DNA of 64,000 nucleotides from Cyclobacteriaceae bacterium. Its GTDB lineage: Bacteria > Bacteroidota > Bacteroidia > Cytophagales > Cyclobacteriaceae. Where the stretch lies: contig BPHC01000006.1 of assembly GCA_026003355.1 (NCBI GenBank), positions 62,001 to 126,000 on the forward strand. Reading direction: 5' to 3'. The notes under the pieces are model-generated. The model did no database searches and was not told the origin of the DNA. It was given only the letters and a program-made list of their open reading frames with translations. This document shows, piece by piece, positions 1-64,000 of this stretch. Both the position numbers and the translations under genes were made by a program. The stretch's first letter is position 1. Every line of letters starts with the position of its first letter.

Positions 1-158
1 AATTCGGCATAGAAGATAAACAGGACCTGCTGGCCATGGTGGCTTTCGACAGCCTGGTCGAAAAAATGTCATCAGAAGAAAAACAACAGGCCTTTGGAAA
101 GGCACTGGCCGAAAAAGTAAACCACCTGAACCAAATCGTTTCCCAGTCAATTCTTTAA
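1..158 (+). CDS. zapA: Cell division protein ZapA, C-terminal part
   Basis: The window opens inside this gene. The frame beginning at base 3 gives 51 residues to a TAA at 156-158. The visible piece has the short 'VAFDSL' stretch and then a long amphipathic helix ending in 'QIVSQSIL', which fits the C-terminal coiled coil of ZapA. ZapA binds FtsZ and helps bundle its filaments at the division site. The call rests partly on context, because zapA lies directly before rny in many Bacteroidota. The start is outside the window, so the FtsZ-binding head cannot be checked. Confidence 0.6.
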   Translation, partial: FGIEDKQDLLAMVAFDSLVEKMSSEEKQQAFGKALAEKVNHLNQIVSQSIL

Positions 159-207
159 TTCCTGCCCACCGCTCCGGACAAGTGTTTAACCTTTAACGCT
201 TTGTTCT

Positions 208-1783
208 ATGGGCAACCAATATATTTTAATAGTTACCGGCATTGCCGCCATCGCTACCATAGGCCTGAGTTTTCTTATCGGCCTTATGCTCTACAAACGC
301 AGGCTCAAACAAAACCAGCAAGAACTCGAAAAGAAGGCCGCCCTCATCATTAAAGAAGCCGAAATGGCGGCCGAAAACCTCAAGAAGGACAAAATTCTGG
401 AGGCCAGAGAAAAAATCCTCAAAATGAAGGCAGAATTTGAGGAAGAAGCCAACCGGAAGAAAAATCTCATCATCAGCAACGAACAAAAGGTAAAGCAGCT
501 GCAGCAACAGGTAAGCCGCGAACTGGAACAGGTAAAACGGAAAGAAGCCGAACTCAACGAACTGCAGGAAAACCTGCAACAGCAGCTGGAGATCGTCCGA
601 AAGCGCAGGGAAGAACAGGAACGGTTCAACCAGCAAAAAGTGCAAATACTGGAAAACATATCACGCCTTACCGCCGAAGAAGCGCGCGAGCAACTTGTGG
701 CCTCTCTTAAGGAAGAGGCCCAGACCCGCGCTGCCTCGTACATTAAAGACATCATGGAACAGGCCCGCCTTACCGCCACCAAAGAAGCGCGCAAAATTGT
801 AATCGAAACCATTCAGCGCACCGCCACCGAACATGCCATTGAAAACTGCGTGTCGGTATTTAATCTGGAAAGCGATGACATAAAGGGAAAAATTATCGGC
901 CGCGAAGGCCGCAACATACGCACCCTGGAGGCCGCCACCGGCGTGGAGCTTATTGTTGACGATACCCCCCGAAGCCATTATTATTTCGGGCTTCGACCCG
1001 GTAAGGCGCGAAATAGCCCGCCTTTCGCTTCACCGCCTGGTGCAGGATGGGCGCATTCACCCTGCCCGCATTGAAGAAATAGTGGCCAAAACCACCAGGC
1101 ACATTGAAGAGGAGATTATTGAAATTGGCGAGCGCACCGTTATTGAGCTGGGCATACACGGGCTTCACCCCGAGCTGGTAAAACTGGTGGGACGCATGCG
1201 GTATCGCTCTTCTTACGGCCAAAACCTGCTGCAACATTCGCGCGAAGTAGCCAACCTGTGTGCCATAATGGCTGCCGAACTTGGCCTGAACGTGAAACAG
1301 GCCAAACGGGCCGGCCTGTTGCACGACATTGGCAAAGTATGGCCCGAAGAACTGGAAAAACCCCATGCCCTGGTAGGCATGGAGCTGGCTCAGAAATACA
1401 AAGAACACCCCGTAGTGTGCAACGCCATTGGCGCCCACCACGATGAAATTGAAATGACCAGCCTCATAGCGCCCATCGTTCAGGCCTGCGATGCAATAAG
1501 CGGTGCACGGCCGGGCGCCCGCCGCGAAGTGATTGAACAGTACATCAAACGACTTAAAGAACTGGAAGAGCTGGGCATGAGCTTTGAAGGCGTTGAAAAA
1601 TGCTATGCCATTCAGGCAGGCCGCGAACTGCGCGTAATACTCGATGCCGAAAAGGTGAGTGATGAACGCGCCAGCCAGCTGAGTTTTGAAATATCGCAGA
1701 AAATTGAACGCGACATGCAATACCCTGGCCAGATAAAAGTTACCGTAATACGCGAAAAGCGCAGCGTGGCGTATGCCAAATAA
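208..1783 (+). CDS. rny: Ribonuclease Y, interrupted by a one-base frameshift
   Basis: This is a membrane-anchored endoribonuclease that starts mRNA decay. The first frame (208 onward) has an N-terminal membrane helix at about residues 5-27, a long Glu/Lys/Gln-rich coiled coil at about 30-200, and a KH domain with '[12 protein letters not shown]'. The frame is lost at about 965-970, where the codons for 'VDDTP' run into six C bases. With five Cs the protein continues as '[20 protein letters not shown]' in the frame that ends at 1783. That second part holds the HD phosphohydrolase domain ('[12 protein letters not shown]', 'GAHHDEIEM'). The repaired protein is about 524 residues, the normal RNase Y length. 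The C run makes a sequencing or assembly error likely, but a real mutation or slippage site cannot be excluded here. Confidence 0.9.
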
Positions 1784-1803
1784 ACCGGGCAGGCCTGGCT
1801 TTC

Positions 1804-2582
1804 TTACTCCATCAGCCCGGCAATTTCACGGTCGTCAATGCGGATATCGTCTTCGCCTACCTCGTCAAACGGATGCTCCAGATGATCTTGTATGTTATCC
1901 AGGCTAACCAGAATAAAACTGTACAGCACCGGCATAACATATTCCAGCCTGGCCGAGTAATCGCTGAAGGTGCTGGCAAAGTATGGCCCGTAAATAATAG
2001 GGAAAATATAGATAAACACCTTGCTGTAGGCGCGAAGGGTAACGGGTGTGCGGTAAGCATGAATAATTTTCAGGTTATCGAAAGCAATAATCATTTTGCT
2101 TACGTACTGGCTTATGCGCGATATTTCACCACTCTGCACCCCCAGGTTGCGCAACGCCATGGTAAGCTTCGATAATTCAGAAAACAGCTCATATATTTTT
2201 CTTTCGTTTTCCCTGCCAGGAATTTCGGTGCACCGTTAAAAACATGGTGCGCATAAGGCGGGTAAGTTCTCCGGTAAGCGCACGCACACGGTTAGGTATA
2301 TCCGAATTCTTTTCCGCAGGCCAGTCGCGTGCAGCATAGTAAATGGCAATGGCATGCCCTTTGAAATCAGACAGGCGCTGAAGAGCCGTTTCCCCTGCGG
2401 TTATAGGCCGAACCGATAGAAAACACTACCGGAAACACGATGGCTACACCCACCAGCATATCGGGAAACCGGGCGGTAAGGCCATAGTGATAGCAGGCAT
2501 AGGTAGAGATAACCGACAGTGCCGTAACGATAAGTGTCTTATAATTAATGATGAGAAAGAAGCTGGAAAGCACGCGTTTCAT
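1804..2582 (-). pseudogene. Bestrophin-like (UPF0187-type) membrane protein, two frameshifts
   Basis: Reading from 2582 downward, 'MKRVLSSFFLIINYKTL' begins a protein with two hydrophobic helices, then 'FSIGSAYNRR'. The frame breaks at about 2391-2394 (CCCC on the plus strand where CCC would keep frame). It continues as 'DFKGHAIAIYYAARDW' and 'RALTGELTRLMRTMF', breaks again near 2215-2226, then runs as 'LSKLTMALRNLGVQSGEI' to the stop at 1804. The C-terminus has two more hydrophobic helices and 'LEHPFDEVGEDDIRI', which resembles the acidic calcium-clasp end of bestrophins ('PFGxDxxD'). Repaired length is about 258 residues. Bestrophins are anion channels, but the family call is by motif resemblance only. 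Both lesions look like one extra base, as in the neighbouring genes. Confidence 0.55.
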
Positions 2583-2619
2583 AGCCTTAAGTTTACCCTA
2601 AATATGGCGAAAGCCGGGC

Positions 2620-3843
2620 TTAGTCTTCCAGTACTTCAACTTCTACCCTTACATTTTTTCGTGCATTGGCTCCGTGCCTGTCGTACAATGGTCGTTTACC
2701 ACCCCAGGCTTTTATCTCAATGCGGTCGGCTGCAATGCCGTTATCCACCAGGTATTGTTTAATGGTGGCAGCTCTTTCGTAGGAAAGATCCTTTGCCGAG
2801 CCAATCCGTTCGCGTGCACCGGTAAGCGAAAAGTAATTTTTGTCGGGTCCCAGCGCCAGTATCCGCCCGTGGTAGTTACCATTGGTATGCCCGTGCAGGC
2901 GTATGCGGTACCGGGGGTTCTCTTTCATCATCTCCAGCAGCTGGCCCAGTTCGTATCTGGATTCAGGCAGCATAACCGCGGCATCATTAAAGAAATAAAC
3001 ATTGTACAGGGTGGTGATGTCGCCCTTCCGGTAGCGCACCATATCGAACAGTACTGCCAGCGTGGTGCCCATAAGGTCGATGTGCGGTTTTACGGTATCT
3101 TTAAGCGGTAACGGATAGTTTATCTCTACCTGTTGCTTGCGGTATCCGAATACTTCGGCAATGAGGGTAAGCAAGCCCGACTGGGTTTTTGGGTCAGGAA
3201 GCATCAGGTATTCATTGCCCTTTACTTTTGTTATCAGCCGAGTTCTTTCGGTATCAATTACCTGTACCTCACCGTCAATTACCCGGTTTGTGGCAGCGTC
3301 AAAAAGGCTTATAAACACTTCGGTGTTACCCAGCGTCATTACCGGATACTGGATAATTTTTTCTTCCTTCTCTTCTGCCGGTTCTTCGGCTTCGGCCGGA
3401 GTTTCAGGTTGCGCTTCAGCAACAGGCTGGGGTTGCGATGCCGTTGGGGGGGGAGTTTCAGCCTTGGGCGGTTGTGCCTGAACAGCCGGTTGCGGCGCAG
3501 GCTGAACAGACGCAGCCACTATACCCGGCACAACACGCACCCAGGCATCGGTAAAACGCCCCTGCCGGCGTACATTTTTCATCTCCTCAAGGCCTGCCTT
3601 TAGATTAGTATGGTGGCTGAGGTAAACAAAGTACAGGTTTCTGGACGCATTGAAACCGTATTTGGCCGTAATGCCATTGGCCTGTAAAGCCTCGGTGAAT
3701 TTTTTTGCATATGCTTCGCGTGTTGGTGCATAAGCTGCCACCACCACATAATACCCCCCCGCCTCCATTTCAGCAGTGGCCTGAGCCCCGACCATTGAAC
3801 ACACCGTAAAGATAGCAGCTGTGGTGAGTAGGAATTTTTTCAT
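2620..3843 (-). CDS. OmpA-family outer-membrane/periplasmic protein with SPOR-like N-terminus
   Basis: This 407-residue secreted protein has a signal peptide at residues 1-20 ('MKKFLLTTAAIF...VGAQA'). Residues about 30-105 ('YYVVVAAYAPTREAYAKKF', 'LYFVYLSHHTN') look like a SPOR-type peptidoglycan-binding fold. A Pro/Ala/Gln/Glu-rich linker follows at about 112-160, then a beta-rich segment at 165-260. The C-terminal OmpA-like domain (about 285-407) has 'IRLHGHTNGN', 'LSYERAATIKQYLVDNGI' and 'RKNVRVEVEV', which contact diaminopimelate in the family. Two possible wall-binding domains suggest a structural tether between outer membrane and peptidoglycan. It is the only unbroken complete gene in the first 5.5 kb. 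The gene is monocistronic, with 145 bp to the next minus-strand gene upstream. Confidence 0.8.
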   Translation of the reverse strand: MKKFLLTTAAIFTVCSMVGAQATAEMEAGGYYVVVAAYAPTREAYAKKFTEALQANGITAKYGFNASRNLYFVYLSHHTNLKAGLEEMKNVRRQGRFTDAWVRVVPGIVAASVQPAPQPAVQAQPPKAETPPPTASQPQPVAEAQPETPAEAEEPAEEKEEKIIQYPVMTLGNTEVFISLFDAATNRVIDGEVQVIDTERTRLITKVKGNEYLMLPDPKTQSGLLTLIAEVFGYRKQQVEINYPLPLKDTVKPHIDLMGTTLAVLFDMVRYRKGDITTLYNVYFFNDAAVMLPESRYELGQLLEMMKENPRYRIRLHGHTNGNYHGRILALGPDKNYFSLTGARERIGSAKDLSYERAATIKQYLVDNGIAADRIEIKAWGGKRPLYDRHGANARKNVRVEVEVLED

Positions 3844-3988
3844 GCAGGTAGGTTTAGGTAATCCAAATTTTTATAAAAAAAACCCTGAAATCAAAAAATA
3901 TAATGAACTAAATGTTTGCCAATGCATCACAGCCCGAAAAGGCTTTGAAAAATATCTGATGTTACTGATACACATGATGCATTATCCT

Positions 3989-4958
3989 TTACCAAAGCCC
4001 TTTAAACCATTCTGAGATAAAACCGTAACCATACCCGGTTAGCTGAATAAAGGCAGCAGGCACCGTTAGCAACGAAACGCTTAGTAAACGGGTAGCCTTG
4101 TATGCCTGCAAGGCCACGGCAACAAGAAAGGCTGTAAGCAGGCTGCCTCCTAACAAAAACAACGGCCACCACACCAACAGCCATACAGGCAGTAACAAGG
4201 TACCAGCCAGAAAAAGAAAAGGCAGCCAATGCACCGGCTTAACTTCGCCCGGGTGCGCATGGCCCACGCGTATACGCCCCCCGGCCAAAGTTGGCTACCT
4301 GATGAAAAAAACTGCACCCATGACGTTCTGCGCCTATGATAAACATAAGCATCCTGCAACAACACTATTTTAAAGCCGGCCTTGCGCATGCGCACGCTTA
4401 GTTCAATATCTTCTGCCAGATGCGAGAATCTGAATCCTCCGGTATGAAGCCCACACAGCCCTTGAAAAGCCCATGTTGAAACTTCGCGGCTGAAAGGTGG
4501 CACTGCTTCTGCTGCCCCGTATACCCCCTGTGGTAATGCCGGCCGACATGGTAAAGGCCATAGCCTGCTGCAGCGGGGTAAACGTTTCATGTCCGCGATC
4601 GGGACCCGCCCCAGGCATCGAACGCATGCTTTCGCAGGGCTACGTCAACCACTTCGAAATAATGGGGTGGCACAATGCAGTCCGAATCGAATACCACAAA
4701 ATATTCGCCACGCGCGTGGGCAAAACCAAAGTTGCGGCTTGGGCCCGGACCGGTGTTGGGTTTATACAAATACTGAACGGCCAGCCGGTTACTGTACTGC
4801 TGCACTACCGTATCGCAGCGATCGGATGAACCGTCTTCAACCACCAATACTTCAAAATTCTGGTAGGTTTGACGGGTTAAACTTTCCAGCAGCTCGCGCA
4901 GCTCATCCGGCCGGTTGTAAACCGGAACAACTACCGAAAATCGGGGTATGCCCTGCAT
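3989..4958 (-). pseudogene. Family 2 glycosyltransferase with C-terminal membrane helices, frameshifted
   Basis: The start is taken at 4958 ('MQGIPRFSVVVPVYNRPDEL'), giving a GT-A fold with 'VVEDGSSDRC', 'NTGPGPSRNFG' and the DxD-type 'VVFDSDCIVPPHYF'. At least four frame changes follow: near 4608 (after 'FDAWGG'), near 4462 (before 'FRFSHLAEDIELSVRMRKAG'), in the A7 run at about 4305-4311 and in the C6 run at about 4277-4282. Each is repaired by removing one base. The joined product has the acceptor region with 'AEDIELSVRMRKAG' (the family ED motif) and a C-terminal part with about two or three membrane helices, ending 'EWFKGLW' at 3989, about 323 residues. GT2 enzymes of this layout transfer sugars in capsule or O-antigen synthesis. 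The substrate is unknown. As sequenced, the gene could not make a full protein. Confidence 0.7.
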
Positions 4959-5038
4959 AACGCACAAATCTAAACAGTTGACAGGCGGTTTCCGCCACAA
5001 CCGGGTATTTTCTAACTTGAAGGCTTAAAATACGCCTC

Positions 5039-5559
5039 ATGAAAATAAGCTTACTATCCCTGGTGGCCGCCTTAGCCTTTGCGGCACATGGCCAGTCGTC
5101 CTATCAGGCCGATGTGCAGGTCGGCCGATGCCCTTGTAAAGGCCTTATATCATGTTATATCGGGCAGCGCCAGGCGAAGACAGGAACTGGGATCGGTTCC
5201 GGTATTTGTTTTGCTCCCGATGCCCGCCTCATTTCCTACGGTAAAAAAACCAGCAGGGACAACTGGCGCTACGATCCATTACGCCCGATGAGTACGTGCA
5301 GCTATTCAGCAGCCGAATACCCGCAGGCTTTTTACGAACGCGAACTGCACCGCGTTACCGAGCAGTTTGGCACTATTACCCACGTGTTCAGCACCTACGA
5401 AACGCGCGAAAGCGAAAACGGACCGGCCACCAACCGGGGTATTAACAGCATACAGTTGTTTTACGATGGCACCCCGGTACTACATAGTAACCATACTATG
5501 GTGTGCAGAAAGCCTGGGCTTTTACCCTTCCGGATAAATATTTAAGCGAAAAAAGATGA
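5039..5559 (+). pseudogene. Secreted NTF2/SnoaL-like protein, frameshifted
   Basis: A signal peptide ('MKISLLSLVAALAFAAHGQ') is followed by a patchwork of three frames. After removing single extra bases (near 5120, 5171 and 5210) the reading is 'SADALVKALYHVISGSAGED', 'NWDRFRYLFAPDARLISY', then 'ITPDEYVQLFSS', 'YERELHRVTEQFGTITHVFS' and 'SIQLFYDG'. The frame must change twice more (extra C near 5472, extra T near 5519) to reach the natural end 'LPDKYLSEKR', whose TGA at 5557-5559 overlaps the ATG of the next gene as ATGA. The pattern matches the cone-shaped NTF2/SnoaL-like fold, about 165 residues. The exact function is unknown. The coupled stop/start shows that it was one operon with the M20 peptidase gene. 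Confidence 0.65.
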
Positions 5560-7064
5560 GATTTCTCGTACTTATTCCTGCAGTGATGTGTGCTTCGCTG
5601 CAGGCACAACCCGGTAAGGCCCAAACCGATAAAGCTGCAGAACGCCACACCGTACAATCGTTTAGGCTGTTCTACGAATTGCTGAGCCTACCCAACGATG
5701 CCCACTACCCGGCCGATATTGAAAAAAATGTACAATGGTGTGAGCAGGCTTTTGCGAAGCGCGGCTTTACCACCAGAAGGTTAACCACGCCCTCCGTTCC
5801 GCTGCTGCTCGCTTCGCGATCTTTTCGGAATGCTGCAAAAACAGTGTTAATATATCTGCAGCTGGACGGGCAACCCGTTGATCCCTCGAAATGGAATCAG
5901 GAAAGTCCGTGGAAACCCGTACTGAAAGAACAGGACAAACAGGGCAACTGGCATATTATACCCTGGGAAAAGCTGCACGAAGGGTATAACCCCGACTGGC
6001 GCATATTTGCCCGGTCGGCCTCCGATGCCAAAGGACCCGTGGCCGCCTTTCTGGCCGCGCTTGATGCCCTGAAAGAGCTTAACGCTGAGCCCAACTACAA
6101 TTTAAAGGTTATCATGGATTTTGAGGAAGAACTGGGCTCACCGCACCTGCCCGATGCTGTTAATCAATACCGCAAAGAACTTGCAGCCGATAGGATGATT
6201 ATTCTGGACGGACCGCGGCATTTTTCTAACCTCCCTACGCTGAGTTTTGGCGCACGGGGTATTTGCGAAATGACCCTTACAGTTTACGGACCACGCAGGC
6301 CCGTACACAGCGGCAACTACGGAAACTATACCCCCAACCCGGCCATGCGGCTGGCCCAGTTGCTGGCCTCTATGAAAGATGCCGACGGCCGCGTAACCAT
6401 ACCGGGATTTTATGACGGAGTAACCCTCACACCGGAAGAAAAAGCCATTCTGAAACAAGTGCCCGATGACGAACACGCAATCCGCAACTTTCTGGGCATT
6501 GCCCAACCCGATAAAATTGGCGAAAACTTTCAGGAATCGCTTCAATACCCTACCCTCAACATCCGCGGGCTGAACGCCCTGTATGTGGGACAGGAGGCAC
6601 GCACCCTGATACCCAACAATGCCGTGGCCGAAATAGATATACGCCTGGTACCCTCCAGCCATGCCGAACGGTTAGCTGGGCTAATCATAAACCACATAAA
6701 GCAACAGGGTTATTATCTTACAGAAGCCGAACCTACCGAAGAAGAGCGGGCACAACACCCGCGCCTGGCTTCGGTAAGCTACAGGGTTTCGTACGGGCCT
6801 TTTCAAACACCTTTCGATTCCGAAACCGGAAAATGGCTTACACGTGCCCTGAACCGCGCATTCGGGAAAGACCCCGTTCGCATTCGCATGACGGGCGGAT
6901 CCATTCCTGTTTCGCCTTTTGTTAATGCGCTTAACATTCCCGCTGTGGCCGTTCCTACCGTAAACCCCGACAATAATCAACATGCCGAAAACGAAAACAT
7001 ACGGGTGGGTAATTATGCCGAGGCGGTTAAATCTTTTCTGTACATCCTCCTCGAAAAACTGTAG
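5556..7064 (+). CDS. M20-family metallopeptidase, secreted
   Basis: This 502-residue protein has a signal peptide ('MRFLVLIPAVMCASLQAQ'). It follows the M20 plan: a zinc-binding catalytic domain split by a dimerisation domain at about 240-370. Visible motifs are 'QLDGQPVDPSKW' (position of the usual GHxDxVP), 'ARSASDAKGP' (bridging Asp), 'DFEEELGSPHL' (general-base Glu pair), 'GGSIPV' and a late His in 'NQHAENENI'. The first metal His is Gln here, while its Asp is kept. M20 enzymes hydrolyse dipeptides or N-acyl amino acids. This one probably acts in the periplasm. It overlaps the upstream NTF2-like gene by ATGA, so the pair was probably translated together. Confidence 0.8.
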   Translation: MRFLVLIPAVMCASLQAQPGKAQTDKAAERHTVQSFRLFYELLSLPNDAHYPADIEKNVQWCEQAFAKRGFTTRRLTTPSVPLLLASRSFRNAAKTVLIYLQLDGQPVDPSKWNQESPWKPVLKEQDKQGNWHIIPWEKLHEGYNPDWRIFARSASDAKGPVAAFLAALDALKELNAEPNYNLKVIMDFEEELGSPHLPDAVNQYRKELAADRMIILDGPRHFSNLPTLSFGARGICEMTLTVYGPRRPVHSGNYGNYTPNPAMRLAQLLASMKDADGRVTIPGFYDGVTLTPEEKAILKQVPDDEHAIRNFLGIAQPDKIGENFQESLQYPTLNIRGLNALYVGQEARTLIPNNAVAEIDIRLVPSSHAERLAGLIINHIKQQGYYLTEAEPTEEERAQHPRLASVSYRVSYGPFQTPFDSETGKWLTRALNRAFGKDPVRIRMTGGSIPVSPFVNALNIPAVAVPTVNPDNNQHAENENIRVGNYAEAVKSFLYILLEKL

Positions 7065-7087
7065 GCAGTGCATTTGTTTGCTACAGT

Positions 7088-7095
7088 TATCTTTG
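7088..7095 (+). promoter_or_regulatory. Candidate Bacteroidota -7 element before the histidine kinase
   Basis: TATCTTTG matches TAnnTTTG and lies 15 bases before the ATG at 7111. No TTG sits at the usual 19-20 base distance, so support is partial. Confidence 0.3.
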
Positions 7096-7110
7096 CTGTA
7101 AAAAGCAAGC

Positions 7111-8400
7111 ATGTTACCGCGTGCACGTATTGTTCAGTTGCTAATCGGGCCGGCAGATGTCCTGCCGGCATTTGACTATAAATCGGCATGGCTGCGGGCT
7201 TTGTTATCATTGCTCAGCATTAAAGTAGCTATTTTCTATTTCATAGCCGATTGCCTTACCGGTGTGCAGGGTAACTACCCCTTTTACCTGCTGGCCATTG
7301 CCGCCGGCGTGGCATGCCTAATACTTAACCGCCTGGGTTACTTTCTTTCTTCCTCCGTAGTTTTTTTGCTTACCATTAACCTTACGGTATTTGTATTTGC
7401 CGATAACGACCCGCACTTTACCGGCATTTACACTTATTTTATTTGTACTGCCCTTACTGCATTTGCCCTTTTGGGTTACCGCCATCCTAAATTGGCAGCC
7501 GGCTTCAGCCTGTTGAGTCTTGCGCTTTTTCTGCTGGCTTATTGGACCGATCTGAACCTGGTTAAACGCGAAGTAGTGCCCCTGGCTTACGCACAACTGT
7601 ATCTTACCATAAATTTTCTGGCCTCATTTTTTACCTGCCTGTTTATTATTTACTTTCTGATTGATGTAAACAGATATTCCGAAAGCATTTTGCTAAAGCA
7701 AAACACCATGCTGGAAAAGGCCAATGCAGAACTTGACCAGTTTGCCTACAGCGTTTCGCACGATTTGCGTGCTCCGCTAAGTTCCATACTCGGGCTTATT
7801 AACGTGTACCGGTTGTCGCAGAATACCGAAGAACAGCAGCATATCATTTCGCTCATAAGCGGCCGTGTACAAAAATTGGATGAATTTATCCGTGATGTGC
7901 TGAACCATTCGCGCAATATGCGCATGGAGGTTAACTATGAGCCGGTTAAGCTGCATGCGCTGGTGCAGGAAGAACTTGCCCGGTTAAGCCATATGAAAGA
8001 CTTTGGTAAACAGAAAATAGAAAATCATGTGCCTGAAGACTTTCAGGTTAACACCGACCGCAGCCGGTTGCAGATTATCCTCTCCAACCTCATCAGCAAT
8101 GCCGTAAAGTATTACGACCCGGCCAAGCCCGAACCGTTTATCCGCATACAAGCCGAAAAAAGTACAACCCAATGGAAGCTTACCATTGCCGATAATGGCG
8201 TGGGTATTGAAGAAAGCCACAAGAAAAACCTGTTCACCATGTTTTACCGGGCGCATAATTTTGGCGAAGGCTCGGGGCTGGGTCTTTACATCGTTAAAGA
8301 AATATGCCAGAAGATGGGCGGCACGGTGCAGGTAAGTTCGCAGTACGGAGCGGGAACGGAGTTTACGGTTACTTTACCGCTTACCTGTGTGGCCAAATAA
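7111..8400 (+). CDS. Membrane sensor histidine kinase (HisKA/HATPase_c)
   Basis: A 429-residue kinase. Residues about 25-190 form five or six closely packed membrane helices with very short loops, so it has no extracellular sensor domain. A short coiled coil ('KQNTMLEKANAELDQF') leads to the HisKA helix with phospho-acceptor His217 in 'SVSHDLRAPLSSI'. The ATPase domain shows the N box 'SNLISNAVKYY', the D box 'IADNGVGI', the F box 'LFTMFYRAH' and the G2 box 'GSGLGLYIVKEI'. It has no receiver domain and no response regulator lies beside it, so its partner is elsewhere. It is transcribed alone, convergent with the glycosyltransferase gene that ends two bases downstream. Confidence 0.85.
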   Translation: MLPRARIVQLLIGPADVLPAFDYKSAWLRALLSLLSIKVAIFYFIADCLTGVQGNYPFYLLAIAAGVACLILNRLGYFLSSSVVFLLTINLTVFVFADNDPHFTGIYTYFICTALTAFALLGYRHPKLAAGFSLLSLALFLLAYWTDLNLVKREVVPLAYAQLYLTINFLASFFTCLFIIYFLIDVNRYSESILLKQNTMLEKANAELDQFAYSVSHDLRAPLSSILGLINVYRLSQNTEEQQHIISLISGRVQKLDEFIRDVLNHSRNMRMEVNYEPVKLHALVQEELARLSHMKDFGKQKIENHVPEDFQVNTDRSRLQIILSNLISNAVKYYDPAKPEPFIRIQAEKSTTQWKLTIADNGVGIEESHKKNLFTMFYRAHNFGEGSGLGLYIVKEICQKMGGTVQVSSQYGAGTEFTVTLPLTCVAK

Positions 8401-8402
8401 AT

Positions 8403-9389
8403 TCATATTCCTGCTTTTTCTTTTTCGGCAAAGCCGGCGCGTTCGGCAATAAGATAATCCTTGCGCGAAAGCGACTGGCGCGCAATGAGTTCGGCCAGAA
8501 AGCCTGTTACAAACAACTGTACGCCAATAATTACTGCCACCAGGGCCAGATAAAATAAAGGCTGCTGGGTAATATCGCGCCTTAAGGGTGTGCCCGAAAA
8601 ATATATGGCGTCTATTTTATCCCAGAACAGTTTGGCGGTAAACAGAAACCCGGCCAGAAACGACAGCATGCCCAACGTGCCAAAAAAATGCATGGGCCTG
8701 AGGGCGAAACGCCCCACAAACATAATGGTGAGCAGGTCCAGAAAGCCGCGTACAAACCGTTCGAACCCAAACTTGCTGTAGCCATACTTGCGCTCGTGGT
8801 GTTGTACCACCTTTTCGGTTATTTTATTGAACCCTGCCCACCGGGCCATTACCGGAATATACCGGTGCATTTCGCCATACACCGAAATGCTTTTTACCAC
8901 TTCGCTGCGGTAGGCTTTTAAACCGCAGTTAAAGTCATGAATGGGTATACCCGAAATTTTGCGGGTTACGAAATTAAAGAATCTGGAGGGCAGTGTTTTC
9001 GTTATCGGGTCTTTGCGCTTCTTCTTCCATCCCGATACGAGCTGATACCCTTCATGCACAATCATGCGGTAGAGCTCCGGAATTTCATCGGGGCTGTCCT
9101 GCAGGTCGGCATCCAGGGTAACCACCACGCGGCCGGCCGATGCCCGGAAACCGGTTTGCAGGGCAGCCGATTTGCCGTAGTTGCGGTTAAACCTTATTCC
9201 CCTTATGCGCGGGTCTTCGGCTGCCAGTTCTTTAATGCGCTCCCACGAAGCATCGGTTGAGCCGTCATCTACAAAAATTACCTCATAGGAATAATGCTCC
9301 TGTGCGAGTGCGCGGTTAATCCACTGGCTCAGTTCGCGCAGGCTTTCTTCTTCGTTATAAACGGGTATAATTATGCTAAGCTCTGTCAT
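8403..9389 (-). CDS. DPM1/GtrB-like family 2 glycosyltransferase
   Basis: The start at 9389 ('MTELSIIIPVYNEEESLREL') was preferred to an upstream ATG because the GT-A fold begins there. The product is 328 residues. Motifs: 'VDDGSTDASW', 'NYGKSAALQTGF', 'TLDADLQDSPDEIP' (DxD), 'GWKKKRKDPI' and 'NCGLKAYRSEV'. Two membrane helices lie at about 230-255 and 268-292, the plan of enzymes that move glucose, mannose or aminosugar onto polyprenyl phosphate. The likely role is making a lipid-linked sugar donor at the inner membrane. It is the last gene of a minus-strand group with two DUF4199 genes, the dihydroorotase-like gene and the BatA gene, an arrangement I associate with Bacteroidota. Confidence 0.8.
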   Translation of the reverse strand: MTELSIIIPVYNEEESLRELSQWINRALAQEHYSYEVIFVDDGSTDASWERIKELAAEDPRIRGIRFNRNYGKSAALQTGFRASAGRVVVTLDADLQDSPDEIPELYRMIVHEGYQLVSGWKKKRKDPITKTLPSRFFNFVTRKISGIPIHDFNCGLKAYRSEVVKSISVYGEMHRYIPVMARWAGFNKITEKVVQHHERKYGYSKFGFERFVRGFLDLLTIMFVGRFALRPMHFFGTLGMLSFLAGFLFTAKLFWDKIDAIYFSGTPLRRDITQQPLFYLALVAVIIGVQLFVTGFLAELIARQSLSRKDYLIAERAGFAEKEKAGI

Positions 9390-9486
9390 GCAGGGTTGCC
9401 GGCCACAAATCTGGCAAAAAGTTTTGTGATTCCGGCATATTTTACCACCCTGCCTCAAGTACACCCGGCCGGCAGTAATCTTAATT

Positions 9487-10008
9487 CTAAAACGGAGGCG
9501 CCGGATTTTTTTTCTGTGTAAATATGCTTACGATAAGGGCAATAAACATTCCGCCCAGTATGCCACCTACAGCATAAATAACCCAAAACAACTTGCGGGT
9601 CCATTCCAGAGCTATTTCTATCTGCTCCTCGGGCATGTTGCGTTCTTCCATCTGCATGCGCTGCGACTCATAGAATTTCTCCATGGTGGCGGGGTCAATA
9701 ATGTTGGAATAGATATAGGTAAACAAACCCGCCACAGCAGTAGATATCAGTACCATCCAGAATGATATTCCCAGGCCCTGACCGTATGTCATAAAACTAT
9801 CACCCTGTTGTTTGAATTCGCGATGGGCGAGCACCATAAAAATGATGGAAAAAATGCCCCCTATCCATCCCCATTTATTATCGAAGGCGTTTGCACCGGC
9901 AATAACCAGTATTAAAAAAAACAGTATCGAAAACAGTGCGCTTATTATGCCCCACTTCAGGCCGACTGACCGCGTGGTGGGCATGGTGGATTGCGTTTGC
10001 TCTTCCAT
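9487..10008 (-). CDS. DUF4199-family membrane protein
   Basis: This 173-residue protein has four hydrophobic helices (about 20-40, 47-62, 75-98 and 138-162) with a charged loop 'RMQMEERNMPEEQIEIAL' between the third and fourth. That matches the DUF4199 plan, a Bacteroidota family without known function. The start 'MEEQTQSTMPTTRS' is the only good Met. It lies 12 bases from a second DUF4199 gene, so the two are probably co-expressed paralogues. No catalytic residues can be seen. Confidence 0.75.
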   Translation of the reverse strand: MEEQTQSTMPTTRSVGLKWGIISALFSILFFLILVIAGANAFDNKWGWIGGIFSIIFMVLAHREFKQQGDSFMTYGQGLGISFWMVLISTAVAGLFTYIYSNIIDPATMEKFYESQRMQMEERNMPEEQIEIALEWTRKLFWVIYAVGGILGGMFIALIVSIFTQKKNPAPPF

Positions 10009-10020
10009 AATAAAAGGGGT

Positions 10021-10554
10021 TTAGGTTGAAGGTTGTTTTCTGAGCATTACCGCCATGATAACGCCCGCAAGCAGGCCGATAACCAGGCTTTGCACCAGGT
10101 ACAGCGAGGCCAGTTGCGCGGCATTAGTCGTGGGAAGGAGCTCCAAATTACGCTCGTACACTTCTTTTCCTATGCGCTGGATATCTTCTTCAGGAAAACC
10201 TTTAAGGTATTCCATGGTTTTTTGAATGTATTCTGCCACAAAACCACCCTCGGCAGCAGCAAAAAGCCACAGCCCCAGGGCCCCCGCCACACCTGCCCAG
10301 AGTACCAGCAGCGTGCTTCCGGCCATGCCCTGTACAAAATACAAAACCCCCTGCTGTTGATAATCGCGAAACTCGCGCAGGGCAAAAAATAAAAATATTG
10401 CATACAGGGGAATGCGGAAATCCAGAAAAGGCGAGACCAGCAACGGATGACGCCCCAGATAATACATGCAGATAATAAACGACAGGCTTAACAGGGCTGC
10501 CAGAAGACCGTATTTAAGGGTTATGATGAATAAACTTCTGAACATGACCATCAA
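10021..10554 (-). CDS. DUF4199-family membrane protein, second copy
   Basis: This 177-residue protein has the same four-helix plan as its neighbour: 'FIITLKYGLLAALLSLSFII', 'IPLYAIFLFFALREF', 'VLWAGVAGALGLWLFAA' and 'LVIGLLAGVIMAVML'. The loop before the last helix is longer ('MEYLKGFPEEDIQRIGKEV'). Overall identity with the first copy is low, so the duplication is old. The first ATG overlaps the stop of the dihydroorotase-like gene (ATGA), and Met4 ('MFRSLFI') is an alternative start. Function unknown. The overlap suggests translational coupling to the gene upstream. Confidence 0.7.
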   Translation of the reverse strand: MMVMFRSLFIITLKYGLLAALLSLSFIICMYYLGRHPLLVSPFLDFRIPLYAIFLFFALREFRDYQQQGVLYFVQGMAGSTLLVLWAGVAGALGLWLFAAAEGGFVAEYIQKTMEYLKGFPEEDIQRIGKEVYERNLELLPTTNAAQLASLYLVQSLVIGLLAGVIMAVMLRKQPST

Positions 10555-11810
10555 TCGAAAATCCGGTAGCGGCCATTGTTAAAAACCGCCACAGCTTTGC
10601 CTTTCAGGGTCTTTCCCCACCAGGGCGAATTTCTGGACTTGCTCCTGGAGCTTTGCTCGTTAAAAGTCCATACGGCATGCGGGTTAAACAAGGTAAGGTT
10701 GGCTTTTTCTCCGGGTTCAATAACCGGCTGGGACAGTCCCAATATTTTGCGCGGATTAACGGCAATTTTTTCTATGAGCACCTCCCACTGAATTCTGGCA
10801 GCCAGTTCGGTAAGGTTTGCGCCCGTTGTTTGCAGGCTTATCATTCCCGGCTCGGCCTGGTCAAATTCTACCTGTTTGCTTTCGGCATCCTGGGGCACGT
10901 GGCCCGAACAGATTACATCAATCGTTCCATCTTCCATGCCGCGTATCAGGGCTTCGTTGTCTCTTTTTCCGCGCAACGGCGGATTCACCTTATAGTTGGT
11001 ATCGAATCCTTCCAGCAGGTTGTCGTCCAGCAGTGGTTGGTAGGCTGTTATGTCGCAGGTAACTGCAAGCCTTTTGCGCACGGCACGGATAAGGCGCAAC
11101 GACCTCGAAGTGGAAACCCTGGCCACATGCAGCCGCCCGCCGGCATAGGCCAGCAACCTAAGGTTGCGGCTCAGGGCCACCTCTTCGGCCAACGCCGGCA
11201 TACCCTTAAGCCCCAGCCGCGCACTAACAGGGCTTTCGTTCATCTGGCCGTACAGGTTCAGCCAGATATCTTCCGGGTGGTCTATTAACAGGCCGTTAAA
11301 CGCCTGCAGGTATTGAAGCGTTTTAAGAAAAATATCGGTGTTCCAAATGGTTTTCAGGCCGTCTGTAAAGCCAATGGCACCGGCATGGTGCAGGTCCATC
11401 ATGTCGGTAAATTCTTCGCCACGGGTATTGCGCGTAACGGCAGCCATTACATGCATTTGTACCAGCCGGCCCGCATTACCGCGCAGAAAGTAGTTTACAT
11501 CAGCGCGCGTTTGAATAACCGGCTGGGTGTTGGGCAGCACAGCTATTTCGGTAAAACCTCCGGCCATGGCCGCCTGCGCCAAAGTTTCAAGGTCTTCTTT
11601 TTGCTCAAAACCCGGCTCGCCCGACTGGGCCCCCAGGTCAAACCATCCCGGCGTAAGCAGCATGCCTTCGGCTTCCAGTGTACGATCTGCCTCCACAGGC
11701 TTTGCCGGCAAATCAGCAATCCGGCCGTTGTCAATCAGAACATTTTTTACTTTAAGATGAGCAGATGAGTTGGGATCGATAATGCGGGCAGACCTAATGA
11801 GAATCTTCAT
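10551..11810 (-). CDS. Dihydroorotase-like amidohydrolase without metal ligands
   Basis: The start is placed at 11810 ('MKILIRSARIIDPNSSAH'), giving 419 residues. The amidohydrolase barrel is clear: 'GMLLTPGWFDLGAQSGEPGF', 'VLPNTQPVIQT', 'ITAYQPLLDD', 'NYKVNPPLRG' and 'VICSGHVPQDAESK'. In active class I dihydroorotase the first strand reads DxHxHxRxPG; here both His are missing ('DLGAQSGEPG'), and the late catalytic Asp of 'TDHAP' is Gly. Zinc catalysis is therefore unlikely. It resembles the inactive PyrC-like subunits that structurally support aspartate transcarbamoylase in some bacteria, and I recall this variant in other Bacteroidota. An active pyrC should exist elsewhere in the genome. 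Confidence 0.75.
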   Translation of the reverse strand: MKILIRSARIIDPNSSAHLKVKNVLIDNGRIADLPAKPVEADRTLEAEGMLLTPGWFDLGAQSGEPGFEQKEDLETLAQAAMAGGFTEIAVLPNTQPVIQTRADVNYFLRGNAGRLVQMHVMAAVTRNTRGEEFTDMMDLHHAGAIGFTDGLKTIWNTDIFLKTLQYLQAFNGLLIDHPEDIWLNLYGQMNESPVSARLGLKGMPALAEEVALSRNLRLLAYAGGRLHVARVSTSRSLRLIRAVRKRLAVTCDITAYQPLLDDNLLEGFDTNYKVNPPLRGKRDNEALIRGMEDGTIDVICSGHVPQDAESKQVEFDQAEPGMISLQTTGANLTELAARIQWEVLIEKIAVNPRKILGLSQPVIEPGEKANLTLFNPHAVWTFNEQSSRSKSRNSPWWGKTLKGKAVAVFNNGRYRIFD

Positions 11811-11850
11811 AGACTTCACCACAAAGAAACGACTTTTTTGCAAACCCGCT

Positions 11851-13845
11851 TTAATGCCATAGCCTTAACAGCAATATTTCGGCAAGCAAAAACAATAATG
11901 CCAGCAACAGGGCATACCTCCACAGCGGAGTGCCCAGATATTCGTCACGGAATGCTGAGCTGAAATTACCTGAAGCGCCGCCGTAAATAAATCTTACATG
12001 CGGATTGTTGCCCAGTGTTTCGGCCAGCGATTGTTCGGAATGCTGCTCCAGATACGACTCACGCTTATCGGCATTAAATGCCAGCAGGGCCAGCGTATCT
12101 TTTTCGCGAATGGCATAATAAAAACCCGGTTCAATTGTGTGGCGCGGCAACTCCAGCACCACGCGGTCGCCTTGCGTTCGCTGGTCGGGAATAAGCGCAC
12201 GCTCGCCATCCAGCCGTACTATGCCGGTGGCCATGGCACTGTCGGTGCGAAGCACCACCTGGCTTTCGGCCAGCGAATAGTAAGGTTTAAGCAGCGTCTT
12301 TTTACCCGACTGGGCAATGCGGTACATTACGGGCAGAAACAGAAAATGGGTAACCAGGTCGGTGTATTCCGTATGCAGGGGCGAAGCCAGCAGGTATAAA
12401 CGGCCATTGCCCTGGTAGAGTAACGAAAGCAGGGGGTTATCGTTCTTAAATTTCAGCAATGCAGCCCGGTCTCTGCCCCAGTCAATTACCCGCCTGGCCT
12501 GGAACGGGGCCAACCGGTCAATGCGGTCTTCTACAATATTGCGGAAAAAGGGATGGTTGAAATCCGGATCACTGATCTCCAGCTTTTCTTCATCGGTTTT
12601 AGTTACCGGCACGGCAGCAAGCTGGCTGATGGCCGCCGGCTGTGGCGTGGTACCCGGTATAACCAGCAGTGTTCCGCCTGCCCTAACATAGTTGCGCAGG
12701 TTTTCTAGCAGCGGCGCATCCGGATTGTTCACCTGGTTTAGCACCACCAGGTCGGCCGCCTGAATCGCGGCATAGTTAAGGTTGGAAGCTGCGAACGAAT
12801 GAAACACAAACAAACGAGTATTGCCAAAAACGGTTTGCACAAATTTTGGCGTACCGGTATCGCGTATTTCTACTACCCGTATGCGATCTAACCGGTTCAG
12901 TGCCACATATAGCTGGTTATCGAACACTGCGGGGTAATCATTAAACCGCACCTCCAGCCGGCTGAATGAAGTCATAGCTGCCGGAAGGTTAAACCTCACT
13001 TCGGCTACCCCCAACGCCGGAACAGATACCGAGGTATTGCCCGCCTGCACGCCCTCGTTTAGCAGTTTAACTGCAAGCTGTTCAACCGGATTTTGGCTGG
13101 TATTTCGTATGCGCACGTGCAGCGCATTGCGCTCGCCGGGAATGATAAACGGATTGTCGAGCCAGGCTGAATCGGCAAATACATTCCCATGGTTCTGCAG
13201 CTTAAAGCGAATAAGATAAACCTGTCGGGAGGTATCGGCAAATGCGGTGTTGGCAGGATCTCCCAATGTTGATTTTTGAAAATCAGACAACAGGTAAAAA
13301 TCTCCGGAAGGCGAACCGTTGTTCAATCGTACGGCAATATCGTTAAGCGAACGGCTTATGGGCGAGAGCCTGATACCCGAAAGCAGCTCCTGGAAATCGG
13401 ACCTGGTTTTAAAAGCGTTGGAGAACGGGGCAAAATCGTTGGTAAGCAGCCGGTAACGCGTATCGGGCGGGAATACTTCGGCCAGCCGGTGCGCATGCTG
13501 AATGGCTGCATCCAGTGCCCGCTCTCTTTCCGATACCGGCACCGACATGCTAAGCGAATTGTCAACATAAACCGACACGGTGCGTGTGCTGGTAACCTGT
13601 TGCGGTGCCGGGATGTAGGGCTGCGCAAAGGCCATGATAAGGAAAAAAAGAAACAACAGCCTGGCTGCCAGCACCAGCAAGTGCCTGAGCTTTTGCCGCG
13701 ATGCGGTTGCCTGCTGTACCTGCCGTAAAAACCGGTTGGTGGAAAAATAAACGCGCTGGGTTTTGCGAAAGCTGAACAGGTGTACAATAACCGGAATGGC
13801 CATTGCCCCCAACGCCCACAAAGCTCCAGGATTGGCAAAACTCAT
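11851..13845 (-). CDS. BatA-domain membrane protein (aerotolerance-type)
   Basis: The start is at 13845 ('MSFANPGALWALGAMAIPVI'), giving 664 residues. The longer reading to 13971 crosses a terminator hairpin and is rejected. The N-terminal BatA domain has a membrane helix and 'VHLFSFRKTQRVYFSTNRFL', then a second helix 'LLFLFFLIMAFAQPYI'. A von Willebrand A-like domain follows, with 'SVYVDNSLSMSVP' (DxSxS metal site). Next come a beta-rich region, a glutamine amidotransferase-like segment with 'ADLVVLNQVNNPDAPLLENL', and a final membrane helix ending 'LAEILLLRLWH'. Such proteins are periplasmic or inner-membrane proteins of unclear role. They occur near dihydroorotase-like genes in Bacteroidota, as here. 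There is a 40-base gap to the downstream gene. Confidence 0.75.
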   Translation of the reverse strand: MSFANPGALWALGAMAIPVIVHLFSFRKTQRVYFSTNRFLRQVQQATASRQKLRHLLVLAARLLFLFFLIMAFAQPYIPAPQQVTSTRTVSVYVDNSLSMSVPVSERERALDAAIQHAHRLAEVFPPDTRYRLLTNDFAPFSNAFKTRSDFQELLSGIRLSPISRSLNDIAVRLNNGSPSGDFYLLSDFQKSTLGDPANTAFADTSRQVYLIRFKLQNHGNVFADSAWLDNPFIIPGERNALHVRIRNTSQNPVEQLAVKLLNEGVQAGNTSVSVPALGVAEVRFNLPAAMTSFSRLEVRFNDYPAVFDNQLYVALNRLDRIRVVEIRDTGTPKFVQTVFGNTRLFVFHSFAASNLNYAAIQAADLVVLNQVNNPDAPLLENLRNYVRAGGTLLVIPGTTPQPAAISQLAAVPVTKTDEEKLEISDPDFNHPFFRNIVEDRIDRLAPFQARRVIDWGRDRAALLKFKNDNPLLSLLYQGNGRLYLLASPLHTEYTDLVTHFLFLPVMYRIAQSGKKTLLKPYYSLAESQVVLRTDSAMATGIVRLDGERALIPDQRTQGDRVVLELPRHTIEPGFYYAIREKDTLALLAFNADKRESYLEQHSEQSLAETLGNNPHVRFIYGGASGNFSSAFRDEYLGTPLWRYALLLALLFLLAEILLLRLWH

Positions 13846-13923
13846 AGCTGCAAGGTACAAAGGCAGGGGGTATGGAAACCAACCGGCTGAAAAATTCTGC
13901 ATGGACCCAGGGCCCGCAACGGC

Positions 13924-13952
13924 AAAAAACACCCTCCCCTTTCGGGGAGGGT
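13924..13952 (-). terminator. Rho-independent terminator on the minus strand
   Basis: A perfect 9-bp stem (ACCCTCCCC 13931-13939, GGGGAGGGT 13944-13952) with a 4-base loop is followed on the minus strand by G and six T (13924-13930). It lies 90 bases after the PQQ-propeller gene and separates it from the BatA gene. Confidence 0.75.
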
Positions 13953-14041
13953 TGCCCTCCGCCAGTACCATGCCTCAAAGCCCTGTTACTTTTGGAAGGC
14001 CGGCTGGTGAGGGTGGTTTAATGGCTCAGTCATTCAATCCA

Positions 14042-15847
14042 TTACCGCAGGTCGTACCCCAAAACTGCTTTGGGCGACTTCAGAAAATAGAATATTCCAA
14101 AATCTTCATCCACCAGATATTCAGGCTTTTTATCTTTGGTAATGATTTGGCCCTCCGGTTTCCCGGTATCTTTATTTAATTTCACAAGCCCCACACCTTC
14201 ATCAAGCGAAGTTTGGATGTAGAGGCTATTTTTAGTGGCTGTTGTGGCGTTGAAGCGCTGCGTCATAATGGCTGCGGCATTGCCGGCCACACCTGAATAG
14301 GCTTTGGCCGTTCTGCCTGCACTTGCTTCCTCATCTTCTACATAAAAAGGTGTAGCACCCTGCATCATACCGGCCTGTGCAGCCGAGGCTGCACCGGCTG
14401 CAGCACCAGCCACCATAACGGCACCGGCCAGTAATTTGCCGGCAACACTGGTTCCCGGGGCTTTGTAAAACACATTGTATTTTATGTTTCCGTCGTAATC
14501 CACCAACAGGGCGTTTTGATTGGACGAAAGCAGGACACCCCCCTCCCTAAACTCGATTTTGGAAGGATTTTCACCTCCTTTAAACTCGATGTCGCAAACC
14601 TTTTTGGATGTTCCATCGCGGGTAATAAAAAATAACTCATTGCCCGTGCTCACCACAAACCGATTGTTTTTCCGGTCCATGGCCGTTATCAGCTGCTCTA
14701 CTTTCCTGAATTTTGCCGGCTCTTTAACAAAGCTGCCATCCTGCAGGTTTGCAACGCCCATCTTTACACCGCTAAGGTAAAACAGAGAACCATCCGGATT
14801 TAAGGCAAATACCCTGTAAGGAGCACCGGTATCAATGTTCTTGCTCAGCCGTAAGGTACCGTTGTGGAGTAAGGTATTTACTTCACCGGTAGAGGTTCCA
14901 AACACCACGCCATCGGGTTGAAAAATAAATTCCCGGATGCCGCCCTTATCGGAATAGGGCTTTTTCCACAGCCTGGCTGCTGTGCCCGGATCGAACAGAT
15001 TTACTTCAAATGATTTTTCTTCTTCAGCGTACACCCACAATCCTTCTTTCAGAATTTCAATCCGCATTACGGCTCCGTCCAGGCTAATGGGTTTGGGCCA
15101 CATCAGCGAACCATCTTTGGCGTTGATTTTATAAATCTTGGCCTTTAAGTAAGGGCTGTATGCATACACCACCTGGTTTTGTTGATCAAACAGGTATTTC
15201 AGTGTACCGTTTGAGTTGTTTAGCTTGGTGGTAAACCATTCAATAGCATTTGTGCGCAAGTTTATTACGGTTACGCTCTTGGTGGTGGTCATAATGAAGC
15301 GGTCACCTTCTACCACCATGCTGGTGGGTAATCCGCCCCCGGTAAGTTTTTTATCTTTAAGGTCAATTAAGGCTAATGTCTTATCCGACCCCAGTTCATA
15401 GATGCCAATACACGTACCCGATACAGATTTGTTTGCTCCCCATATTACAAATTTACCTTCGTCAGCCAGGTAATGGTAGCCGGCCGGAGCCGTCCAGTCT
15501 TTTTTCTGGCTATCAAAGATGGGCTTTCCGGTAAAATAATCCAGCACTACGTATACCGGCATTTTACCAAACGCTGCATTTTTCAGCACAACCCAGGGGA
15601 GGCCATCGAGCAAATCCATTTCATTTAATTTAATCTTACCTAAGTCGGTATAATTGTATACGAATTGGTTATTGTGGGCTTCAATGGCGGCAAACCCTTT
15701 TTCATGCCCAACCAACAGCATGCCACCGGGAGCTAGTGTCCAGGCTTCCCAATCGTTGGGTAAGTTATAGGTATACTTAGGTTGAATGGTGTTTTGCGAC
15801 CAGCCCGGAAGACAAAACACATACAGGAAAAACAGTAGTTTTTTCAT
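14042..15847 (-). CDS. Secreted PQQ-type beta-propeller protein
   Basis: This 601-residue protein has a signal peptide ('MKKLLFFLYVFCLPGWSQ'). The rest is repeated four-stranded blade sequence: 'LYVYNYTDLGK'-like hydrophobic strands alternate with 'DGSLMWPKPI', 'PGTAARLWKKPY', 'TSTGEVNTLLHNGTLRL' and 'KDTGKPEGQIITKD', as in PQQ/WD-like propellers. No PQQ-binding or catalytic residues are evident, so a binding or scaffold role is more likely than an enzyme. Residues about 465-495 contain an Ala/Gly-rich hydrophobic stretch that does not fit a blade. It is followed on the same strand by a strong terminator. The response regulator gene lies 89 bases upstream. Confidence 0.6.
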   Translation of the reverse strand: MKKLLFFLYVFCLPGWSQNTIQPKYTYNLPNDWEAWTLAPGGMLLVGHEKGFAAIEAHNNQFVYNYTDLGKIKLNEMDLLDGLPWVVLKNAAFGKMPVYVVLDYFTGKPIFDSQKKDWTAPAGYHYLADEGKFVIWGANKSVSGTCIGIYELGSDKTLALIDLKDKKLTGGGLPTSMVVEGDRFIMTTTKSVTVINLRTNAIEWFTTKLNNSNGTLKYLFDQQNQVVYAYSPYLKAKIYKINAKDGSLMWPKPISLDGAVMRIEILKEGLWVYAEEEKSFEVNLFDPGTAARLWKKPYSDKGGIREFIFQPDGVVFGTSTGEVNTLLHNGTLRLSKNIDTGAPYRVFALNPDGSLFYLSGVKMGVANLQDGSFVKEPAKFRKVEQLITAMDRKNNRFVVSTGNELFFITRDGTSKKVCDIEFKGGENPSKIEFREGGVLLSSNQNALLVDYDGNIKYNVFYKAPGTSVAGKLLAGAVMVAGAAAGAASAAQAGMMQGATPFYVEDEEASAGRTAKAYSGVAGNAAAIMTQRFNATTATKNSLYIQTSLDEGVGLVKLNKDTGKPEGQIITKDKKPEYLVDEDFGIFYFLKSPKAVLGYDLR

Positions 15848-15936
15848 GGCTTTGAGGTTTAGTTTTCAGCGCCAAGTTGTTTACCGGTACGGAAAGTTGT
15901 AATACCGGTAAACCGGTAATCTGCTACCGTTTTTGG

Positions 15937-16587
15937 CTAATCCAGCAGGCCTTCGGTCAGGGCCACCCGAATCAGTTCGGCCGAGTTGCGAACGTTGAGT
16001 TTTTTGAGCAGGTTTTTACGGTGGGTTTCGACCGTACCCGGGGAAAGATGGAGTTTATCGGCTATTTCTTTGCTCGAAATGCCTTCTGCAATAAGCTGTA
16101 ACACCTCGCGCTCGCGCTGGCTGAGCAGGGCCAGCAACTTTACATTTGACTCCCTTTTTAAGGATAATGGATTTACCTCCAGCAGGGATTCGGTAAGCTG
16201 GGTGCAATAAAATTTATTTCCCTGCATAACTGCCTGAAGACCGGATAGAAATTCCTGACGAGGAGCATTTTTAATGATGTAACCGGCAATACCCATTTTC
16301 ACCATTTTTTGCACCAATGCTTTTTCATGATGAAAGGTGAGTATCACAATTTTATAGTTTGCATGCTGCGCCAGGAGTTTTTCGGTGCATTGCAGGCCAT
16401 TCATGCGCGGCATTTCCAGGTCCATTAAAATGATGTCGGGCTTCAGTATTGGAATTTTCTGCAAGGCTTCTTCTCCGGAGTTGGCATAGCCTATCACCTC
16501 CCACTCGCCACTGCTTTCCACCAGCGAAATGATTCCATCTATTACCAACTGATGGTCATCTACCAGATATAACGTGCCTTTTTTCAT
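15937..16587 (-). CDS. LuxR/NarL-type response regulator
   Basis: The 216 residues comprise a receiver domain (1-125) and a LuxR-type helix-turn-helix (about 148-210). The phospho-acceptor is Asp56 ('DIILMDLEMPRMNG') with the acidic pair at Asp10-Asp11 and a Lys at about 107 ('GYIIKNAP'). The DNA-binding part reads 'LSQREREVLQLIAEGISSKE' and 'LSPGTVETHRKNLLKKLNV', typical of the NarL family. It lies 2 bases after the TPR histidine kinase gene, so kinase and regulator form one operon and almost certainly one two-component system. Targets cannot be inferred from the window; the downstream propeller gene is one candidate. Confidence 0.9.
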   Translation of the reverse strand: MKKGTLYLVDDHQLVIDGIISLVESSGEWEVIGYANSGEEALQKIPILKPDIILMDLEMPRMNGLQCTEKLLAQHANYKIVILTFHHEKALVQKMVKMGIAGYIIKNAPRQEFLSGLQAVMQGNKFYCTQLTESLLEVNPLSLKRESNVKLLALLSQREREVLQLIAEGISSKEIADKLHLSPGTVETHRKNLLKKLNVRNSAELIRVALTEGLLD

Positions 16588-16589
16588 CT

Positions 16590-18551
16590 TTACGTATTCA
16601 GCGGCAGGGTAACGGTTACCAGCGTACCTTCATTTCCGTTGCGTTCAAACAAAATGGATCCATGTATTGCCTCCAGCCGGGTACGGATGTTCATTATTCC
16701 ATGACCGCTACTTACGGCTGCATCATCAAAGCCTATCCCGTTATCTTCTACCGTAAGGCGAAGTTTATCTTTAATGCGCAACAGGTTAACGGCAACCTGG
16801 CTGGCATGTGCATGACGGATAATGTTATTTATGAGTTCCTGTACCACCCGGAAAAGGGCCAGTTCAGTTGTTGCATCGAGTCGGTCGGCCGGCAGGTGGT
16901 GATGAAACGTGCAGTGCACGGGGGTATGGGCAAAGGTGCGGCTCAGCAGGTCGCTGATGGCCGGCACCAACCCCAACTCCGTAAGCGACCTCGGCATCAT
17001 TTCATGCGATAATGCGCGTACCTCCGAAGAGGTTATGCGTAAATTATCCAAAATGGGGTTTAAGTTTATTTTCAGCATATCGCTGCTTCCGTTATGAATG
17101 GCCGACTCCAATTGCAGAATAGCTCCGCTGAGTTGCTGCCCTATGCCATCGTGCAGGTCGCGGGCAATGCGATGGCGCTCTTCTTCCGTGGCTGCCAATA
17201 TGGCATCGAGGCGCAATTGCTTTTCCTGCAGCAGCAGTTGTTGCTCCCGCGCCTTTTGTCGCGTCCTGAAATATACTAAGCCGGTAATGGTAAGCAGCAC
17301 CAGAATGACAACTGCAGAGGTGAGCACAATATTCCGGTTGCGCTGCTTTGCCATTAAGAGGTTGTTTTGCTTTATAACCAGCTGCTGATCCAGTATCTGC
17401 CGCTCTTTTTCTGCCGTTTGATACTTTACCTCCATTTCAGCAACGCTTTCGGCATTGCGCCTGCTAAACAATTGTTCAACCACTTCCTTTTGCTGGTCAG
17501 CATAATACCTTCCCAGTTGCGGGTTGCCGGTCATGTAATAGTAAGATGAGGCGTACCGGTAAACATCAGAAGCATAAAATTCATATTCAGGCTTTTGTTT
17601 AATTAAATCGAAACATTTTTGCAGTAAAGGAAATGCCTGGTCGGGCCGGCCCAAATCCAGATATATACCGGCAGCTGCTGAACGAACGTTCATCAAAAAC
17701 TTATCGGGCAAATAAATGGAGGAGTCGTGATGCAACACTTCCATATTAAAGCGCTGGGCTTCTTCGTGCCGTTGTAAAGCAGCAAGTGTTTTGGCCAGGT
17801 TGGAAGCCAGGTCGTAATATTGGCGCAGAAATTTATGCCGGCGTGTAAGCTCAATACCTTTGCGGTAGGCTTCTTCCGCTTCGTGGTATTTTTTCTGATG
17901 ATACAGGCAGATGCCTATGTTATTGTAAGAGGTAGCGGCCTGTGCCAGCAAAGAAGGATCGCTGAGCCGCAGGCCAAGCGCCTGATTATGGAACTCCAGT
18001 GCTTTATCATAAAGCCCCAGTTCCTGATAAATTAATCCGATATTGTTTAATGGCGTACTCCGGGGAATTTGTTTCGACTTTTCCAGCTTACTGTTTTTTT
18101 CATTCACCTGCAGAAACAAGTCCAACGCAGTTTGATAGTACCCTCGGTTCCAGTTATTCAGGCCCAGGCCATTGAGAAACTTCACCTCCAGATCGGCAAG
18201 TCCATGGTTACGGCTCTCCGCCAATCCGTTTTCGAAATAATGGCGTGCTGAGTCAGTTGATCCGGTAACATCGTAGTACACAGCCCTCACATAGGTGGCA
18301 TAGGTGGTAAGGTAAGGGTTGTTTTTCCGTTCAAGAAGTTGCCGGGCTTCGGTAATTTTTTGCCAGGCCAGTTTTGAATCGTTAAAAATATACTGAAAGG
18401 CCAGTTGCAACAGGGCTGATATTTTTACTGAATCATTGGTGGTGGTTTCTGCAAGTTGTTTTAAACTGTCGGTCTTTAATCCCTGAGCAGGCACGTTATA
18501 CGCAACCATGGCCATAAGAACGGCTCCAACGAACCTTCTCAGTGAATACAT
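16590..18551 (-). CDS. TPR-containing HisKA_3 sensor histidine kinase
   Basis: The start at 18551 ('MYSLRRFVGAVLMAMVAYNV') places a signal peptide at the N-terminus, giving 653 residues. About seven tetratricopeptide repeats follow in the periplasm (for example 'PLNNIGLIYQELGLYDKALE' and 'TSYNNIGICLYHQKKYHEAE'). One membrane helix ('IVLTSAVVILVLLTITGLVY') leads to a coiled coil and a HisKA_3 domain with His467 in 'RIARDLHDGIGQQLSGAI'. The ATPase domain has 'VVQELINNIIRHAHAS' and 'VEDNGIGFDD'. Periplasmic TPRs suggest that it senses a protein or peptide. It is paired with the LuxR-type regulator 2 bases downstream. Its start lies 55 bases after the saccharopine dehydrogenase gene. Confidence 0.85.
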   Translation of the reverse strand: MYSLRRFVGAVLMAMVAYNVPAQGLKTDSLKQLAETTTNDSVKISALLQLAFQYIFNDSKLAWQKITEARQLLERKNNPYLTTYATYVRAVYYDVTGSTDSARHYFENGLAESRNHGLADLEVKFLNGLGLNNWNRGYYQTALDLFLQVNEKNSKLEKSKQIPRSTPLNNIGLIYQELGLYDKALEFHNQALGLRLSDPSLLAQAATSYNNIGICLYHQKKYHEAEEAYRKGIELTRRHKFLRQYYDLASNLAKTLAALQRHEEAQRFNMEVLHHDSSIYLPDKFLMNVRSAAAGIYLDLGRPDQAFPLLQKCFDLIKQKPEYEFYASDVYRYASSYYYMTGNPQLGRYYADQQKEVVEQLFSRRNAESVAEMEVKYQTAEKERQILDQQLVIKQNNLLMAKQRNRNIVLTSAVVILVLLTITGLVYFRTRQKAREQQLLLQEKQLRLDAILAATEEERHRIARDLHDGIGQQLSGAILQLESAIHNGSSDMLKINLNPILDNLRITSSEVRALSHEMMPRSLTELGLVPAISDLLSRTFAHTPVHCTFHHHLPADRLDATTELALFRVVQELINNIIRHAHASQVAVNLLRIKDKLRLTVEDNGIGFDDAAVSSGHGIMNIRTRLEAIHGSILFERNGNEGTLVTVTLPLNT

Positions 18552-18606
18552 ACCAGCCAAATGTATGCTTGCCTTGTTGCAATTTATAAAATCCCATAAA
18601 AAAGTG

Positions 18607-19944
18607 CTATTGTCCGTAAGGCTTAGCGGTTTCATGGAAAGCTATTCCATGGGTTTTCAGATCATTCAGAATGGGATGGTACAGTTCGGCCTGAACCGGA
18701 ATAGCCACTCCGCGCGTTTTAATCTGGCCTTCCAACAGCAATCGGGTTGCAATGCCCAGGGGCAGCCCAACCGTTTTGGCCATAGCGGTATGAACCGAAT
18801 CGGTACCGGTAACGGCCAGGGAAGATTGGATTTCAGATTGCACTCCGTTTTTTTCAACCCCGAACCGGTGCCACATCACAATCATATCTTTATCCTCCGG
18901 CCGCAGCGCCCATCGTTTGTTCAGAATATGCTCGGTAATCTGCGCTGGTGTGCCTTGTGTTAGCCCAATAGGCTCAGAACTGAAAAAGCCGCTCCACCGC
19001 AGCCGTTGCATTTCCGGGCCCTGCAGGGGCAAATCTAACCATGCTGCCAGTCGTTCTTCGGCCGGCCGGGCATCGTATGGCAGGAACAACTCAATGAAAT
19101 CGCAATGCGATAACCCCTCGCAGTTTATTGTATACGAATCATCGCATACACCCAGTTGTACCAGCACATGCCAGGCCGCACAAAAGCCCGGACTGCGCAG
19201 GGTGCCTCTTAACAGGGTATGCACACTGTTAAGGCCGTAGGCTTCTTTATACTGTAAGGAATCGCGGTTGGCATAGCCTTCATAATGGCCATACCCCGGC
19301 ACGTGCACGGGCGTTACCCTTCTGAATAACTGGGTATAGGGAATAAATCTTACTTTTCCTGCTTCCAGATAGCGGGCCGTGCCCTGACCGGCCGTTACCA
19401 CGTTTCGCGGGTTCCAGGTAAACTTGTACCGCCACGGGTTTTCAGGGTCGGTATCGGGCGCAATCAATCCTCCTGTAAACGATTCAAAAGATGTTACCCT
19501 GCCTCCTTCTTGTTGTATGCGATGGATGACTTCCATGGCACTCATGTGGTCTATACCCGGATCCAGCCCGCACTCATTCAGTAACAACACATTTTTTTCT
19601 ATGGCCTGCCGGTGAAGCCTCCTCATGTCGGGCGAGACATAACTGGCGGTTATGAGATGCCTGCCGTGGTCCAGGCAAAGCCGTGCTACCGCTACGTGCA
19701 GATGTGGCGGCAACAGCGATACCACCACATCGCTGCCGGCAATAACCCTGGCACTGGCAGGAATATCGGCTATATTAAAAGCAATGGCTTCTCCGTAAGA
19801 AGATCCGCCTAATTTTTGACGGGCCAGCTCGGGCTCTAAATCTCCAACAATTACCTTCCATTGCCTTTTGGCAGCCTGCGAGAGCAGGTAATTAATTAAT
19901 ACCGAAGCGGAGCGCCCGGCCCCCAACACTAAAACAGTCTTCAT
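18607..19944 (-). CDS. Saccharopine dehydrogenase-family protein
   Basis: The start at 19944 ('MKTVLVLGAGRSASVLINYL') gives 445 residues beginning with a Rossmann fold (GxGxxA-like 'LGAGRSAS'). Further motifs are 'VVSLLPPHLHVAVARLCL', 'LITASYVSPDMRRLH', 'LNECGLDPGIDHMSAMEVIH' and 'SFTGGLIAPDTDPENPWRYK'. These match LYS9/saccharopine reductase-type enzymes, which make or cleave saccharopine with NAD(P). The family also includes carboxynorspermidine synthases, so the substrate is not certain. The motif 'CGLDPGIDHMSA' favours the saccharopine branch. It is upstream of the TPR kinase on the same strand and divergent from cytidine deaminase. Confidence 0.8.
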   Translation of the reverse strand: MKTVLVLGAGRSASVLINYLLSQAAKRQWKVIVGDLEPELARQKLGGSSYGEAIAFNIADIPASARVIAGSDVVVSLLPPHLHVAVARLCLDHGRHLITASYVSPDMRRLHRQAIEKNVLLLNECGLDPGIDHMSAMEVIHRIQQEGGRVTSFESFTGGLIAPDTDPENPWRYKFTWNPRNVVTAGQGTARYLEAGKVRFIPYTQLFRRVTPVHVPGYGHYEGYANRDSLQYKEAYGLNSVHTLLRGTLRSPGFCAAWHVLVQLGVCDDSYTINCEGLSHCDFIELFLPYDARPAEERLAAWLDLPLQGPEMQRLRWSGFFSSEPIGLTQGTPAQITEHILNKRWALRPEDKDMIVMWHRFGVEKNGVQSEIQSSLAVTGTDSVHTAMAKTVGLPLGIATRLLLEGQIKTRGVAIPVQAELYHPILNDLKTHGIAFHETAKPYGQ

Positions 19945-20005
19945 GATACAATCGCTCAACCTGCAATATGAAAATTTTTTAACTTTCTAAACCCAAAGCC
20001 ACAGT

Positions 20006-20485
20006 ATGAAAGATGTCCAACTATATGACCAGCTGGAAGAGCTGGACCAGGAGTCGCGCTACCTTATTCACAAAGCCAAAGAAGCAGCCGGCCACGCCCA
20101 TGCCGGCTATTCAAAATTTTGTGTAGGCGCTGCGCTGATGCTGGAAGACGGCACCGTTATAACCGGAGCCAATTACGAAAACGCCTCCTATCCGTTAAGC
20201 ATGTGTGCCGAACGGGTAGCCCTGTATGCAGCTGCAGCCCAGCATCCGGACAAACGCATTACAAAGCTGGTGGTAGTAGCCAAAAAAAAGGGCGGAAAAG
20301 ATTTATTGCCCGCCACCTCGTGCGGGGGCTGCCGCCAGGTGATGCTCGAGTTTGAAAGCAACCAGAAAAAAAACTTTGAGGTGGTAATGCAAACCAACGA
20401 TCATAAGTGGATTAAATTTCCTTCGGCCCAGGCCCTGCTGCCGTATGCCTTTCTGCCCCACAACGTAGAAGCCAGCAGAAAATAA
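20006..20485 (+). CDS. cdd: Cytidine deaminase
   Basis: This 159-residue enzyme deaminates cytidine and deoxycytidine to uridine for pyrimidine salvage. The zinc site is of the tetrameric type with three Cys: Cys67 and the proton-shuttle Glu69 in 'MCAERVALYAAAA', and Cys106/Cys109 in 'SCGGCRQVMLEF' (usually PCGxC). The N-terminal 'AGYSKFCVGAALMLEDG' and 'GANYENASYPLSMCAER' bind the nucleoside. The length is slightly above the usual 130-140, from an N-terminal helix. It is divergent from the saccharopine dehydrogenase gene with 61 bases between the starts. Confidence 0.92.
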   Translation: MKDVQLYDQLEELDQESRYLIHKAKEAAGHAHAGYSKFCVGAALMLEDGTVITGANYENASYPLSMCAERVALYAAAAQHPDKRITKLVVVAKKKGGKDLLPATSCGGCRQVMLEFESNQKKNFEVVMQTNDHKWIKFPSAQALLPYAFLPHNVEASRK

Positions 20486-20517
20486 CCGGTTACAGTATTT
20501 TCATTAAACTTGCCGGC

Positions 20518-22458
20518 ATGAAACGGCTCTCCGGCCTTACTTTGCGCCAATGGGCATGGGCAACAGCCCTGCTTTTTTTTGCCCTCATTGCCCTGCAATG
20601 GCTGTGGCTAAATAACCGCCACCGGCAGCTGCTGGCCGTGCAATGGCAAACAGACCTGGTAAGGCAGCAACAGAGCCTTTTCAATGAACTGGCCCGGTTT
20701 GAGTGGCCCCCAGCCGCGAGGCAGGCCCGCATACACCAGCTTAACCGCTCGCTTAACCTGCTGCGCAATGGCGGCACGGTGCCCTTCACCAACCTAAAAC
20801 TCCCGCCCCTGCAAAAGTTACCCTCAGTTACCCTCACGGCTTTGTTAAACGACTGGCAGATCTACACCGGCAGTACCGACAGCCTGAACCGGCAGGCCCA
20901 GGCACTGCTCATCACCAGCCAGTTCGATATGCTGGTGCGCGACCTGCAACGCGAGGCCGCCAGGGAACAAAGCCGCTTTAACCTGTTGCTGGCCGGTACC
21001 CTTGGCATTAACGCACTGGCCCTGGCAGGCCTGGTATTGTGGTTTCAGCGCAAGGTAGTTAAGCCGCTTGAGATGCTGGCCGGCAATACCGCACAGCACA
21101 ATCATACCACCGGCCTGCCACCGAACGAAATAGGCGAGGTTGCCCGGCATATTAGTGAAGTGGTAGAAAACCTTCGCGATGCCAGCGACTTTGTTAATGC
21201 CATTAGCGAAGGCAACCTGAATAAAGACTATCGCGAGCTGGAGCCCGACTATGCTCCCGGGCGCAACAGGCTGGCCGATGCGCTGATTGCCATGCAGGAA
21301 AAACTGCGCCAGATAAACGAAGAAGAGCAAAAACGAAAATGGGCCAACGAAGGTCTTACCCGGTTTGTTGACATCCTCCGGTCATCGCAAAACAACCTTC
21401 AGCAACTGGGCGACCGCATCATCAGCACGCTGGTTCAGTACACCCGCTCCAATCAGGGCGGGTTGTATGTGCTGAATGAAGATGACCCCTCTAACCCGGT
21501 GTTGGAGTTACTGGCCTTGTTTGCCTTTAACACAAAAAAGCACGGGCAGCAGAGAATACAACCGGGCGAAGGTCTGCTGGGGCAAACCTTTCTGGAGAAA
21601 CAAACCGTATACCTCAGGGAAGTTCCTGAAGAATATGTGCGCATAACCTCCGGCCTGGGCGATGCCCCGCCGCGATTTTTGCTTATTGTACCCTTAAAGC
21701 TGGAAGACAAGGTGTATGGCGTGGTCGAACTGGCCTCGTTCGATCCCTATCAGCCGCACGAAATTTCGTTTGTGGAAAAACTTGGCGAAACTTTGGCATC
21801 TACACTTGCCTCGGTGCGCACCGCCCAGCAAACCCAGCGACTGCTCGAAGAAAGCCGCCTGGCCACAGAGGCCATGCGCACCCAGGAGGAAGAAATGCGC
21901 CAGAATATGGAAGAGCTTACCGCCACACAGGAAGAAATGCAACGCATTCTGCGCGAATCGCAGCAAAAGGAAACCTACCTGAGCAACCTGATGGATGCCA
22001 CCGGAGATGCCTTTGTGGCCATTGACCGTTCGTACCGCGTAGCCCTGCGAAACAATGCTCCGCTGTTCGAGCAGTTCATCAAATCCGGCATCCCCTATGA
22101 AAAAGGTTATTATGTGCTCGGCCTGTTTAAAGCCGAAGATCTGGAATACCACAAGTCTATTTACGACCGCGTGTTTAACGGTGAGTCTATAAACGTAACC
22201 AAAAACTATTTTGGGCGCGACTACTCGGTAAATTACAAACCACTGCGCGCACCGGGCGGTGAAATAATCGGGGCCGCCATTTATGCCCACGACCTTACCG
22301 AACAGCAAAAAATGGAAGCCCGCATTCGCGAACTCGAAAACCGGCTGGCAGAGGCTGCTGCCGACACTGTGCTGCAGGAACTGGAAAAAACCCTTCGCAT
22401 TAACCTTGAGGCACTCGAGCTTACCCGCAGGGCCATAAATCCGGGCGAAAAACCGTAG
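20518..22458 (+). CDS. HAMP-GAF-PAS membrane receptor without output domain
   Basis: This 646-residue protein has a membrane helix at about 12-30, a periplasmic helical region at 31-150, and a second helix at about 155-178 ('LLLAGTLGINALALAGLVLW'). Then come a HAMP-like segment (180-260), a GAF domain (about 295-440, 'QGGLYVLNED', 'PGEGLLGQTFLEKQTVYL', 'YGVVELASF'), a Glu/Gln coiled coil (445-490) and a PAS domain (about 490-600). No kinase, methyl-accepting, cyclase or phosphatase domain follows, so it must signal through a partner. Its GAF is clearly related to those of the two GAF proteins downstream. The CheR gene follows after 168 bases. It probably supplies sensory input to the Sia-like module, but its direct link is inferred. 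Confidence 0.75.
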   Translation: MKRLSGLTLRQWAWATALLFFALIALQWLWLNNRHRQLLAVQWQTDLVRQQQSLFNELARFEWPPAARQARIHQLNRSLNLLRNGGTVPFTNLKLPPLQKLPSVTLTALLNDWQIYTGSTDSLNRQAQALLITSQFDMLVRDLQREAAREQSRFNLLLAGTLGINALALAGLVLWFQRKVVKPLEMLAGNTAQHNHTTGLPPNEIGEVARHISEVVENLRDASDFVNAISEGNLNKDYRELEPDYAPGRNRLADALIAMQEKLRQINEEEQKRKWANEGLTRFVDILRSSQNNLQQLGDRIISTLVQYTRSNQGGLYVLNEDDPSNPVLELLALFAFNTKKHGQQRIQPGEGLLGQTFLEKQTVYLREVPEEYVRITSGLGDAPPRFLLIVPLKLEDKVYGVVELASFDPYQPHEISFVEKLGETLASTLASVRTAQQTQRLLEESRLATEAMRTQEEEMRQNMEELTATQEEMQRILRESQQKETYLSNLMDATGDAFVAIDRSYRVALRNNAPLFEQFIKSGIPYEKGYYVLGLFKAEDLEYHKSIYDRVFNGESINVTKNYFGRDYSVNYKPLRAPGGEIIGAAIYAHDLTEQQKMEARIRELENRLAEAAADTVLQELEKTLRINLEALELTRRAINPGEKP

Positions 22459-22594
22459 CCCGGACCGCAAATCAGCGTAAATCGTTAAATTTCAACCCCT
22501 TGAAATAACTGCAGGCAAAAGCCCGGGCAAAAAAAACAGGGCACGCATGTAAGATTTTATACCCTATTTTTCTGCCGGGCTAAACCGCCGGCCG

Positions 22595-22602
22595 TATTTT
22601 TG
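22595..22602 (+). promoter_or_regulatory. Candidate -7 promoter element before cheR
   Basis: TATTTTTG fits TAnnTTTG and is 24 bases before the cheR ATG, in the only sizeable gap (168 bases) of the gene cluster. No well-spaced TTG is seen, so this is weak support for a separate promoter of the cheR-to-transporter run. Confidence 0.3.
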
Positions 22603-22626
22603 AGGCCCTGATTACTGACCCTCATC

Positions 22627-23448
22627 ATGCAGGAAATAGACATAGCCGACTTAAGGCGGATTTCGGAGCTGATTTACCAGAAACATCACTACGATTTCCG
22701 CAATTATGCCATGTCGTCCTTCAAACGAAGGGTACAGCGCATACTGGAATTGAAAAAACTTACCGTAGATGCCCTGATCCGAAAACTTACCGACCAGCCT
22801 GCCTTTATCCACGAATTTCTGGACGAGCTTACTGTAAACGTTACCGAAATGTTCCGCGACCCCGGATTCTGGCGGGTGCTGCGCGAGGAAATTATCCCCT
22901 CCATTCTGCTTAACCACAAGCAGTTCAAAATATGGCATGCAGGCTGTTCCTCAGGCGAAGAGGTGCTTTCTATGGCCATCCTCCTGAAGGAAATGGGAAT
23001 CCACCAGGATGTGCAGATCTATGCCACCGATCTGGACGTGAATATTCTGGAAAAAGCCAAAATGGCCTCCTACCCCCTTAAAAACATGGACCTGAATGAG
23101 AAAAATTACATTCGCTTTCAGGGGGCAGGAAGCCTGAAAGACTACTACCGCGAAGAAAACGGAATGGCCGTGTTTAACCGCGACCTGCTCAGTACGGTTA
23201 CCTACCGCAAACACGACCTGGTGCTGGGTGAAATTTTCAACAAGTTCGACCTGATACTGTGCCGCAATGTGATGATTTACTTTAATCAATCATTGCAAAA
23301 CGAGGTCCTCAGGAAATTCCACGAAAGCCTGTTCAAATACGGATATCTGGCAATTGGCTCCAAAGAATCGCTCATTTGGTGCGATTACGCCAACCGCTTT
23401 ATAGTGGTTAACAACGAAGAAAAAATTTATAAGAAAATAAAGGATTAA
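22627..23448 (+). CDS. cheR: CheR-type protein-glutamate O-methyltransferase
   Basis: These 273 residues contain the CheR N-terminal helical domain (1-75) and the methyltransferase fold. The family signature 'NVTEMFRDPGFW' is present, with the SAM-binding 'HAGCSSGEEVLSMA', 'IYATDLDVNILEKA' and 'FDLILCRNVMIYFN'. CheR transfers methyl from S-adenosylmethionine to receptor glutamates. No methyl-accepting chemotaxis receptor, CheA or CheW gene lies in the window. Candidate targets are therefore the coiled coils of the GAF/PAS receptors beside it or a distant protein. The CheB gene follows after 18 bases, so methylation and demethylation are co-expressed. Confidence 0.88.
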   Translation: MQEIDIADLRRISELIYQKHHYDFRNYAMSSFKRRVQRILELKKLTVDALIRKLTDQPAFIHEFLDELTVNVTEMFRDPGFWRVLREEIIPSILLNHKQFKIWHAGCSSGEEVLSMAILLKEMGIHQDVQIYATDLDVNILEKAKMASYPLKNMDLNEKNYIRFQGAGSLKDYYREENGMAVFNRDLLSTVTYRKHDLVLGEIFNKFDLILCRNVMIYFNQSLQNEVLRKFHESLFKYGYLAIGSKESLIWCDYANRFIVVNNEEKIYKKIKD

Positions 23449-23466
23449 GCGCGCTGCCATCGGCCC

Positions 23467-24063
23467 ATGAATACTTTCAACCTAAATAACAGCTATAAAG
23501 CCGTTGTTATCGGTGGGTCGGCCGGTAGCTTTCAGGGAGTAGTGAAAATCCTTTCGCAGCTGCCGCAGGGTTTTCCATTGCCCATTATTATGTGCCTGCA
23601 CCGGCTTAAGCACGTGCGGCATGGTTTCGTTGAAGCTCTGTCGCTTAAAAGCGTGGTGCCGGTAACCGAACCACACGACAAAGAACCTATTAAAAAAGGA
23701 GGCGTTTATCTGGCTCCGGCCAACTATCACCTTTCGGTTGAACTGGGGCATTACTTTGCGCTCTCAACCGAAGAGATGGTTAACAACTCCCGCCCGGCAA
23801 TTGATATAACACTCGGCACCTGCGCCTATGTATTTAAAGATAAGCTCATTGGCATCCTGCTGTCCGGCGCAAATAAGGATGGTGCCCTGGGCATGAAGCA
23901 AATTAAAGACCGGGGCGGCCTTACTATTGTACAGGATCCGGCAGAATGTATGATCGACACCATGCCCAGGGCTGCCATGGCTGTAACAAACATTGACCAT
24001 GTTTTGAAAATTGACCAGATTGTGAGTTTTTTTAAAGAGCTACATAAGCAATACCGTACATGA
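23467..24063 (+). CDS. cheB: CheB-type methylesterase, stand-alone catalytic domain
   Basis: The 198 residues correspond to the catalytic domain only, without the N-terminal receiver of classical CheB, so it cannot be controlled by CheA-type phosphorylation in the usual way. The Ser-His-Asp triad is visible: Ser18 in 'VIGGSAGSFQG', His45 in 'MCLHRLKHVRHG' and Asp138 in 'LLSGANKDGALGMKQI'. The 'GGVYLAPANYHLSVE' and 'VQDPAECMIDTMPRAA' motifs are also present. It removes methyl groups or deamidates glutamines in receptors. Its last codons overlap the start of the next gene (ATGATG at 24060), which supports one transcript. Confidence 0.88.
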   Translation: MNTFNLNNSYKAVVIGGSAGSFQGVVKILSQLPQGFPLPIIMCLHRLKHVRHGFVEALSLKSVVPVTEPHDKEPIKKGGVYLAPANYHLSVELGHYFALSTEEMVNNSRPAIDITLGTCAYVFKDKLIGILLSGANKDGALGMKQIKDRGGLTIVQDPAECMIDTMPRAAMAVTNIDHVLKIDQIVSFFKELHKQYRT

Positions 24064-24791
24064 TGAACAAACTTGCCATACCCGCGGCCGGCCTGGCGCT
24101 GGCTGTGCTGTTTCTGTTAACCGGTGCGGCAGCCGTATTAAATCTGCTGCTTGTTTCCGCCCCCGGCATTCCCCCCTCATTTTATATGCTATTGGGCATT
24201 TCGCTCCTTTCGGGAGCCGGTGCGCTGATTGTTGCTCTTACCGCCAGAAACGAAGTGGTGGTTTACCGCGAAAAACGCGATGATACACGACTTGCCCACG
24301 AGCAGGCCCGGCACGACCATACCACTTCGCTTAACCTTAAAGCCATTACCGATGAAGTAAACCGGGCCAAATCGGCAGAACAGGCTGTGGAAAAATTTTT
24401 GCACGCCATTGCCAGCCAGCTGCAGGCCGGAGCCGGAGCCTTTTACCTGGTGCAGCAAAACAACGGCCAACGCACAGCCGTATTGCAGGCAGGCTATGCC
24501 ATACCGGTAAGCGAAAAAAACAGCATTGCATACGAGGCAGGCGAAGGACTCATCGGGCAGCTTATCGTAACCGGCAAATCGCTTTATCTGGACGAAATAC
24601 CCGAAGGATACATTAAAATAATTTCCGGGCTGGGCAGCGCCTCGCCCCGGTATGTGTTTATCACCCCTGTCCTGCAGGACAATCAGGTGGTTGGTGTGCT
24701 GGAGTTGGCTTCGTTCACGCCCCTGTCGCCCGAACAACGCAGCCAGGCAGAAGCCGCATGCCAAATCATTGCAGAAAAAATACTGGCGTAA
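24060..24791 (+). CDS. Membrane-anchored GAF-domain protein
   Basis: These 243 residues contain two membrane helices ('AAGLALAVLFLLTGAAAVL' and 'FYMLLGISLLSGAGALIVAL'), a short cytoplasmic linker and a single GAF domain (about 100-243). The GAF repeats the pattern of its neighbours: 'AGAGAFYLVQQN', 'AGEGLIGQLIVTGKSLYL', 'YIKIISGLGSASPRY' and 'VVGVLELASFTPL'. With nothing after the GAF it may be a decoy or regulatory partner of the phosphatase that starts 12 bases downstream. The ligand is unknown. The ATG overlaps the cheB stop. Confidence 0.75.
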   Translation: MMNKLAIPAAGLALAVLFLLTGAAAVLNLLLVSAPGIPPSFYMLLGISLLSGAGALIVALTARNEVVVYREKRDDTRLAHEQARHDHTTSLNLKAITDEVNRAKSAEQAVEKFLHAIASQLQAGAGAFYLVQQNNGQRTAVLQAGYAIPVSEKNSIAYEAGEGLIGQLIVTGKSLYLDEIPEGYIKIISGLGSASPRYVFITPVLQDNQVVGVLELASFTPLSPEQRSQAEAACQIIAEKILA

Positions 24792-24803
24792 ACCGGAACG
24801 ACT

Positions 24804-27800
24804 ATGTGGAAGAAAATTCGGATTAGCACCAAAATTACCCTGCTCATACTGGGCATCTCCTTTGCCGGTGTTGCAGCCATAGCCCTGTTTACTTTCGGGT
24901 ATGTGCGCAAAGCCAATCGCGACAAGTACCTGTTTAGCCTGGATGCCATAGCCCATGCCCGAGCCGACCAGACCGAAACCTTTTTCGAAAACCAGAAAAA
25001 CCGAATCCAACGGCTGGCTGCCAGCCTTTCAGCCAACAGCGACTCACTGTGGGCCGGATTACTGGCACCCGAAGACACTGCCTGCATCATTACTCCCTCT
25101 GGGCAGGTTTACATCTCCGGCCACCCCCAGCTGCCCGAAGGCGCCATGATCGCCAACCCCGATGGAACGGGCTTTACGGCCGCTAATCAAGGGGTGTATT
25201 TTACTTCTGTTCTCAAAGAAGGAAATTATTATTACCTGTATGGTGTAGCACCTGTAACTGATAACTACCTGTTACTGGCAAAAATCGGGCTAAACGCACT
25301 TTACCACAAGTTCAGATTAACCGATGGCCTGGGCAAAACCGGTGAAGTTCTGTTGGTGCGCAGAGATGCCGCTTCCGGAAAACTGTTTCTGGTAAGTCCG
25401 CTGCGGCACGAGCCCGGCTCGGCCATTCGCCTGCTCAATGCTGATGAACCCGCTGCAAACGGGCTAAACGCCATATTTAACCATACACCCGGCTACAATA
25501 CAGGTACTGATTACCGTGGCAAAACAACGCTGTACACCGGCTATGTGCTTTCGCTTTCCGACTGGGCCGTTGCAGCAAAAATAGACGAAACCGAAGCCCT
25601 TGGCGATGCCCAAAACCTTACGCGCACAATGGTGCTGGCCGGAGCCTGCGTACTGCTGCTGGCGCTTTTTATAAGCCTGCTGCTTGCCCGTTCACTCACC
25701 CGGCCACTCAGTTTTATGCGCAACATACTGGGCATGGTTGAACAGGGTATTCTGCCCGAACCATTTGAAGTAAAACGGCTTGACGAATTTGGTCAGGTTA
25801 CAGAAAAGGTAAACAACCTGGTGGCATCGCTTAAAAAGAGCGCGCGTTTTGCGCAGCTGGTTGGCGAGGGCAGGTACGACACCGAATTTGCGCCGGCCTC
25901 CGAAAACGACCAGCTGGGCATGTCGCTCATTAACATGCGCAACAACCTGGTTGAAAACGAAAGGCGCGAAACCGAACGCAACTGGATAGTGCGTGGCGTA
26001 GCCGAGATAAGCGAAATACTGCGCATGCACGATTCGCTCGATACCATGGGTGATGATGTTATTAAATTCATCCTGGAAAAAATAGGAGCCGTGCAGGGGG
26101 CTTTTTATGTGGTGAACGATGAGGCCGAACCGGAGCCGCTCATAGAAATGCGGGCCAGCTATGCCTACGGCCGCAAAAAATACCTCAAAAAAACATTCCG
26201 CTTTGCCGAAGGCCTTGTGGGCCAGGCTGCCATAGAGAAAGATACCGTGTTGCGTACGGAAATTCCGGCAGAATACGTTACCATAACCTCGGGCATACTG
26301 GGAGACCAGCGGCCAACCTGCATCCTCATTGTTCCGCTCATCACCAACGAAGAAGTATATGGCGTGCTGGAGTTTGCCGGCCTTAAAAAGTTCAATCCTT
26401 CGCAGGTAAAGTTTGTAGAAGAACTAAGCCTTATTCTGGCACGCACCATCTTTAACATTAAAGTAAACGAGCGCACCCGCAGGCTTCTGGAAGAATCGCA
26501 GGCTATGAGCAACGAACTGAAAGAAAAACAGGAGGTGCTCAGGCAAAATGCCGAAGAAATGCAGGCCACGCAGGAAGAACTGGAGCGCACCAACCGGGAA
26601 CTGGAAAAACAGATAGAAGAAGTAAACCGCACCCAGAAGCGCATGCAGCTGTTGCTGGAAAACGCCTCGGAGGTGATTACCATTTATGAAGAAGATGAAA
26701 CCATCCGGTACATGTCGCCCTCGGTAGAAACCATTCTGGGTTACGGCCAGAAAGAACTGGTAGGAAAGAGCGATATGTACCTGGTGCACCCCGACTACCG
26801 CGAAGTGTACGAAGGGCTGTTCCGCAAAATGAAGGCTGCCCCCGATGAAAAAGTCACCGCACAGTTTGAGTATAAAACCAAAGACGGCAACTACATTTGG
26901 GTAGAGGCCACCGGCACCAACTGCATGGCCAACCCGGCCATTCACGGTTACATTATTAACCTGCGCGATATTACCGAACGCAGACGTGCCGAGCAGGAGC
27001 AGCGCATGCGCAGTAAAATGCAGGCGCTTTCCGAAAACTCACCCGACCTCATCACCCGGCTGGAAGACGAAATCATCTCGTACATTAACCCCGTAATCGA
27101 AAGCTATACCGGCAAAAGTCCGCAGTGGTTCATCAATCGCAAAGTAAAAGAAGCCGAACTCGACCAGGCTGTACTCCAGGAGTGGCTCAGAATTGTAGAA
27201 CAGGTAAATGCCAGCAAAGAAACCGTTGCAACCGAAATGGATTTTCCCAGCGAGCTGGGCAGACGCGTTATGCAGGTAAACGCCATTCCGGAGTTTGATG
27301 AAAACAACAAACTCGAATCGGTTCTGGTGGTATCGCACGACATCACCGAACGGAAGATGATTGAACTGGAAATACAAAACAAAAACAAAAAAATTACCGA
27401 AAGCATAAACTATGCAAAGCGCATCCAGACGGCTATTTTGCCCAACACCCGCGTGATAAGCCGCACACTGCCCGACTCTTTTATTCTCTACAAACCCCGC
27501 GATGTGGTAAGTGGCGACTTCCCCTGGTACATGCAGCTAAAAGACGAAGTATTTATTGCTGCGGTAGACTGCACGGGTCACGGCGTTCCGGGTGCGTTGC
27601 TGTCGCTCATCGGCTACTTCCTGCTGAACGACATCGTGCGCAGCCGCAAAATTACCGAACCCGGTGTTATACTTGATCTGCTCGATGAAGGCGTAACCAA
27701 AACCCTGCGGCAGGATGAAGATGCCACCACCAAAGACGGCATGGACATTGCCCTTTGTAAAATAAACCTTAACACCCGCCAGGTGCAATACGCCGGAGCT

Positions 27801-28142
27801 CACCGCCCCCTGTATGTAATGCGCAACGGAACCATGGAGGAAATTAAAGGCAACAAGTTCCCCATTGGCGGAGGCATATTTAAAAACCAAACCAACTTTA
27901 CCACCACCACCCTCCAGTTGCAGAAAGGCGACTCGATATACTTTAGCTCAGACGGCTACCCGGACCAGTTTGGCGGACCGGAAGGCCGTAAATTCGGCCC
28001 TAAAAAAGTACGCGAAATTATTGAGCGCGTGCACACCCTGTCCATGCGCGAGGCTGCGGTTATCTTTGAAAATGAGTGGGAAACCTGGCGGGGCGACACC
28101 AAACAAACCGATGACGTGCTGCTGATTGGTATAAAATTTTAA
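24804..28142 (+). CDS. Cache-HAMP-GAF-PAS-PAS-PP2C (SpoIIE) phosphatase, SiaA-like
   Basis: An 1112-residue membrane phosphatase. Domain order: membrane helix 11-34, Cache-like extracytoplasmic sensor about 40-265, membrane helix about 272-295, HAMP 296-345, GAF 408-550, coiled coil 560-612, PAS 615-735, PAS 738-850, and a SpoIIE-type PP2C domain about 880-1112. The PP2C part keeps metal-binding Asp905 in 'VSGDFPWYM' (usual form GDFYW), 'DCTGHGVPGALLSLIGY', 'DGMDIALCKINL', 'YAGAHRPLYVMR', 'YFSSDGYPDQFGG' and 'TDDVLLIGIKF'. In Pseudomonas, SiaA (a membrane sensor with PP2C) dephosphorylates SiaC. The siaB- and siaC-like genes directly follow here, so the same reaction is the best inference. 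The Cache ligand is unknown. Confidence 0.85.
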   Translation: MWKKIRISTKITLLILGISFAGVAAIALFTFGYVRKANRDKYLFSLDAIAHARADQTETFFENQKNRIQRLAASLSANSDSLWAGLLAPEDTACIITPSGQVYISGHPQLPEGAMIANPDGTGFTAANQGVYFTSVLKEGNYYYLYGVAPVTDNYLLLAKIGLNALYHKFRLTDGLGKTGEVLLVRRDAASGKLFLVSPLRHEPGSAIRLLNADEPAANGLNAIFNHTPGYNTGTDYRGKTTLYTGYVLSLSDWAVAAKIDETEALGDAQNLTRTMVLAGACVLLLALFISLLLARSLTRPLSFMRNILGMVEQGILPEPFEVKRLDEFGQVTEKVNNLVASLKKSARFAQLVGEGRYDTEFAPASENDQLGMSLINMRNNLVENERRETERNWIVRGVAEISEILRMHDSLDTMGDDVIKFILEKIGAVQGAFYVVNDEAEPEPLIEMRASYAYGRKKYLKKTFRFAEGLVGQAAIEKDTVLRTEIPAEYVTITSGILGDQRPTCILIVPLITNEEVYGVLEFAGLKKFNPSQVKFVEELSLILARTIFNIKVNERTRRLLEESQAMSNELKEKQEVLRQNAEEMQATQEELERTNRELEKQIEEVNRTQKRMQLLLENASEVITIYEEDETIRYMSPSVETILGYGQKELVGKSDMYLVHPDYREVYEGLFRKMKAAPDEKVTAQFEYKTKDGNYIWVEATGTNCMANPAIHGYIINLRDITERRRAEQEQRMRSKMQALSENSPDLITRLEDEIISYINPVIESYTGKSPQWFINRKVKEAELDQAVLQEWLRIVEQVNASKETVATEMDFPSELGRRVMQVNAIPEFDENNKLESVLVVSHDITERKMIELEIQNKNKKITESINYAKRIQTAILPNTRVISRTLPDSFILYKPRDVVSGDFPWYMQLKDEVFIAAVDCTGHGVPGALLSLIGYFLLNDIVRSRKITEPGVILDLLDEGVTKTLRQDEDATTKDGMDIALCKINLNTRQVQYAGAHRPLYVMRNGTMEEIKGNKFPIGGGIFKNQTNFTTTTLQLQKGDSIYFSSDGYPDQFGGPEGRKFGPKKVREIIERVHTLSMREAAVIFENEWETWRGDTKQTDDVLLIGIKF

Positions 28143-28229
28143 TATGCATGAAAATTCCTCACTTTAAGTAATTTAATGACCCGATATTCAACCAAACCTT
28201 CTAAATTCGAACCTAAATAACCTACAGCA

Positions 28230-28781
28230 ATGGATTTTATCTACAACCTGCACCGCACCATGATGAACCAGCAACTCATACTGGTTTACGAGGGCGAGTT
28301 CACCCAGGAAACCACTAAGTCCATCCTGGCCATGGCCGAACGCAACCTCGACTCTTCAGGCGAAGAGTCGGCCATTAAACGCAAGGTCTTTAACGTAATG
28401 GTCGAAGCCCTGCAAAATATTGTTAAACACAGCGATGAACTGGTAGATGGTGAAGTGCGAAGCCACGCGGCAATTTTTTTAATTGGCAAGGAGCCTGACC
28501 GCTATTCCATTATGACCGGCAATCCCATCCGCAAACCCAATGTGGAAAAACTGAAAAACGCACTGGAGCACATCAACAGCCTGGATAAAGACGGGCTAAA
28601 AGAATTGTATAAAAACATCATTAAAAACACCACTATATCAGAAAAAGGCGGAGCCGGCCTCGGCTTTGTGGATATGGCCAGAAAGTCGGGCGAAAAACTG
28701 GAATTTTCCTTTCCGGAAATGAACACCGAGTACTGCTTTTTCTGCCTCAAAGTAAATGTGCCGCGCGAAAGTGGCGAGTAA
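28230..28781 (+). CDS. SiaB-family protein kinase
   Basis: This 183-residue protein has a GHKL ATPase fold reduced to essentials: N box 'FNVMVEALQNIVKHSDE' with Glu59 and Asn63, and a glycine-rich lid 'SEKGGAGLGFVDMARKSG' (138-154). That is the SiaB plan (DUF6272), a serine/threonine kinase related to anti-sigma factor kinases. In Pseudomonas, SiaB phosphorylates SiaC and opposes SiaA. The siaC-like gene follows after 29 bases and the PP2C phosphatase gene precedes, so kinase, phosphatase and substrate are together. No membrane segment; cytoplasmic. Confidence 0.85.
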   Translation: MDFIYNLHRTMMNQQLILVYEGEFTQETTKSILAMAERNLDSSGEESAIKRKVFNVMVEALQNIVKHSDELVDGEVRSHAAIFLIGKEPDRYSIMTGNPIRKPNVEKLKNALEHINSLDKDGLKELYKNIIKNTTISEKGGAGLGFVDMARKSGEKLEFSFPEMNTEYCFFCLKVNVPRESGE

Positions 28782-28810
28782 ATTTTTAATAAACGAAAAT
28801 TTCAACAACT

Positions 28811-29173
28811 ATGGAAATACTGCATCTGGAAGGAACCGAAGACACCCCCAAAATTATTCTGGACAAGAAAAACGGCATCTTTGAAATATCCGGCCGGTCG
28901 CTGCCGGAAGATTCGGCCGAATTTTACCGCCCCGTGCTGGACTGGATTAAACAGTACAGTGCCGACCCCAATCCCACCACCGACTTTGTGTTTAAACTGG
29001 AATACTTTAACACAGCCTCCTCCAAACTCATACTTGATGTGTTAAATGCGCTGGAAGACATAAAGGGCATGAAAATTCTGTGGTATTATCACGAAGATGA
29101 CGAAGACATGCAGGAAGCCGGACAGGAATTTTCTGAGCTGGTGGAAATACCCTTCGAATTCAAAACCTACTGA
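28811..29173 (+). CDS. SiaC-family regulatory phosphoprotein (DUF1987)
   Basis: These 120 residues form a small alpha/beta protein of the SiaC family, which resembles anti-sigma antagonists in role. The conserved phosphorylation region is 'FKLEYFNTASSKLIL', placing Thr68 at the number reported for the phospho-threonine of Pseudomonas SiaC. Conserved family features 'FEISGRSLPEDSAEFY' and 'WYYHEDDEDMQEAGQEFSEL' are visible. In Pseudomonas, unphosphorylated SiaC binds and activates the diguanylate cyclase SiaD. No GGDEF gene is in the window, so the partner here must differ; the transporter encoded 42 bases downstream is the first candidate. Confidence 0.88.
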   Translation: MEILHLEGTEDTPKIILDKKNGIFEISGRSLPEDSAEFYRPVLDWIKQYSADPNPTTDFVFKLEYFNTASSKLILDVLNALEDIKGMKILWYYHEDDEDMQEAGQEFSELVEIPFEFKTY

Positions 29174-29214
29174 ACCCTTGTCCCGGCCCTGACCGGAACC
29201 GAATGTAATAAGGT

Positions 29215-32200
29215 ATGAGTGAAGAAATTCTCAAAGCGCTTACCCAGCTGTTTGCCATTATCACCAAACAGGACAGCGGCGTAAGCGCAAACGAACGCCA
29301 GTACGTTTTGAATTTTTTCCGTACCGAACTGGACCAGGACTCAGTAAAAGAATACCTGGCCCTGTACGATGAACAGTCGGGATACGGCAAGGCCCCTGAT
29401 ACCGGAGGGGTTAAACTAACCTCGGTAAAAGAATCGGTACGCGTACTGGGTATATGCAAGAAAATAAACAAAACCCTTACCCAGAAACAAAAGGTTGTTG
29501 TACTGATTAAAATACTGGAGCTGGTGGCCGTTGACAAAAACTTTTCGCCCCAACGCATGGAAATTGTAAACACCGTGTCAACGGTGTTTAACATCAGCCC
29601 CGAAGAATATAAACTCATAGAAGATTTCATTACCTCTGCCAATCCGCTGGAACTGAATTACCCCGATATTCTGCTGGGCAACAGCGGTGAAAAAGAACCC
29701 GGCAAACAATACAAGCATGTTAACATTCACATACAGGGCAACCTGGTGTGCATGCGGGTGCGTAGCGTAGACATGTATTTCGTAAAATATGCGGGCGAGG
29801 AATCTACGCTGCTTAACGGCTTCATTATGCAGCCGGGCAGAGTGTACCTGTTCTCGCACGGCAGCACCATAAAAGCCCAGTCGGGCGATGCTCTGTACTA
29901 CAGCGATATTGTTGCCGATTTCAATGAAGAGATTAAAACCACCAAGCTGTCGTTCAATGCCGAAATTGAAGAGTACCGTTTTCCCAACGGCACCATTGGC
30001 CTGCGCGATATACAGGTATCGGAAGGGCCCGGCAAACTCATTGGCATAATGGGTGCCAGCGGTGCCGGTAAAACCACCCTGCTCAATGTGCTGGCCGGCC
30101 TGGCCAAACCCACCAAAGGCGCCATTCGCATAAACGGATTCGACATTTTTGAAGAAAAAGAAAAAATTCATGGCGTAATAGGCTACGTGTCGCAGGACGA
30201 CCTGCTGATAGAAGAGCTTACCGTTTACCAAAACCTGTACTACAACGCCAAACTGTGCTTTGCGCACTACACCGAAGAACAACTGCACAAAAGGGTGATG
30301 GAAGTGCTGGAAGACCTGGGGCTGGACCAGCGCAAAGACCTGAAAGTGGGCAACCCGCTGCAAAAAACCATAAGCGGCGGGCAGCGCAAACGCCTTAATA
30401 TTGCCCTGGAACTCATACGCGAGCCGGCCATACTCTTTCTGGACGAACCCACCTCCGGGCTTTCCTCACGCGACTCAGAAAATGTAATCGACCTGCTTAA
30501 AGAATTGTCGCTTAAAGGAAAGCTGATCTTTGTGGTTATCCACCAGCCTTCTTCCGACATCTACAAGATGTTCGACAAGATGATTATTATGGATACCGGC
30601 GGTTACCCGGCCTACTACGGCCCCCCGGTTGAAGCCGTAACCTACTTTAAAAAATCTACCCTGCAGGTCGACAGCAACCGAGGCCAGTGCGAAACCTGCG
30701 GCAACGTAAACCCCGAACAGATTTTTAATATCATTGAGGCCAAGGTAGTAGACGAATACGGGCAACCCACACCCCGGCGCAAAATAAACCCGGCACAATG
30801 GTATGAATGGTACCGCGAACGCTTTAAAATTCAGAAAGTGGAAGATGTACGCGAAGAACCTCCGCGTTCGCTTAACCTGCCCAACCGGCTTAAACAGACC
30901 CTGATTTTCACCACCCGCGATACGCTGGCCAAACTCAGCAACAAACAATACCTGCTCATTAACCTGCTGGAGGCTCCGCTGCTGGCCTTCATCCTGGCCT
31001 TCATTATCAAATACCGTAGTGCACCGGGCGGAAAAGAATACCTGTTCCGGTTTAACGACAACTTTCCGGCTTTTATCCTCATGAGCATTATCGTTGCCCT
31101 GTTTATGGGACTTACCGTTAGTGCCGAAGAAATTATACGCGACCGGAAAATACTTAAACGCGAATCGTTCCTTAACCTCAGCTGGAACAGTTATCTGTTG
31201 TCCAAAGTTATCATCCTGTTTACTTTATCAGCCATACAAACCCTTTCGTTTGTTCTTATCGGCCACCTTATCCTGGAGGTGGAGTGGCGCATGATTTTGC
31301 CCTACTGGATCATGCTGTTCTCCGTGTCGTGCATGGCCAATGTCCTGGGATTAAACATCTCTTCGGCTTTCAACTCGGCCGTAACGGTATATGTTATGAT
31401 ACCCCTGCTGCTTATCCCCCAAATGATTCTCAGCGGGCTCCTGTTCCGGTTCGACAAACTGAACGAAATCATCAGCACCCGCGGAAAAGTACCCCTGGTA
31501 GCCGACCTGATGGCTTCGCGGTGGGCTTTCGAAGGCCTGGCCGTGTACTCGTTTATAAACAATTCATACGAAAAACCCTACTACACCTACGATAAGATTG
31601 AAGCCCAGGCCGACTTCCGTTCGTCCTTTCTGGTAGATGAGCTGGAAAAAAGACGAAAGTTTATCGCAGAAAACATCAGCACCACCTCCGATTCGGTAAA
31701 AGCGCTTATGCAAAAAGACCTGGAGATTATCCGGAAGTCATTGAAAGATGACTTCTTTAAAAAAGGGCTGGAAAAGATAAACTTTCAACAACCCTGGAAC
31801 CTTGCCATGTTTAACCCCGGTTTCAACCAGCAACTGGAGGCTTTTTTCCCGGCCTATAAAAAGTTTTATCAGGATGTGTACAACAAAGCTGTGGCCGAAC
31901 GCGAAAAAAAGATTTACGAGCGCGAAAACCAGAAAGGCTCAGCATACAACCTCAACGAATACAAAAACCGGTACTACAACGAAAGCCTGGCCGACCTGGT
32001 AAAGAACGTAACTACCAAAAACCGCATTGAAGAATACAATGGCGAACTGCTGCAGAACATCAACCCCGTATTTCTGGACCCCAAGCCCAAAAATATGCTG
32101 GATTACCGTGCCCACTTTTATGCTCCGGTTAAAAACCTGTTGGGCGCCCGGCTAAATACGTTTACCTTTAACCTGCTGGTAATTTGGTGTATGGCTGTGG

Positions 32201-32283
32201 CCTTCTACATAAGCCTGTACTTTGAGTGGCTCAAAAAAGCCATTAACCTTACCAATAAGGTAAGCCTACCGGTAAAAAAGTAG
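29215..32283 (+). CDS. TerB-like/ABC ATPase/ABC-2 permease fusion
   Basis: A 1022-residue half transporter of ABCG layout with extra domains. Residues 1-145 are helical and TerB-like ('LFAIITKQDSGVSANERQYV', 'LVAVDKNFSPQRME'). A beta-rich segment (about 150-255) follows. The ATPase has Walker A 'GIMGASGAGKTTLLN' (about 278-291), the signature 'ISGGQRKRLNIALE' (about 386), Walker B 'AILFLDEPTSGL' (about 404) and the switch His in 'VVIHQPSS'. A CxxC ('GQCETCGN') lies near 491. Five membrane helices span about 580-780. A charged, roughly 190-residue extracytoplasmic segment then precedes a last helix at about 985-1005. Two copies would make a transporter. The substrate is unknown. It is last in the Sia-like cluster, which suggests it is the regulated output. 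Confidence 0.8.
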   Translation: MSEEILKALTQLFAIITKQDSGVSANERQYVLNFFRTELDQDSVKEYLALYDEQSGYGKAPDTGGVKLTSVKESVRVLGICKKINKTLTQKQKVVVLIKILELVAVDKNFSPQRMEIVNTVSTVFNISPEEYKLIEDFITSANPLELNYPDILLGNSGEKEPGKQYKHVNIHIQGNLVCMRVRSVDMYFVKYAGEESTLLNGFIMQPGRVYLFSHGSTIKAQSGDALYYSDIVADFNEEIKTTKLSFNAEIEEYRFPNGTIGLRDIQVSEGPGKLIGIMGASGAGKTTLLNVLAGLAKPTKGAIRINGFDIFEEKEKIHGVIGYVSQDDLLIEELTVYQNLYYNAKLCFAHYTEEQLHKRVMEVLEDLGLDQRKDLKVGNPLQKTISGGQRKRLNIALELIREPAILFLDEPTSGLSSRDSENVIDLLKELSLKGKLIFVVIHQPSSDIYKMFDKMIIMDTGGYPAYYGPPVEAVTYFKKSTLQVDSNRGQCETCGNVNPEQIFNIIEAKVVDEYGQPTPRRKINPAQWYEWYRERFKIQKVEDVREEPPRSLNLPNRLKQTLIFTTRDTLAKLSNKQYLLINLLEAPLLAFILAFIIKYRSAPGGKEYLFRFNDNFPAFILMSIIVALFMGLTVSAEEIIRDRKILKRESFLNLSWNSYLLSKVIILFTLSAIQTLSFVLIGHLILEVEWRMILPYWIMLFSVSCMANVLGLNISSAFNSAVTVYVMIPLLLIPQMILSGLLFRFDKLNEIISTRGKVPLVADLMASRWAFEGLAVYSFINNSYEKPYYTYDKIEAQADFRSSFLVDELEKRRKFIAENISTTSDSVKALMQKDLEIIRKSLKDDFFKKGLEKINFQQPWNLAMFNPGFNQQLEAFFPAYKKFYQDVYNKAVAEREKKIYERENQKGSAYNLNEYKNRYYNESLADLVKNVTTKNRIEEYNGELLQNINPVFLDPKPKNMLDYRAHFYAPVKNLLGARLNTFTFNLLVIWCMAVAFYISLYFEWLKKAINLTNKVSLPVKK

Positions 32284-32348
32284 GTGCCCCTGGAAAAAAT
32301 GGCCGGAAGGAGTTAGAATTGCGCCCAATCAACACGGCTGTAAGGTTT

Positions 32349-32378
32349 TTGGCCGGGTTGACTGAATTTATAACTTTG
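32349..32378 (+). promoter_or_regulatory. Bacteroidota-type promoter of the lipoprotein gene
   Basis: TTG at 32349-32351, then 19 bases, then TAACTTTG at 32371-32378 (TAnnTTTG). Both boxes and the spacing fit the Bacteroidota primary-sigma consensus. The expected start of transcription is near 32385, 13 bases before the ATG. Confidence 0.65.
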
Positions 32379-32397
32379 TGGACCTAATTTCGGGCTT

Positions 32398-33297
32398 ATG
32401 AAAAAGCTATCTGCCGTACTTATTGCAACTGCCCTGGCGGCCTGTGGTTCGGAAAAGAAAACTGACGAACAGGCATTTATGGAAACACTGGATACCGCCC
32501 AGAATGCCGGCCCCACCATATCCGAAGCGGTAATCGGTGACATCCTCCAGCAAATTCCCAGCCCGCTGGAGATTGCCGTACTATTAAAGGAGTCGGGCAA
32601 AAAATACAACGCCTCCCTGCTCAACTCGCCCGATAACCTGCCCAAATACAACAGCAACTACCAAAAAGCGCTTAACCTGGGTATTTACGGGGCCGACCTG
32701 GGCTATACCAACATCTATGAACAAAACCAGGATGGCATTAAATACATCAGCACCATCAAATCGCTGGCCGACGGCCTGAATATCGGGCAGTTTTTCGACA
32801 TCGAAACCATTGGCCGGCTGGCCACCAACAGCAAAAATCTGGACTCACTTTTGCTTATCACTACCCAAAACTTTAACTCTATAAACCACTACCTGCAAAC
32901 CCAGGGCCGGGCCAACCTGAGCGTGCTGCTCCTTACCGGCGGATGGATTGAGGCCGTACACATTATGTGCAGCGTGGCCGCCCAGGACCCAACCAATAAA
33001 GTGTTGCAGGAAAAAATTGGCGAACAAAAGGTAATACTGGAAAACATATTGTTGCTGCTTTCCTTTTACAAAGAAAAAGACCAGAATATGGCGGCTTTGC
33101 TGCAAGACATGCAGGAATTGAAAAATATTTTTGACCGGGTAAACATTACTTACACCTACAAGGAATCCACGTTTGAAGTGGTTAACGGGGTAATGGTAAT
33201 AAAAGATAACAGCACCACTACTATTGATATTACTCCACAGGATGTAACCGACATTCGCAGTTCAATCATAAACATTCGTAACAAGATTATCAGCTAG
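32398..33297 (+). CDS. Lipoprotein of unknown function
   Basis: These 299 residues begin with a lipoprotein signal ('MKKLSAVLIATALAACGSEK', lipobox 'LAAC'), so it is likely anchored in the outer or inner membrane. The mature part is almost entirely alpha-helical, with 'DILQQIPSPLEIAVLLKESG', 'LNLGIYGADLGYTNIYEQ' and 'SVLLLTGGWIEAVHIMCSVA'. I recognise this as a type common in Bacteroidota but cannot name a function. A clear promoter precedes it. The small secreted-protein gene follows after 5 bases, so the two form an operon ending at the terminator near 33774. Confidence 0.7.
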   Translation: MKKLSAVLIATALAACGSEKKTDEQAFMETLDTAQNAGPTISEAVIGDILQQIPSPLEIAVLLKESGKKYNASLLNSPDNLPKYNSNYQKALNLGIYGADLGYTNIYEQNQDGIKYISTIKSLADGLNIGQFFDIETIGRLATNSKNLDSLLLITTQNFNSINHYLQTQGRANLSVLLLTGGWIEAVHIMCSVAAQDPTNKVLQEKIGEQKVILENILLLLSFYKEKDQNMAALLQDMQELKNIFDRVNITYTYKESTFEVVNGVMVIKDNSTTTIDITPQDVTDIRSSIINIRNKIIS

Positions 33298-33302
33298 CAA
33301 CT

Positions 33303-33728
33303 ATGAAACGACTCGCATTTTTGGTCTGGACACTCGTAGCACTCAGTACAACTGGTGCCTCCGCCCAGTGCAATTCAGAGGCCCTGTCAAACCAGTGCAT
33401 ACCCAAACTGGCAGCCGGGTTCAACTTTTTGAAAAGCTATAAAATTGACGGTGAAGGTGGCTCGAAAGACAAGGTGGAATACTCCTACGTTTTCACCAAG
33501 GGCACGCAGTATATGATTAACATCTGCGCCCCCAACCAGCCCACCGATGGCATAGTGGTAACCCTCTACGACTCCAACCGCAACAAAGTGGCTACCAGCA
33601 AGGTAAACGGCCAGTATATTTCGGCCATTGCCTACCCCTGCAACGCCACGGGAATCTATTACATTCAATACACGTTCGATGGCTCTTCCACGTACTGCGG
33701 CGGCAGCGCATTGGGTTTTAAGCGATAA
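33303..33728 (+). CDS. Small secreted beta-sandwich protein
   Basis: The 141 residues start with a signal peptide ('MKRLAFLVWTLVALSTTGAS', then 'AQ'). The mature part is beta-rich and contains six Cys, in 'CNSEALSNQC', 'INICAPNQ', 'AYPCNATG' and 'TYCGG', which could form disulfides outside the cytoplasm. The pattern of 'YVFTKGTQYMINIC', 'IVVTLYDSNRNKVA' and 'GIYYIQYTFDG' resembles pre-peptidase C-terminal-like sandwiches, but that is only resemblance. It follows the lipoprotein gene after 5 bases, and the pair probably acts together at the cell surface. A strong terminator lies 23 bases after the stop. Confidence 0.65.
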   Translation: MKRLAFLVWTLVALSTTGASAQCNSEALSNQCIPKLAAGFNFLKSYKIDGEGGSKDKVEYSYVFTKGTQYMINICAPNQPTDGIVVTLYDSNRNKVATSKVNGQYISAIAYPCNATGIYYIQYTFDGSSTYCGGSALGFKR

Positions 33729-33751
33729 CTATCCTAAAATCTTTCAGCATC

Positions 33752-33777
33752 AAAACCCGGTTATGCCGGGTTTTTTT
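33752..33777 (+). terminator. Rho-independent terminator after the lipoprotein operon
   Basis: Stem AAAACCCGG (33752-33760), loop TTATG and stem CCGGGTTTT run into seven T. It marks the left border of the AT-rich island. Confidence 0.85.
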
Positions 33778-33911
33778 ATATCCAATCGCCATAGCTGTTT
33801 AACATTCAAAGAAAATGATACTCTTCAGTTCTTGACAGAATCTACATATCCTAAAATCAAGAAAGCAATCTTGACTGTTTATTAAGTAAATCAAACAAAC
33901 TGATATATATT

Positions 33912-34649
33912 TTGTTTGTTGTGCCGATAAGGAAGGTAAATGGATCGTGTATGTGGGAGTTGATTCATACCAAAAAAGACATTAGAAAATTCTAAAAAAA
34001 CCGATATTTAGATTGTCAACGGAGATAAAAAAGCAATTATGACAGCTTGATGGATCTATTAATGATAGCCTTAGGAAAAGGTGAAGCAACTGAAAATGAT
34101 TCAAACGGTCATTCCCTAATGACGTATTTACCAGCTCGACAACTACAGGAGAAATTTATCACTTATGCCAACAAAAATTTGACTTTATTGAGAGAAGTCT
34201 TAAAAAATTCAAAATACGCTGATCAAAGGGAAGTGGCAGCAACTGTAATAGCGTACTACAATAATTAAGCCGAAATAATTAAGGACTTACTTGGAGCAGT
34301 TACAGATTCAGATGAAAGTGTTAGGAATAACGCAGTACGAGCAATTGGGATAATTGCAAATTATTCAAAAAGGAATCCACATCTAAAAATTGAAATACCT
34401 GCCGACCCATTTATTGATATGATCAATTCCATCACATAGACAGATAGAAATAAAAGCAGCTTTGTATTACTCGCACTTAAAGATAGCCGTGACAAGAAAC
34501 TTCTAAATCAACTTAAACAACAAGCTTTAAAGCCTATTGTGGATATGGCTAAATGGAAAAGCAGTGGCCATTCCATGCCGGTTATATAATACACTTGGTA
34601 GAATTGCAGATGGACTGATCAGGCAATTATGGATGGAATGAATGAATAG
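33912..34649 (+). pseudogene. HEAT-repeat protein remnant
   Basis: No intact frame exists. Translation from about 33912 gives 'ADKEGKWIVYVGVDSYQKRH', then a stop. The frame from about 34041 gives 'YDSLMDLLMIALGKGEATEN' and 'KYADQREVAATVIAYYNN', an in-frame TAA at 34266-34268, then 'DLLGAVTDSDESVRNNAVRA' (a HEAT-type helical repeat), TAG at 34437-34439, 'LALKDSRDKKLLNQLKQQ', and a final scrambled part ending near 34649. This resembles HEAT-repeat proteins of Bacteroidota that lack a known function. The N-terminal signal region is gone. Two stops plus frame changes and low GC point to real decay rather than a single sequencing error. Confidence 0.6.
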
Positions 34650-34706
34650 TGACAGGTGACCAATCATTAAAAAGATGCTCGATAAAATTAATAACTGAAT
34701 CCACAC

Positions 34707-34898
34707 CAGCGTACAACATTGGTATTGCTGGACGTTGTTATCTCCGGCTGTAGTTCACTATCAGCAGCGGTTTCGGCGGACGGAATTATGTTGGGCTTTT
34801 AATTTTTATTTTGTACTTTTAAATCTTTAATGTGCAACAGTTCCTGGCAGGACAAGGAATGAATTCCACACGTGCTGCAATACCTGTTCGTTGGCAGT
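34707..34898. repeat. Imperfect long inverted repeat between two broken genes
   Basis: The left arm (about 34707-34730) and the right arm (about 34874-34898) pair imperfectly. The core GGTATTGC at 34721-34728 is matched by GCAATACC at 34877-34884, flanked by AACA/TGTT and an outer ACAAC versus GTTGG similarity. About 145 bases lie between the arms. The shape resembles the 3'-terminal hairpin elements that follow accessory genes in Bacteroidota, and more loosely integron attC sites, but no integrase is in the window. Confidence 0.35.
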
Positions 34899-35000
34899 AA
34901 TAGGGCCCCAAGACAATTTCGACCTCAAACTGGTAACACTTCGCTAACAAGTATTTCCAACCAGGACAATCAAATAGTTGGCCCATAAATAATTGAAATC

Positions 35001-36177
35001 ATGAAAAAAAAGACATCGGTTGCATACAGGTGGATGGGAATTGGAGCCCTGATAAGTTTGCTTAGTCCTCTTCTATGTTTCCTGTAGCACAAATACATAC
35101 ATGGGTCGATGGATGAAGTGGCGTGCTTCCGATATAAATGACCATCAAAAGTTCCCTGCCTTTGAGTTCTCGCAATCAGAAACACCATTCCATTTTACTC
35201 ATTCGGTTGACACCCAAATTGGACAATTACTCATCGAACAGGGTAAGAGAAAAGTAAGCCTTCTACATCTGATACAAATATCTGAAACAACAGCTTTTTT
35301 AATCATCCGAAACGATTCGATACTGTTTGAACACTACGCTTCAGGGTACACCCGAGAATCAATTAACACTTCGTTCTCAACAGCCAAGTCAATTACCGCT
35401 TTACTGTTGGGCAGGGCAATTGGAGACGGATACATTACTTCTGAGCATGATGCCGTAACAGAGTACCTGCCTGAACTTAAGCAGGTTTCCGACCTATACG
35501 ATGGCCTTCAAATTAACGACCTGATAGACATGCGTAGCGGTATTCAATTTAAAGACCACGATTTGCCTTAGGGGCGATAAACCGAAAGGCCTACTATCAT
35601 CCCATGTTGACGAGAAAAAGTAATGCAGCTCTCAATAAAGTATAAGCCTGGTGAAAAATTTCAATACAATTCCTACAATCCAATCTTGGTAGGAATGATT
35701 CTTGAAAAAGCTACGGGCATGCCACCGGCAAAATACTTTGAGAAATCAATTTGGAATAAACTTGGAATGGAGTTCTCAGGTTCATGGAGTGCCGATAGTG
35801 AGGAGTCCATGATGACAAAAATGGAGAGTGGACTCAACCTTCGTGCTATTGACTTTGCCAAGTTTGGAAGACTAGTTCTTAACAATGGCAAATGGAATGA
35901 TGAACAAATTATCCCTTTGGACTGGATTGCAAAAAGCACCCTGATTGACCCCAACCACAACGTTAATGAATTTGGTTCAGAAATCTACTACGAAAACTTT
36001 TGGTGGCTTTATAGTCGTGACAAACTCACACCATACATCATTTCAGCTTGGGGACACTTAGGGCAATACCTATATATTTTCCCGGAGAAGAATGTAATCA
36101 TTGTAAGAATGGGCAAAGATCTAGGACCTATAGAATCGTGGAGCAGAATATTTAAGGATGTTGTTGAAAAAATTTGA
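35001..36177 (+). pseudogene. Beta-lactamase-fold serine hydrolase, broken
   Basis: The start at 35001 gives 'MKKKTSVAYRWMGIGALISL', a membrane/signal helix. The frame shifts before 'MGRWMKWRASDIND' (35101). The next piece has the nucleophile motif SxxK in 'SFSTAKSITALLLGRAIGDG' and ends at a TAG near 35571 after 'MRSGIQFKDHDLP'. With single-base repairs near 35571, 35589 and 35617 the frame resumes as 'MQLSIKYKPGEKFQ', with the YxN motif in 'YNSYNPILVG' and the HxG-like 'SAWGHLGQYLYIF'. Repaired length is about 390 residues. These enzymes are esterases or D-aminopeptidases related to class C beta-lactamases. It lies in the AT-rich island, so decay after transfer is a reasonable reading. Confidence 0.7.
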
Positions 36178-36248
36178 GACACATCTACATCTGACAACGA
36201 GAATAGAAACGGACTACAAAAATAAGTTGAGGGGAAAGAACCCTACTA

Positions 36249-36424
36249 CTGCCAACAACAGCTATTTTCAATTGCGGGGTTTGGTGTTAAATTGATATTT
36301 ATGTTTCATAATGTAGTTCGGTTACTGGGGACAGTTCGGAGCAGGTCGGGCTTAACATTCTATGTTTAAAATGAAGTTAGGTCACAGAGGACATAGTTTC
36401 TTAAACAGCTATTTCAGTTCCGCT
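36249..36424. repeat. Degenerate direct repeats at the right edge of the island
   Basis: This 304-base gene-free stretch (36178-36480) holds two pairs of related segments: AACAGCTATTT at 36257-36267 and 36404-36414, and a longer looser pair (about 36313-36341 and 36371-36400) sharing ATG.AGTT.GGT.AC.G.GGACA. The left end also begins with TGCCAACAACAG, like the ends of terminal elements near accessory genes. I see no coding sequence. Confidence 0.35.
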
Positions 36425-36480
36425 TTCAAAGCCATCTAATCAAAGCTTACTATGCCGCCACAGAAAATCTTCAATACCCA

Positions 36481-36939
36481 TTACTTCTGCATAAAATCCG
36501 GAAGAATGGTGTTGCCGAAGGTGTAAATCATAACCGTAAATATTGTAGCCCACACCGCACCACTAATGAACATGAAAATCAGAATCCGGTCTTTCGGGCT
36601 GCCAAATGCCACCGCCAGCACCGTACCGCCTATGGGTGTAAGCAATAAGGGTGTTAAAAAGGCTACACCCGCCAAACCGTATTTTTTCCAGATCATCACA
36701 AACCTGCGGTTACCCGGTGTAAACTTCTTTTGCCTGCCCAAAAACCGGCTTATAATTTTTTGGCGCAACCAGTTGCCAAAAAATGCAAAGGCCACCACGC
36801 TGCCCATCATACCCACAACCGTTGCTAGAATGGTCGTAACCGGATGCAACCCAACTGCATAACCGCCCAGCGGCCCCAATATAAACTTCAGGCTGGCCGA
36901 AAAAGCCACTGGAAGCGCTTTTAGTATTTCTTCCCACAT
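36481..36939 (-). CDS. Small integral membrane protein
   Basis: The 152 residues form four hydrophobic segments: 'FSASLKFILGPLGGYAVGL', 'TTILATVVGMMGSVVAFAFF', 'YGLAGVAFLTPLLLTPIGG' and 'ILIFMFISGAVWATIFTVMI', with a basic cytoplasmic loop 'LRQKIISRFLGRQKKF' between the second and third. The layout and the re-entrant-like 'PLLLTPIGG' recall small-multidrug-export or DedA/VTT-type proteins, but I cannot assign a family with confidence. It lies 15 bases after the upp stop on the same strand, so it may be co-transcribed with upp. Function unknown. Confidence 0.6.
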   Translation of the reverse strand: MWEEILKALPVAFSASLKFILGPLGGYAVGLHPVTTILATVVGMMGSVVAFAFFGNWLRQKIISRFLGRQKKFTPGNRRFVMIWKKYGLAGVAFLTPLLLTPIGGTVLAVAFGSPKDRILIFMFISGAVWATIFTVMIYTFGNTILPDFMQK

Positions 36940-36954
36940 AAAGCCAACTGTTGG

Positions 36955-37608
36955 TTATAATTTTTCACCAAAGCATAGGTCACCCGCATCGCCCAACCCG
37001 GGAACAATATAATATTGTTGATTAAGGGCCTCATCCAATGCCCAAAACCATATATCGTGCGGTAGCGGAAAATGTCTTTTCACAAATTCCACCCCTTCGG
37101 GTGCAGCTATCAGGGCTGCTACATGAATATGGGCCGGTTTACCTTGCTTTAACAAAGCCTCAGCCGCACGCACAAACGATTTACCGGTAGCCAGCATGGG
37201 GTCTATAAGAATAACCGTTTCGCCTTCCAGTGAAGGGGTTGCCACATACGACAACCCGATGTTCACTTCCTGAACCCCTGCCTCGTGTTCCTTTCGCCAA
37301 GCCCCGATAAACCCTGCCCCGGCCTGCGGAAACATACGCTGAAAACCCTCGTAATAAGGCAACCCGGCACGCATAACCGCTATCAGCACGGGCTGCCGCT
37401 TCAAAATATGCACCCCGGCAAAACCCAGTGGCGTGCGCACCTGCTTTTTTTCATAAGGCAGCGTCTTTGAAATTTCGTAGGCCATCAGCTCCCCCAGCCG
37501 GGTTACCAGGCTGCGGAAATGTGCCCGGTTGGTTTGCTGCCCGGTATCGCGCAGACCCTCAAGAAAAGTTTGCGCAACCGATAATTGCTCGCCCAGGTTA
37601 TGCACCAT
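36955..37608 (-). CDS. upp: Uracil phosphoribosyltransferase
   Basis: This 217-residue salvage enzyme makes UMP from uracil and PRPP. The PRPP loop is 'VILIDPMLATGKSFVRAAEA', and the uracil-binding tail is present as 'YYIVPGLGDAGDLCFG'. 'IAVMRAGLPYYEGFQRMFP' and 'AALIAAPEGVEFVKRHFP' are further family motifs. The N-terminus 'MVHNLGEQLSVAQTFLEGLR' replaces the usual 'HPLVxHKLTxLR', as in other Bacteroidota enzymes. It is divergent from the M42-like peptidase gene with 37 bases between the starts. Confidence 0.92.
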   Translation of the reverse strand: MVHNLGEQLSVAQTFLEGLRDTGQQTNRAHFRSLVTRLGELMAYEISKTLPYEKKQVRTPLGFAGVHILKRQPVLIAVMRAGLPYYEGFQRMFPQAGAGFIGAWRKEHEAGVQEVNIGLSYVATPSLEGETVILIDPMLATGKSFVRAAEALLKQGKPAHIHVAALIAAPEGVEFVKRHFPLPHDIWFWALDEALNQQYYIVPGLGDAGDLCFGEKL

Positions 37609-37645
37609 AATTTTTTATTGCCGAAAATTTACGATAAAGTTGCAC

Positions 37646-38596
37646 ATGCCTGCTGCAAAAACGTTAAAAGCCAAATGGCTTAACACCAATCTCCTCAAAT
37701 CGCTTTGCGAAATCCATTCCCCTTCGGGCGAAGAATACCGGATGAAGGCCTTCCTGAAAGCCTACGTATTAAGCCGGCAGAAACACTGGCAAACACAACC
37801 CGAAATTATTGAGGGCGAAGGCCTGCAGGATTGCCTGCTGCTGCGGTTCGGCAAACCCCGCACAGCCATCTTTGCTCACATGGATACGGTAGGCTTTACC
37901 GTGCGCTACTTTAACCAGTTGCTGCCTATTGGCAGCCCCGAGGCCGAAGCCGGAACCAAACTTACCGGAAAAGACAGCCTGGGCGAAATTGAGTGCCTGT
38001 TGGACTATGACCACGAACACCATGCCCTGTACCGCTTTGGCCGCAGCATTGACCGCGGTACTTCGCTGGTGTACAAGGTAAATTTCAAAGTAGAACGCGA
38101 TTACATCCGGTCCGCCTATCTCGATAACCGCCTTGGTATCTATAACGCACTTGCCGTTGCCGAAACCCTGCAGCATGGTATGCTGGTATTTTCATGCTGG
38201 GAAGAACACGGCGGAGGCTCGGTTTCTTATCTGGCACGCTACCTCTACGAACAATGGCAAATCAGCAAAGCCTTAATATCCGATATCACCTGGTGCTCCG
38301 ATGGTATTCTGCCGGGTAAAGGAGTGGTTATTTCGATGCGCGACCGCAACATTCCGCGCAGAGCATTTATTGAACAGGTTATCGCCATTGCCCGCCGGCA
38401 CAAAATTGATTACCAGCTCGAGGTAGAAGGCGAAGGCTCCAGCGATGGCGGTGAACTGCAGCGCTCACCCTATCCGTTCGACTGGTGTTTTGTAGGCGCA
38501 CCCCAGCAGTTTGCCCATACCCCTCATGAAAAAGTGCATAAGCGCGATGTGCAAAACATGATTGCCCTGTACCGCATTTTAATGCAAACCCTTTAA
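37646..38596 (+). CDS. M42-like metallopeptidase (aminopeptidase)
   Basis: The start at 37646 ('MPAAKTLKAKWLNTNLLKSL') gives 316 residues; a longer reading would overlap upp. Zinc-ligand motifs typical of the M42/M28 co-catalytic site are visible: 'FAHMDTVGFTVRYFN' (His, Asp), 'SAYLDNRLGIYNAL' (bridging Asp), 'SCWEEHGGGS' (Glu pair) and 'DITWCSDG' (Asp). A late ligand lies in 'FAHTPHEKVHKRD'. The inserted beta domain at about 90-170 is typical of M42 oligomeric aminopeptidases. There is no signal peptide, so it is probably cytoplasmic and trims peptides. Transcribed on its own. Confidence 0.75.
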   Translation: MPAAKTLKAKWLNTNLLKSLCEIHSPSGEEYRMKAFLKAYVLSRQKHWQTQPEIIEGEGLQDCLLLRFGKPRTAIFAHMDTVGFTVRYFNQLLPIGSPEAEAGTKLTGKDSLGEIECLLDYDHEHHALYRFGRSIDRGTSLVYKVNFKVERDYIRSAYLDNRLGIYNALAVAETLQHGMLVFSCWEEHGGGSVSYLARYLYEQWQISKALISDITWCSDGILPGKGVVISMRDRNIPRRAFIEQVIAIARRHKIDYQLEVEGEGSSDGGELQRSPYPFDWCFVGAPQQFAHTPHEKVHKRDVQNMIALYRILMQTL

Positions 38597-38660
38597 CCAC
38601 GGCAACTGCCGGCGTAATGCAGGGTTGAATTACCTGTACTCAACCCATCGAACTTTATTT

Positions 38661-38668
38661 TATTTTTG
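38661..38668 (+). promoter_or_regulatory. Candidate -7 promoter element before hpt
   Basis: TATTTTTG matches TAnnTTTG and ends 7 bases before the hpt ATG at 38676, so the mRNA leader would be very short. No well-placed TTG was found. Confidence 0.35.
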
Positions 38669-38675
38669 CCGCCCT

Positions 38676-39200
38676 ATGAAGCTGCATGATCTGGAGTTTG
38701 AACTCTTTATTCCTGCTGCCGGCATTCATGAAAAAATTCAGCAGCTGGCCGCACAAATTCAACAAGACTACAACGGCAAAACCCCCTTGTTCCTTCCCAT
38801 CCTAAACGGCTCGTTTGTTTTTGCTGCCGATTTAATACGGCTCATACAGCTTCCCTGCCGTGTATCGTTTGTAAAACATTCATCCTATCACGGCACCATT
38901 AGTTCCGGAAAGCTTAAAACGCTTATCGGCTTAAGCGAAAGCCTGTTTAACCAGGACATCATAATCGTGGAAGATATCATGGATACCGGACTTACCCTAA
39001 GCAAAGTGGTTGAAGAACTACGCAGCCTCGGTACCCGATCGGTTGAAATCGTTACACTCATCCGCAAGGAGGCAGCCCGTAAACATGCTGTTCAACCTCG
39101 CTACGTGGGCTTCGATATTCAGGATGAGTTTGTGGCAGGTTATGGCCTGGATTATGAGGGGTTTGGACGCAACCTGCCCGATATTTACCGCAAAAGGTAA
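38676..39200 (+). CDS. hpt: Hypoxanthine phosphoribosyltransferase
   Basis: The start at 38676 ('MKLHDLEFELFIPAAGIHEK') gives 174 residues, the usual length. The PRPP loop is 'IIIVEDIMDTGLTLSKVVEE', the pyrophosphate loop is near 'LNGSFVFAADLIR', and the base-stacking end is 'VGFDIQDEFVAGYGLDYEG'. It converts hypoxanthine or guanine to IMP or GMP in purine salvage. It heads an hpt-adk-obg run on the same strand, an order I know from other Bacteroidota; adk follows after 88 bases. A promoter-like box immediately precedes it. Confidence 0.93.
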   Translation: MKLHDLEFELFIPAAGIHEKIQQLAAQIQQDYNGKTPLFLPILNGSFVFAADLIRLIQLPCRVSFVKHSSYHGTISSGKLKTLIGLSESLFNQDIIIVEDIMDTGLTLSKVVEELRSLGTRSVEIVTLIRKEAARKHAVQPRYVGFDIQDEFVAGYGLDYEGFGRNLPDIYRKR

Positions 39201-39288
39201 CCGGGGCCGTGCCCAACAACTTGCGGAACGCCTGCTTTGCCGCGGTTTTATTAACTTAGCCACCTTTGTTTAACCTATTCAAACCTTA

Positions 39289-39858
39289 ATGAAAAACATA
39301 ATACTCTTCGGGCCGCCGGGAGCCGGCAAAGGCACACAAAGCGAAAAGCTCATTCAAAAATACGGCTTCGTGCACATTTCCACGGGCGATCTTTTCCGGT
39401 GGCACACCAAAAATCAAACTGCACTGGGCCGCCAGGTAATGGAAGTTATGAACAGCGGTGCGCTGGTGCCCGATGAAATAACCATTGCCATGCTGCGCGA
39501 AGAGGTGGCGAGGCATCCAAAAGCAAATGGATTTCTGTTCGATGGCTTTCCCCGAACCGTAGCCCAGGCCGAAGCTCTGGACGCACTCATGAAAGAACTG
39601 GGAACAGCCATACACCACGTTATTGCACTGGAGGTAAACGAACATGAACTGCGCCAACGCATTGCCAAACGCCGAACCCTGGAAAGCCGTGCCGATGACG
39701 AAGAAGAAAAACTAAACAAACGCATAACCGAGTACTTCAGCAAAACCGTGCACGTGCTGCCCTTTTACGAAAAACAAAACCGCCTGGTACGCATTAACGG
39801 AGTAGGTAAAATTGACGATATCTTTGCGTCTATCTGTGCGGTGTTGGACAAAGCTTAG
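39289..39858 (+). CDS. adk: Adenylate kinase
   Basis: The 189 residues contain the P-loop 'LFGPPGAGKGTQSEKLIQKY', 'HISTGDLFRWHTKN' (AMP-binding) and 'FLFDGFPRTVAQAEALD'. The lid is short and lacks zinc Cys ('RRTLESRADDEEEKLNKRI'), so this is a short-type enzyme. It interconverts ATP, ADP and AMP in the cytoplasm. It lies between hpt and obg. The short lid replaces the 27-residue insert of longer homologues. Confidence 0.95.
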   Translation: MKNIILFGPPGAGKGTQSEKLIQKYGFVHISTGDLFRWHTKNQTALGRQVMEVMNSGALVPDEITIAMLREEVARHPKANGFLFDGFPRTVAQAEALDALMKELGTAIHHVIALEVNEHELRQRIAKRRTLESRADDEEEKLNKRITEYFSKTVHVLPFYEKQNRLVRINGVGKIDDIFASICAVLDKA

Positions 39859-39900
39859 CATCCGGGCCATACCCTATCCGGAATTGCACAGGTTAAAGCC

Positions 39901-40893
39901 ATGTCATCTCCCAATTTTATCGATTATGTAAAATTTTGTTCCCGTTCAGGGGCAGGCGGGGCGGGCTGCGTACATTTTCACCGCGAAAAGTACGTGCCCA
40001 AAGGCGGGCCCGATGGCGGTGACGGCGGAAGAGGCGGACATGTAATACTGCGGGGCAACGCCCAACTCTGGACCCTCCTCCACCTCAAATACCGCAAACA
40101 CATTATTGCAGGCAACGGCCAGCCAGGCGGTGCCCAGAACTGCACCGGCGCTGACGGCAAAGACGAAATCGTGGAAGTGCCATTGGGAACCGTGGTAAGA
40201 AATGCCCAAACCAACCAGATAATTACCGAAATCACCCAACACGGACAGGAGTTTATCCTTACACCCGGCGGCCGGGGCGGTAAAGGAAATCTGTTCTTTG
40301 CCACCTCCACCCGCCAGGCACCTAATTACGCCCAACCCGGAGAACCCGGCCGGGAAGAATGGATTGTACTGGAACTCAAACTGCTGGCCGATGTGGGACT
40401 GGTGGGCTTTCCGAATGCCGGCAAATCAACCCTGCTTTCGGTGGTATCGGCCGCCAAACCTAAAATTGCTAACTATCCGTTTACTACACTAACTCCCAAC
40501 CTGGGCGTAGTACCTTACCGCGATGAAAAATCGTTCGTCATGGCCGATATACCCGGCATCATTGAAGGCGCTGCAGAAGGGCGCGGACTGGGCTTGCGGT
40601 TCCTCCGGCATATCGAACGCAACTCCATTCTGCTTTTCGTTATCCCGGCCGATACCCCCCACATCGAAAAAGAATACAACATTCTGATAAACGAACTCCG
40701 CAAATACAACCCCGAACTGCTGGACAAAAAACGCCTGCTGGCCGTATCCAAATGCGACCTACTGGACGAAGAACTAATCCGGCAACTGCACAGCGAACTG
40801 CCCCCCGGTGTACCCGCCACATTTTTCTCGGCCATAACCGGAAAAGGCCTTACCGAACTGAAAGACCTGATATGGAAAACCCTGCACGAATAG
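39901..40893 (+). CDS. obg: GTPase Obg
   Basis: The 330 residues contain the glycine-rich Obg fold at 1-160 ('[20 protein letters not shown]', '[14 protein letters not shown]') and a GTPase domain. G-motifs: G1 '[12 protein letters not shown]', G3 '[16 protein letters not shown]' and G4 'SKCDLLDE' (usually NKxD). The C-terminal OCT domain found in many Obg proteins is absent; the protein stops after the GTPase domain ('[11 protein letters not shown]'), as is usual in Bacteroidota. Obg binds the large ribosomal subunit and links ribosome maturation to GTP and ppGpp levels. It follows adk after 42 bases. Confidence 0.95.
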
Positions 40894-40942
40894 CCCATTA
40901 TGCCATTGTGGCATATAAAGGGCTTTGGCAGAATTATTGACT

Positions 40943-40950
40943 TATTTTTG
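40943..40950 (+). promoter_or_regulatory. Candidate -7 promoter element before grpE
   Basis: TATTTTTG fits TAnnTTTG, 20 bases before the grpE ATG. The nearest TTG upstream is only about 15 bases away. I saw no CIRCE-type inverted repeat near it. Confidence 0.35.
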
Positions 40951-40970
40951 CGCGATTCGACTTTTGCTGT

Positions 40971-41537
40971 ATGGAGAACAAGATTGAAAACAATACTACA
41001 CCCGAAAATAACCTGCAAACCGACACTAAAAATAACGAAGTGCCATCGGCATACGATACGCAAGGCGGATGCGACCAGCCGTCGCAGGAAGCCGAGCTAA
41101 ACCGGCTAAAGGACGAATTGGCAGAAATGAAGGACAAATACCTGCGGCTTTATTCCGACTTTGAAAACTTCAGGCGCAGAACCCTGCGCGAACGCCAGGA
41201 ACTCTTGCTCAGTGCAGGCGAAAACACCTTAAAACAAATGCTGCCCGTTATGGACGACTTCGAACGGGCCGAAAAGTCCTTTCAGAACAGCAACCCCAAA
41301 GACCTGGAAGGACTGCAGCTTATCAGCAACAAATTCCGAAAAATACTGGAGCAAAACGGGGTAAAGCCCATGGAGCTTGGCCCCGGCTCTGATTTTAACC
41401 CCGAATACCACGAAGCCATTGGCCAGGTACCCGCCCCGGGCGATGACCTGAAAGGCAAAGTGGTGGAAGTAGTGGAAAAAGGATATTTTTTAAACGATAA
41501 AATTATTCGCCACGCCAAAGTGGTAATCGGAAATTAA
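40971..41537 (+). CDS. grpE: Nucleotide exchange factor GrpE
   Basis: The 188 residues start with an acidic, disordered N-terminus (about 1-40), then the long dimer-forming helix ('[20 protein letters not shown]', '[15 protein letters not shown]'). The C-terminal beta domain has '[20 protein letters not shown]', '[13 protein letters not shown]' and '[20 protein letters not shown]', the family signature. GrpE releases ADP from DnaK. It is 4 bases from dnaJ, so both are made together; dnaK is separate at 52.9 kb on the same strand. Confidence 0.95.
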
Positions 41538-41541
41538 GCCT

Positions 41542-42651
41542 ATGGCAAAACGCGACTACTACGAAATACTGGGTGTTGACCGCAACGCAACGGCCGATGA
41601 AATTAAAAAGGCTTACCGAAAGGTGGCTTTAAAATATCATCCGGATAAAAATCCGGGCGATAAAGAGGCCGAAGAAAAATTCAAGGAAGCTGCCGAAGCT
41701 TACGAAGTACTGAGCGATGAAAACAAACGCGCCCAGTACGACCGCTATGGGCACACCCGCGGTAACGGCGGCTTTGGCGGTGCCCAGCATATGGATATAG
41801 AAGATATCTTCAGCCAGTTTGGCGATATCTTCGGAGGCCACAGCGCTTTCGATTCGTTTTTCGGAGGCGGTACGCGCAGGCGCCAGCGCAAAGGCACCAA
41901 CCTGCGCATTAAGCTCAAACTCACCCTTGCCGAAATAGCACAGGGCGTTGAAAAGAAAATTAAAGTTACCCGCCTGGTGCGGGCCGAGGGCGTAACCTTT
42001 AAAACCTGCCCCGCCTGCCAGGGCAGCGGCCAGGTGCGCAAGGTTGTAAACACCATGTTGGGCCAAATGGTCTCCACTTCGGTGTGCCCGCATTGCGGTG
42101 GCTCGGGGCAACTGCTCGACAAACGGCCTCCTGGCGTTGACAGCTCGGGCCTGATACAAAAGGAAGAAATTATTCCGGTAAAAATTCCGGCCGGCGTACA
42201 TGGAGGCATGCAGCTGTCCATGTCGGGCAAAGGCAATGAGCCGCCCGGCGGAGGCATTCCGGGCGACCTGATTATTGTAATCGAAGAGGTGGAAGACCCC
42301 ATCCTGAAACGCGATGGCAACAACATTGTTTACGACCTGCACATCAGCTTTATCGATGCTGCGCTGGGCACCACACTCGAAGTACCCACCATTACCGGAA
42401 AAGTTAAAATAAAAATAGAGCCGGGTACCCAGCCGGGTAAAATACTGCGCCTGCGCGGTAAAGGCCTGCGCGATGTAAACGGCTACGAAACGGGCGACCA
42501 GCTTATTTACGTAAACGTTTGGGTGCCCAAAAAACTTACCCCCGATGAACGGGCACGCCTCGAAAGCCTGCGCCACTCGCCCAACTTTGCGCCCCAACCC
42601 GGAACTGGCGATAAAAGCTTCTTTGAACGCATGAAAGAATTCTTTGGCTAA
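41542..42651 (+). CDS. dnaJ: Co-chaperone DnaJ with a half zinc finger
   Basis: The 369 residues start with a J domain ('[20 protein letters not shown]', with HPD in '[10 protein letters not shown]') and a Gly/Phe linker ('[12 protein letters not shown]', '[13 protein letters not shown]'). Classical DnaJ has four CxxCxGxG motifs binding two zincs. Only two are visible here, 'CPACQGSG' and 'CPHCGGSG', separated by '[18 protein letters not shown]'. These correspond to motifs 2 and 3 and could bind one zinc. Motifs 1 and 4 are absent: 'RAEGVTFKT' precedes and '[13 protein letters not shown]' follows. The C-terminal substrate-binding domains ('[20 protein letters not shown]') are complete. It stimulates DnaK. 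Downstream of grpE in one operon. Confidence 0.93.
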
Positions 42652-42752
42652 CCCCCGGGCGCTCCATTAACCCCGCAATGCCGGTTCTGTGCTTTTTTGC
42701 CCTATTCCTTACATGGCGTAACCTTACCGCAATAATTGCGTAATAAATCAGC

Positions 42753-43652
42753 ATGCGTACAATTTTCACATGGGCTGTAATGGGGCTGGCATTTCCCCTG
42801 GTGCTAAAGGCCCAGGTAAAGAAGCTGATAAGTGTTGACGACCACCCCCAGTGCAATACCATTAACCTGCAGCTCAGGGCCAATGCGGGTACCTGTTTTA
42901 TTAAACCCACCCATAACCAGGAGGTGGTATGCATGTACAGCAACCAAAACCCCGATGCCTTCGCCCACAGGCTCATCAAGGAAATAAACGGAAAAGTATG
43001 CGATGTAAAAATAGCCATCGAAGAACCCGGCCAGCAGGGTTTCGGGCAAACCATCTCCAGCCAGTTGTTCGGAAGCGAAAAGCCGGCCGGCCAAAACTAC
43101 TGGAAAGTATACCTTACCCAGCAGAAGCCCTACCGCCTGGTACTGCATTATGCTCTGGGCGAAGCCAATATTGATCTCAGCGGTTTGGCTATCGAAAATT
43201 TCAGGCTTTTTTCGGGCAGTTCAGATATACAGGTAGGCTACCCTACCGGTGTTGAAAACCAGGTACCCATGGATACATTTTGCGTAAAGGTAGAACTGGG
43301 TTCGGTAAAGGTTAATAACCTCTGCCTCTCGCGGGCCCGCCACGTTATTGCCGATGTGGGCTTCGGCAACATTACGCTGGATATGAGCAACAAACCCATG
43401 AACCCCCTTAACGTACGCGGAAGTGTTGGCGCCGGCAATTTGATTGTTATTCTGCCCAATGAATCCTTACCCGTACTGGTTAAGGTAAAAGACTCCTGGA
43501 TGTGTAACGTAAAAATGACGCCCTCCCTTCGTAAAATAAGCGAGGGCACCTTCGCCACCCCATCGTACACAGGCAGCGCCCCCAATGCCATGGTATTCGA
43601 CCTGGACGTTTCCATGGGCAATATTGTTTTCAAGGAAAAAAGCCGGAATTAA
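42753..43652 (+). CDS. Secreted protein of beta-helix/LiaF-like type
   Basis: The 299 residues start with a signal peptide ('MRTIFTWAVMGLAFPLVLKA'). The N-terminal half is mixed, with Cys in 'PQCNTIN', 'GTCFIKP', 'VVCMYSN' and 'GKVCDVK'. The second half is a run of short beta strands ending in Asp/Asn turns ('ADVGFGNITLDMSNKP', 'RGSVGAGNLIVILP', 'DVSMGNIVFKE'), like the LiaF/DUF4097 (toastrack) fold. Such proteins often lie near envelope-stress or exporter genes; an ABC exporter and a histidine kinase follow. The function is unknown. It is 75 bases before the ABC ATPase gene. Confidence 0.55.
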   Translation: MRTIFTWAVMGLAFPLVLKAQVKKLISVDDHPQCNTINLQLRANAGTCFIKPTHNQEVVCMYSNQNPDAFAHRLIKEINGKVCDVKIAIEEPGQQGFGQTISSQLFGSEKPAGQNYWKVYLTQQKPYRLVLHYALGEANIDLSGLAIENFRLFSGSSDIQVGYPTGVENQVPMDTFCVKVELGSVKVNNLCLSRARHVIADVGFGNITLDMSNKPMNPLNVRGSVGAGNLIVILPNESLPVLVKVKDSWMCNVKMTPSLRKISEGTFATPSYTGSAPNAMVFDLDVSMGNIVFKEKSRN

Positions 43653-43727
43653 AAAAGCTGTTATCGTTTTTTCGTAATTCGGGTTTATCTTTTGCCACTA
43701 ATTCCGGCATAACCCTAAACCCGAATC

Positions 43728-44675
43728 ATGACCGTTGCTGTATCTGCCCGCCAAATCACCAAATCGTACACCAGCCACCTGGCGCTCGACTCGGTTTCTT
43801 TAACCATTCCGGAAAAAAGCATTTACGGATTGCTGGGCCCAAACGGAGCCGGTAAAACCACCTTCATCCGCATACTTAATCAAATCATCCGCGCCGACAG
43901 CGGTACCATCGAAATTTTCGGCCGGCCCCTGGAGCCTGACCATGTTAACCTTATCGGCTATCTGCCCGAAGAACGCGGACTATACAAAAAGCTTAAAGTT
44001 GGTGAGCAACTGGTTTATCTGGCCCGTTTAAAAGGACTCTCACGCAAAGACGCCCTTGACCGAATACGGTTCTGGTTCGAAAAATTTCAAATTAAAGAGT
44101 GGTGGAACAAAAAGGTAGAAGACCTCTCCAAGGGCATGGCGCAGAAAATTCAGTTTATCTCAACCGTTTTGCACGAACCCCGACTCATTATTCTGGATGA
44201 GCCCTTCTCGGGCTTCGACCCCGTAAATGCCCAGCTTATTACCGAAAACATTCTGGAGCTTCGCGACCGCGGCAGCACCATTGTGTTTTCAACACACCGC
44301 ATGGAAACAGTTGAATCATTATGCGACCATATTGCCCTCATCAACAAATCGCAGGTAATTCTGGAGGGCAGCAAAACCGATGTTAAATCAAAATACCGTT
44401 CCAACACTTTTCTGGTTGAGCATTCCGGTAACTCGCTGCAGCTACCACCCGAACGATACCAGGTGCTGCAGCAAAACCCGCTTGCTGAAAATCTGTACCA
44501 AACCCTTATAAGGGCCGAAGCGGGCATTAAAGGCAACCAGCTGATACGCGAACTGGTGGAACAAACCGAAGTACACCGCTTTGAAGAAAAACTTCCCACC
44601 ATGGCCGATATTTTTATTGCACTGGTAAAAGGCGAAGGCGATGAAGCATTGAAAAAGCATTTAACCGAAGCATAA
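43728..44675 (+). CDS. ABC exporter ATP-binding subunit (NatA-like)
   Basis: The 315 residues contain an ABC ATPase (1-215) and a C-terminal extension (about 220-315, DUF4162-like). Walker A 'LLGPNGAGKTTFIRIL', Q loop 'GYLPEERGLYKK', signature 'DLSKGMAQKIQFISTV' (usually LSGGM), Walker B 'LIILDEPFSGFDP' and switch His in 'FSTHRMETVE' are all present. The pattern is typical of NatA/ABC-2 exporters that extrude Na+, lipids or drugs. The permease gene follows after 10 bases, so they form one exporter. It probably acts as a dimer on the cytoplasmic face of the inner membrane. Substrate unknown. Confidence 0.88.
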   Translation: MTVAVSARQITKSYTSHLALDSVSLTIPEKSIYGLLGPNGAGKTTFIRILNQIIRADSGTIEIFGRPLEPDHVNLIGYLPEERGLYKKLKVGEQLVYLARLKGLSRKDALDRIRFWFEKFQIKEWWNKKVEDLSKGMAQKIQFISTVLHEPRLIILDEPFSGFDPVNAQLITENILELRDRGSTIVFSTHRMETVESLCDHIALINKSQVILEGSKTDVKSKYRSNTFLVEHSGNSLQLPPERYQVLQQNPLAENLYQTLIRAEAGIKGNQLIRELVEQTEVHRFEEKLPTMADIFIALVKGEGDEALKKHLTEA

Positions 44676-44685
44676 CTGTACCACT

Positions 44686-46014
44686 ATGAATAAAATCTGG
44701 CTCATCATACAGCGCGAAATACTAAACCGCATACAGAAAAAATCATTCCTCATAACCACCATTTTGGTGCCACTTATTTTTCCGGCCATTATAGGGGTAC
44801 TGATTTACATTATGGTAAAGGAAATAGAATCGGCCAGACCCGACACGGTATTGGTGGTAGATGAAAGCGGCCGGTGCAGCCTGGACAGCACCCGGCGGTT
44901 TCGGTTCGTTCCGTTAAATACACCTTTAAACGAAGCCAAAAAGGTGTTCCAGCAAAGCGAAAATTTTGCCCTGCTCTATATTCCCGATTTTGATCTGGAC
45001 AGCCCCGAAGGCTTTGCACTCTATACCCGCGAAAACCCAAGCATTGAAAAAATAGAGTCGTTGCGGAACATCCTGAAAGATCGCATCCATGACCTGAAGC
45101 TTGAAGCCTACCACATCGACAGGGAAGTACTTAAAAAACTGAAGGTTGATGTAAACATCAAACAATTCAACATTACCGAAACCGGAGAGGAACAATCCAG
45201 CAACTCCGGCATTTTGTACGCAGCCGGGTTTATACTGGGAATACTTATTTACATGTTCGTAATGATTTATGGCGTTCAAATAATGCAGGGAGTAATTGAC
45301 GAAAAAAGCTCGCGCATTGTAGAGGTAATTGTTTCATCGGTTAAGCCCTTTCAACTTATGCTGGGAAAAATAATTGGCATAGCCTCGGTTGGTTTACTGC
45401 AGTTTCTTATCTGGATTGTGCTGATAAGCGTGCTCTCTTCGGCCGTATTTGCCTACTTCGGCATGAATATGCCCCAGCAGGAACTCATGGAACAAATGTC
45501 GGTGCAAATGGGTAATGAAGAAGTACAACAGGCCATGCAAAAACAAAACCCCCAGATGTTTAAACTCATGCAGCAGGTTAACCAAATTCCTTTCGGAAAA
45601 ATTACACTGGTATTCCTGTTTTATTTCCTTGGGGGGTATTTGCTGTATGGTGCCCTGTTTGCCGCAGTAGGAAGTGCGGTAGATTCCATTCAGGATTCCC
45701 AGCAGTTTCAGTTTCCTATTACACTACCCCTGCTCATCGGCTACATCGGGTTGTTTATGTTCATTCTCCGCGACCCGCACGGGCCGGTAAGCTTCTGGCT
45801 GTCGGTTATTCCTTTTACCTCGCCCGTGGCCATGGTAGGCCGTATTGCCTTTGGTGTGCCCAGCTGGCAACTGGCCCTCTCCATGGCCCTGCTGGTAGGC
45901 GGGTTTATTCTTACCACCTGGGTTGCCGGACGCATCTATCGCGTGGGTATTCTCATGACCGGAACCAAAGTAAACTACAAGGTGCTGGCCCGCTGGTTTA
46001 TGATGAAGGGCTGA
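44686..46014 (+). CDS. ABC exporter permease subunit (NatB-like)
   Basis: The 442 residues have one membrane helix near the N-terminus ('ITTILVPLIFPAIIGVLIYI'), a large extracytoplasmic domain (about 45-175) and five or six more helices, for example 'AAGFILGILIYMFVMIYGVQ' and 'LLQFLIWIVLISVLSSAVFA'. The ABC-2 type signature 'MQGVIDEKSSRIVEVIVSSV' (family: EKxxR-E) is clear. An inserted Met/Gln-rich loop ('QQELMEQMSVQMGNEEVQ') lies between helices. It partners with the NatA-like ATPase encoded just upstream. NatB-type permeases export sodium or amphipathic compounds. The kinase gene starts 22 bases downstream. Confidence 0.85.
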   Translation: MNKIWLIIQREILNRIQKKSFLITTILVPLIFPAIIGVLIYIMVKEIESARPDTVLVVDESGRCSLDSTRRFRFVPLNTPLNEAKKVFQQSENFALLYIPDFDLDSPEGFALYTRENPSIEKIESLRNILKDRIHDLKLEAYHIDREVLKKLKVDVNIKQFNITETGEEQSSNSGILYAAGFILGILIYMFVMIYGVQIMQGVIDEKSSRIVEVIVSSVKPFQLMLGKIIGIASVGLLQFLIWIVLISVLSSAVFAYFGMNMPQQELMEQMSVQMGNEEVQQAMQKQNPQMFKLMQQVNQIPFGKITLVFLFYFLGGYLLYGALFAAVGSAVDSIQDSQQFQFPITLPLLIGYIGLFMFILRDPHGPVSFWLSVIPFTSPVAMVGRIAFGVPSWQLALSMALLVGGFILTTWVAGRIYRVGILMTGTKVNYKVLARWFMMKG

Positions 46015-46035
46015 TTTTTATCAAATTTACCGGGC

Positions 46036-47247
46036 ATGCCCCGTGCCGAACAATATAGCCCCCACACCAACCTGAAATGGATTGTGCTGGGTGCCTCGGT
46101 TATGATCAGCGCAGGGTCTATCTGGTACACCAATGTGCTGGTTAAACAGCTCAAAGACCGCGAACGCCAGCAGATAGAACTCTTTGCCCGTGCACTGGAA
46201 TACACCCTGGCCGGCCAGCCCGATGAAAACATATTGTTTGTTACCGAGGAAATCATCCTTAAAAACAACTCCATTCCGGTAATCTGGATCACCCGCGATG
46301 GGGAGTATCAATACCGCAACGTTGACGTGGAAAGCAACTGGAGCGAAGCACGAAAACGCAAGGCGCTGGATAAGGAACTGGAACGCATGAAGGCCCTGTA
46401 CGATCCCATACCAATTACTTACAGAAATGAACTGGGCGAGACGGAAGAATATGGCTATGTGTATTACCGCAATTCGTTTCTGCTTACCCAGCTTACCTAC
46501 TATCCGTTTATCCAGCTGTCGGTTATTGCCATTTTTGCCTTTATATCGTACCTGGCTTTTAACTATTCGCGCATAGCCGAGCAAAACCAGGTGTGGGTAG
46601 GGTTGGCCAAAGAAACCGCCCACCAGCTGGGCACTCCGCTATCCTCGCTCATGGCCTGGGCAGAAGTGCTGCGCGAAGACCCCGGCTTAAAAAACAAGGA
46701 AATCATATCCGAACTGGAAAAAGACATCCGCAAACTATCCATCGTTACCGAGCGGTTCTCCAGCATAGGATCGGTGCCTGCGCTTAAAACAGAAAACATT
46801 GTTGCCCTGGTACATCATGTTATTAACTACTTCCGGCCACGCATTTCTTCACGAATAAGCCTGGAAGTGTACAGCCTTTCAGACACCCTTATGGCGCGCG
46901 TAAACGCCCCGCTGTTTGAGTGGGTGCTCGAAAACCTGTGTAAAAATGCCGTTGATGCCATTGGCACCTCCGGACGCATTGCCATAAAAATACTCAGAGG
47001 CAGTAACCGCAAAATTTACATCGACATCTCAGACACCGGCAAAGGCATTGCCCGCAGCAATTTGCCCCTTGTTTTCAAGCCCGGTTTCACCACCAAAAAA
47101 AGAGGATGGGGGCTGGGCCTGGCCCTGGCCAAACGAATTATTGAAAATTACCATAACGGCAGAATTTTCATTAAATCTTCAGAAGAAAACCAGGGGACAA
47201 CTTTTCGGATTGAGCTTCCGGCAGAACCTTCGGGAACCGGACAATAA
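46036..47247 (+). CDS. Sensor histidine kinase
   Basis: The 403 residues have a membrane helix at about 15-35, an extracytoplasmic domain of about 120 residues, a second helix at about 155-178 ('FIQLSVIAIFAFISYLAFNY') and the kinase core. His196 in 'KETAHQLGTPLSSLMAWAEV' is the phospho-acceptor. The ATPase domain has 'WVLENLCKNAVDAIGTSG', 'DISDTGKGIA', 'VFKPGFTTKKRGWGLGLALA'. The phrase 'FTTKKRGWGLGL' replaces the usual 'FTTKxxGxGLGL' almost exactly. No response regulator is adjacent. It lies just after the NatAB-like exporter, so it may control that exporter or sense its substrate; this is only inference from order. Confidence 0.85.
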   Translation: MPRAEQYSPHTNLKWIVLGASVMISAGSIWYTNVLVKQLKDRERQQIELFARALEYTLAGQPDENILFVTEEIILKNNSIPVIWITRDGEYQYRNVDVESNWSEARKRKALDKELERMKALYDPIPITYRNELGETEEYGYVYYRNSFLLTQLTYYPFIQLSVIAIFAFISYLAFNYSRIAEQNQVWVGLAKETAHQLGTPLSSLMAWAEVLREDPGLKNKEIISELEKDIRKLSIVTERFSSIGSVPALKTENIVALVHHVINYFRPRISSRISLEVYSLSDTLMARVNAPLFEWVLENLCKNAVDAIGTSGRIAIKILRGSNRKIYIDISDTGKGIARSNLPLVFKPGFTTKKRGWGLGLALAKRIIENYHNGRIFIKSSEENQGTTFRIELPAEPSGTGQ

Positions 47248-47262
47248 TCAACCCCTAAATTA

Positions 47263-47293
47263 TTGGCTAAACGCCACAATCATGCTACTTTTG
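47263..47293 (+). promoter_or_regulatory. Bacteroidota-type promoter of atpD
   Basis: TTG (47263-47265), 20 bases, TACTTTTG (47286-47293). Both boxes and spacing fit the Bacteroidota consensus. A transcript would start near 47300, within or just after a hairpin ACCTGCC/GGCAGGT at 47296-47315. Confidence 0.65.
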
Positions 47294-47352
47294 CGACCTG
47301 CCTGAAGGGGCAGGTTTATTTACGCACAAACCGCTTTCAAAACACACAATAG

Positions 47353-48861
<1,509 letters not shown>

Positions 48862-48867
48862 ACAACC

Positions 48868-49119
48868 ATGCACCTCGAAATACTTACACCGGAAAGAAAA
48901 ATCTTCGAAGGCGAAGTGAGTATTGCTACCCTGCCGGGCGCTGACGGCTCCTTCCAGGTGCTCGATAACCACGCCCCGCTGGTAAGCCTGCTGAAAGAAG
49001 GTATCATTGAATATAAAGACAAAACCGCAACCCACACCGTGCGCATTACAGGCGGTGTGGCAGAGGTGCTGTCGAACAGGGTGATGGTACTGGCCGACGG
49101 TACCCTGGACAGCCAATAA
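48868..49119 (+). CDS. atpC: ATP synthase F1 subunit epsilon, N-terminal domain only
   Basis: These 83 residues match the N-terminal beta-sandwich of epsilon ('MHLEILTPERKIFEGEVSIA', 'LPGADGSFQVLDNHAPLVSL', 'ITGGVAEVLSNRVMVLADG'). The usual protein is 130-140 residues. The C-terminal helical hairpin, which inhibits the motor in E. coli and binds ATP in others, is absent. A clean TAA ends the gene and I see no downstream continuation in other frames, so this is the natural length, common in Bacteroidota. The subunit couples the rotor ring to F1. It is co-transcribed with atpD. Confidence 0.92.
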   Translation: MHLEILTPERKIFEGEVSIATLPGADGSFQVLDNHAPLVSLLKEGIIEYKDKTATHTVRITGGVAEVLSNRVMVLADGTLDSQ

Positions 49120-49133
49120 TTTAACCAGGCTTT

Positions 49134-49463
49134 TTATCTGCCTGCGCCCGTACCATCCGGGCGCTTTTGCTTTCTGAACAACCGGCTGAAAAACCGCTTT
49201 TCAAACGACCAGAAAAAAGTAAACTGCCCGAAAATCGCTCCGTATATCAAAAGAAAAATATTGTACACCGGCAGTATGAGCACATAATAGATTACAGTTG
49301 CCCACAGTGGCCGCTGCCCATCAGGAAACCACCAGGCAAAAAGGGGGTACTTCAGCAACAGTACGGTGGTGCCGGTACAGGCAAACACCAGCAAAACCAC
49401 CACCACCTGAAGCGTGTTTTTAAGCCCCCACCGGGCCTTAAGTCTTTCAGTCCAGCGCGCCAT
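49134..49463 (-). CDS. DUF6787-family small membrane protein
   Basis: The start at 49463 ('MARWTERLKARWGLKNTLQV') gives 109 residues; the longer reading would overlap the upstream gene by 74 bases. Two membrane helices ('VVVVLLVFACTGTTVLLLKY' and 'TVIYYVLILPVYNIFLLIYG') flank the conserved 'WWFPDGQRP'. The tail 'GQFTFFWSFEKRFFSRLF' is characteristic of the family. The function is unknown. Its start overlaps the end of the RluA-type gene by 17 bases, so the two are co-transcribed. Confidence 0.7.
   Translation of the reverse strand: MARWTERLKARWGLKNTLQVVVVLLVFACTGTTVLLLKYPLFAWWFPDGQRPLWATVIYYVLILPVYNIFLLIYGAIFGQFTFFWSFEKRFFSRLFRKQKRPDGTGAGR
49144..49168 (+). terminator. Rho-independent terminator after atpC
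   Basis: Stem GCGCCCG (49144-49150), loop TACCATC, stem CGGGCGC (49158-49164), followed by TTTT. It lies within the last codons of the convergent DUF6787 gene. Confidence 0.55.
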
Positions 49464-50151
49464 TTTCGTATTTAAGGCCCTTAAAGTAATTCCATATTTT
49501 TTCATCCGGTAACGGTGCACGGATAATTACCGCTGTTTTTTTTACCGGGTGGGTAAAGGCAAGCGAAAAAGCATGCAGATGAATGCGTCCATCGGCATTG
49601 CTCCGGTAAAAGCCATACTTCACATCGCCAACTATGGGGCATCCAATGGCTGCCAGCTGAGACCTTATCTGGTGTGGCCGCCCGGTTAATGGCCGTACTT
49701 CCAGCAGATAAAAGCCACCCTGCCGGCCCAACAGCCTGTAACTAAGCTCACACCGCAAAGCGGCCGGAACCTCAGTGGAATAAACTGTGGCCTTATTTTT
49801 TTCTTCCGATTTTCTGAGCCAGTGTACCAGCGTATCGGCAGCCTGAGGGGGCTCACGGTCCACCACAGCCAGGTAGTTTTTTTCTGTTTGCCGGTTTCTG
49901 AACAGAGCATTCATACGGGTAAGGGCCTTTGAAGTGCGGGCAAACACTACTACGCCGCTTACGGGCCGATCGAGACGGTGCACCACGCCCAGATATACTG
50001 CGCCGGGCTTATGATATTTTTCCTTAATATACAGCTTAGCTGTTTCAGCCAGCGGCACGTCTCCGGTACAGTCGCCCTGCACCAGCTGGCCCGCCTGCTT
50101 GTTCAGCGCCAGCAGATGATTATCTTCGTACAAAACCTGCGAATGAAGCAT
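49447..50151 (-). CDS. RluA-family pseudouridine synthase
   Basis: The 234 residues contain the catalytic motif 'LGVVHRLDRPVSGVVVFART' with the essential Asp in 'HRLD', and further family blocks 'NYLAVVDREPPQAADTLVHW', 'YRLLGRQGGFYLLEVRPLTG', 'GRPHQIRSQLAAIGCPIVGD' and 'IHLHAFSLAFTHPV'. There is no S4 RNA-binding domain, so it resembles the RluA/TruC type and modifies rRNA or tRNA uridine. The exact target cannot be fixed from sequence alone. It is divergent from the serine hydrolase gene with 96 bases between the starts. Confidence 0.85.
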   Translation of the reverse strand: MLHSQVLYEDNHLLALNKQAGQLVQGDCTGDVPLAETAKLYIKEKYHKPGAVYLGVVHRLDRPVSGVVVFARTSKALTRMNALFRNRQTEKNYLAVVDREPPQAADTLVHWLRKSEEKNKATVYSTEVPAALRCELSYRLLGRQGGFYLLEVRPLTGRPHQIRSQLAAIGCPIVGDVKYGFYRSNADGRIHLHAFSLAFTHPVKKTAVIIRAPLPDEKIWNYFKGLKYENGALD

Positions 50152-50247
50152 CCCTGTTCAAATATAAAATTTGCCTTGCACCGGCAGGGGGCAAAGTACG
50201 TTTATTTAGGTGTTACCCAAATCATCCCGCCTGTAAAGAAGCCAATA

Positions 50248-51132
50248 ATGGTTTTTGTTTTAATCGCCCTTGCTGCTCTCCTTTCCTGTTCTTCAGGGCA
50301 GAATATAGCCGGTTTGGAGAGCCGGCTGAGACGTCATTTTGAAGCACAACAAGGTGTATTTGCCGTGGCCTTTAAGGACCTGAGCAGCGGAGAAAGCCTG
50401 TTCATTAACGAAAATGAAGTATTCCACGCGGCCAGTACCATGAAAACCGCCGTAATGATTGAGGTGTACAAACAAGCCGCACAGGGCCGCTGGCAGCTGT
50501 CTGATTCCGTGCCGGTAATAAACGATTTTACCAGCATTGCCGATGGCAGCAGGTTTTCGCTGCGTGCAGAAGATGACAGCGAAAAAGAGCTCTACAACCG
50601 GGTTGGAAAAAAGCAAACGTTATACAACCTGGTGTACGACATGATTATCAGAAGCAGCAACCTGGCTACAAACATCCTGATAGAATATGCAGAAGCGCAA
50701 ACGGTTACCCGCAGCATGCGCCAGCTGGGAGCCCCGCATATACAGGTGCTGCGGGGTGTGGAAGACATCAGGGCTTATGAAAAAGGTATGAACAATACCA
50801 TTACCGCATACGACCTATTGGTAATTTTCGAAAAGCTGGCCACCGGCCAGGCGGTTAATGCCGAAGCCTCTGATCAAATGATTGCCATTTTGCTCGATCA
50901 GCAATTCAATGATGTGATACCGGCACGCCTTCCGCCAAACGTAAAAGTTGCACATAAAACAGGATTCATCACCGGCGTTCATCATGACAGCGGCATCGTT
51001 TTCCTGCCCGATGGCCGCAAATACGTGCTGGTACTGTTATCGAAAAACCTCCCTGATATAAACCAGGGAACCATTGCTCTGGCGCGGGCCTCGGAGATGA
51101 TTTACGAATTTATGATGCAGAAATCCCGTTAG
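50248..51132 (+). CDS. Class A beta-lactamase-type serine hydrolase, lipoprotein
   Basis: The start at 50248 gives 294 residues with a lipoprotein signal '[18 protein letters not shown]' (lipobox LLSC); the longer reading runs antisense through the RluA-type gene and is rejected. The nucleophile motif is '[17 protein letters not shown]' (SxxK), the second is '[12 protein letters not shown]' (SSN where class A has SDN), and the third '[10 protein letters not shown]' (KTG). The region '[20 protein letters not shown]' occupies the place of the omega loop, with a Glu but without the exact ExxLN. It may be a penicillin-binding-like peptidase or a weak beta-lactamase. Real resistance cannot be inferred. 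It ends 4 bases into the convergent prfC gene. Confidence 0.8.
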
Positions 51133-52718
51133 CGGGGCACATCCCATTCGGATGTAAAATGAAACGCGATTTCGGGAGAATTTTCCTGCACCATCTGCAA
51201 CCAGGCCTTCGATTCGGCCATAAAAACAGGTTTTCCGTCTTTGTCGCGGGCTATGTGGCGCTGCCTGGAAGCGATGAATGCCTGAAGTTTCTTGGGGTCG
51301 CTGCAGCTTATCCAGCAGGCCTTGTAAATATTCTGTGGTACAAACCGTACAGAAGCTCCGTATTCATGCAGCAGCCTGAACTGAATTACCTCAAACTGCA
51401 GTGCTCCCACCGTGCCCACTACCTTGCGGGAGCCCAACTCGTAGGTAAACAGCTGGGCAACGCCTTCTTCCATTAGTTGCTGCAATCCTTTTTCCAGCTG
51501 CTTCGATTTCATGGCATCGAGGTTCTCAACCTCTTTGAATATTTCGGGCGAGAAGCTGGGTATGCCGGTAAACATCAGCTTCTCCCCCTCGGTAAGCGTA
51601 TCGCCAATTTTCAGATTTCCCGTATCATAAATACCCACTATATCACCCGGCCAGGCTTCATCAATGGTCTCGCGGTCCTGTGCCATAAAAGCGGTGGCGT
51701 TCGAAAAGCGCAGGTTTTTGCCCTGCCTTACATGAAAATAGTTGTTACCCCGTTGAAAACGCCCGGAACACACGCGTACAAAGGCAATCCGGTTGCGGTG
51801 GCGCGGGTCCATGTTGGCGTGAATCTTAAAAACAAAACCGGTAAACCCCGGCTCGTTTGGTTCTACTGTGCGCACATTGGTGTTGCGATGCACCGGTGCC
51901 GGTGCAATACGAATGAACGTATCGAGCAACTCGCGCACACCGAAGTTGTTCACGGCACTGCCAAAAAAAACGGGGGCCACCCTGCCCTCAAGATATTCGC
52001 TTGTATTAAAGGCGGGGTAAACCCCTTCTATCAGTTCCACATCGTGCCGCAACTGTGTGGCATATTGTTCGCCTATCAGCTGGTCAAGCTCTTGGCTGTG
52101 TATATCCTTAATTTCAACCCCGTCTTCAACCACCGTGCGGCTGGGCGTAAATAGCAGCAGGTTTTTATCGTACAGGCTGTAAACACCCTTAAACGTTTTG
52201 CCCATACCTATGGGCCAGGTTAGCGGCCTTACTTTAATATTGAGCTTGTTTTCTATTTCATCCAGCAGATCAAACGGGTCTCGCCCCTCGCGGTCAAGTT
52301 TGTTTATAAAGCAAATTACCGGCGTGCTGCGCATACGGCATACCTCCATTAGCTTCTCGGTTTGAATCTCCACGCCTTTTACGCAGTCAATCACCATCAC
52401 CACGCTGTCAACAGCCGTAAGGGTGCGGTATGTGTCTTCGGCAAAGTCCTGGTGGCCGGGTGTGTCGAGCAAATTGATTTTGATGTCTTTGTAAGTAAAA
52501 CCCATAACCGAAGTTGCCACCGAAATGCCGCGCTGTTTTTCAATTTCCATCCAGTCGCTGCGGGCGTGGTCTTTTATTTTGGCCGACTTTACCGCTCCGG
52601 CTTTTTGAATGGCACCCCCAAACAGCAGAAGCTTTTCGGTAAGGGTGGTTTTGCCCGCATCGGGGTGGCTGATGATTCCAAAGGTTCTGCGCCTGCTTAT
52701 TTCCTGCATTAATTCCAT
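51129..52718 (-). CDS. prfC: Peptide chain release factor 3
   Basis: The start at 52718 ('[20 protein letters not shown]') gives 529 residues, the usual length; a longer reading adds unrelated upstream sequence. G-motifs: G1 '[19 protein letters not shown]', G2 near '[11 protein letters not shown]', G3 'LDTPGHQDF' and G4 '[11 protein letters not shown]'. The domains after GTPase ('[20 protein letters not shown]', '[15 protein letters not shown]') match RF3. It recycles RF1 and RF2 from the ribosome after termination. It is divergent from dnaK with about 205 bases between the starts. Confidence 0.95.
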
Positions 52719-52923
52719 GAATACACAGTAACTGAACCGCGAAAGTATAAAAGCGCGCTTTACCGGCCGACAGAAAGCCCAAAAAGTCCTGAAAACCGGT
52801 AGGAATGAACAATTATCTGCCAATGTGGCATATTTTCCCGCCATTAACCCGACTGGCATTTGCATTGATGAAACAATTATGCATAAGCACTACACATCAC
52901 AGGAAACCTTAACATATACTGCC

Positions 52924-54828
52924 ATGGGAAAAATTATTGGAATAGACTTAGGAACAACCAACTCGTGCGTTGCCGTAATGGAAGGCAATGAGCCGGTGGT
53001 TATACCCAACAGCGAAGGCCGCCGAACCACGCCTTCGGTGGTGGCTTTCATGGATGGTGGCAAAGGCGAACGTAAAGTGGGCGACCCCGCCAAGCGTCAG
53101 GCCATTACCAACCCCAAAAACACCATCATGTCCATCAAGCGCTTCATGGGCAAAAAATATTCTGATGTAAAGGAAGAAATGAAAATGGTGTCGTACCAGA
53201 TCGAGCAGGGCCCGAACGACACCGTGCGGGTGCGCATTGGCGACCGCCTGTACACCCCGCAGGAAATTTCGGCCATGATTTTGCAAAAAATGAAATCTAC
53301 TGCCGAAGACTACCTGGGTCATCCGGTTACCGAGGCCGTTATAACCGTGCCGGCCTACTTTAATGATGCCGAACGCCAGGCTACCAAAGAGGCAGGGCAA
53401 ATTGCCGGCCTGGATGTTAAGCGCATTATTAACGAGCCCACAGCAGCCGCACTGGCCTACGGACTCGACAAGAAAAACAAAGACATGAAAATTGCCGTGT
53501 ACGACCTGGGTGGCGGTACTTTTGATATATCCATTCTTGAACTGGGCGATGGCGTGTTTGAGGTAAAATCCACCAACGGTGACGTACACCTGGGTGGTGA
53601 CGACTTCGATATGCGCATCATTAACTGGCTGGCCGATGAGTTCAAAGCTGAACACAACGTAGATTTGCGCAAAGACCCGATGGCCCTCCAGCGGCTCAAG
53701 GAAGCAGCCGAAAAAGCCAAGATTGAACTTTCAAGCTCGCAGGAAACCGAAATAAACCTGCCGTACATTACCTCCATTGACGGAGTGCCGCAGCACCTGG
53801 TAAAAAAATTAACACGTGCTAAATTCGAGCAGCTTATAGACGACCTGGTGCAACGTACTCTTGAACCGTGCCGCAAAGCCGTAGCCGATGCCGGCATTAC
53901 CGTAAACGATATTGACGAGGTAATACTGGTTGGCGGTTCAACCCGCGTACCCCGCATACAGGAAGTAGTAGAGAAATTCTTTGGTAAAAAGCCATCGAAA
54001 GGTGTTAACCCCGATGAAGTGGTGGCCGTGGGTGCCGCTATACAGGGCGGTGTGCTTACCGGTGAAGTAAAAGATGTGCTCCTGCTGGACGTTACCCCGC
54101 TGTCGCTGGGCATCGAAACCCTGGGAGGGGTGTTTACAAAGCTCATCGAAGCCAACACCACCATACCCACCCGCAAATCCGAAATCTTTTCCACAGCTGC
54201 CGATAACCAGCCTTCGGTCGAGATACACGTGTTGCAGGGTGAGCGGCCCATGGCCAAAGACAACCGGACCATAGGACGCTTTCACCTCGATGGCATTCCG
54301 CCTGCACCACGCGGCATCCCACAGATTGAGGTAACCTTCGATATCGATGCCAACGGCATACTGCACGTTTCGGCTAAAGATAAAGGTACAGGCAAAGAGC
54401 AGAAAATACGCATTGAAGCCTCCAGCGGCCTCACCGAAGCCGAAATTGAACGCATGAAACGCGAAGCACAGGCCCATGCCGAAGAAGACCGCAAGGCCAG
54501 GGAACGTGTTGAAAAAATAAACCAGGCCGATTCGCTGATATTCCAGACCGAAAAACAACTGAAGGAATATGGCGACAAACTGTCGGAAGGCAACCGCAGT
54601 GCCATTGGCAGCGCCCTTGAAAAGCTAAAAGAGGCTCATAAAAATCAGGATGTAACTGCCATCGATACCGCCATTGCCGCCCTGAATGCCGCCTGGCAGG
54701 CTGCCTCACAGGAAATGTACCAGGCTACCCAGCAGGGTGCAACCCCCAATGCCGGCCAAACCAGCGGCAACACTTCCGATAACAATGTTTCGGATGTAGA
54801 ATACGAGGAAGTGAACGATAAAAAATAA
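52924..54828 (+). CDS. dnaK: Chaperone DnaK (Hsp70)
   Basis: The start at 52924 ('[20 protein letters not shown]') gives 634 residues; earlier Met codons would add an unrelated leader. The three Hsp70 signatures are visible: 'IDLGTTNS', '[15 protein letters not shown]' and '[20 protein letters not shown]'. The substrate-binding domain includes '[20 protein letters not shown]', and the lid ends in '[12 protein letters not shown]' (EEVD-like tail of bacterial DnaK). DnaK folds nascent and stressed proteins with DnaJ and GrpE, whose genes lie at 41-42.6 kb. A terminator follows 24 bases after the stop. Confidence 0.97.
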
Positions 54829-54851
54829 ATATAACACGCGCACAACCTAAC

Positions 54852-54880
54852 AAAAGGCTGCCCTTGGAGGCAGCCTTTTT
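54852..54880 (+). terminator. Rho-independent terminator after dnaK
   Basis: Stem AAAAGGCTGCC (54852-54862), loop CTTGGA, stem GGCAGCCTTTTT (54869-54880). The stem ends directly in the T run. Confidence 0.85.
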
Positions 54881-54927
54881 CATTGGTATTAAACAAAGTA
54901 AAAGTCAACGATGTTATAACAACCTCC

Positions 54928-54935
54928 TATCTTTG
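54928..54935 (+). promoter_or_regulatory. Candidate -7 promoter element of lysC
   Basis: TATCTTTG fits TAnnTTTG, 26 bases before the ATG at 54961 and after the dnaK terminator, so lysC needs its own promoter. No TTG is found at the usual distance. Confidence 0.4.
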
Positions 54936-54960
54936 CCTTCTGAATTTAACCCTCACCAAC

Positions 54961-56283
54961 ATGTTGGTTTTAAAATTCGGAGGCACCTCGGTAGGCAAAC
55001 CGGAACGCATGAAAAAAATTGCTCGCCTGGTTACGGAAACACCAGGACAGAAAATAGTAGTGCTTTCGGCCCTGGCAGGCACAACCAATGCCTTGGTTTC
55101 AATAGGAGAACACCTGTTAGGCGGCCATGCCGAAGCAGCCGAAACCGAAATTGCAGCACTCGAAAAACATTACCAGGCCTTTGTTCAGGAGCTTTACCAA
55201 TCAGACGGTTTTCTGGCTATTGGCCAGGAAATAGTTAGTCGCTTTTTTGTTTTCATGCGCCTGCTGGCCGCCGGGCAATTTGACGATAAGAGCTATCGCG
55301 AACTGCTGGCACAGGGAGAACTCATCTCTACAGAGCTTTTCTATCAATACCTTCAGGAACAAAAAATTACTTCCCGACTGCTACCGGCCCTTCATTTTAT
55401 GTCGATAGATGAGAACGAAGAACCTGAGCTCGAAAAAATAAGCCAACGCCTTAAACCACTCATCGCTTCACTTAAAAACATCGACATTGTAATAACGCAG
55501 GGCTACATTTGCCGCAACCACCGCAATGAAATTGATAATTTGAAACGCGGTGGCAGTGATTATACGGCCTCGCTTATCGGTGCAGCTCTAAAGGCCGATG
55601 AAATTCAAATCTGGACCGACATTGACGGCATGCACAACAACGACCCCCGCGTGGTGGACAAAACCATTCCCATATCGGAATTAACGTTTGATGAAGCCTC
55701 TGAGCTGGCCTACTTCGGTGCCAAAATACTACACCCCTCTACTATTGTGCCTGCGCAGAAGTACGGCATTCCGGTACGCCTGAAAAATACCATGGACGAA
55801 AAAGCCCCCGGCACCCTCATCAGCAACAAGGGTACAGCGGGTACCTGCAAAGCTGTGGCAGCCAAAGACGGCATTACGGCCATTAAAATCAAATCTTCGC
55901 GCATGCTTATGGCCTACGGCTTTTTGCGCAGGGTGTTCGAAGTTTTCGAGCATTACCGCACCCCCATTGACATGATCAGTACCTCCGAAGTGGCCGTTTC
56001 GCTTACCATTGACAACACCCGGCACCTGCCGGAGATAAAACAGGAGCTCGAAAAATTCGGCAGTATTGAGGTAGATACCAACCAAACCATTGTTTGCATA
56101 GTTGGCCATAAAATCGAAGGGCAACAGGGCATATTGGAACGCGTTTTCGGAGCTTTGAGCCAGGTGCCCATTCGTATGGTTTCGGTGGGCGGCAGCGCCA
56201 ACAACATTTCGCTGCTCATCCCCTCCGACTATAAAAAACAGGCGCTCACAGCCCTTAACAAACAACTGTTTGGGCTCCCCTGA
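54961..56283 (+). CDS. lysC: Aspartate kinase
   Basis: The start at 54961 ('MLVLKFGGTSVGKPERMKKI') gives 440 residues. The kinase domain has 'KFGGTSVG', 'ITQGYICRNHRNEIDNLKRG' ending in 'GGSDYTASLIGAAL', and 'IWTDIDGMHNNDPRVV'. Two ACT domains follow (about 300-440: 'TAIKIKSSRMLMAYGFLRRV', 'IVGHKIEGQQGILERVFGAL'), which normally bind lysine or threonine for feedback control. It is monofunctional, with no homoserine dehydrogenase fused. It makes aspartyl phosphate, the first step to lysine, threonine and methionine. Its 5' end follows the dnaK terminator. Confidence 0.95.
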   Translation: MLVLKFGGTSVGKPERMKKIARLVTETPGQKIVVLSALAGTTNALVSIGEHLLGGHAEAAETEIAALEKHYQAFVQELYQSDGFLAIGQEIVSRFFVFMRLLAAGQFDDKSYRELLAQGELISTELFYQYLQEQKITSRLLPALHFMSIDENEEPELEKISQRLKPLIASLKNIDIVITQGYICRNHRNEIDNLKRGGSDYTASLIGAALKADEIQIWTDIDGMHNNDPRVVDKTIPISELTFDEASELAYFGAKILHPSTIVPAQKYGIPVRLKNTMDEKAPGTLISNKGTAGTCKAVAAKDGITAIKIKSSRMLMAYGFLRRVFEVFEHYRTPIDMISTSEVAVSLTIDNTRHLPEIKQELEKFGSIEVDTNQTIVCIVGHKIEGQQGILERVFGALSQVPIRMVSVGGSANNISLLIPSDYKKQALTALNKQLFGLP

Positions 56284-56362
56284 TAAAAACATTGTTCATC
56301 GGGCTGCAAATTTGCTTTTGCATCACATGTAAATTTTCCATATTTCAGCCCAAACCCGAAAT

Positions 56363-57685
56363 ATGGAAGCCTTTATTATTACCCTTTTTATTATTGGCTA
56401 CATTGGCATTGCGCTCGAGCACCCGCTAAAGGTTAATAAAACCGCAACCGCCCTGCTTACCGGTGTAATCTGCTGGACCCTGTTTGCTATTTTTCAGCAT
56501 GAAAAAATTGATTTTATCAGCGAAGAACTGGCCCATCACCTTGGTCAAATAGGCGCCATTTTGTTTTTTCTAATGGGTGCCATGACCATTGTAGAGCTGG
56601 TGGATGCCTACCAGGGATTCAGGATTATTACTGACCGGATAAAGACTAAAAACCCAAAAACCCTGATGTGGATTGTATGCTGGGTAACCTTTATCCTCTC
56701 GGCCATATTAGACAACCTTACCACTTCAATAGTTATGGTATCGCTGCTTCGCAAGCTGGTACCCAACAAACAAATGCGTTTGTTTTTTGCTGCCATGGTG
56801 GTAATTGCGGCCAATGCAGGAGGTGCGTGGTCGCCCATAGGCGATGTTACCACCACCATGTTATGGATTGGCGGCCAGATATCGGCCGGAAATATTATTA
56901 TAACCCTATTGTTGCCCAGTATCGTCTGCATGCTTATTCCGCTGCTGTATCTGCAGTTTACGCTTAAAGGCGAATTGGACTATAATTCCGAAGAAAACAC
57001 GGCTGACCACCATGGGCATGGACATGGACATCGGCCTCATCCGGACAAGCCCATTAGAGGATCTAAACTTATATTTTTTCTGGGAGTAGGCGGCCTGATT
57101 TCCGTACCCGTATTCAAAACCTTTACCCACCTGCCCCCCTACCTGGGCATGTTGCTGGCCCTGGGAATACTATGGGTAGCCTCCGAACTCATTAATCCGG
57201 ATATGGATGAGGCCGAGAAACGGCCCTATACTGCCGCGGGAGCCCTTACACGTATTGATGTACCCAGCGTACTTTTCTTTCTTGGCATATTGCTGGCGGT
57301 GGGCTCGCTGGAATCAATGGGCACGTTGCATCATTTTGCCGCCTGGCTGGACAAAACTGTCGGTGACCAACGCATTATAATTACCCTTATCGGCATACTT
57401 TCATCCATTGTCGATAACGTGCCCCTTGTGGCTGCCAGTATGGGCATGTACGATATGAGCATATACCCGCAGGATCATCTTATCTGGGAATACCTGGCCT
57501 ATTGTGCCGGTACCGGGGGCAGTGTGCTGATCATCGGCTCGGCAGCAGGTGTAGCCGTTATGGGCATGGAAAAAATTGACTTTATCTGGTATATGAAGCG
57601 CGCTTCCCTGCTGGCATTGCTGGGATATTTTGCCGGAGCCATAATTTATTTGATTATTCAGCCCTACCTGGCCGTGCACCACTGA
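56363..57685 (+). CDS. nhaD: Na+/H+ antiporter, NhaD type
   Basis: The 440 residues form about 11-12 membrane helices. Family motifs include 'GAILFFLMGAMTIVELVDAY', 'LSAILDNLTTSIVMVSLLRK', 'VVIAANAGGAWSPIGDVTTT' and 'SSIVDNVPLVAASMGMYDMS', with the paired 'LDNLTT' and 'VDNVPL' motifs of the ion transporter superfamily. A His-rich cytoplasmic loop ('DHHGHGHGHRPH') at about residues 215-226 is notable and could bind metal or sense pH. It exchanges Na+ for H+ across the inner membrane. The start follows lysC after 79 bases; the gene is convergent with the dehydrogenase gene. Confidence 0.9.
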   Translation: MEAFIITLFIIGYIGIALEHPLKVNKTATALLTGVICWTLFAIFQHEKIDFISEELAHHLGQIGAILFFLMGAMTIVELVDAYQGFRIITDRIKTKNPKTLMWIVCWVTFILSAILDNLTTSIVMVSLLRKLVPNKQMRLFFAAMVVIAANAGGAWSPIGDVTTTMLWIGGQISAGNIIITLLLPSIVCMLIPLLYLQFTLKGELDYNSEENTADHHGHGHGHRPHPDKPIRGSKLIFFLGVGGLISVPVFKTFTHLPPYLGMLLALGILWVASELINPDMDEAEKRPYTAAGALTRIDVPSVLFFLGILLAVGSLESMGTLHHFAAWLDKTVGDQRIIITLIGILSSIVDNVPLVAASMGMYDMSIYPQDHLIWEYLAYCAGTGGSVLIIGSAAGVAVMGMEKIDFIWYMKRASLLALLGYFAGAIIYLIIQPYLAVHH

Positions 57686-57698
57686 TAAACCTGCCTTA

Positions 57699-58928
57699 TT
57701 AAACCAACTGCCTTAGTGCTATTTCAAATGAAGCCCGGGCAAGCCGGGTAGTTTGAGGGTTCAGGCTATGCGTGGCTTCGAGAGCACGCCTGATCGTAGC
57801 CGATATATCACCAAAGATGTACTCATCTTCCAGGCTCACCTCGCGCTCCATAAGATAGGCGAACACACGGGCCATGCCACAGTTGGCAATGAAATCGGGA
57901 ATCACGGCACAATGTTCATCGGCATACAGGCCGGTTGGTCCCAGGAAGATTTCCGGGTCGGCAAAAGGTACGTTGGCGCCACAACTTATCACCTCCAGCC
58001 CGGCCTGCAGCATGCGGCCAATCTGCTGGCGGGTTATGAGCCGTGAGGCGGCAGCCGGGATAAATATTTCCAGGGGTTCGTCCCAGATAATTTCGCTGGC
58101 CTCTTCGAAAGGGATGAGGTTATCGGAGACCAACCGGTTTTTTTGGCGGTTTACCATCAGGGTCTTAACTTCTTCGGCTGTAAATCCCTTCCTGTTAATG
58201 AGCCCGCCTTCACGCCCCAGTATACCGGTTATTTTGACTCCCATCTGGCAAAGAAAAAAGCCCGCTGCCGCACCCACATTACCCCAGCCCTGTATAAGGG
58301 CGCGTTTTCCCCTGATGTCGCCTCCCCACAGCTGGTAGTAGTGCTTTACGGCCTGTGCCACGCCATAGCCTGTGCACAAATCAGCAACGGTATATTTCTT
58401 TTGCAGGGAAGGCGTAAACCTTTCGTCTTCAATTACCTTAATAACCCCTCTGCGCAGTTGCCCTATGCGGTTTACCTTTTGTGGTTCTGTTGGCCGGTAG
58501 TGCCCGGTAAAAACGCCTTCCTGCGGATGCCAGAGGCCTGCTTCTTCTGTAATGGGTATCACCTCATTAATCTCATCCACATTCAGGTCGCCCCCGGTTC
58601 CGTAGTAGTATTTCAGCAATGGCATTACGGCAGCATACCAGCGCCGGAGCACCTGTGGTTTTCGCGGGTCATTGGGATCGAAGTTAATGCCCGATTTGGC
58701 CCCGCCTATCGGAGGGCCGGATACGGTAAATTTTACCTCCATGGTTTTGGCCAGGGCTTCCACTTCGGCCCGGTCCAGGCCCTGGCGCATGCGTGTACCC
58801 CCGCCGGCAGCACCGCCACGCAGGGAGTTGATAACCACCCAGCCGTTAGCACCGGTTTCATCATCGTGCCACTCAAAAACAATCTCGGGATGTTTCTTCT
58901 CAAATTTTTCAAGTAAATCTTTCAGCAT
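57699..58928 (-). CDS. Glu/Leu/Phe/Val dehydrogenase-family protein
   Basis: The 409 residues contain the dimerisation domain with 'GGGTRMRQGLDRAEVEALAK' and catalytic Lys in 'PPIGGAKSGINFDPNDPRKP', then an NAD(P) domain with 'LIQGWGNVGAAAGFFLCQMG' (GxGxxG). 'GTGGDLNVDEINEVIP' and 'NCGMARVFAYLMEREVSLED' are further family motifs. Members oxidatively deaminate glutamate, leucine, valine or phenylalanine. 'GGGTRM' leans to the leucine/valine type, while size and context do not settle it. Tail-to-tail with nhaD, 13 bases between stops. It follows anmK after 4 bases. Confidence 0.85.
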   Translation of the reverse strand: MLKDLLEKFEKKHPEIVFEWHDDETGANGWVVINSLRGGAAGGGTRMRQGLDRAEVEALAKTMEVKFTVSGPPIGGAKSGINFDPNDPRKPQVLRRWYAAVMPLLKYYYGTGGDLNVDEINEVIPITEEAGLWHPQEGVFTGHYRPTEPQKVNRIGQLRRGVIKVIEDERFTPSLQKKYTVADLCTGYGVAQAVKHYYQLWGGDIRGKRALIQGWGNVGAAAGFFLCQMGVKITGILGREGGLINRKGFTAEEVKTLMVNRQKNRLVSDNLIPFEEASEIIWDEPLEIFIPAAASRLITRQQIGRMLQAGLEVISCGANVPFADPEIFLGPTGLYADEHCAVIPDFIANCGMARVFAYLMEREVSLEDEYIFGDISATIRRALEATHSLNPQTTRLARASFEIALRQLV

Positions 58929-58932
58929 ACGG

Positions 58933-60024
58933 TTACTGATTTCTCTTGCCGCTGTCTATAAGAACTCCGCCTGATGAGTCGTGCCGGGCACCGGTTACAC
59001 TGCACAGTGTGTTCATTTCACCGCGCAAGCGCAAAACGCCAAGGAAAGCAAAAATCAGTGCTTCCTTGTGGTGCACAATTTCCGGTTCGGGAATGATAAA
59101 CTGAATACGGTCGCCCCCGCATTCCAGCAGGCGATACATTAAATAAGTGTTCAGCGCGCCACCACCGGTACAGAGCACGGTGAGCCGGTCTTTTTCTGGC
59201 AGGGCACGAACAATGGTTTCGGCAATTGCTTCGGTACAGGTAGCGAGCTTGTCAGCAACAGAAATTTTTGATTCATCCAGCAGCGGTTGCACGTAACGCA
59301 CAAAAATCTCACGACCCAGTGAGGGCCGGTTTCTGCCTGTTTTATTATAAAAAGTGCGAAGTTTTTTAAATAACGATTTATTAACCACACCACTACCCGC
59401 CAGTCTGCCGCCCCTGTCGTACGGCCGGCCTGTTTGTTGTGCCAGGTAGTTCAAAACCATATTGGCAAAACAAATGTCGAATGCCATGCGCTTTTTTCTG
59501 TAGCGAAACGAAAGATTGGCAATACCTCCAATGTTGAGGCACACATCATATTGAGGGAAAAGCAGTTCGTCACCGATGGGAACCAGCGGGGCCCCCTCAC
59601 CGCCCAGTGCAATGTCGAGCGAACGAAAATCACATATTACGGGAAGGCCGCAGGCCGCATGCAGCGCAAAGCCGCTGCCCAGCTGAAAAGTAAACTGCCG
59701 CGCCGGCTGGTGAAAGATGGTGTGACCGTGCGAGGCCACCGCATGTACATTGTGAATTTTATGGGCCCTGCAAAATTGTTTAACCAGCGTGCCCAGATAC
59801 GTGCCGTACCGGGCATGCAACTCCAGCAGGGCATCGGCCGGCAAAAGATGCGCCTCCTGCAGGCGCTTTCGCCAGGTGGTATTGTAGGTTATCGTTTCGG
59901 CCGCATGGATATGGTAATTCCATTTATCCGCATGCAGCCTAAAATCGCAACAGGCCAGGTCAACCCCATCGCCCGATGTTCCCGACATGAGGCCTATTAT
60001 CCGGCATGGATTTGGGGCGTTCAT
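58933..60024 (-). CDS. anmK: Anhydro-N-acetylmuramic acid kinase
   Basis: The start at 60024 ('MNAPNPCRIIGLMSGTSGDG') gives 363 residues; the longer reading is unlikely because the ATP-site 'GLMSGTSGDGVD' is expected close to the N-terminus. Further motifs: 'HGHTIFHQP', 'FRSLDIALGGEGAPLVPIGD', 'CLNIGGIANLSF', 'FDICFANMVLNYLA', 'YDRGGRLAGSG' and 'VLCTGGGALNTYLMYRL'. AnmK opens the 1,6-anhydro ring and phosphorylates the sugar, recycling peptidoglycan fragments. It is upstream of the dehydrogenase gene on the same strand, with 4 bases between. Confidence 0.92.
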   Translation of the reverse strand: MNAPNPCRIIGLMSGTSGDGVDLACCDFRLHADKWNYHIHAAETITYNTTWRKRLQEAHLLPADALLELHARYGTYLGTLVKQFCRAHKIHNVHAVASHGHTIFHQPARQFTFQLGSGFALHAACGLPVICDFRSLDIALGGEGAPLVPIGDELLFPQYDVCLNIGGIANLSFRYRKKRMAFDICFANMVLNYLAQQTGRPYDRGGRLAGSGVVNKSLFKKLRTFYNKTGRNRPSLGREIFVRYVQPLLDESKISVADKLATCTEAIAETIVRALPEKDRLTVLCTGGGALNTYLMYRLLECGGDRIQFIIPEPEIVHHKEALIFAFLGVLRLRGEMNTLCSVTGARHDSSGGVLIDSGKRNQ

Positions 60025-60185
60025 TTTACGGCTCACAGGTCGCAAAACTAATCGTTTTATTGGGGTTAATGCCATGCCGGCCGGTTCTGCCTCTGTAAGC
60101 AGGCTTTTGAAAACCAGCCGAAAGCCCGCATATTTGCGTCCTTTAAAGGCCAAATAATCTTTACATCATAACGTTACGTTACGGA

Positions 60186-61462
60186 ATGCCTTCTTTCCAG
60201 CAATTTTTAACCGTAATCTGGCTGGTTGCTGCCCTGCCGCTGTTTGGGCAAACAGCCCGCACCCCTTTTTCTGCTTTTGGTATAGGGCAGCCCTTTACCC
60301 AGGCATTGATTCACAACCAGGGCATGGGCGGAACAGGCGTGGCCCAGCCACAATACTGGTTTGTAAACAATCAAAACCCGGCCCTTCTGGCATTTAATTA
60401 CTACACCGTGTTTGCAGCGGCAATGTCGGCCGAAAGCGTTACGGTAAGGGCCGATACGGTAAGCAATACCAACAGCGGCAGCAACCTGAGCTACCTGGTA
60501 GCGGCTTTTCCGGTTAAGCCGCGCAGGTGGACCACTTCTGTGGGCATTATGCCTTTTACGCGGGTAAACTACAGGTTTCTGTATTACGAATCGCTGCTGG
60601 ACATCAACAACAACCCTATTGATACCATAGCCATCCGCGAAAGCGGCCTGGGCGGCTTTAACCAAGTTTACTGGAGTAACGGATAAGGCTGCACGATAAC
60701 TGGTCGGTGGGGGTACAGGCTGGCCACATCTTCGGTGCATAAACAACGATTACGCCAACACACTCATCAACATCAACTCACCGGTTCCGTTTCTTATTGC
60801 TGTAGAAGAACAAACATATGGAAAAGGTTTCCGTTTTTCCGGCGGGGTGGTGTTTAGCAAAGACTCGCTGGGCAGGCGAAAAGACGTGGCCCTGAGTGCC
60901 GGCGCTACCTTTGCCGGGCAGTCGGGCCTTAAGGCCGACCGGATTACGCGTTATGAAAGGAGAAATTCAACCAACGACCCCATTACCCGCGACACCCTGT
61001 TGAGCATAAACGGAAACATTACCATTCCGGCTGCCTGGCAGTTTGGCGTGGCAATAAGCAAAGCTTCGAAATGGGCTGCATCGGCCGAAGCGGGTTTACA
61101 GGACTGGCAGGTTTTTTCCGGGCTGGACAACAACCGGAGCGAGCTGGCCAAATCGTGGTATATCGCAGCCGGAGCAGAGCTAACCCCCGATTACCTGTCG
61201 CAAAAACTGCTGGACAGGATAACCTACCGAACGGGATTTCGGTATGAATACAGCCCTTTTTTGGTAAACGGCAATCAGGTAAAGGATTTTGGCATTAATT
61301 TTGGGCTTTCATTACCGGCCGGCCGGTCCAGCATAGACCTTGGCATTTACCATCGGTCAGCGAGGTAGCCGGTCAGCAACCAGCCTGGATGAACGTTACT
61401 TCCGGGTATATTTTGGATTAACTTTTAACGACCAGTGGTTTATTCGCAGAAAGTTTGACTAA
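60186..61462 (+). pseudogene. Outer-membrane beta-barrel protein, frameshifted
   Basis: A signal peptide ('VIWLVAALPLFGQ') is followed by 'RTPFSAFGIGQPFTQALIHN' and 'GMGGTGVAQPQYWFVNNQNP', typical of the N-terminal hatch of OmpP1/FadL-like barrels. The frame ends at a TAA near 60684. With one base restored it continues as 'RLHDNWSVGVQAG', breaks again near 60740 ('FGA' then stop), resumes as 'GFRFSGGVVFSKDSLGRRKD' to 'GIYHRSAR' at 61368, and needs one more change to reach 'DQWFIRRKFD' and the TAA at 61460-61462. Repaired length is about 425 residues, with alternating hydrophobic beta strands throughout. Frame losses here include deletions as well as an insertion. The TPR gene follows after 12 bases, suggesting a former operon. 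Confidence 0.6.
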
Positions 61463-61474
61463 ACAATTGTAAAA

Positions 61475-62800
61475 ATGAGACCAGTGTTAATTCTAACCCT
61501 CCTTGCCGCTGCAGCTTTAACTGGTTTTAGCCAGTGCCGGGAGTGGACATGGAGCGAAGATGGCGCCACCAAGGCACGCGAACAGGAAAAGGTTACCCTG
61601 TATCAGGATGCCAAAGCCAACGGGCAATACCGGCAGGCCCTGCCTCCGCTAAACTGGCTGTTAAAAAACAGTCCGAAACTCAACTCCAGCATTTACATAA
61701 ACGGGGCCGAAATTTTCGACAAGGTTGCCAGTATGGAAAAAGACCCCGTAAAAAAGAAGGTATATATCGACTCGCTGCTGCTGATCCATGATTTACGCAT
61801 TGCCAACTGCGGTGAAGAGGCTCCGGTAACCAACCGTAAGGCGCTCATGGCTGCCAAATATTACGCCAACGAAGATGGTAAGGAAGCTTACGTGCTGGAA
61901 CTGATGGACAAGGCCTTTGAGCTGAATGGCAACAACATTATGGACGGCACTATTATTCCTTACATGCAGGTAATAAAAATAAACAAGCTTAAACTCAAAA
62001 GCCTTTCAGACGATGACGTACTGGCCCGTTACGACCGCGTAATGAGCATCCTGGATGCAAAAATTAAAGTAGCCTCCAGTAAGGCCAATCAGGACCAGGC
62101 CAACCGCTACCGCGAAATGAAAGATGATGTAGACAAAATTCTCTTTAGCATGGTAACGGTAAACTGCGACTTTGCACGCGAAAAACTGGGGCCTAAATTC
62201 CGGCAGAACCCTTCCGACATCAGCACCGCCAAAAAAATATTTGCCTTCATGCTGCAGGATAAATGCACCGAAGATCCGTTGTGGCTGGAAGCTGCCGAGG
62301 CCATACACAAAGTAGAAAAAGACTTTGGCCTGGCTAAAAACCTGGGCATACGGTATCTGGTTATGGAGAATTATTCCAAATCTGCCCAGCTGTTTAACGA
62401 AGCATTGGAGCTGGCCCCCACCCCTGCCGATAAAGCCGACATTTTGATTTACCTGGGTTCGGTTGAAGCCAAAACCGGAAGCAAAGCCGCAGCGCGCGAA
62501 CTGTTTCGTCAGGCGCTTGCTGCGGATAATTCCAAAAAAGAGGCATACGAGAAAATTGGCGACCTGTACTACCAAAGCTTTAATGAGTGCAAAAAAGAAC
62601 AAAATATGGCCGATGACCGCCTGATATACCTGGCCGCATACGATATGTATGCCCGTGCAGGCGATGCCAAAAAGATGGCCATGGCCAAAGAACAGTTCCC
62701 CTCCAAGGAGGAAATCTTTCTGGTAAACTACCAGGCCGGCCAAACTATACGTGTGGGTTGCTGGATTAACGAAACCACCACCATACGCACCCGCGATTAA
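61475..62800 (+). CDS. Secreted tetratricopeptide-repeat protein
   Basis: The 441 residues start with a signal peptide ('MRPVLILTLLAAAALTGFSQ'). The helices are TPR-like, for example 'YRQALPPLNWLLKNSPKLNS', 'YSKSAQLFNEALELAPTPAD' and 'ILIYLGSVEAKTGSKAAARE'. There are Cys at 'SQCREWTW', 'NCGEEAP' and 'VNCDFAREK'. In other Bacteroidota I have seen similar proteins near lptC, and lptC follows here too. That suggests a role in outer-membrane assembly, but it is inference. A strong terminator-like hairpin lies between this gene and lptC, so co-transcription is partial or absent. Confidence 0.65.
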   Translation: MRPVLILTLLAAAALTGFSQCREWTWSEDGATKAREQEKVTLYQDAKANGQYRQALPPLNWLLKNSPKLNSSIYINGAEIFDKVASMEKDPVKKKVYIDSLLLIHDLRIANCGEEAPVTNRKALMAAKYYANEDGKEAYVLELMDKAFELNGNNIMDGTIIPYMQVIKINKLKLKSLSDDDVLARYDRVMSILDAKIKVASSKANQDQANRYREMKDDVDKILFSMVTVNCDFAREKLGPKFRQNPSDISTAKKIFAFMLQDKCTEDPLWLEAAEAIHKVEKDFGLAKNLGIRYLVMENYSKSAQLFNEALELAPTPADKADILIYLGSVEAKTGSKAAARELFRQALAADNSKKEAYEKIGDLYYQSFNECKKEQNMADDRLIYLAAYDMYARAGDAKKMAMAKEQFPSKEEIFLVNYQAGQTIRVGCWINETTTIRTRD

Positions 62801-62821
62801 TACCATGAAAAAAATATACAG

Positions 62822-62855
62822 AAGGCCATAGATTTGCTATGGCCTTTTGTTTTTA
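62822..62855 (+). terminator. Rho-independent terminator before lptC
   Basis: A perfect 10-bp stem AAGGCCATAG (62822-62831)/CTATGGCCTT (62837-62846) with loop ATTTG, followed by TTGTTTTTAT. It ends 4 bases before the lptC ATG, which argues for the start at 62859. Confidence 0.75.
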
Positions 62856-62858
62856 TCC

Positions 62859-63386
62859 ATGCGCCCGCACCATTATCTGTTTTTGCTGCTACCCCTGGCC
62901 TGTACTCAGCCTGAGTCGGGCCCTCCCCTGATTTACGAAGGACCCGTACGCGCAGCCGATTCGGTAGAGTTGCTTTACACAGAAAATCTTATCCTTAAGG
63001 TTAAGCTGCTGGCCCCGAAGGTGCTGGAATTTCAAAATGGCGACCGCGAATTTCCGGAAGGCATTTACCTTGAGTTTTACAACGAAAGCGGGCAGCTTAC
63101 CTCCACCCTGCGGGCAAATCATGCCCGGTATTTCAAAAAGGAAGATCAGTGGCGCGCACGGGGCAAAGTAGAACTTATCAATCTTGAAAAAAGCGAACAA
63201 CTCAACACCGAAGAGCTTTTCTGGAAACCTGCCGCAGAAGAAATCTTTACCGAAAGTTTTGTGAGCATCAAAATGCAAAACGAAGTACTGTATGGCGAAG
63301 GACTGCGCGCCCGGCAGGATATGTCGGACTACACCATACTGCGCCCGCAGGGCGAATTTGTGCTCGCAGAAGAGTCGGCAAAATAA
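62859..63386 (+). CDS. lptC: LPS export protein LptC
   Basis: The start at 62859 ('MRPHHYLFLLLPLACTQPES') gives 175 residues with a short membrane or lipoprotein-type leader (LPLAC). The rest is a beta-jellyroll: 'SVELLYTENLILKVKLLAPK', 'FPEGIYLEFYNESGQLTSTL', 'RANHARYFKKEDQWRARGKV', 'ELINLEKSEQLNTEELFWKP'. The 'W.A.G.V' and 'L.TE.L.W' pattern is characteristic of LptC. It passes lipopolysaccharide from the LptB2FG exporter to LptA across the periplasm. A leader with a lipobox-like LAC instead of a plain anchor is common in Bacteroidota. The small membrane-protein gene follows after 15 bases. Confidence 0.85.
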   Translation: MRPHHYLFLLLPLACTQPESGPPLIYEGPVRAADSVELLYTENLILKVKLLAPKVLEFQNGDREFPEGIYLEFYNESGQLTSTLRANHARYFKKEDQWRARGKVELINLEKSEQLNTEELFWKPAAEEIFTESFVSIKMQNEVLYGEGLRARQDMSDYTILRPQGEFVLAEESAK

Positions 63387-63401
63387 TTAACTTTGAACCT
63401 G

Positions 63402-63557
63402 ATGAAACTTACCGACGCAGTGCTTCTGTCGCTGGCTGCAGCATTTCTTATTATTGGCATCCATCAACTCATTGTACGGGGTATTGGCTATGCATACGGT
63501 TTGTTTATGCTTTCTTCGGCGTTGTTTCTGTGGTACAGTTACCGAAAGCGAAAATGA
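63402..63557 (+). CDS. Small membrane protein, 51 residues
   Basis: An ORF from ATG 63402 to TGA 63557 encodes 51 residues: 'MKLTDAVLLSLAAAFLIIGI' then 'HQLIVRG' and 'LFMLSSALFLWYSYRKRK'. It predicts two membrane helices with a short loop and a basic C-terminal tail, so both ends face the cytoplasm. Its stop overlaps the ATG of the next gene (ATGATG at 63554-63559), which together with its position between lptC and the CNNM gene makes it a real gene. It is too short to assign a function; an LPS-transport accessory role is possible but unsupported. Confidence 0.65.
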   Translation: MKLTDAVLLSLAAAFLIIGIHQLIVRGIGYAYGLFMLSSALFLWYSYRKRK

Positions 63558-64000
63558 TGGACTATTCCCTCATACCTTATATTTTAATATCATTAGCCTT
63601 TTCATTCTTCTTCTCAGGAATTGAAATTGCCTATCTGGCTTCGAACAAACTACAGCTGGAAGTTGCCAGTCGTCAAAAAACCTTAACCGGAATTTCACTG
63701 GGACACTTTATCCGAAAACCATATTTGTTTATTGGCACCACCCTTATAGGCAATACCATTGCACTGGTTATTTACGGCATGTTTATGGCACAACTTATTG
63801 AGCCGGCCCTGCACCAGCTCCTTCCGCCACCCTTACGCAACGAAGCTGTAATTCTCATTACACAAACCGTTCTCTCCACACTGGTAGTATTAATTAGTGC
63901 CGAATTTCTTCCCAAAAGTCTTTTTCTTATCAATCCCAACTTAATGGTCACCTCGCTGGCCGTTCCGTTTGCAGCCGTATACTATATATTGTTTCCGCTT
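63554..64000 (+). CDS. CNNM/CorC-family membrane protein, N-terminal part
   Basis: The gene begins at ATG 63554 (or 63557) and runs off the window. The 149 visible residues contain the CNNM (DUF21) domain: 'ILISLAFSFFFSGIEIAYLA', 'SNKLQLEVASRQ', 'FIRKPYLFIGTTLIGNTIAL' and 'LVVLISAEFLPKSLFLINPN', where 'FSGIEIA' and 'GNTIA' are typical. Such proteins (CorC, TlyC, GldE-like) usually add two CBS domains and a CorC domain after the membrane part, but those lie outside. They are linked to Mg2+/Co2+ efflux, and GldE to gliding in Bacteroidota. The choice cannot be made from this part. Start overlaps the previous gene. Confidence 0.85.
   Translation, partial: MMDYSLIPYILISLAFSFFFSGIEIAYLASNKLQLEVASRQKTLTGISLGHFIRKPYLFIGTTLIGNTIALVIYGMFMAQLIEPALHQLLPPPLRNEAVILITQTVLSTLVVLISAEFLPKSLFLINPNLMVTSLAVPFAAVYYILFPL

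Follow-up and report, generated by a model that had tools for sequence, protein, structure and literature searches.

The SiaABC switch has so far been studied as a c-di-GMP device, and in Pseudomonas it turns on the diguanylate cyclase SiaD. We know of no earlier SiaC output other than a cyclase, and of no earlier TerB domain acting as the receiver of a phospho-switch. Here we describe a locus from a Cyclobacteriaceae bacterium, lying in a window of 64,000 nucleotides (the whole stretch analysed; contig BPHC01000006.1), in which a PP2C phosphatase, a SiaB kinase and SiaC are encoded together as in P. aeruginosa SiaABCD. T68 of SiaC and the phosphatase aspartates align between the two systems, and SiaB is alignable over most of its length. 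Unlike SiaABCD, the locus has no SiaD or GGDEF gene and instead has a TerB-FHA-like-ABC transporter downstream, its phosphatase has GAF and two PAS domains, and CheR, CheB, a GAF protein, a lipoprotein and a secreted protein are added. Its proteins also score under the NCBIfam equivalog cut-offs for SiaA (206.6 bits, E 6.7e-61; cut-off 700), SiaB (85.4 bits; cut-off 225) and SiaC (87.3 bits; cut-off 150).

Two other kinds of system invite comparison. In HsbA/HsbD and BgrV/BgrR, a STAS-domain partner acts on an output protein, and the outputs are diguanylate cyclases (PMC8457831). The present unit would share the partner acting on an output but not the cyclase, which is absent here. Rv1747 of Mycobacterium tuberculosis is described as a putative ABC exporter that carries FHA domains and shares a two-gene operon with the modulating Ser/Thr kinase PknF (PMC3908365, PMC5549992). 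The likeness lies in a putative ABC exporter with a kinase gene alongside; Rv1747 has two FHA domains, whereas here one FHA-like domain, unrecognised by Pfam, follows TerB. PknF is a Hanks-type kinase, in contrast to the SiaB kinase and separate SiaC found here. By title and abstract start, no description of a SiaABC/TerB-ABC unit was found among the open-licence papers searched.

Organisation of the locus

The genes run in the order CheR-CheB-GAF-PP2C (SiaA-like)-SiaB-SiaC-TerB/ABC, followed by a lipoprotein of about 300 residues and a secreted protein of about 140 residues, and the unit ends at 33728 (Table 1). An earlier note on this DNA had listed eight open reading frames, all of which lie where it placed them and match the families it named. 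It had closed the unit at 32283, which is too early, since the lipoprotein and secreted protein genes come next, as they do in many relatives. The GAF protein gene overlaps the CheB gene by 4 bases.

Table 1. Features of the locus, with the evidence for each
Feature	Coordinates	Strand	Evidence
GAF receptor, 646 aa	20518..22458	+	GAF_2 E 2.5e-16; hydrophobic N-terminal segments (by sequence); weak PAS-like C-terminal part
Stand-alone CheR methyltransferase, 273 aa	22627..23448	+	PF01739 E 5e-44
Stand-alone CheB methylesterase, no receiver domain, 198 aa	23467..24063	+	PF01339 E 3.7e-49
GAF protein, 243 aa	24060..24791	+	PF13185 (GAF_2) E 1e-11; hydrophobic N-terminus by sequence
SiaA-like phosphatase, 1112 aa	24804..28142	+	Sensor part, GAF, two PAS, PP2C/SpoIIE; SpoIIE E 1.3e-20
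SiaB-family kinase, 183 aa	28230..28781	+	SiaB_fam_kinase E 5.1e-54; NCBIfam NF038262 182.5 bits, cut-off 85
SiaC phosphoprotein, 120 aa	28811..29173	+	PF09345 E 4.8e-40, 136.4 bits, cut-off 24.5
TerB domain (ABC protein residues 1-140), putative docking site for SiaC	29215..29634	+	PF05099 27.2 bits, cut-off 24.4
FHA-like beta domain of ABC protein (residues 141-243)	29635..29943	+	Foldseek
ABC ATPase and ABC-2 membrane part of 1022-aa transporter	29944..32283	+	PF00005 E 2e-32, PF01061 E 1.3e-18
Lipoprotein, 299 aa	32398..33297	+	Lipobox LAAC by sequence; mostly helical model
Secreted protein, 141 aa	33303..33728	+	Signal peptide by sequence

The PP2C protein aligns to the SiaA PP2C structure 6k4e (E 7.1e-38) and carries the motifs SGDF, VDCTG, SSDG and TDDV, starting at residues 903, 921, 1048 and 1102; the motif aspartates are invariant in 46/46 aligned homologues. 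It keeps the residues aligned to SiaA D457, D474, G477, D600, G601 and D653, a list taken from PMC7647112. SiaB aligns to 6kko_A (E 2.2e-14). In the alignment to 6kko_C, T68 of SiaC (codon 29012-29014), within a YxNT motif, falls on T68 of the P. aeruginosa protein. The locus has kept both the phospho-threonine and the phosphatase aspartates known from P. aeruginosa. The phosphatase had been described with Cache and PAS sensors; its PP2C and PAS domains hold, while no Cache family was matched. A HAMP match reached 22.9 bits, under the cut-off of 25.

The ABC protein combines TerB, ABC_tran and ABC2_membrane in one chain, the make-up by which we class it as an ABC-2 exporter (ABCG/White-like). 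Its nearest NCBIfam model is TIGR00955, with a score under that model's cut-off, and its sequence suggests a sizeable non-cytoplasmic insertion around residues 783-975. An extra N-terminal region had been noted in this 1022-residue protein and is indeed present, as two domains rather than one: TerB and, by model, an FHA-like domain. The TerB score rises to 30.4 bits when the N-terminal part is scanned alone. Among seven N-terminal parts scanned, one from the convergent class described below (L133) fell under the TerB cut-off and one (L163) gave no match. For the following domain, Foldseek probabilities reached 1.00, with FHA-named entries from E 0.031; Pfam FHA had no match in the seven proteins scanned. 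Full-length TerB-ABC paralogues without SiaC also occur, two of them in the same genome, and SiaC is therefore not essential to this transporter type.

The lipoprotein family was found near 51/53 same-strand loci and the secreted-protein family near 42/53. The lipoprotein alignment took in 39 of 52 listed references. Neither protein had a Pfam family above cut-off. The lipoprotein model (pLDDT 87.4, pTM 0.81) gave no match at E <= 0.001 in a fold search.

Absence of GGDEF and recurrence of SiaC beside the transporter

The claim that no GGDEF protein is encoded here extends to the whole genome, with 0 matches. The note had counted a GGDEF gene next to the unit in relatives as evidence against its reading; GGDEF was looked for and not found in 117 of the 118 genomes of the host's order. 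The one exception (G030) has no SiaC match. A SiaD-type output is therefore excluded here and, because the switch adjoins an ABC transporter in a genome without GGDEF, it probably controls transport.

The association recurs far outside close relatives, and the note's reading thus also withstands its second check, on whether the gene order extends past them. A cognate SiaC lies within 2.5 kb of the TerB-ABC gene for 55/63 copies in the 118 genomes, the bit-score cut for "cognate" being our choice; adding the three next-ranked rows, from contigs without a TerB-ABC match, gives 55/66. TerB-ABC is present in 62/62 genomes having a cognate SiaC, and in four (G018, G020, G065, G081) both genes occur without being adjacent. 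Adjacency spans 14/22 families of the order, as read by eye, and loci whose titles name Bacteroidales, Marinilabiliaceae and Flavobacteriales show the link too. In 15/137 fetched loci the SiaC gene is within 2.5 kb but on the other strand, accompanied by SiaB in 13 of those 15; judged by eye, 14 have a convergent arrangement and L100 a divergent one. Four loci (L107, L138, L139, L170) without an ABC frame above 900 aa were dropped. Some contigs of the SiaC-less class stop near the gene, so absence of SiaC in that class is partly unseen.

It is possible, though improbable, that SiaC targets something else, such as a sigma-factor circuit or an unlinked target, and that the transporter is a neighbour whose transcription responds to the same conditions. 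SiaC is described in PMC7647112 as resembling an anti-sigma factor antagonist in structure, and further SiaC copies in these genomes adjoin SiaB with no TerB-ABC in view. However, SiaC and TerB-ABC stay together even in convergent loci, an arrangement that co-transcription leaves unexplained, and the present genome has a single SiaC. The extra constraint on the TerB domain, given next, also argues against such a target.

Constraint on the TerB domain

At matched core identity (0.52-0.66), TerB identity relative to SiaC-less TerB-ABC proteins is higher by 0.144 in same-strand loci (taxon bootstrap 0.098-0.183) and by 0.062 in opposite-strand loci (0.029-0.099). The corresponding values for the FHA-like domain are +0.029 (0.010-0.047) and 0.000 (-0.033 to 0.032). 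With SiaC nearby, the excess constraint thus falls on TerB more than on the adjoining FHA-like domain. The TerB excess is almost gone at core identity 0.65-0.75 and is back at 0.75-0.85, a range with few pairs. This comparison does not wholly correct for ancestry, because pairs are non-independent and classes partly follow the leaf order of the core-column tree; one of 53 same-strand and one of 69 SiaC-less proteins were left out for poor domain coverage. Subfamily-specific residues number 7/140 in TerB, 0/103 in the FHA-like domain, 4/297 in the NBD and 5/482 in the rest.

A fused model of SiaC with TerB and the FHA-like domain gave pTM 0.78 and pLDDT 89.6, for the cognate pair alone, and a fusion pTM is no binding assay. 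The structure alignment used a selection of 50 of the available rows, SiaC-less transporters not among them. Across 52 same-strand loci, SiaC and TerB rates did not covary once the transporter core was controlled (partial r -0.03, p 0.545), nor was there a signal between SiaC and the FHA-like, NBD or membrane parts (best NBD, r 0.13, p 0.096). This null result either speaks against tight SiaC-TerB co-evolution or reflects an underpowered test. Taken together, the proposal that SiaC controls transport draws on context, namely adjacency, both strand layouts, GGDEF absence and TerB constraint; a physical SiaC-TerB contact has indirect support from the fused model, and the covariation test was negative.

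FHA domains read phospho-threonine. The FHA-like domain could accordingly be the reader of phospho-SiaC, with phosphorylation recruiting SiaC rather than releasing it. The domain after TerB looks FHA-like in its modelled fold, T68 is conserved, and there is a parallel in the FHA-bearing putative exporter Rv1747, in an operon with its modulating kinase (PMC3908365, PMC5549992). We consider this quite unlikely, as Pfam FHA is unmatched in all seven proteins tested, the canonical FHA phospho-binding residues are not evident in the sequence, and proximity to SiaC brings this domain hardly any additional constraint, or none. That gene order was retained through descent alone, with switch and transporter functionally unlinked, fits the grouping of most same-strand loci in leaf order of the core-column tree but is very improbable given recurrence, with rearrangement, across 14 families and the loci from other named groups.

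Input genes and methylation

The first gene had been called a GAF/PAS receptor. Its GAF domain stands, and its PAS match is weak, under the cut-off (18.9 bits, cut-off 23.1). The gene is not present upstream of CheR in three loci (L031-L033) of the same genus or family; this receptor is an optional input outside the conserved core.

The CheB gene is the sole CheB match in the genome, and CheR is a strong match, with one other, weak match in contig C3. No MCP (PF00015) was found in the genome at E 0.001, and CheR and CheB therefore probably adjust a sensor encoded in the operon. The suggestion that methylation adds an adaptation layer is plausible on these grounds. In search of a substrate, we compared the coil motif EEMxATQEEL in 46 PP2C proteins. 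It is mostly kept among the 38 with CheR and CheB within 9 kb, the coil being missing in L108 and the motif altered in L057, L063, L103 and L110. Of the eight others, L070 and L102 carry an altered version, and L039, L040, L047, L049, L055 and L131 retain the motif fully or nearly; in L040, L049 and L055 CheR and CheB exist farther away than 9 kb, and the L131 contig starts at the PP2C gene.

Proposed mechanism and meaning

Context gives good support to the view that the transporter, and not a diguanylate cyclase, is what SiaC acts on. We think it likely that the phospho-switch gates the exporter, with SiaC docking on TerB and phosphorylation of T68 as the switch. The PP2C protein would use its sensor part together with its GAF and PAS domains to detect a signal and would dephosphorylate T68 of SiaC, and SiaB would use ATP to re-phosphorylate it. 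SiaC in one of its two forms, most likely without the phosphate by analogy with P. aeruginosa, would dock on the N-terminal TerB domain and alter the ATPase and transport activity of the protein. The neighbouring lipoprotein and secreted protein would be its partners, and the transporter probably acts on a component of the cell surface. Through reversible methylation, CheR and CheB would probably adjust one of the operon's sensors. On the physical contact, the binding phospho-form, the sign of the effect, the direction of transport, the cargo and the methylation target, the scheme gives what we infer.

With more reserve, we tentatively suggest a phospho-gated exporter widespread in Bacteroidota. 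SiaC may be a general partner-switch adaptor, a TerB receptor may give direct post-translational control of ABC-2 transporters, and CheR/CheB may methylate a non-MCP sensor for adaptation. The gating model predicts T68-dependent binding of SiaC to transporter residues 1-140. If true, SiaC would here have an output other than a cyclase, and TerB would act as receiver of a phospho-switch, each the first case known to us. The switch would be separated from its textbook c-di-GMP output, TerB domains would gain a testable role as phospho-switch receivers, and exporters would have a post-translational route of control.

Gene content of the operon

The eight plus-strand genes first read from the sequence at 20518-32283 are borne out as open frames, and from CheR to the ABC gene they are separated, in order, by 18 bases, an overlap of 4, and 12, 87, 29 and 41 bases. 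Family assignments made in the earlier note agree with profile matches, save that the PP2C protein has no match to any Cache family and some HAMP and PAS matches fall below the cut-off. The unit is larger than was described, since genes for a lipoprotein and a small secreted protein belong to it, and its first gene, the receptor gene, is optional. GAF receptors of 625-1000 aa do occur in some other loci, for example L040, L049, L096, L102, L103, L106 and L110. An extra CheR gene, in some cases with a GAF receptor, lies ahead of the conserved CheR-CheB pair in L096, L099, L103, L106, L110 and L144. The ABC protein carries a CxxC pair (residues 492 and 495) between its ATPase and membrane parts, nearly invariant (at least 90%) across 19 aligned transporters.

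Genes of the unit located in the window
Feature	Position	Strand	Occurrence in relatives
Receptor gene	20518-22458	+	not present before CheR in L031-L033 (same genus or same family)
TerB-ABC gene	29215-32283	+	
Lipoprotein gene	32398-33297	+	recurs 3' of the transporter
Small secreted protein gene	33303-33728	+	recurs 3' of the transporter

A Sia-type switch with neither cyclase nor usual chemoreceptors

The PP2C protein, SiaB and SiaC match the solved P. aeruginosa chains of SiaA (E 8.7e-37), SiaB (E 2.2e-14) and SiaC (E 1.6e-17). The phospho-threonine T68 is at residue 68 in both SiaCs (YFNTASSK in the window, YLNTSSIK in P. aeruginosa). Positions aligned to the SiaA active-site residues, as listed in PMC7647112, are retained in the PP2C protein, and the aspartates among them do not vary in any of 46 aligned homologues. 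According to PMC8457831, SiaD of P. aeruginosa becomes active on being bound by SiaC, T68 phosphorylation blocks this binding, and modulation of adjacent proteins is suggested, in the discussion, to be common for DUF1987 proteins; a TerB-ABC neighbour of SiaC fits that proposal.

The lack of a GGDEF protein extends to the whole genome, where a search gave no match, and nearly to the order, with GGDEF in 1 of 118 Cytophagales genomes versus 8 of 14 control genomes. This rules out an output of the SiaD type for this unit. A search of the genome for MCPs gave no match, and MCPs are present in 39 of the 118. Its single CheB match is the operon's own, as is its one strong CheR match; a second CheR match is weak. 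Conventional chemoreceptors are very unlikely substrates of CheR and CheB, and we infer that the likeliest target of the pair is a sensor of the operon.

SiaC adjoins the transporter across the order

We searched a less biased sample, the 118 genomes, with the window's SiaC. At a cut of 148.6 bits, which was our choice, 62 genomes held 63 copies, and a TerB-ABC gene lay within 2.5 kb of 55 of these. The share becomes 55 of 66 once the three hits just below the cut are counted (143.5 bits, 57-59% identity), whose contigs have no TerB-ABC match. Read by eye, the adjacency spans 14 of 22 families and so reaches well past close relatives. TerB-ABC is present in all 62 genomes; both partners occur apart in G018, G020, G065 and G081. 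Two genomes, G051 and G082, have a close TerB-ABC (at least 1050 bits) and no such SiaC; in both, the contig begins only 265 or 320 bases before the transporter match, so that the upstream side is out of view.

The SiaC family is present in 77 of 118 genomes, many with further, more distant copies. No TerB-ABC was seen in any of the 30 loci, each no longer than about 3.4 kb, that hold the best SiaC-family matches (L001-L030), which suggests that the transporter link belongs to one SiaC subfamily. Four of these loci (L011, L019, L026, L030) encode a PP2C-type protein, SiaB, SiaC and then an unlabelled 160-173-aa protein, possibly another output. In L026 (G020:C11), SiaB and SiaC share a single 321-aa reading frame, possibly a natural kinase-substrate fusion, and in other genomes, too, SiaC matches fall within reading frames some 320-350 aa long. 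G047 and G102 have 34 SiaC-family matches each with the Pfam profile and 38 each with the window protein, suggesting a large expansion of the switch.

We sorted 137 TerB-ABC proteins above 900 aa (from the window and L031-L170, after removal of four loci) by the presence of SiaC within 2.5 kb: 53 have it on their own strand, 15 have it on the other strand, and for 69 none was seen. These proportions do not represent a random sample, because L031-L090 were selected through transporter matches and L091-L170 are the top 80 among the pattern-scan matches listed. The same-strand class has SiaB in 50, the lipoprotein in 51, the secreted protein in 42 and, within 9 kb, PP2C in 47, CheR in 40 and CheB in 39. 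The opposite-strand class has SiaB in 13, PP2C in 1, and the lipoprotein and secreted protein in 7 each; inspection by eye shows 14 convergent arrangements and a divergent one, L100, and in L129, L133, L134, L163 and L168 a complete lipoprotein-secreted-ABC unit faces SiaC and SiaB. The SiaC-less class has SiaB in 1, the lipoprotein in 37 and the secreted protein in 19. The transporter-lipoprotein pair is therefore a wider family, to part of which the Sia switch is joined. Two more full-length TerB-ABC paralogues in the window's genome (L071, G000:C2:289232-292264; L072, G000:C1:284005-287037), at 47% and 45% identity, lack a neighbouring SiaC, although directly upstream of L071 there is a gene for a lipoprotein of the family described here.

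Where SiaC may act

Within each class (52 same-strand, 15 opposite-strand, 68 SiaC-less proteins), pairs were compared that had the same level of identity across the ATPase and membrane core (0.52-0.66). Relative to SiaC-less pairs, TerB showed an identity excess of 0.144 (taxon bootstrap 0.098-0.183) in the same-strand class and 0.062 (0.029-0.099) in the opposite-strand class, an effect of ancestry not being fully removed since same-strand loci stand mostly together in leaf order. For the FHA-like domain the excess was 0.029 (0.010-0.047) and 0.000 (-0.033 to 0.032). By core-identity bin, the TerB excess is clear at 0.5-0.65, small at 0.65-0.75 and back at 0.75-0.85 (few pairs). In TerB, 7 of 140 residues are conserved in 85% or more of the same-strand proteins but in less than 30% of the SiaC-less ones; the corresponding counts are 0 of 103 for the FHA-like domain, 4 of 297 for the ATPase and 5 of 482 for the rest. 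SiaC presence changes at least 19 times (raw count) on a tree built from the core columns with FastTree. Counting against an action on TerB, no covariation of SiaC and TerB identity beyond the transporter core was found.

SiaC, a spacer and the TerB-FHA-like part were modelled as one fused chain, obtained from L103 by reading across the natural stops and supplied with a 50-row alignment. The model has mean pLDDT 89.6 and pTM 0.78, the spacer (128-146) being the sole stretch of three or more residues below pLDDT 50. This pTM, set against about 0.6 for independently placed SiaC (our estimate by reasoning, not a control model), suggests that SiaC may have a preferred placement. Foldseek gave eight matches at E <=0.001, all P. 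aeruginosa SiaC, then an entry for CEP170 (E 0.011), a protein with an FHA domain, many FHA-named entries with E values of 0.031 and above, and PG1108 (E 0.069), whose function is unknown. Pfam FHA had no match in the seven N-terminal regions scanned. For the lipoprotein, modelling gave a high-confidence structure (pLDDT 87.4, pTM 0.81), with no fold match at E <=0.001.

A proposed mechanism

Most likely, a signal at the PP2C protein would determine how far SiaB phosphorylates SiaC T68 and how far the phosphatase reverses this, and one form of SiaC would bind the TerB domain and gate the exporter. The binding sense is assumed by analogy with P. aeruginosa, such that T68 phosphorylation would prevent binding. 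The SiaABC switch is already known, and so is the pairing of an FHA exporter with a Ser/Thr kinase, Rv1747 reportedly being a putative FHA-carrying exporter paired in this way. No description of the SiaABC switch combined with a TerB-ABC transporter was found in the literature searched.
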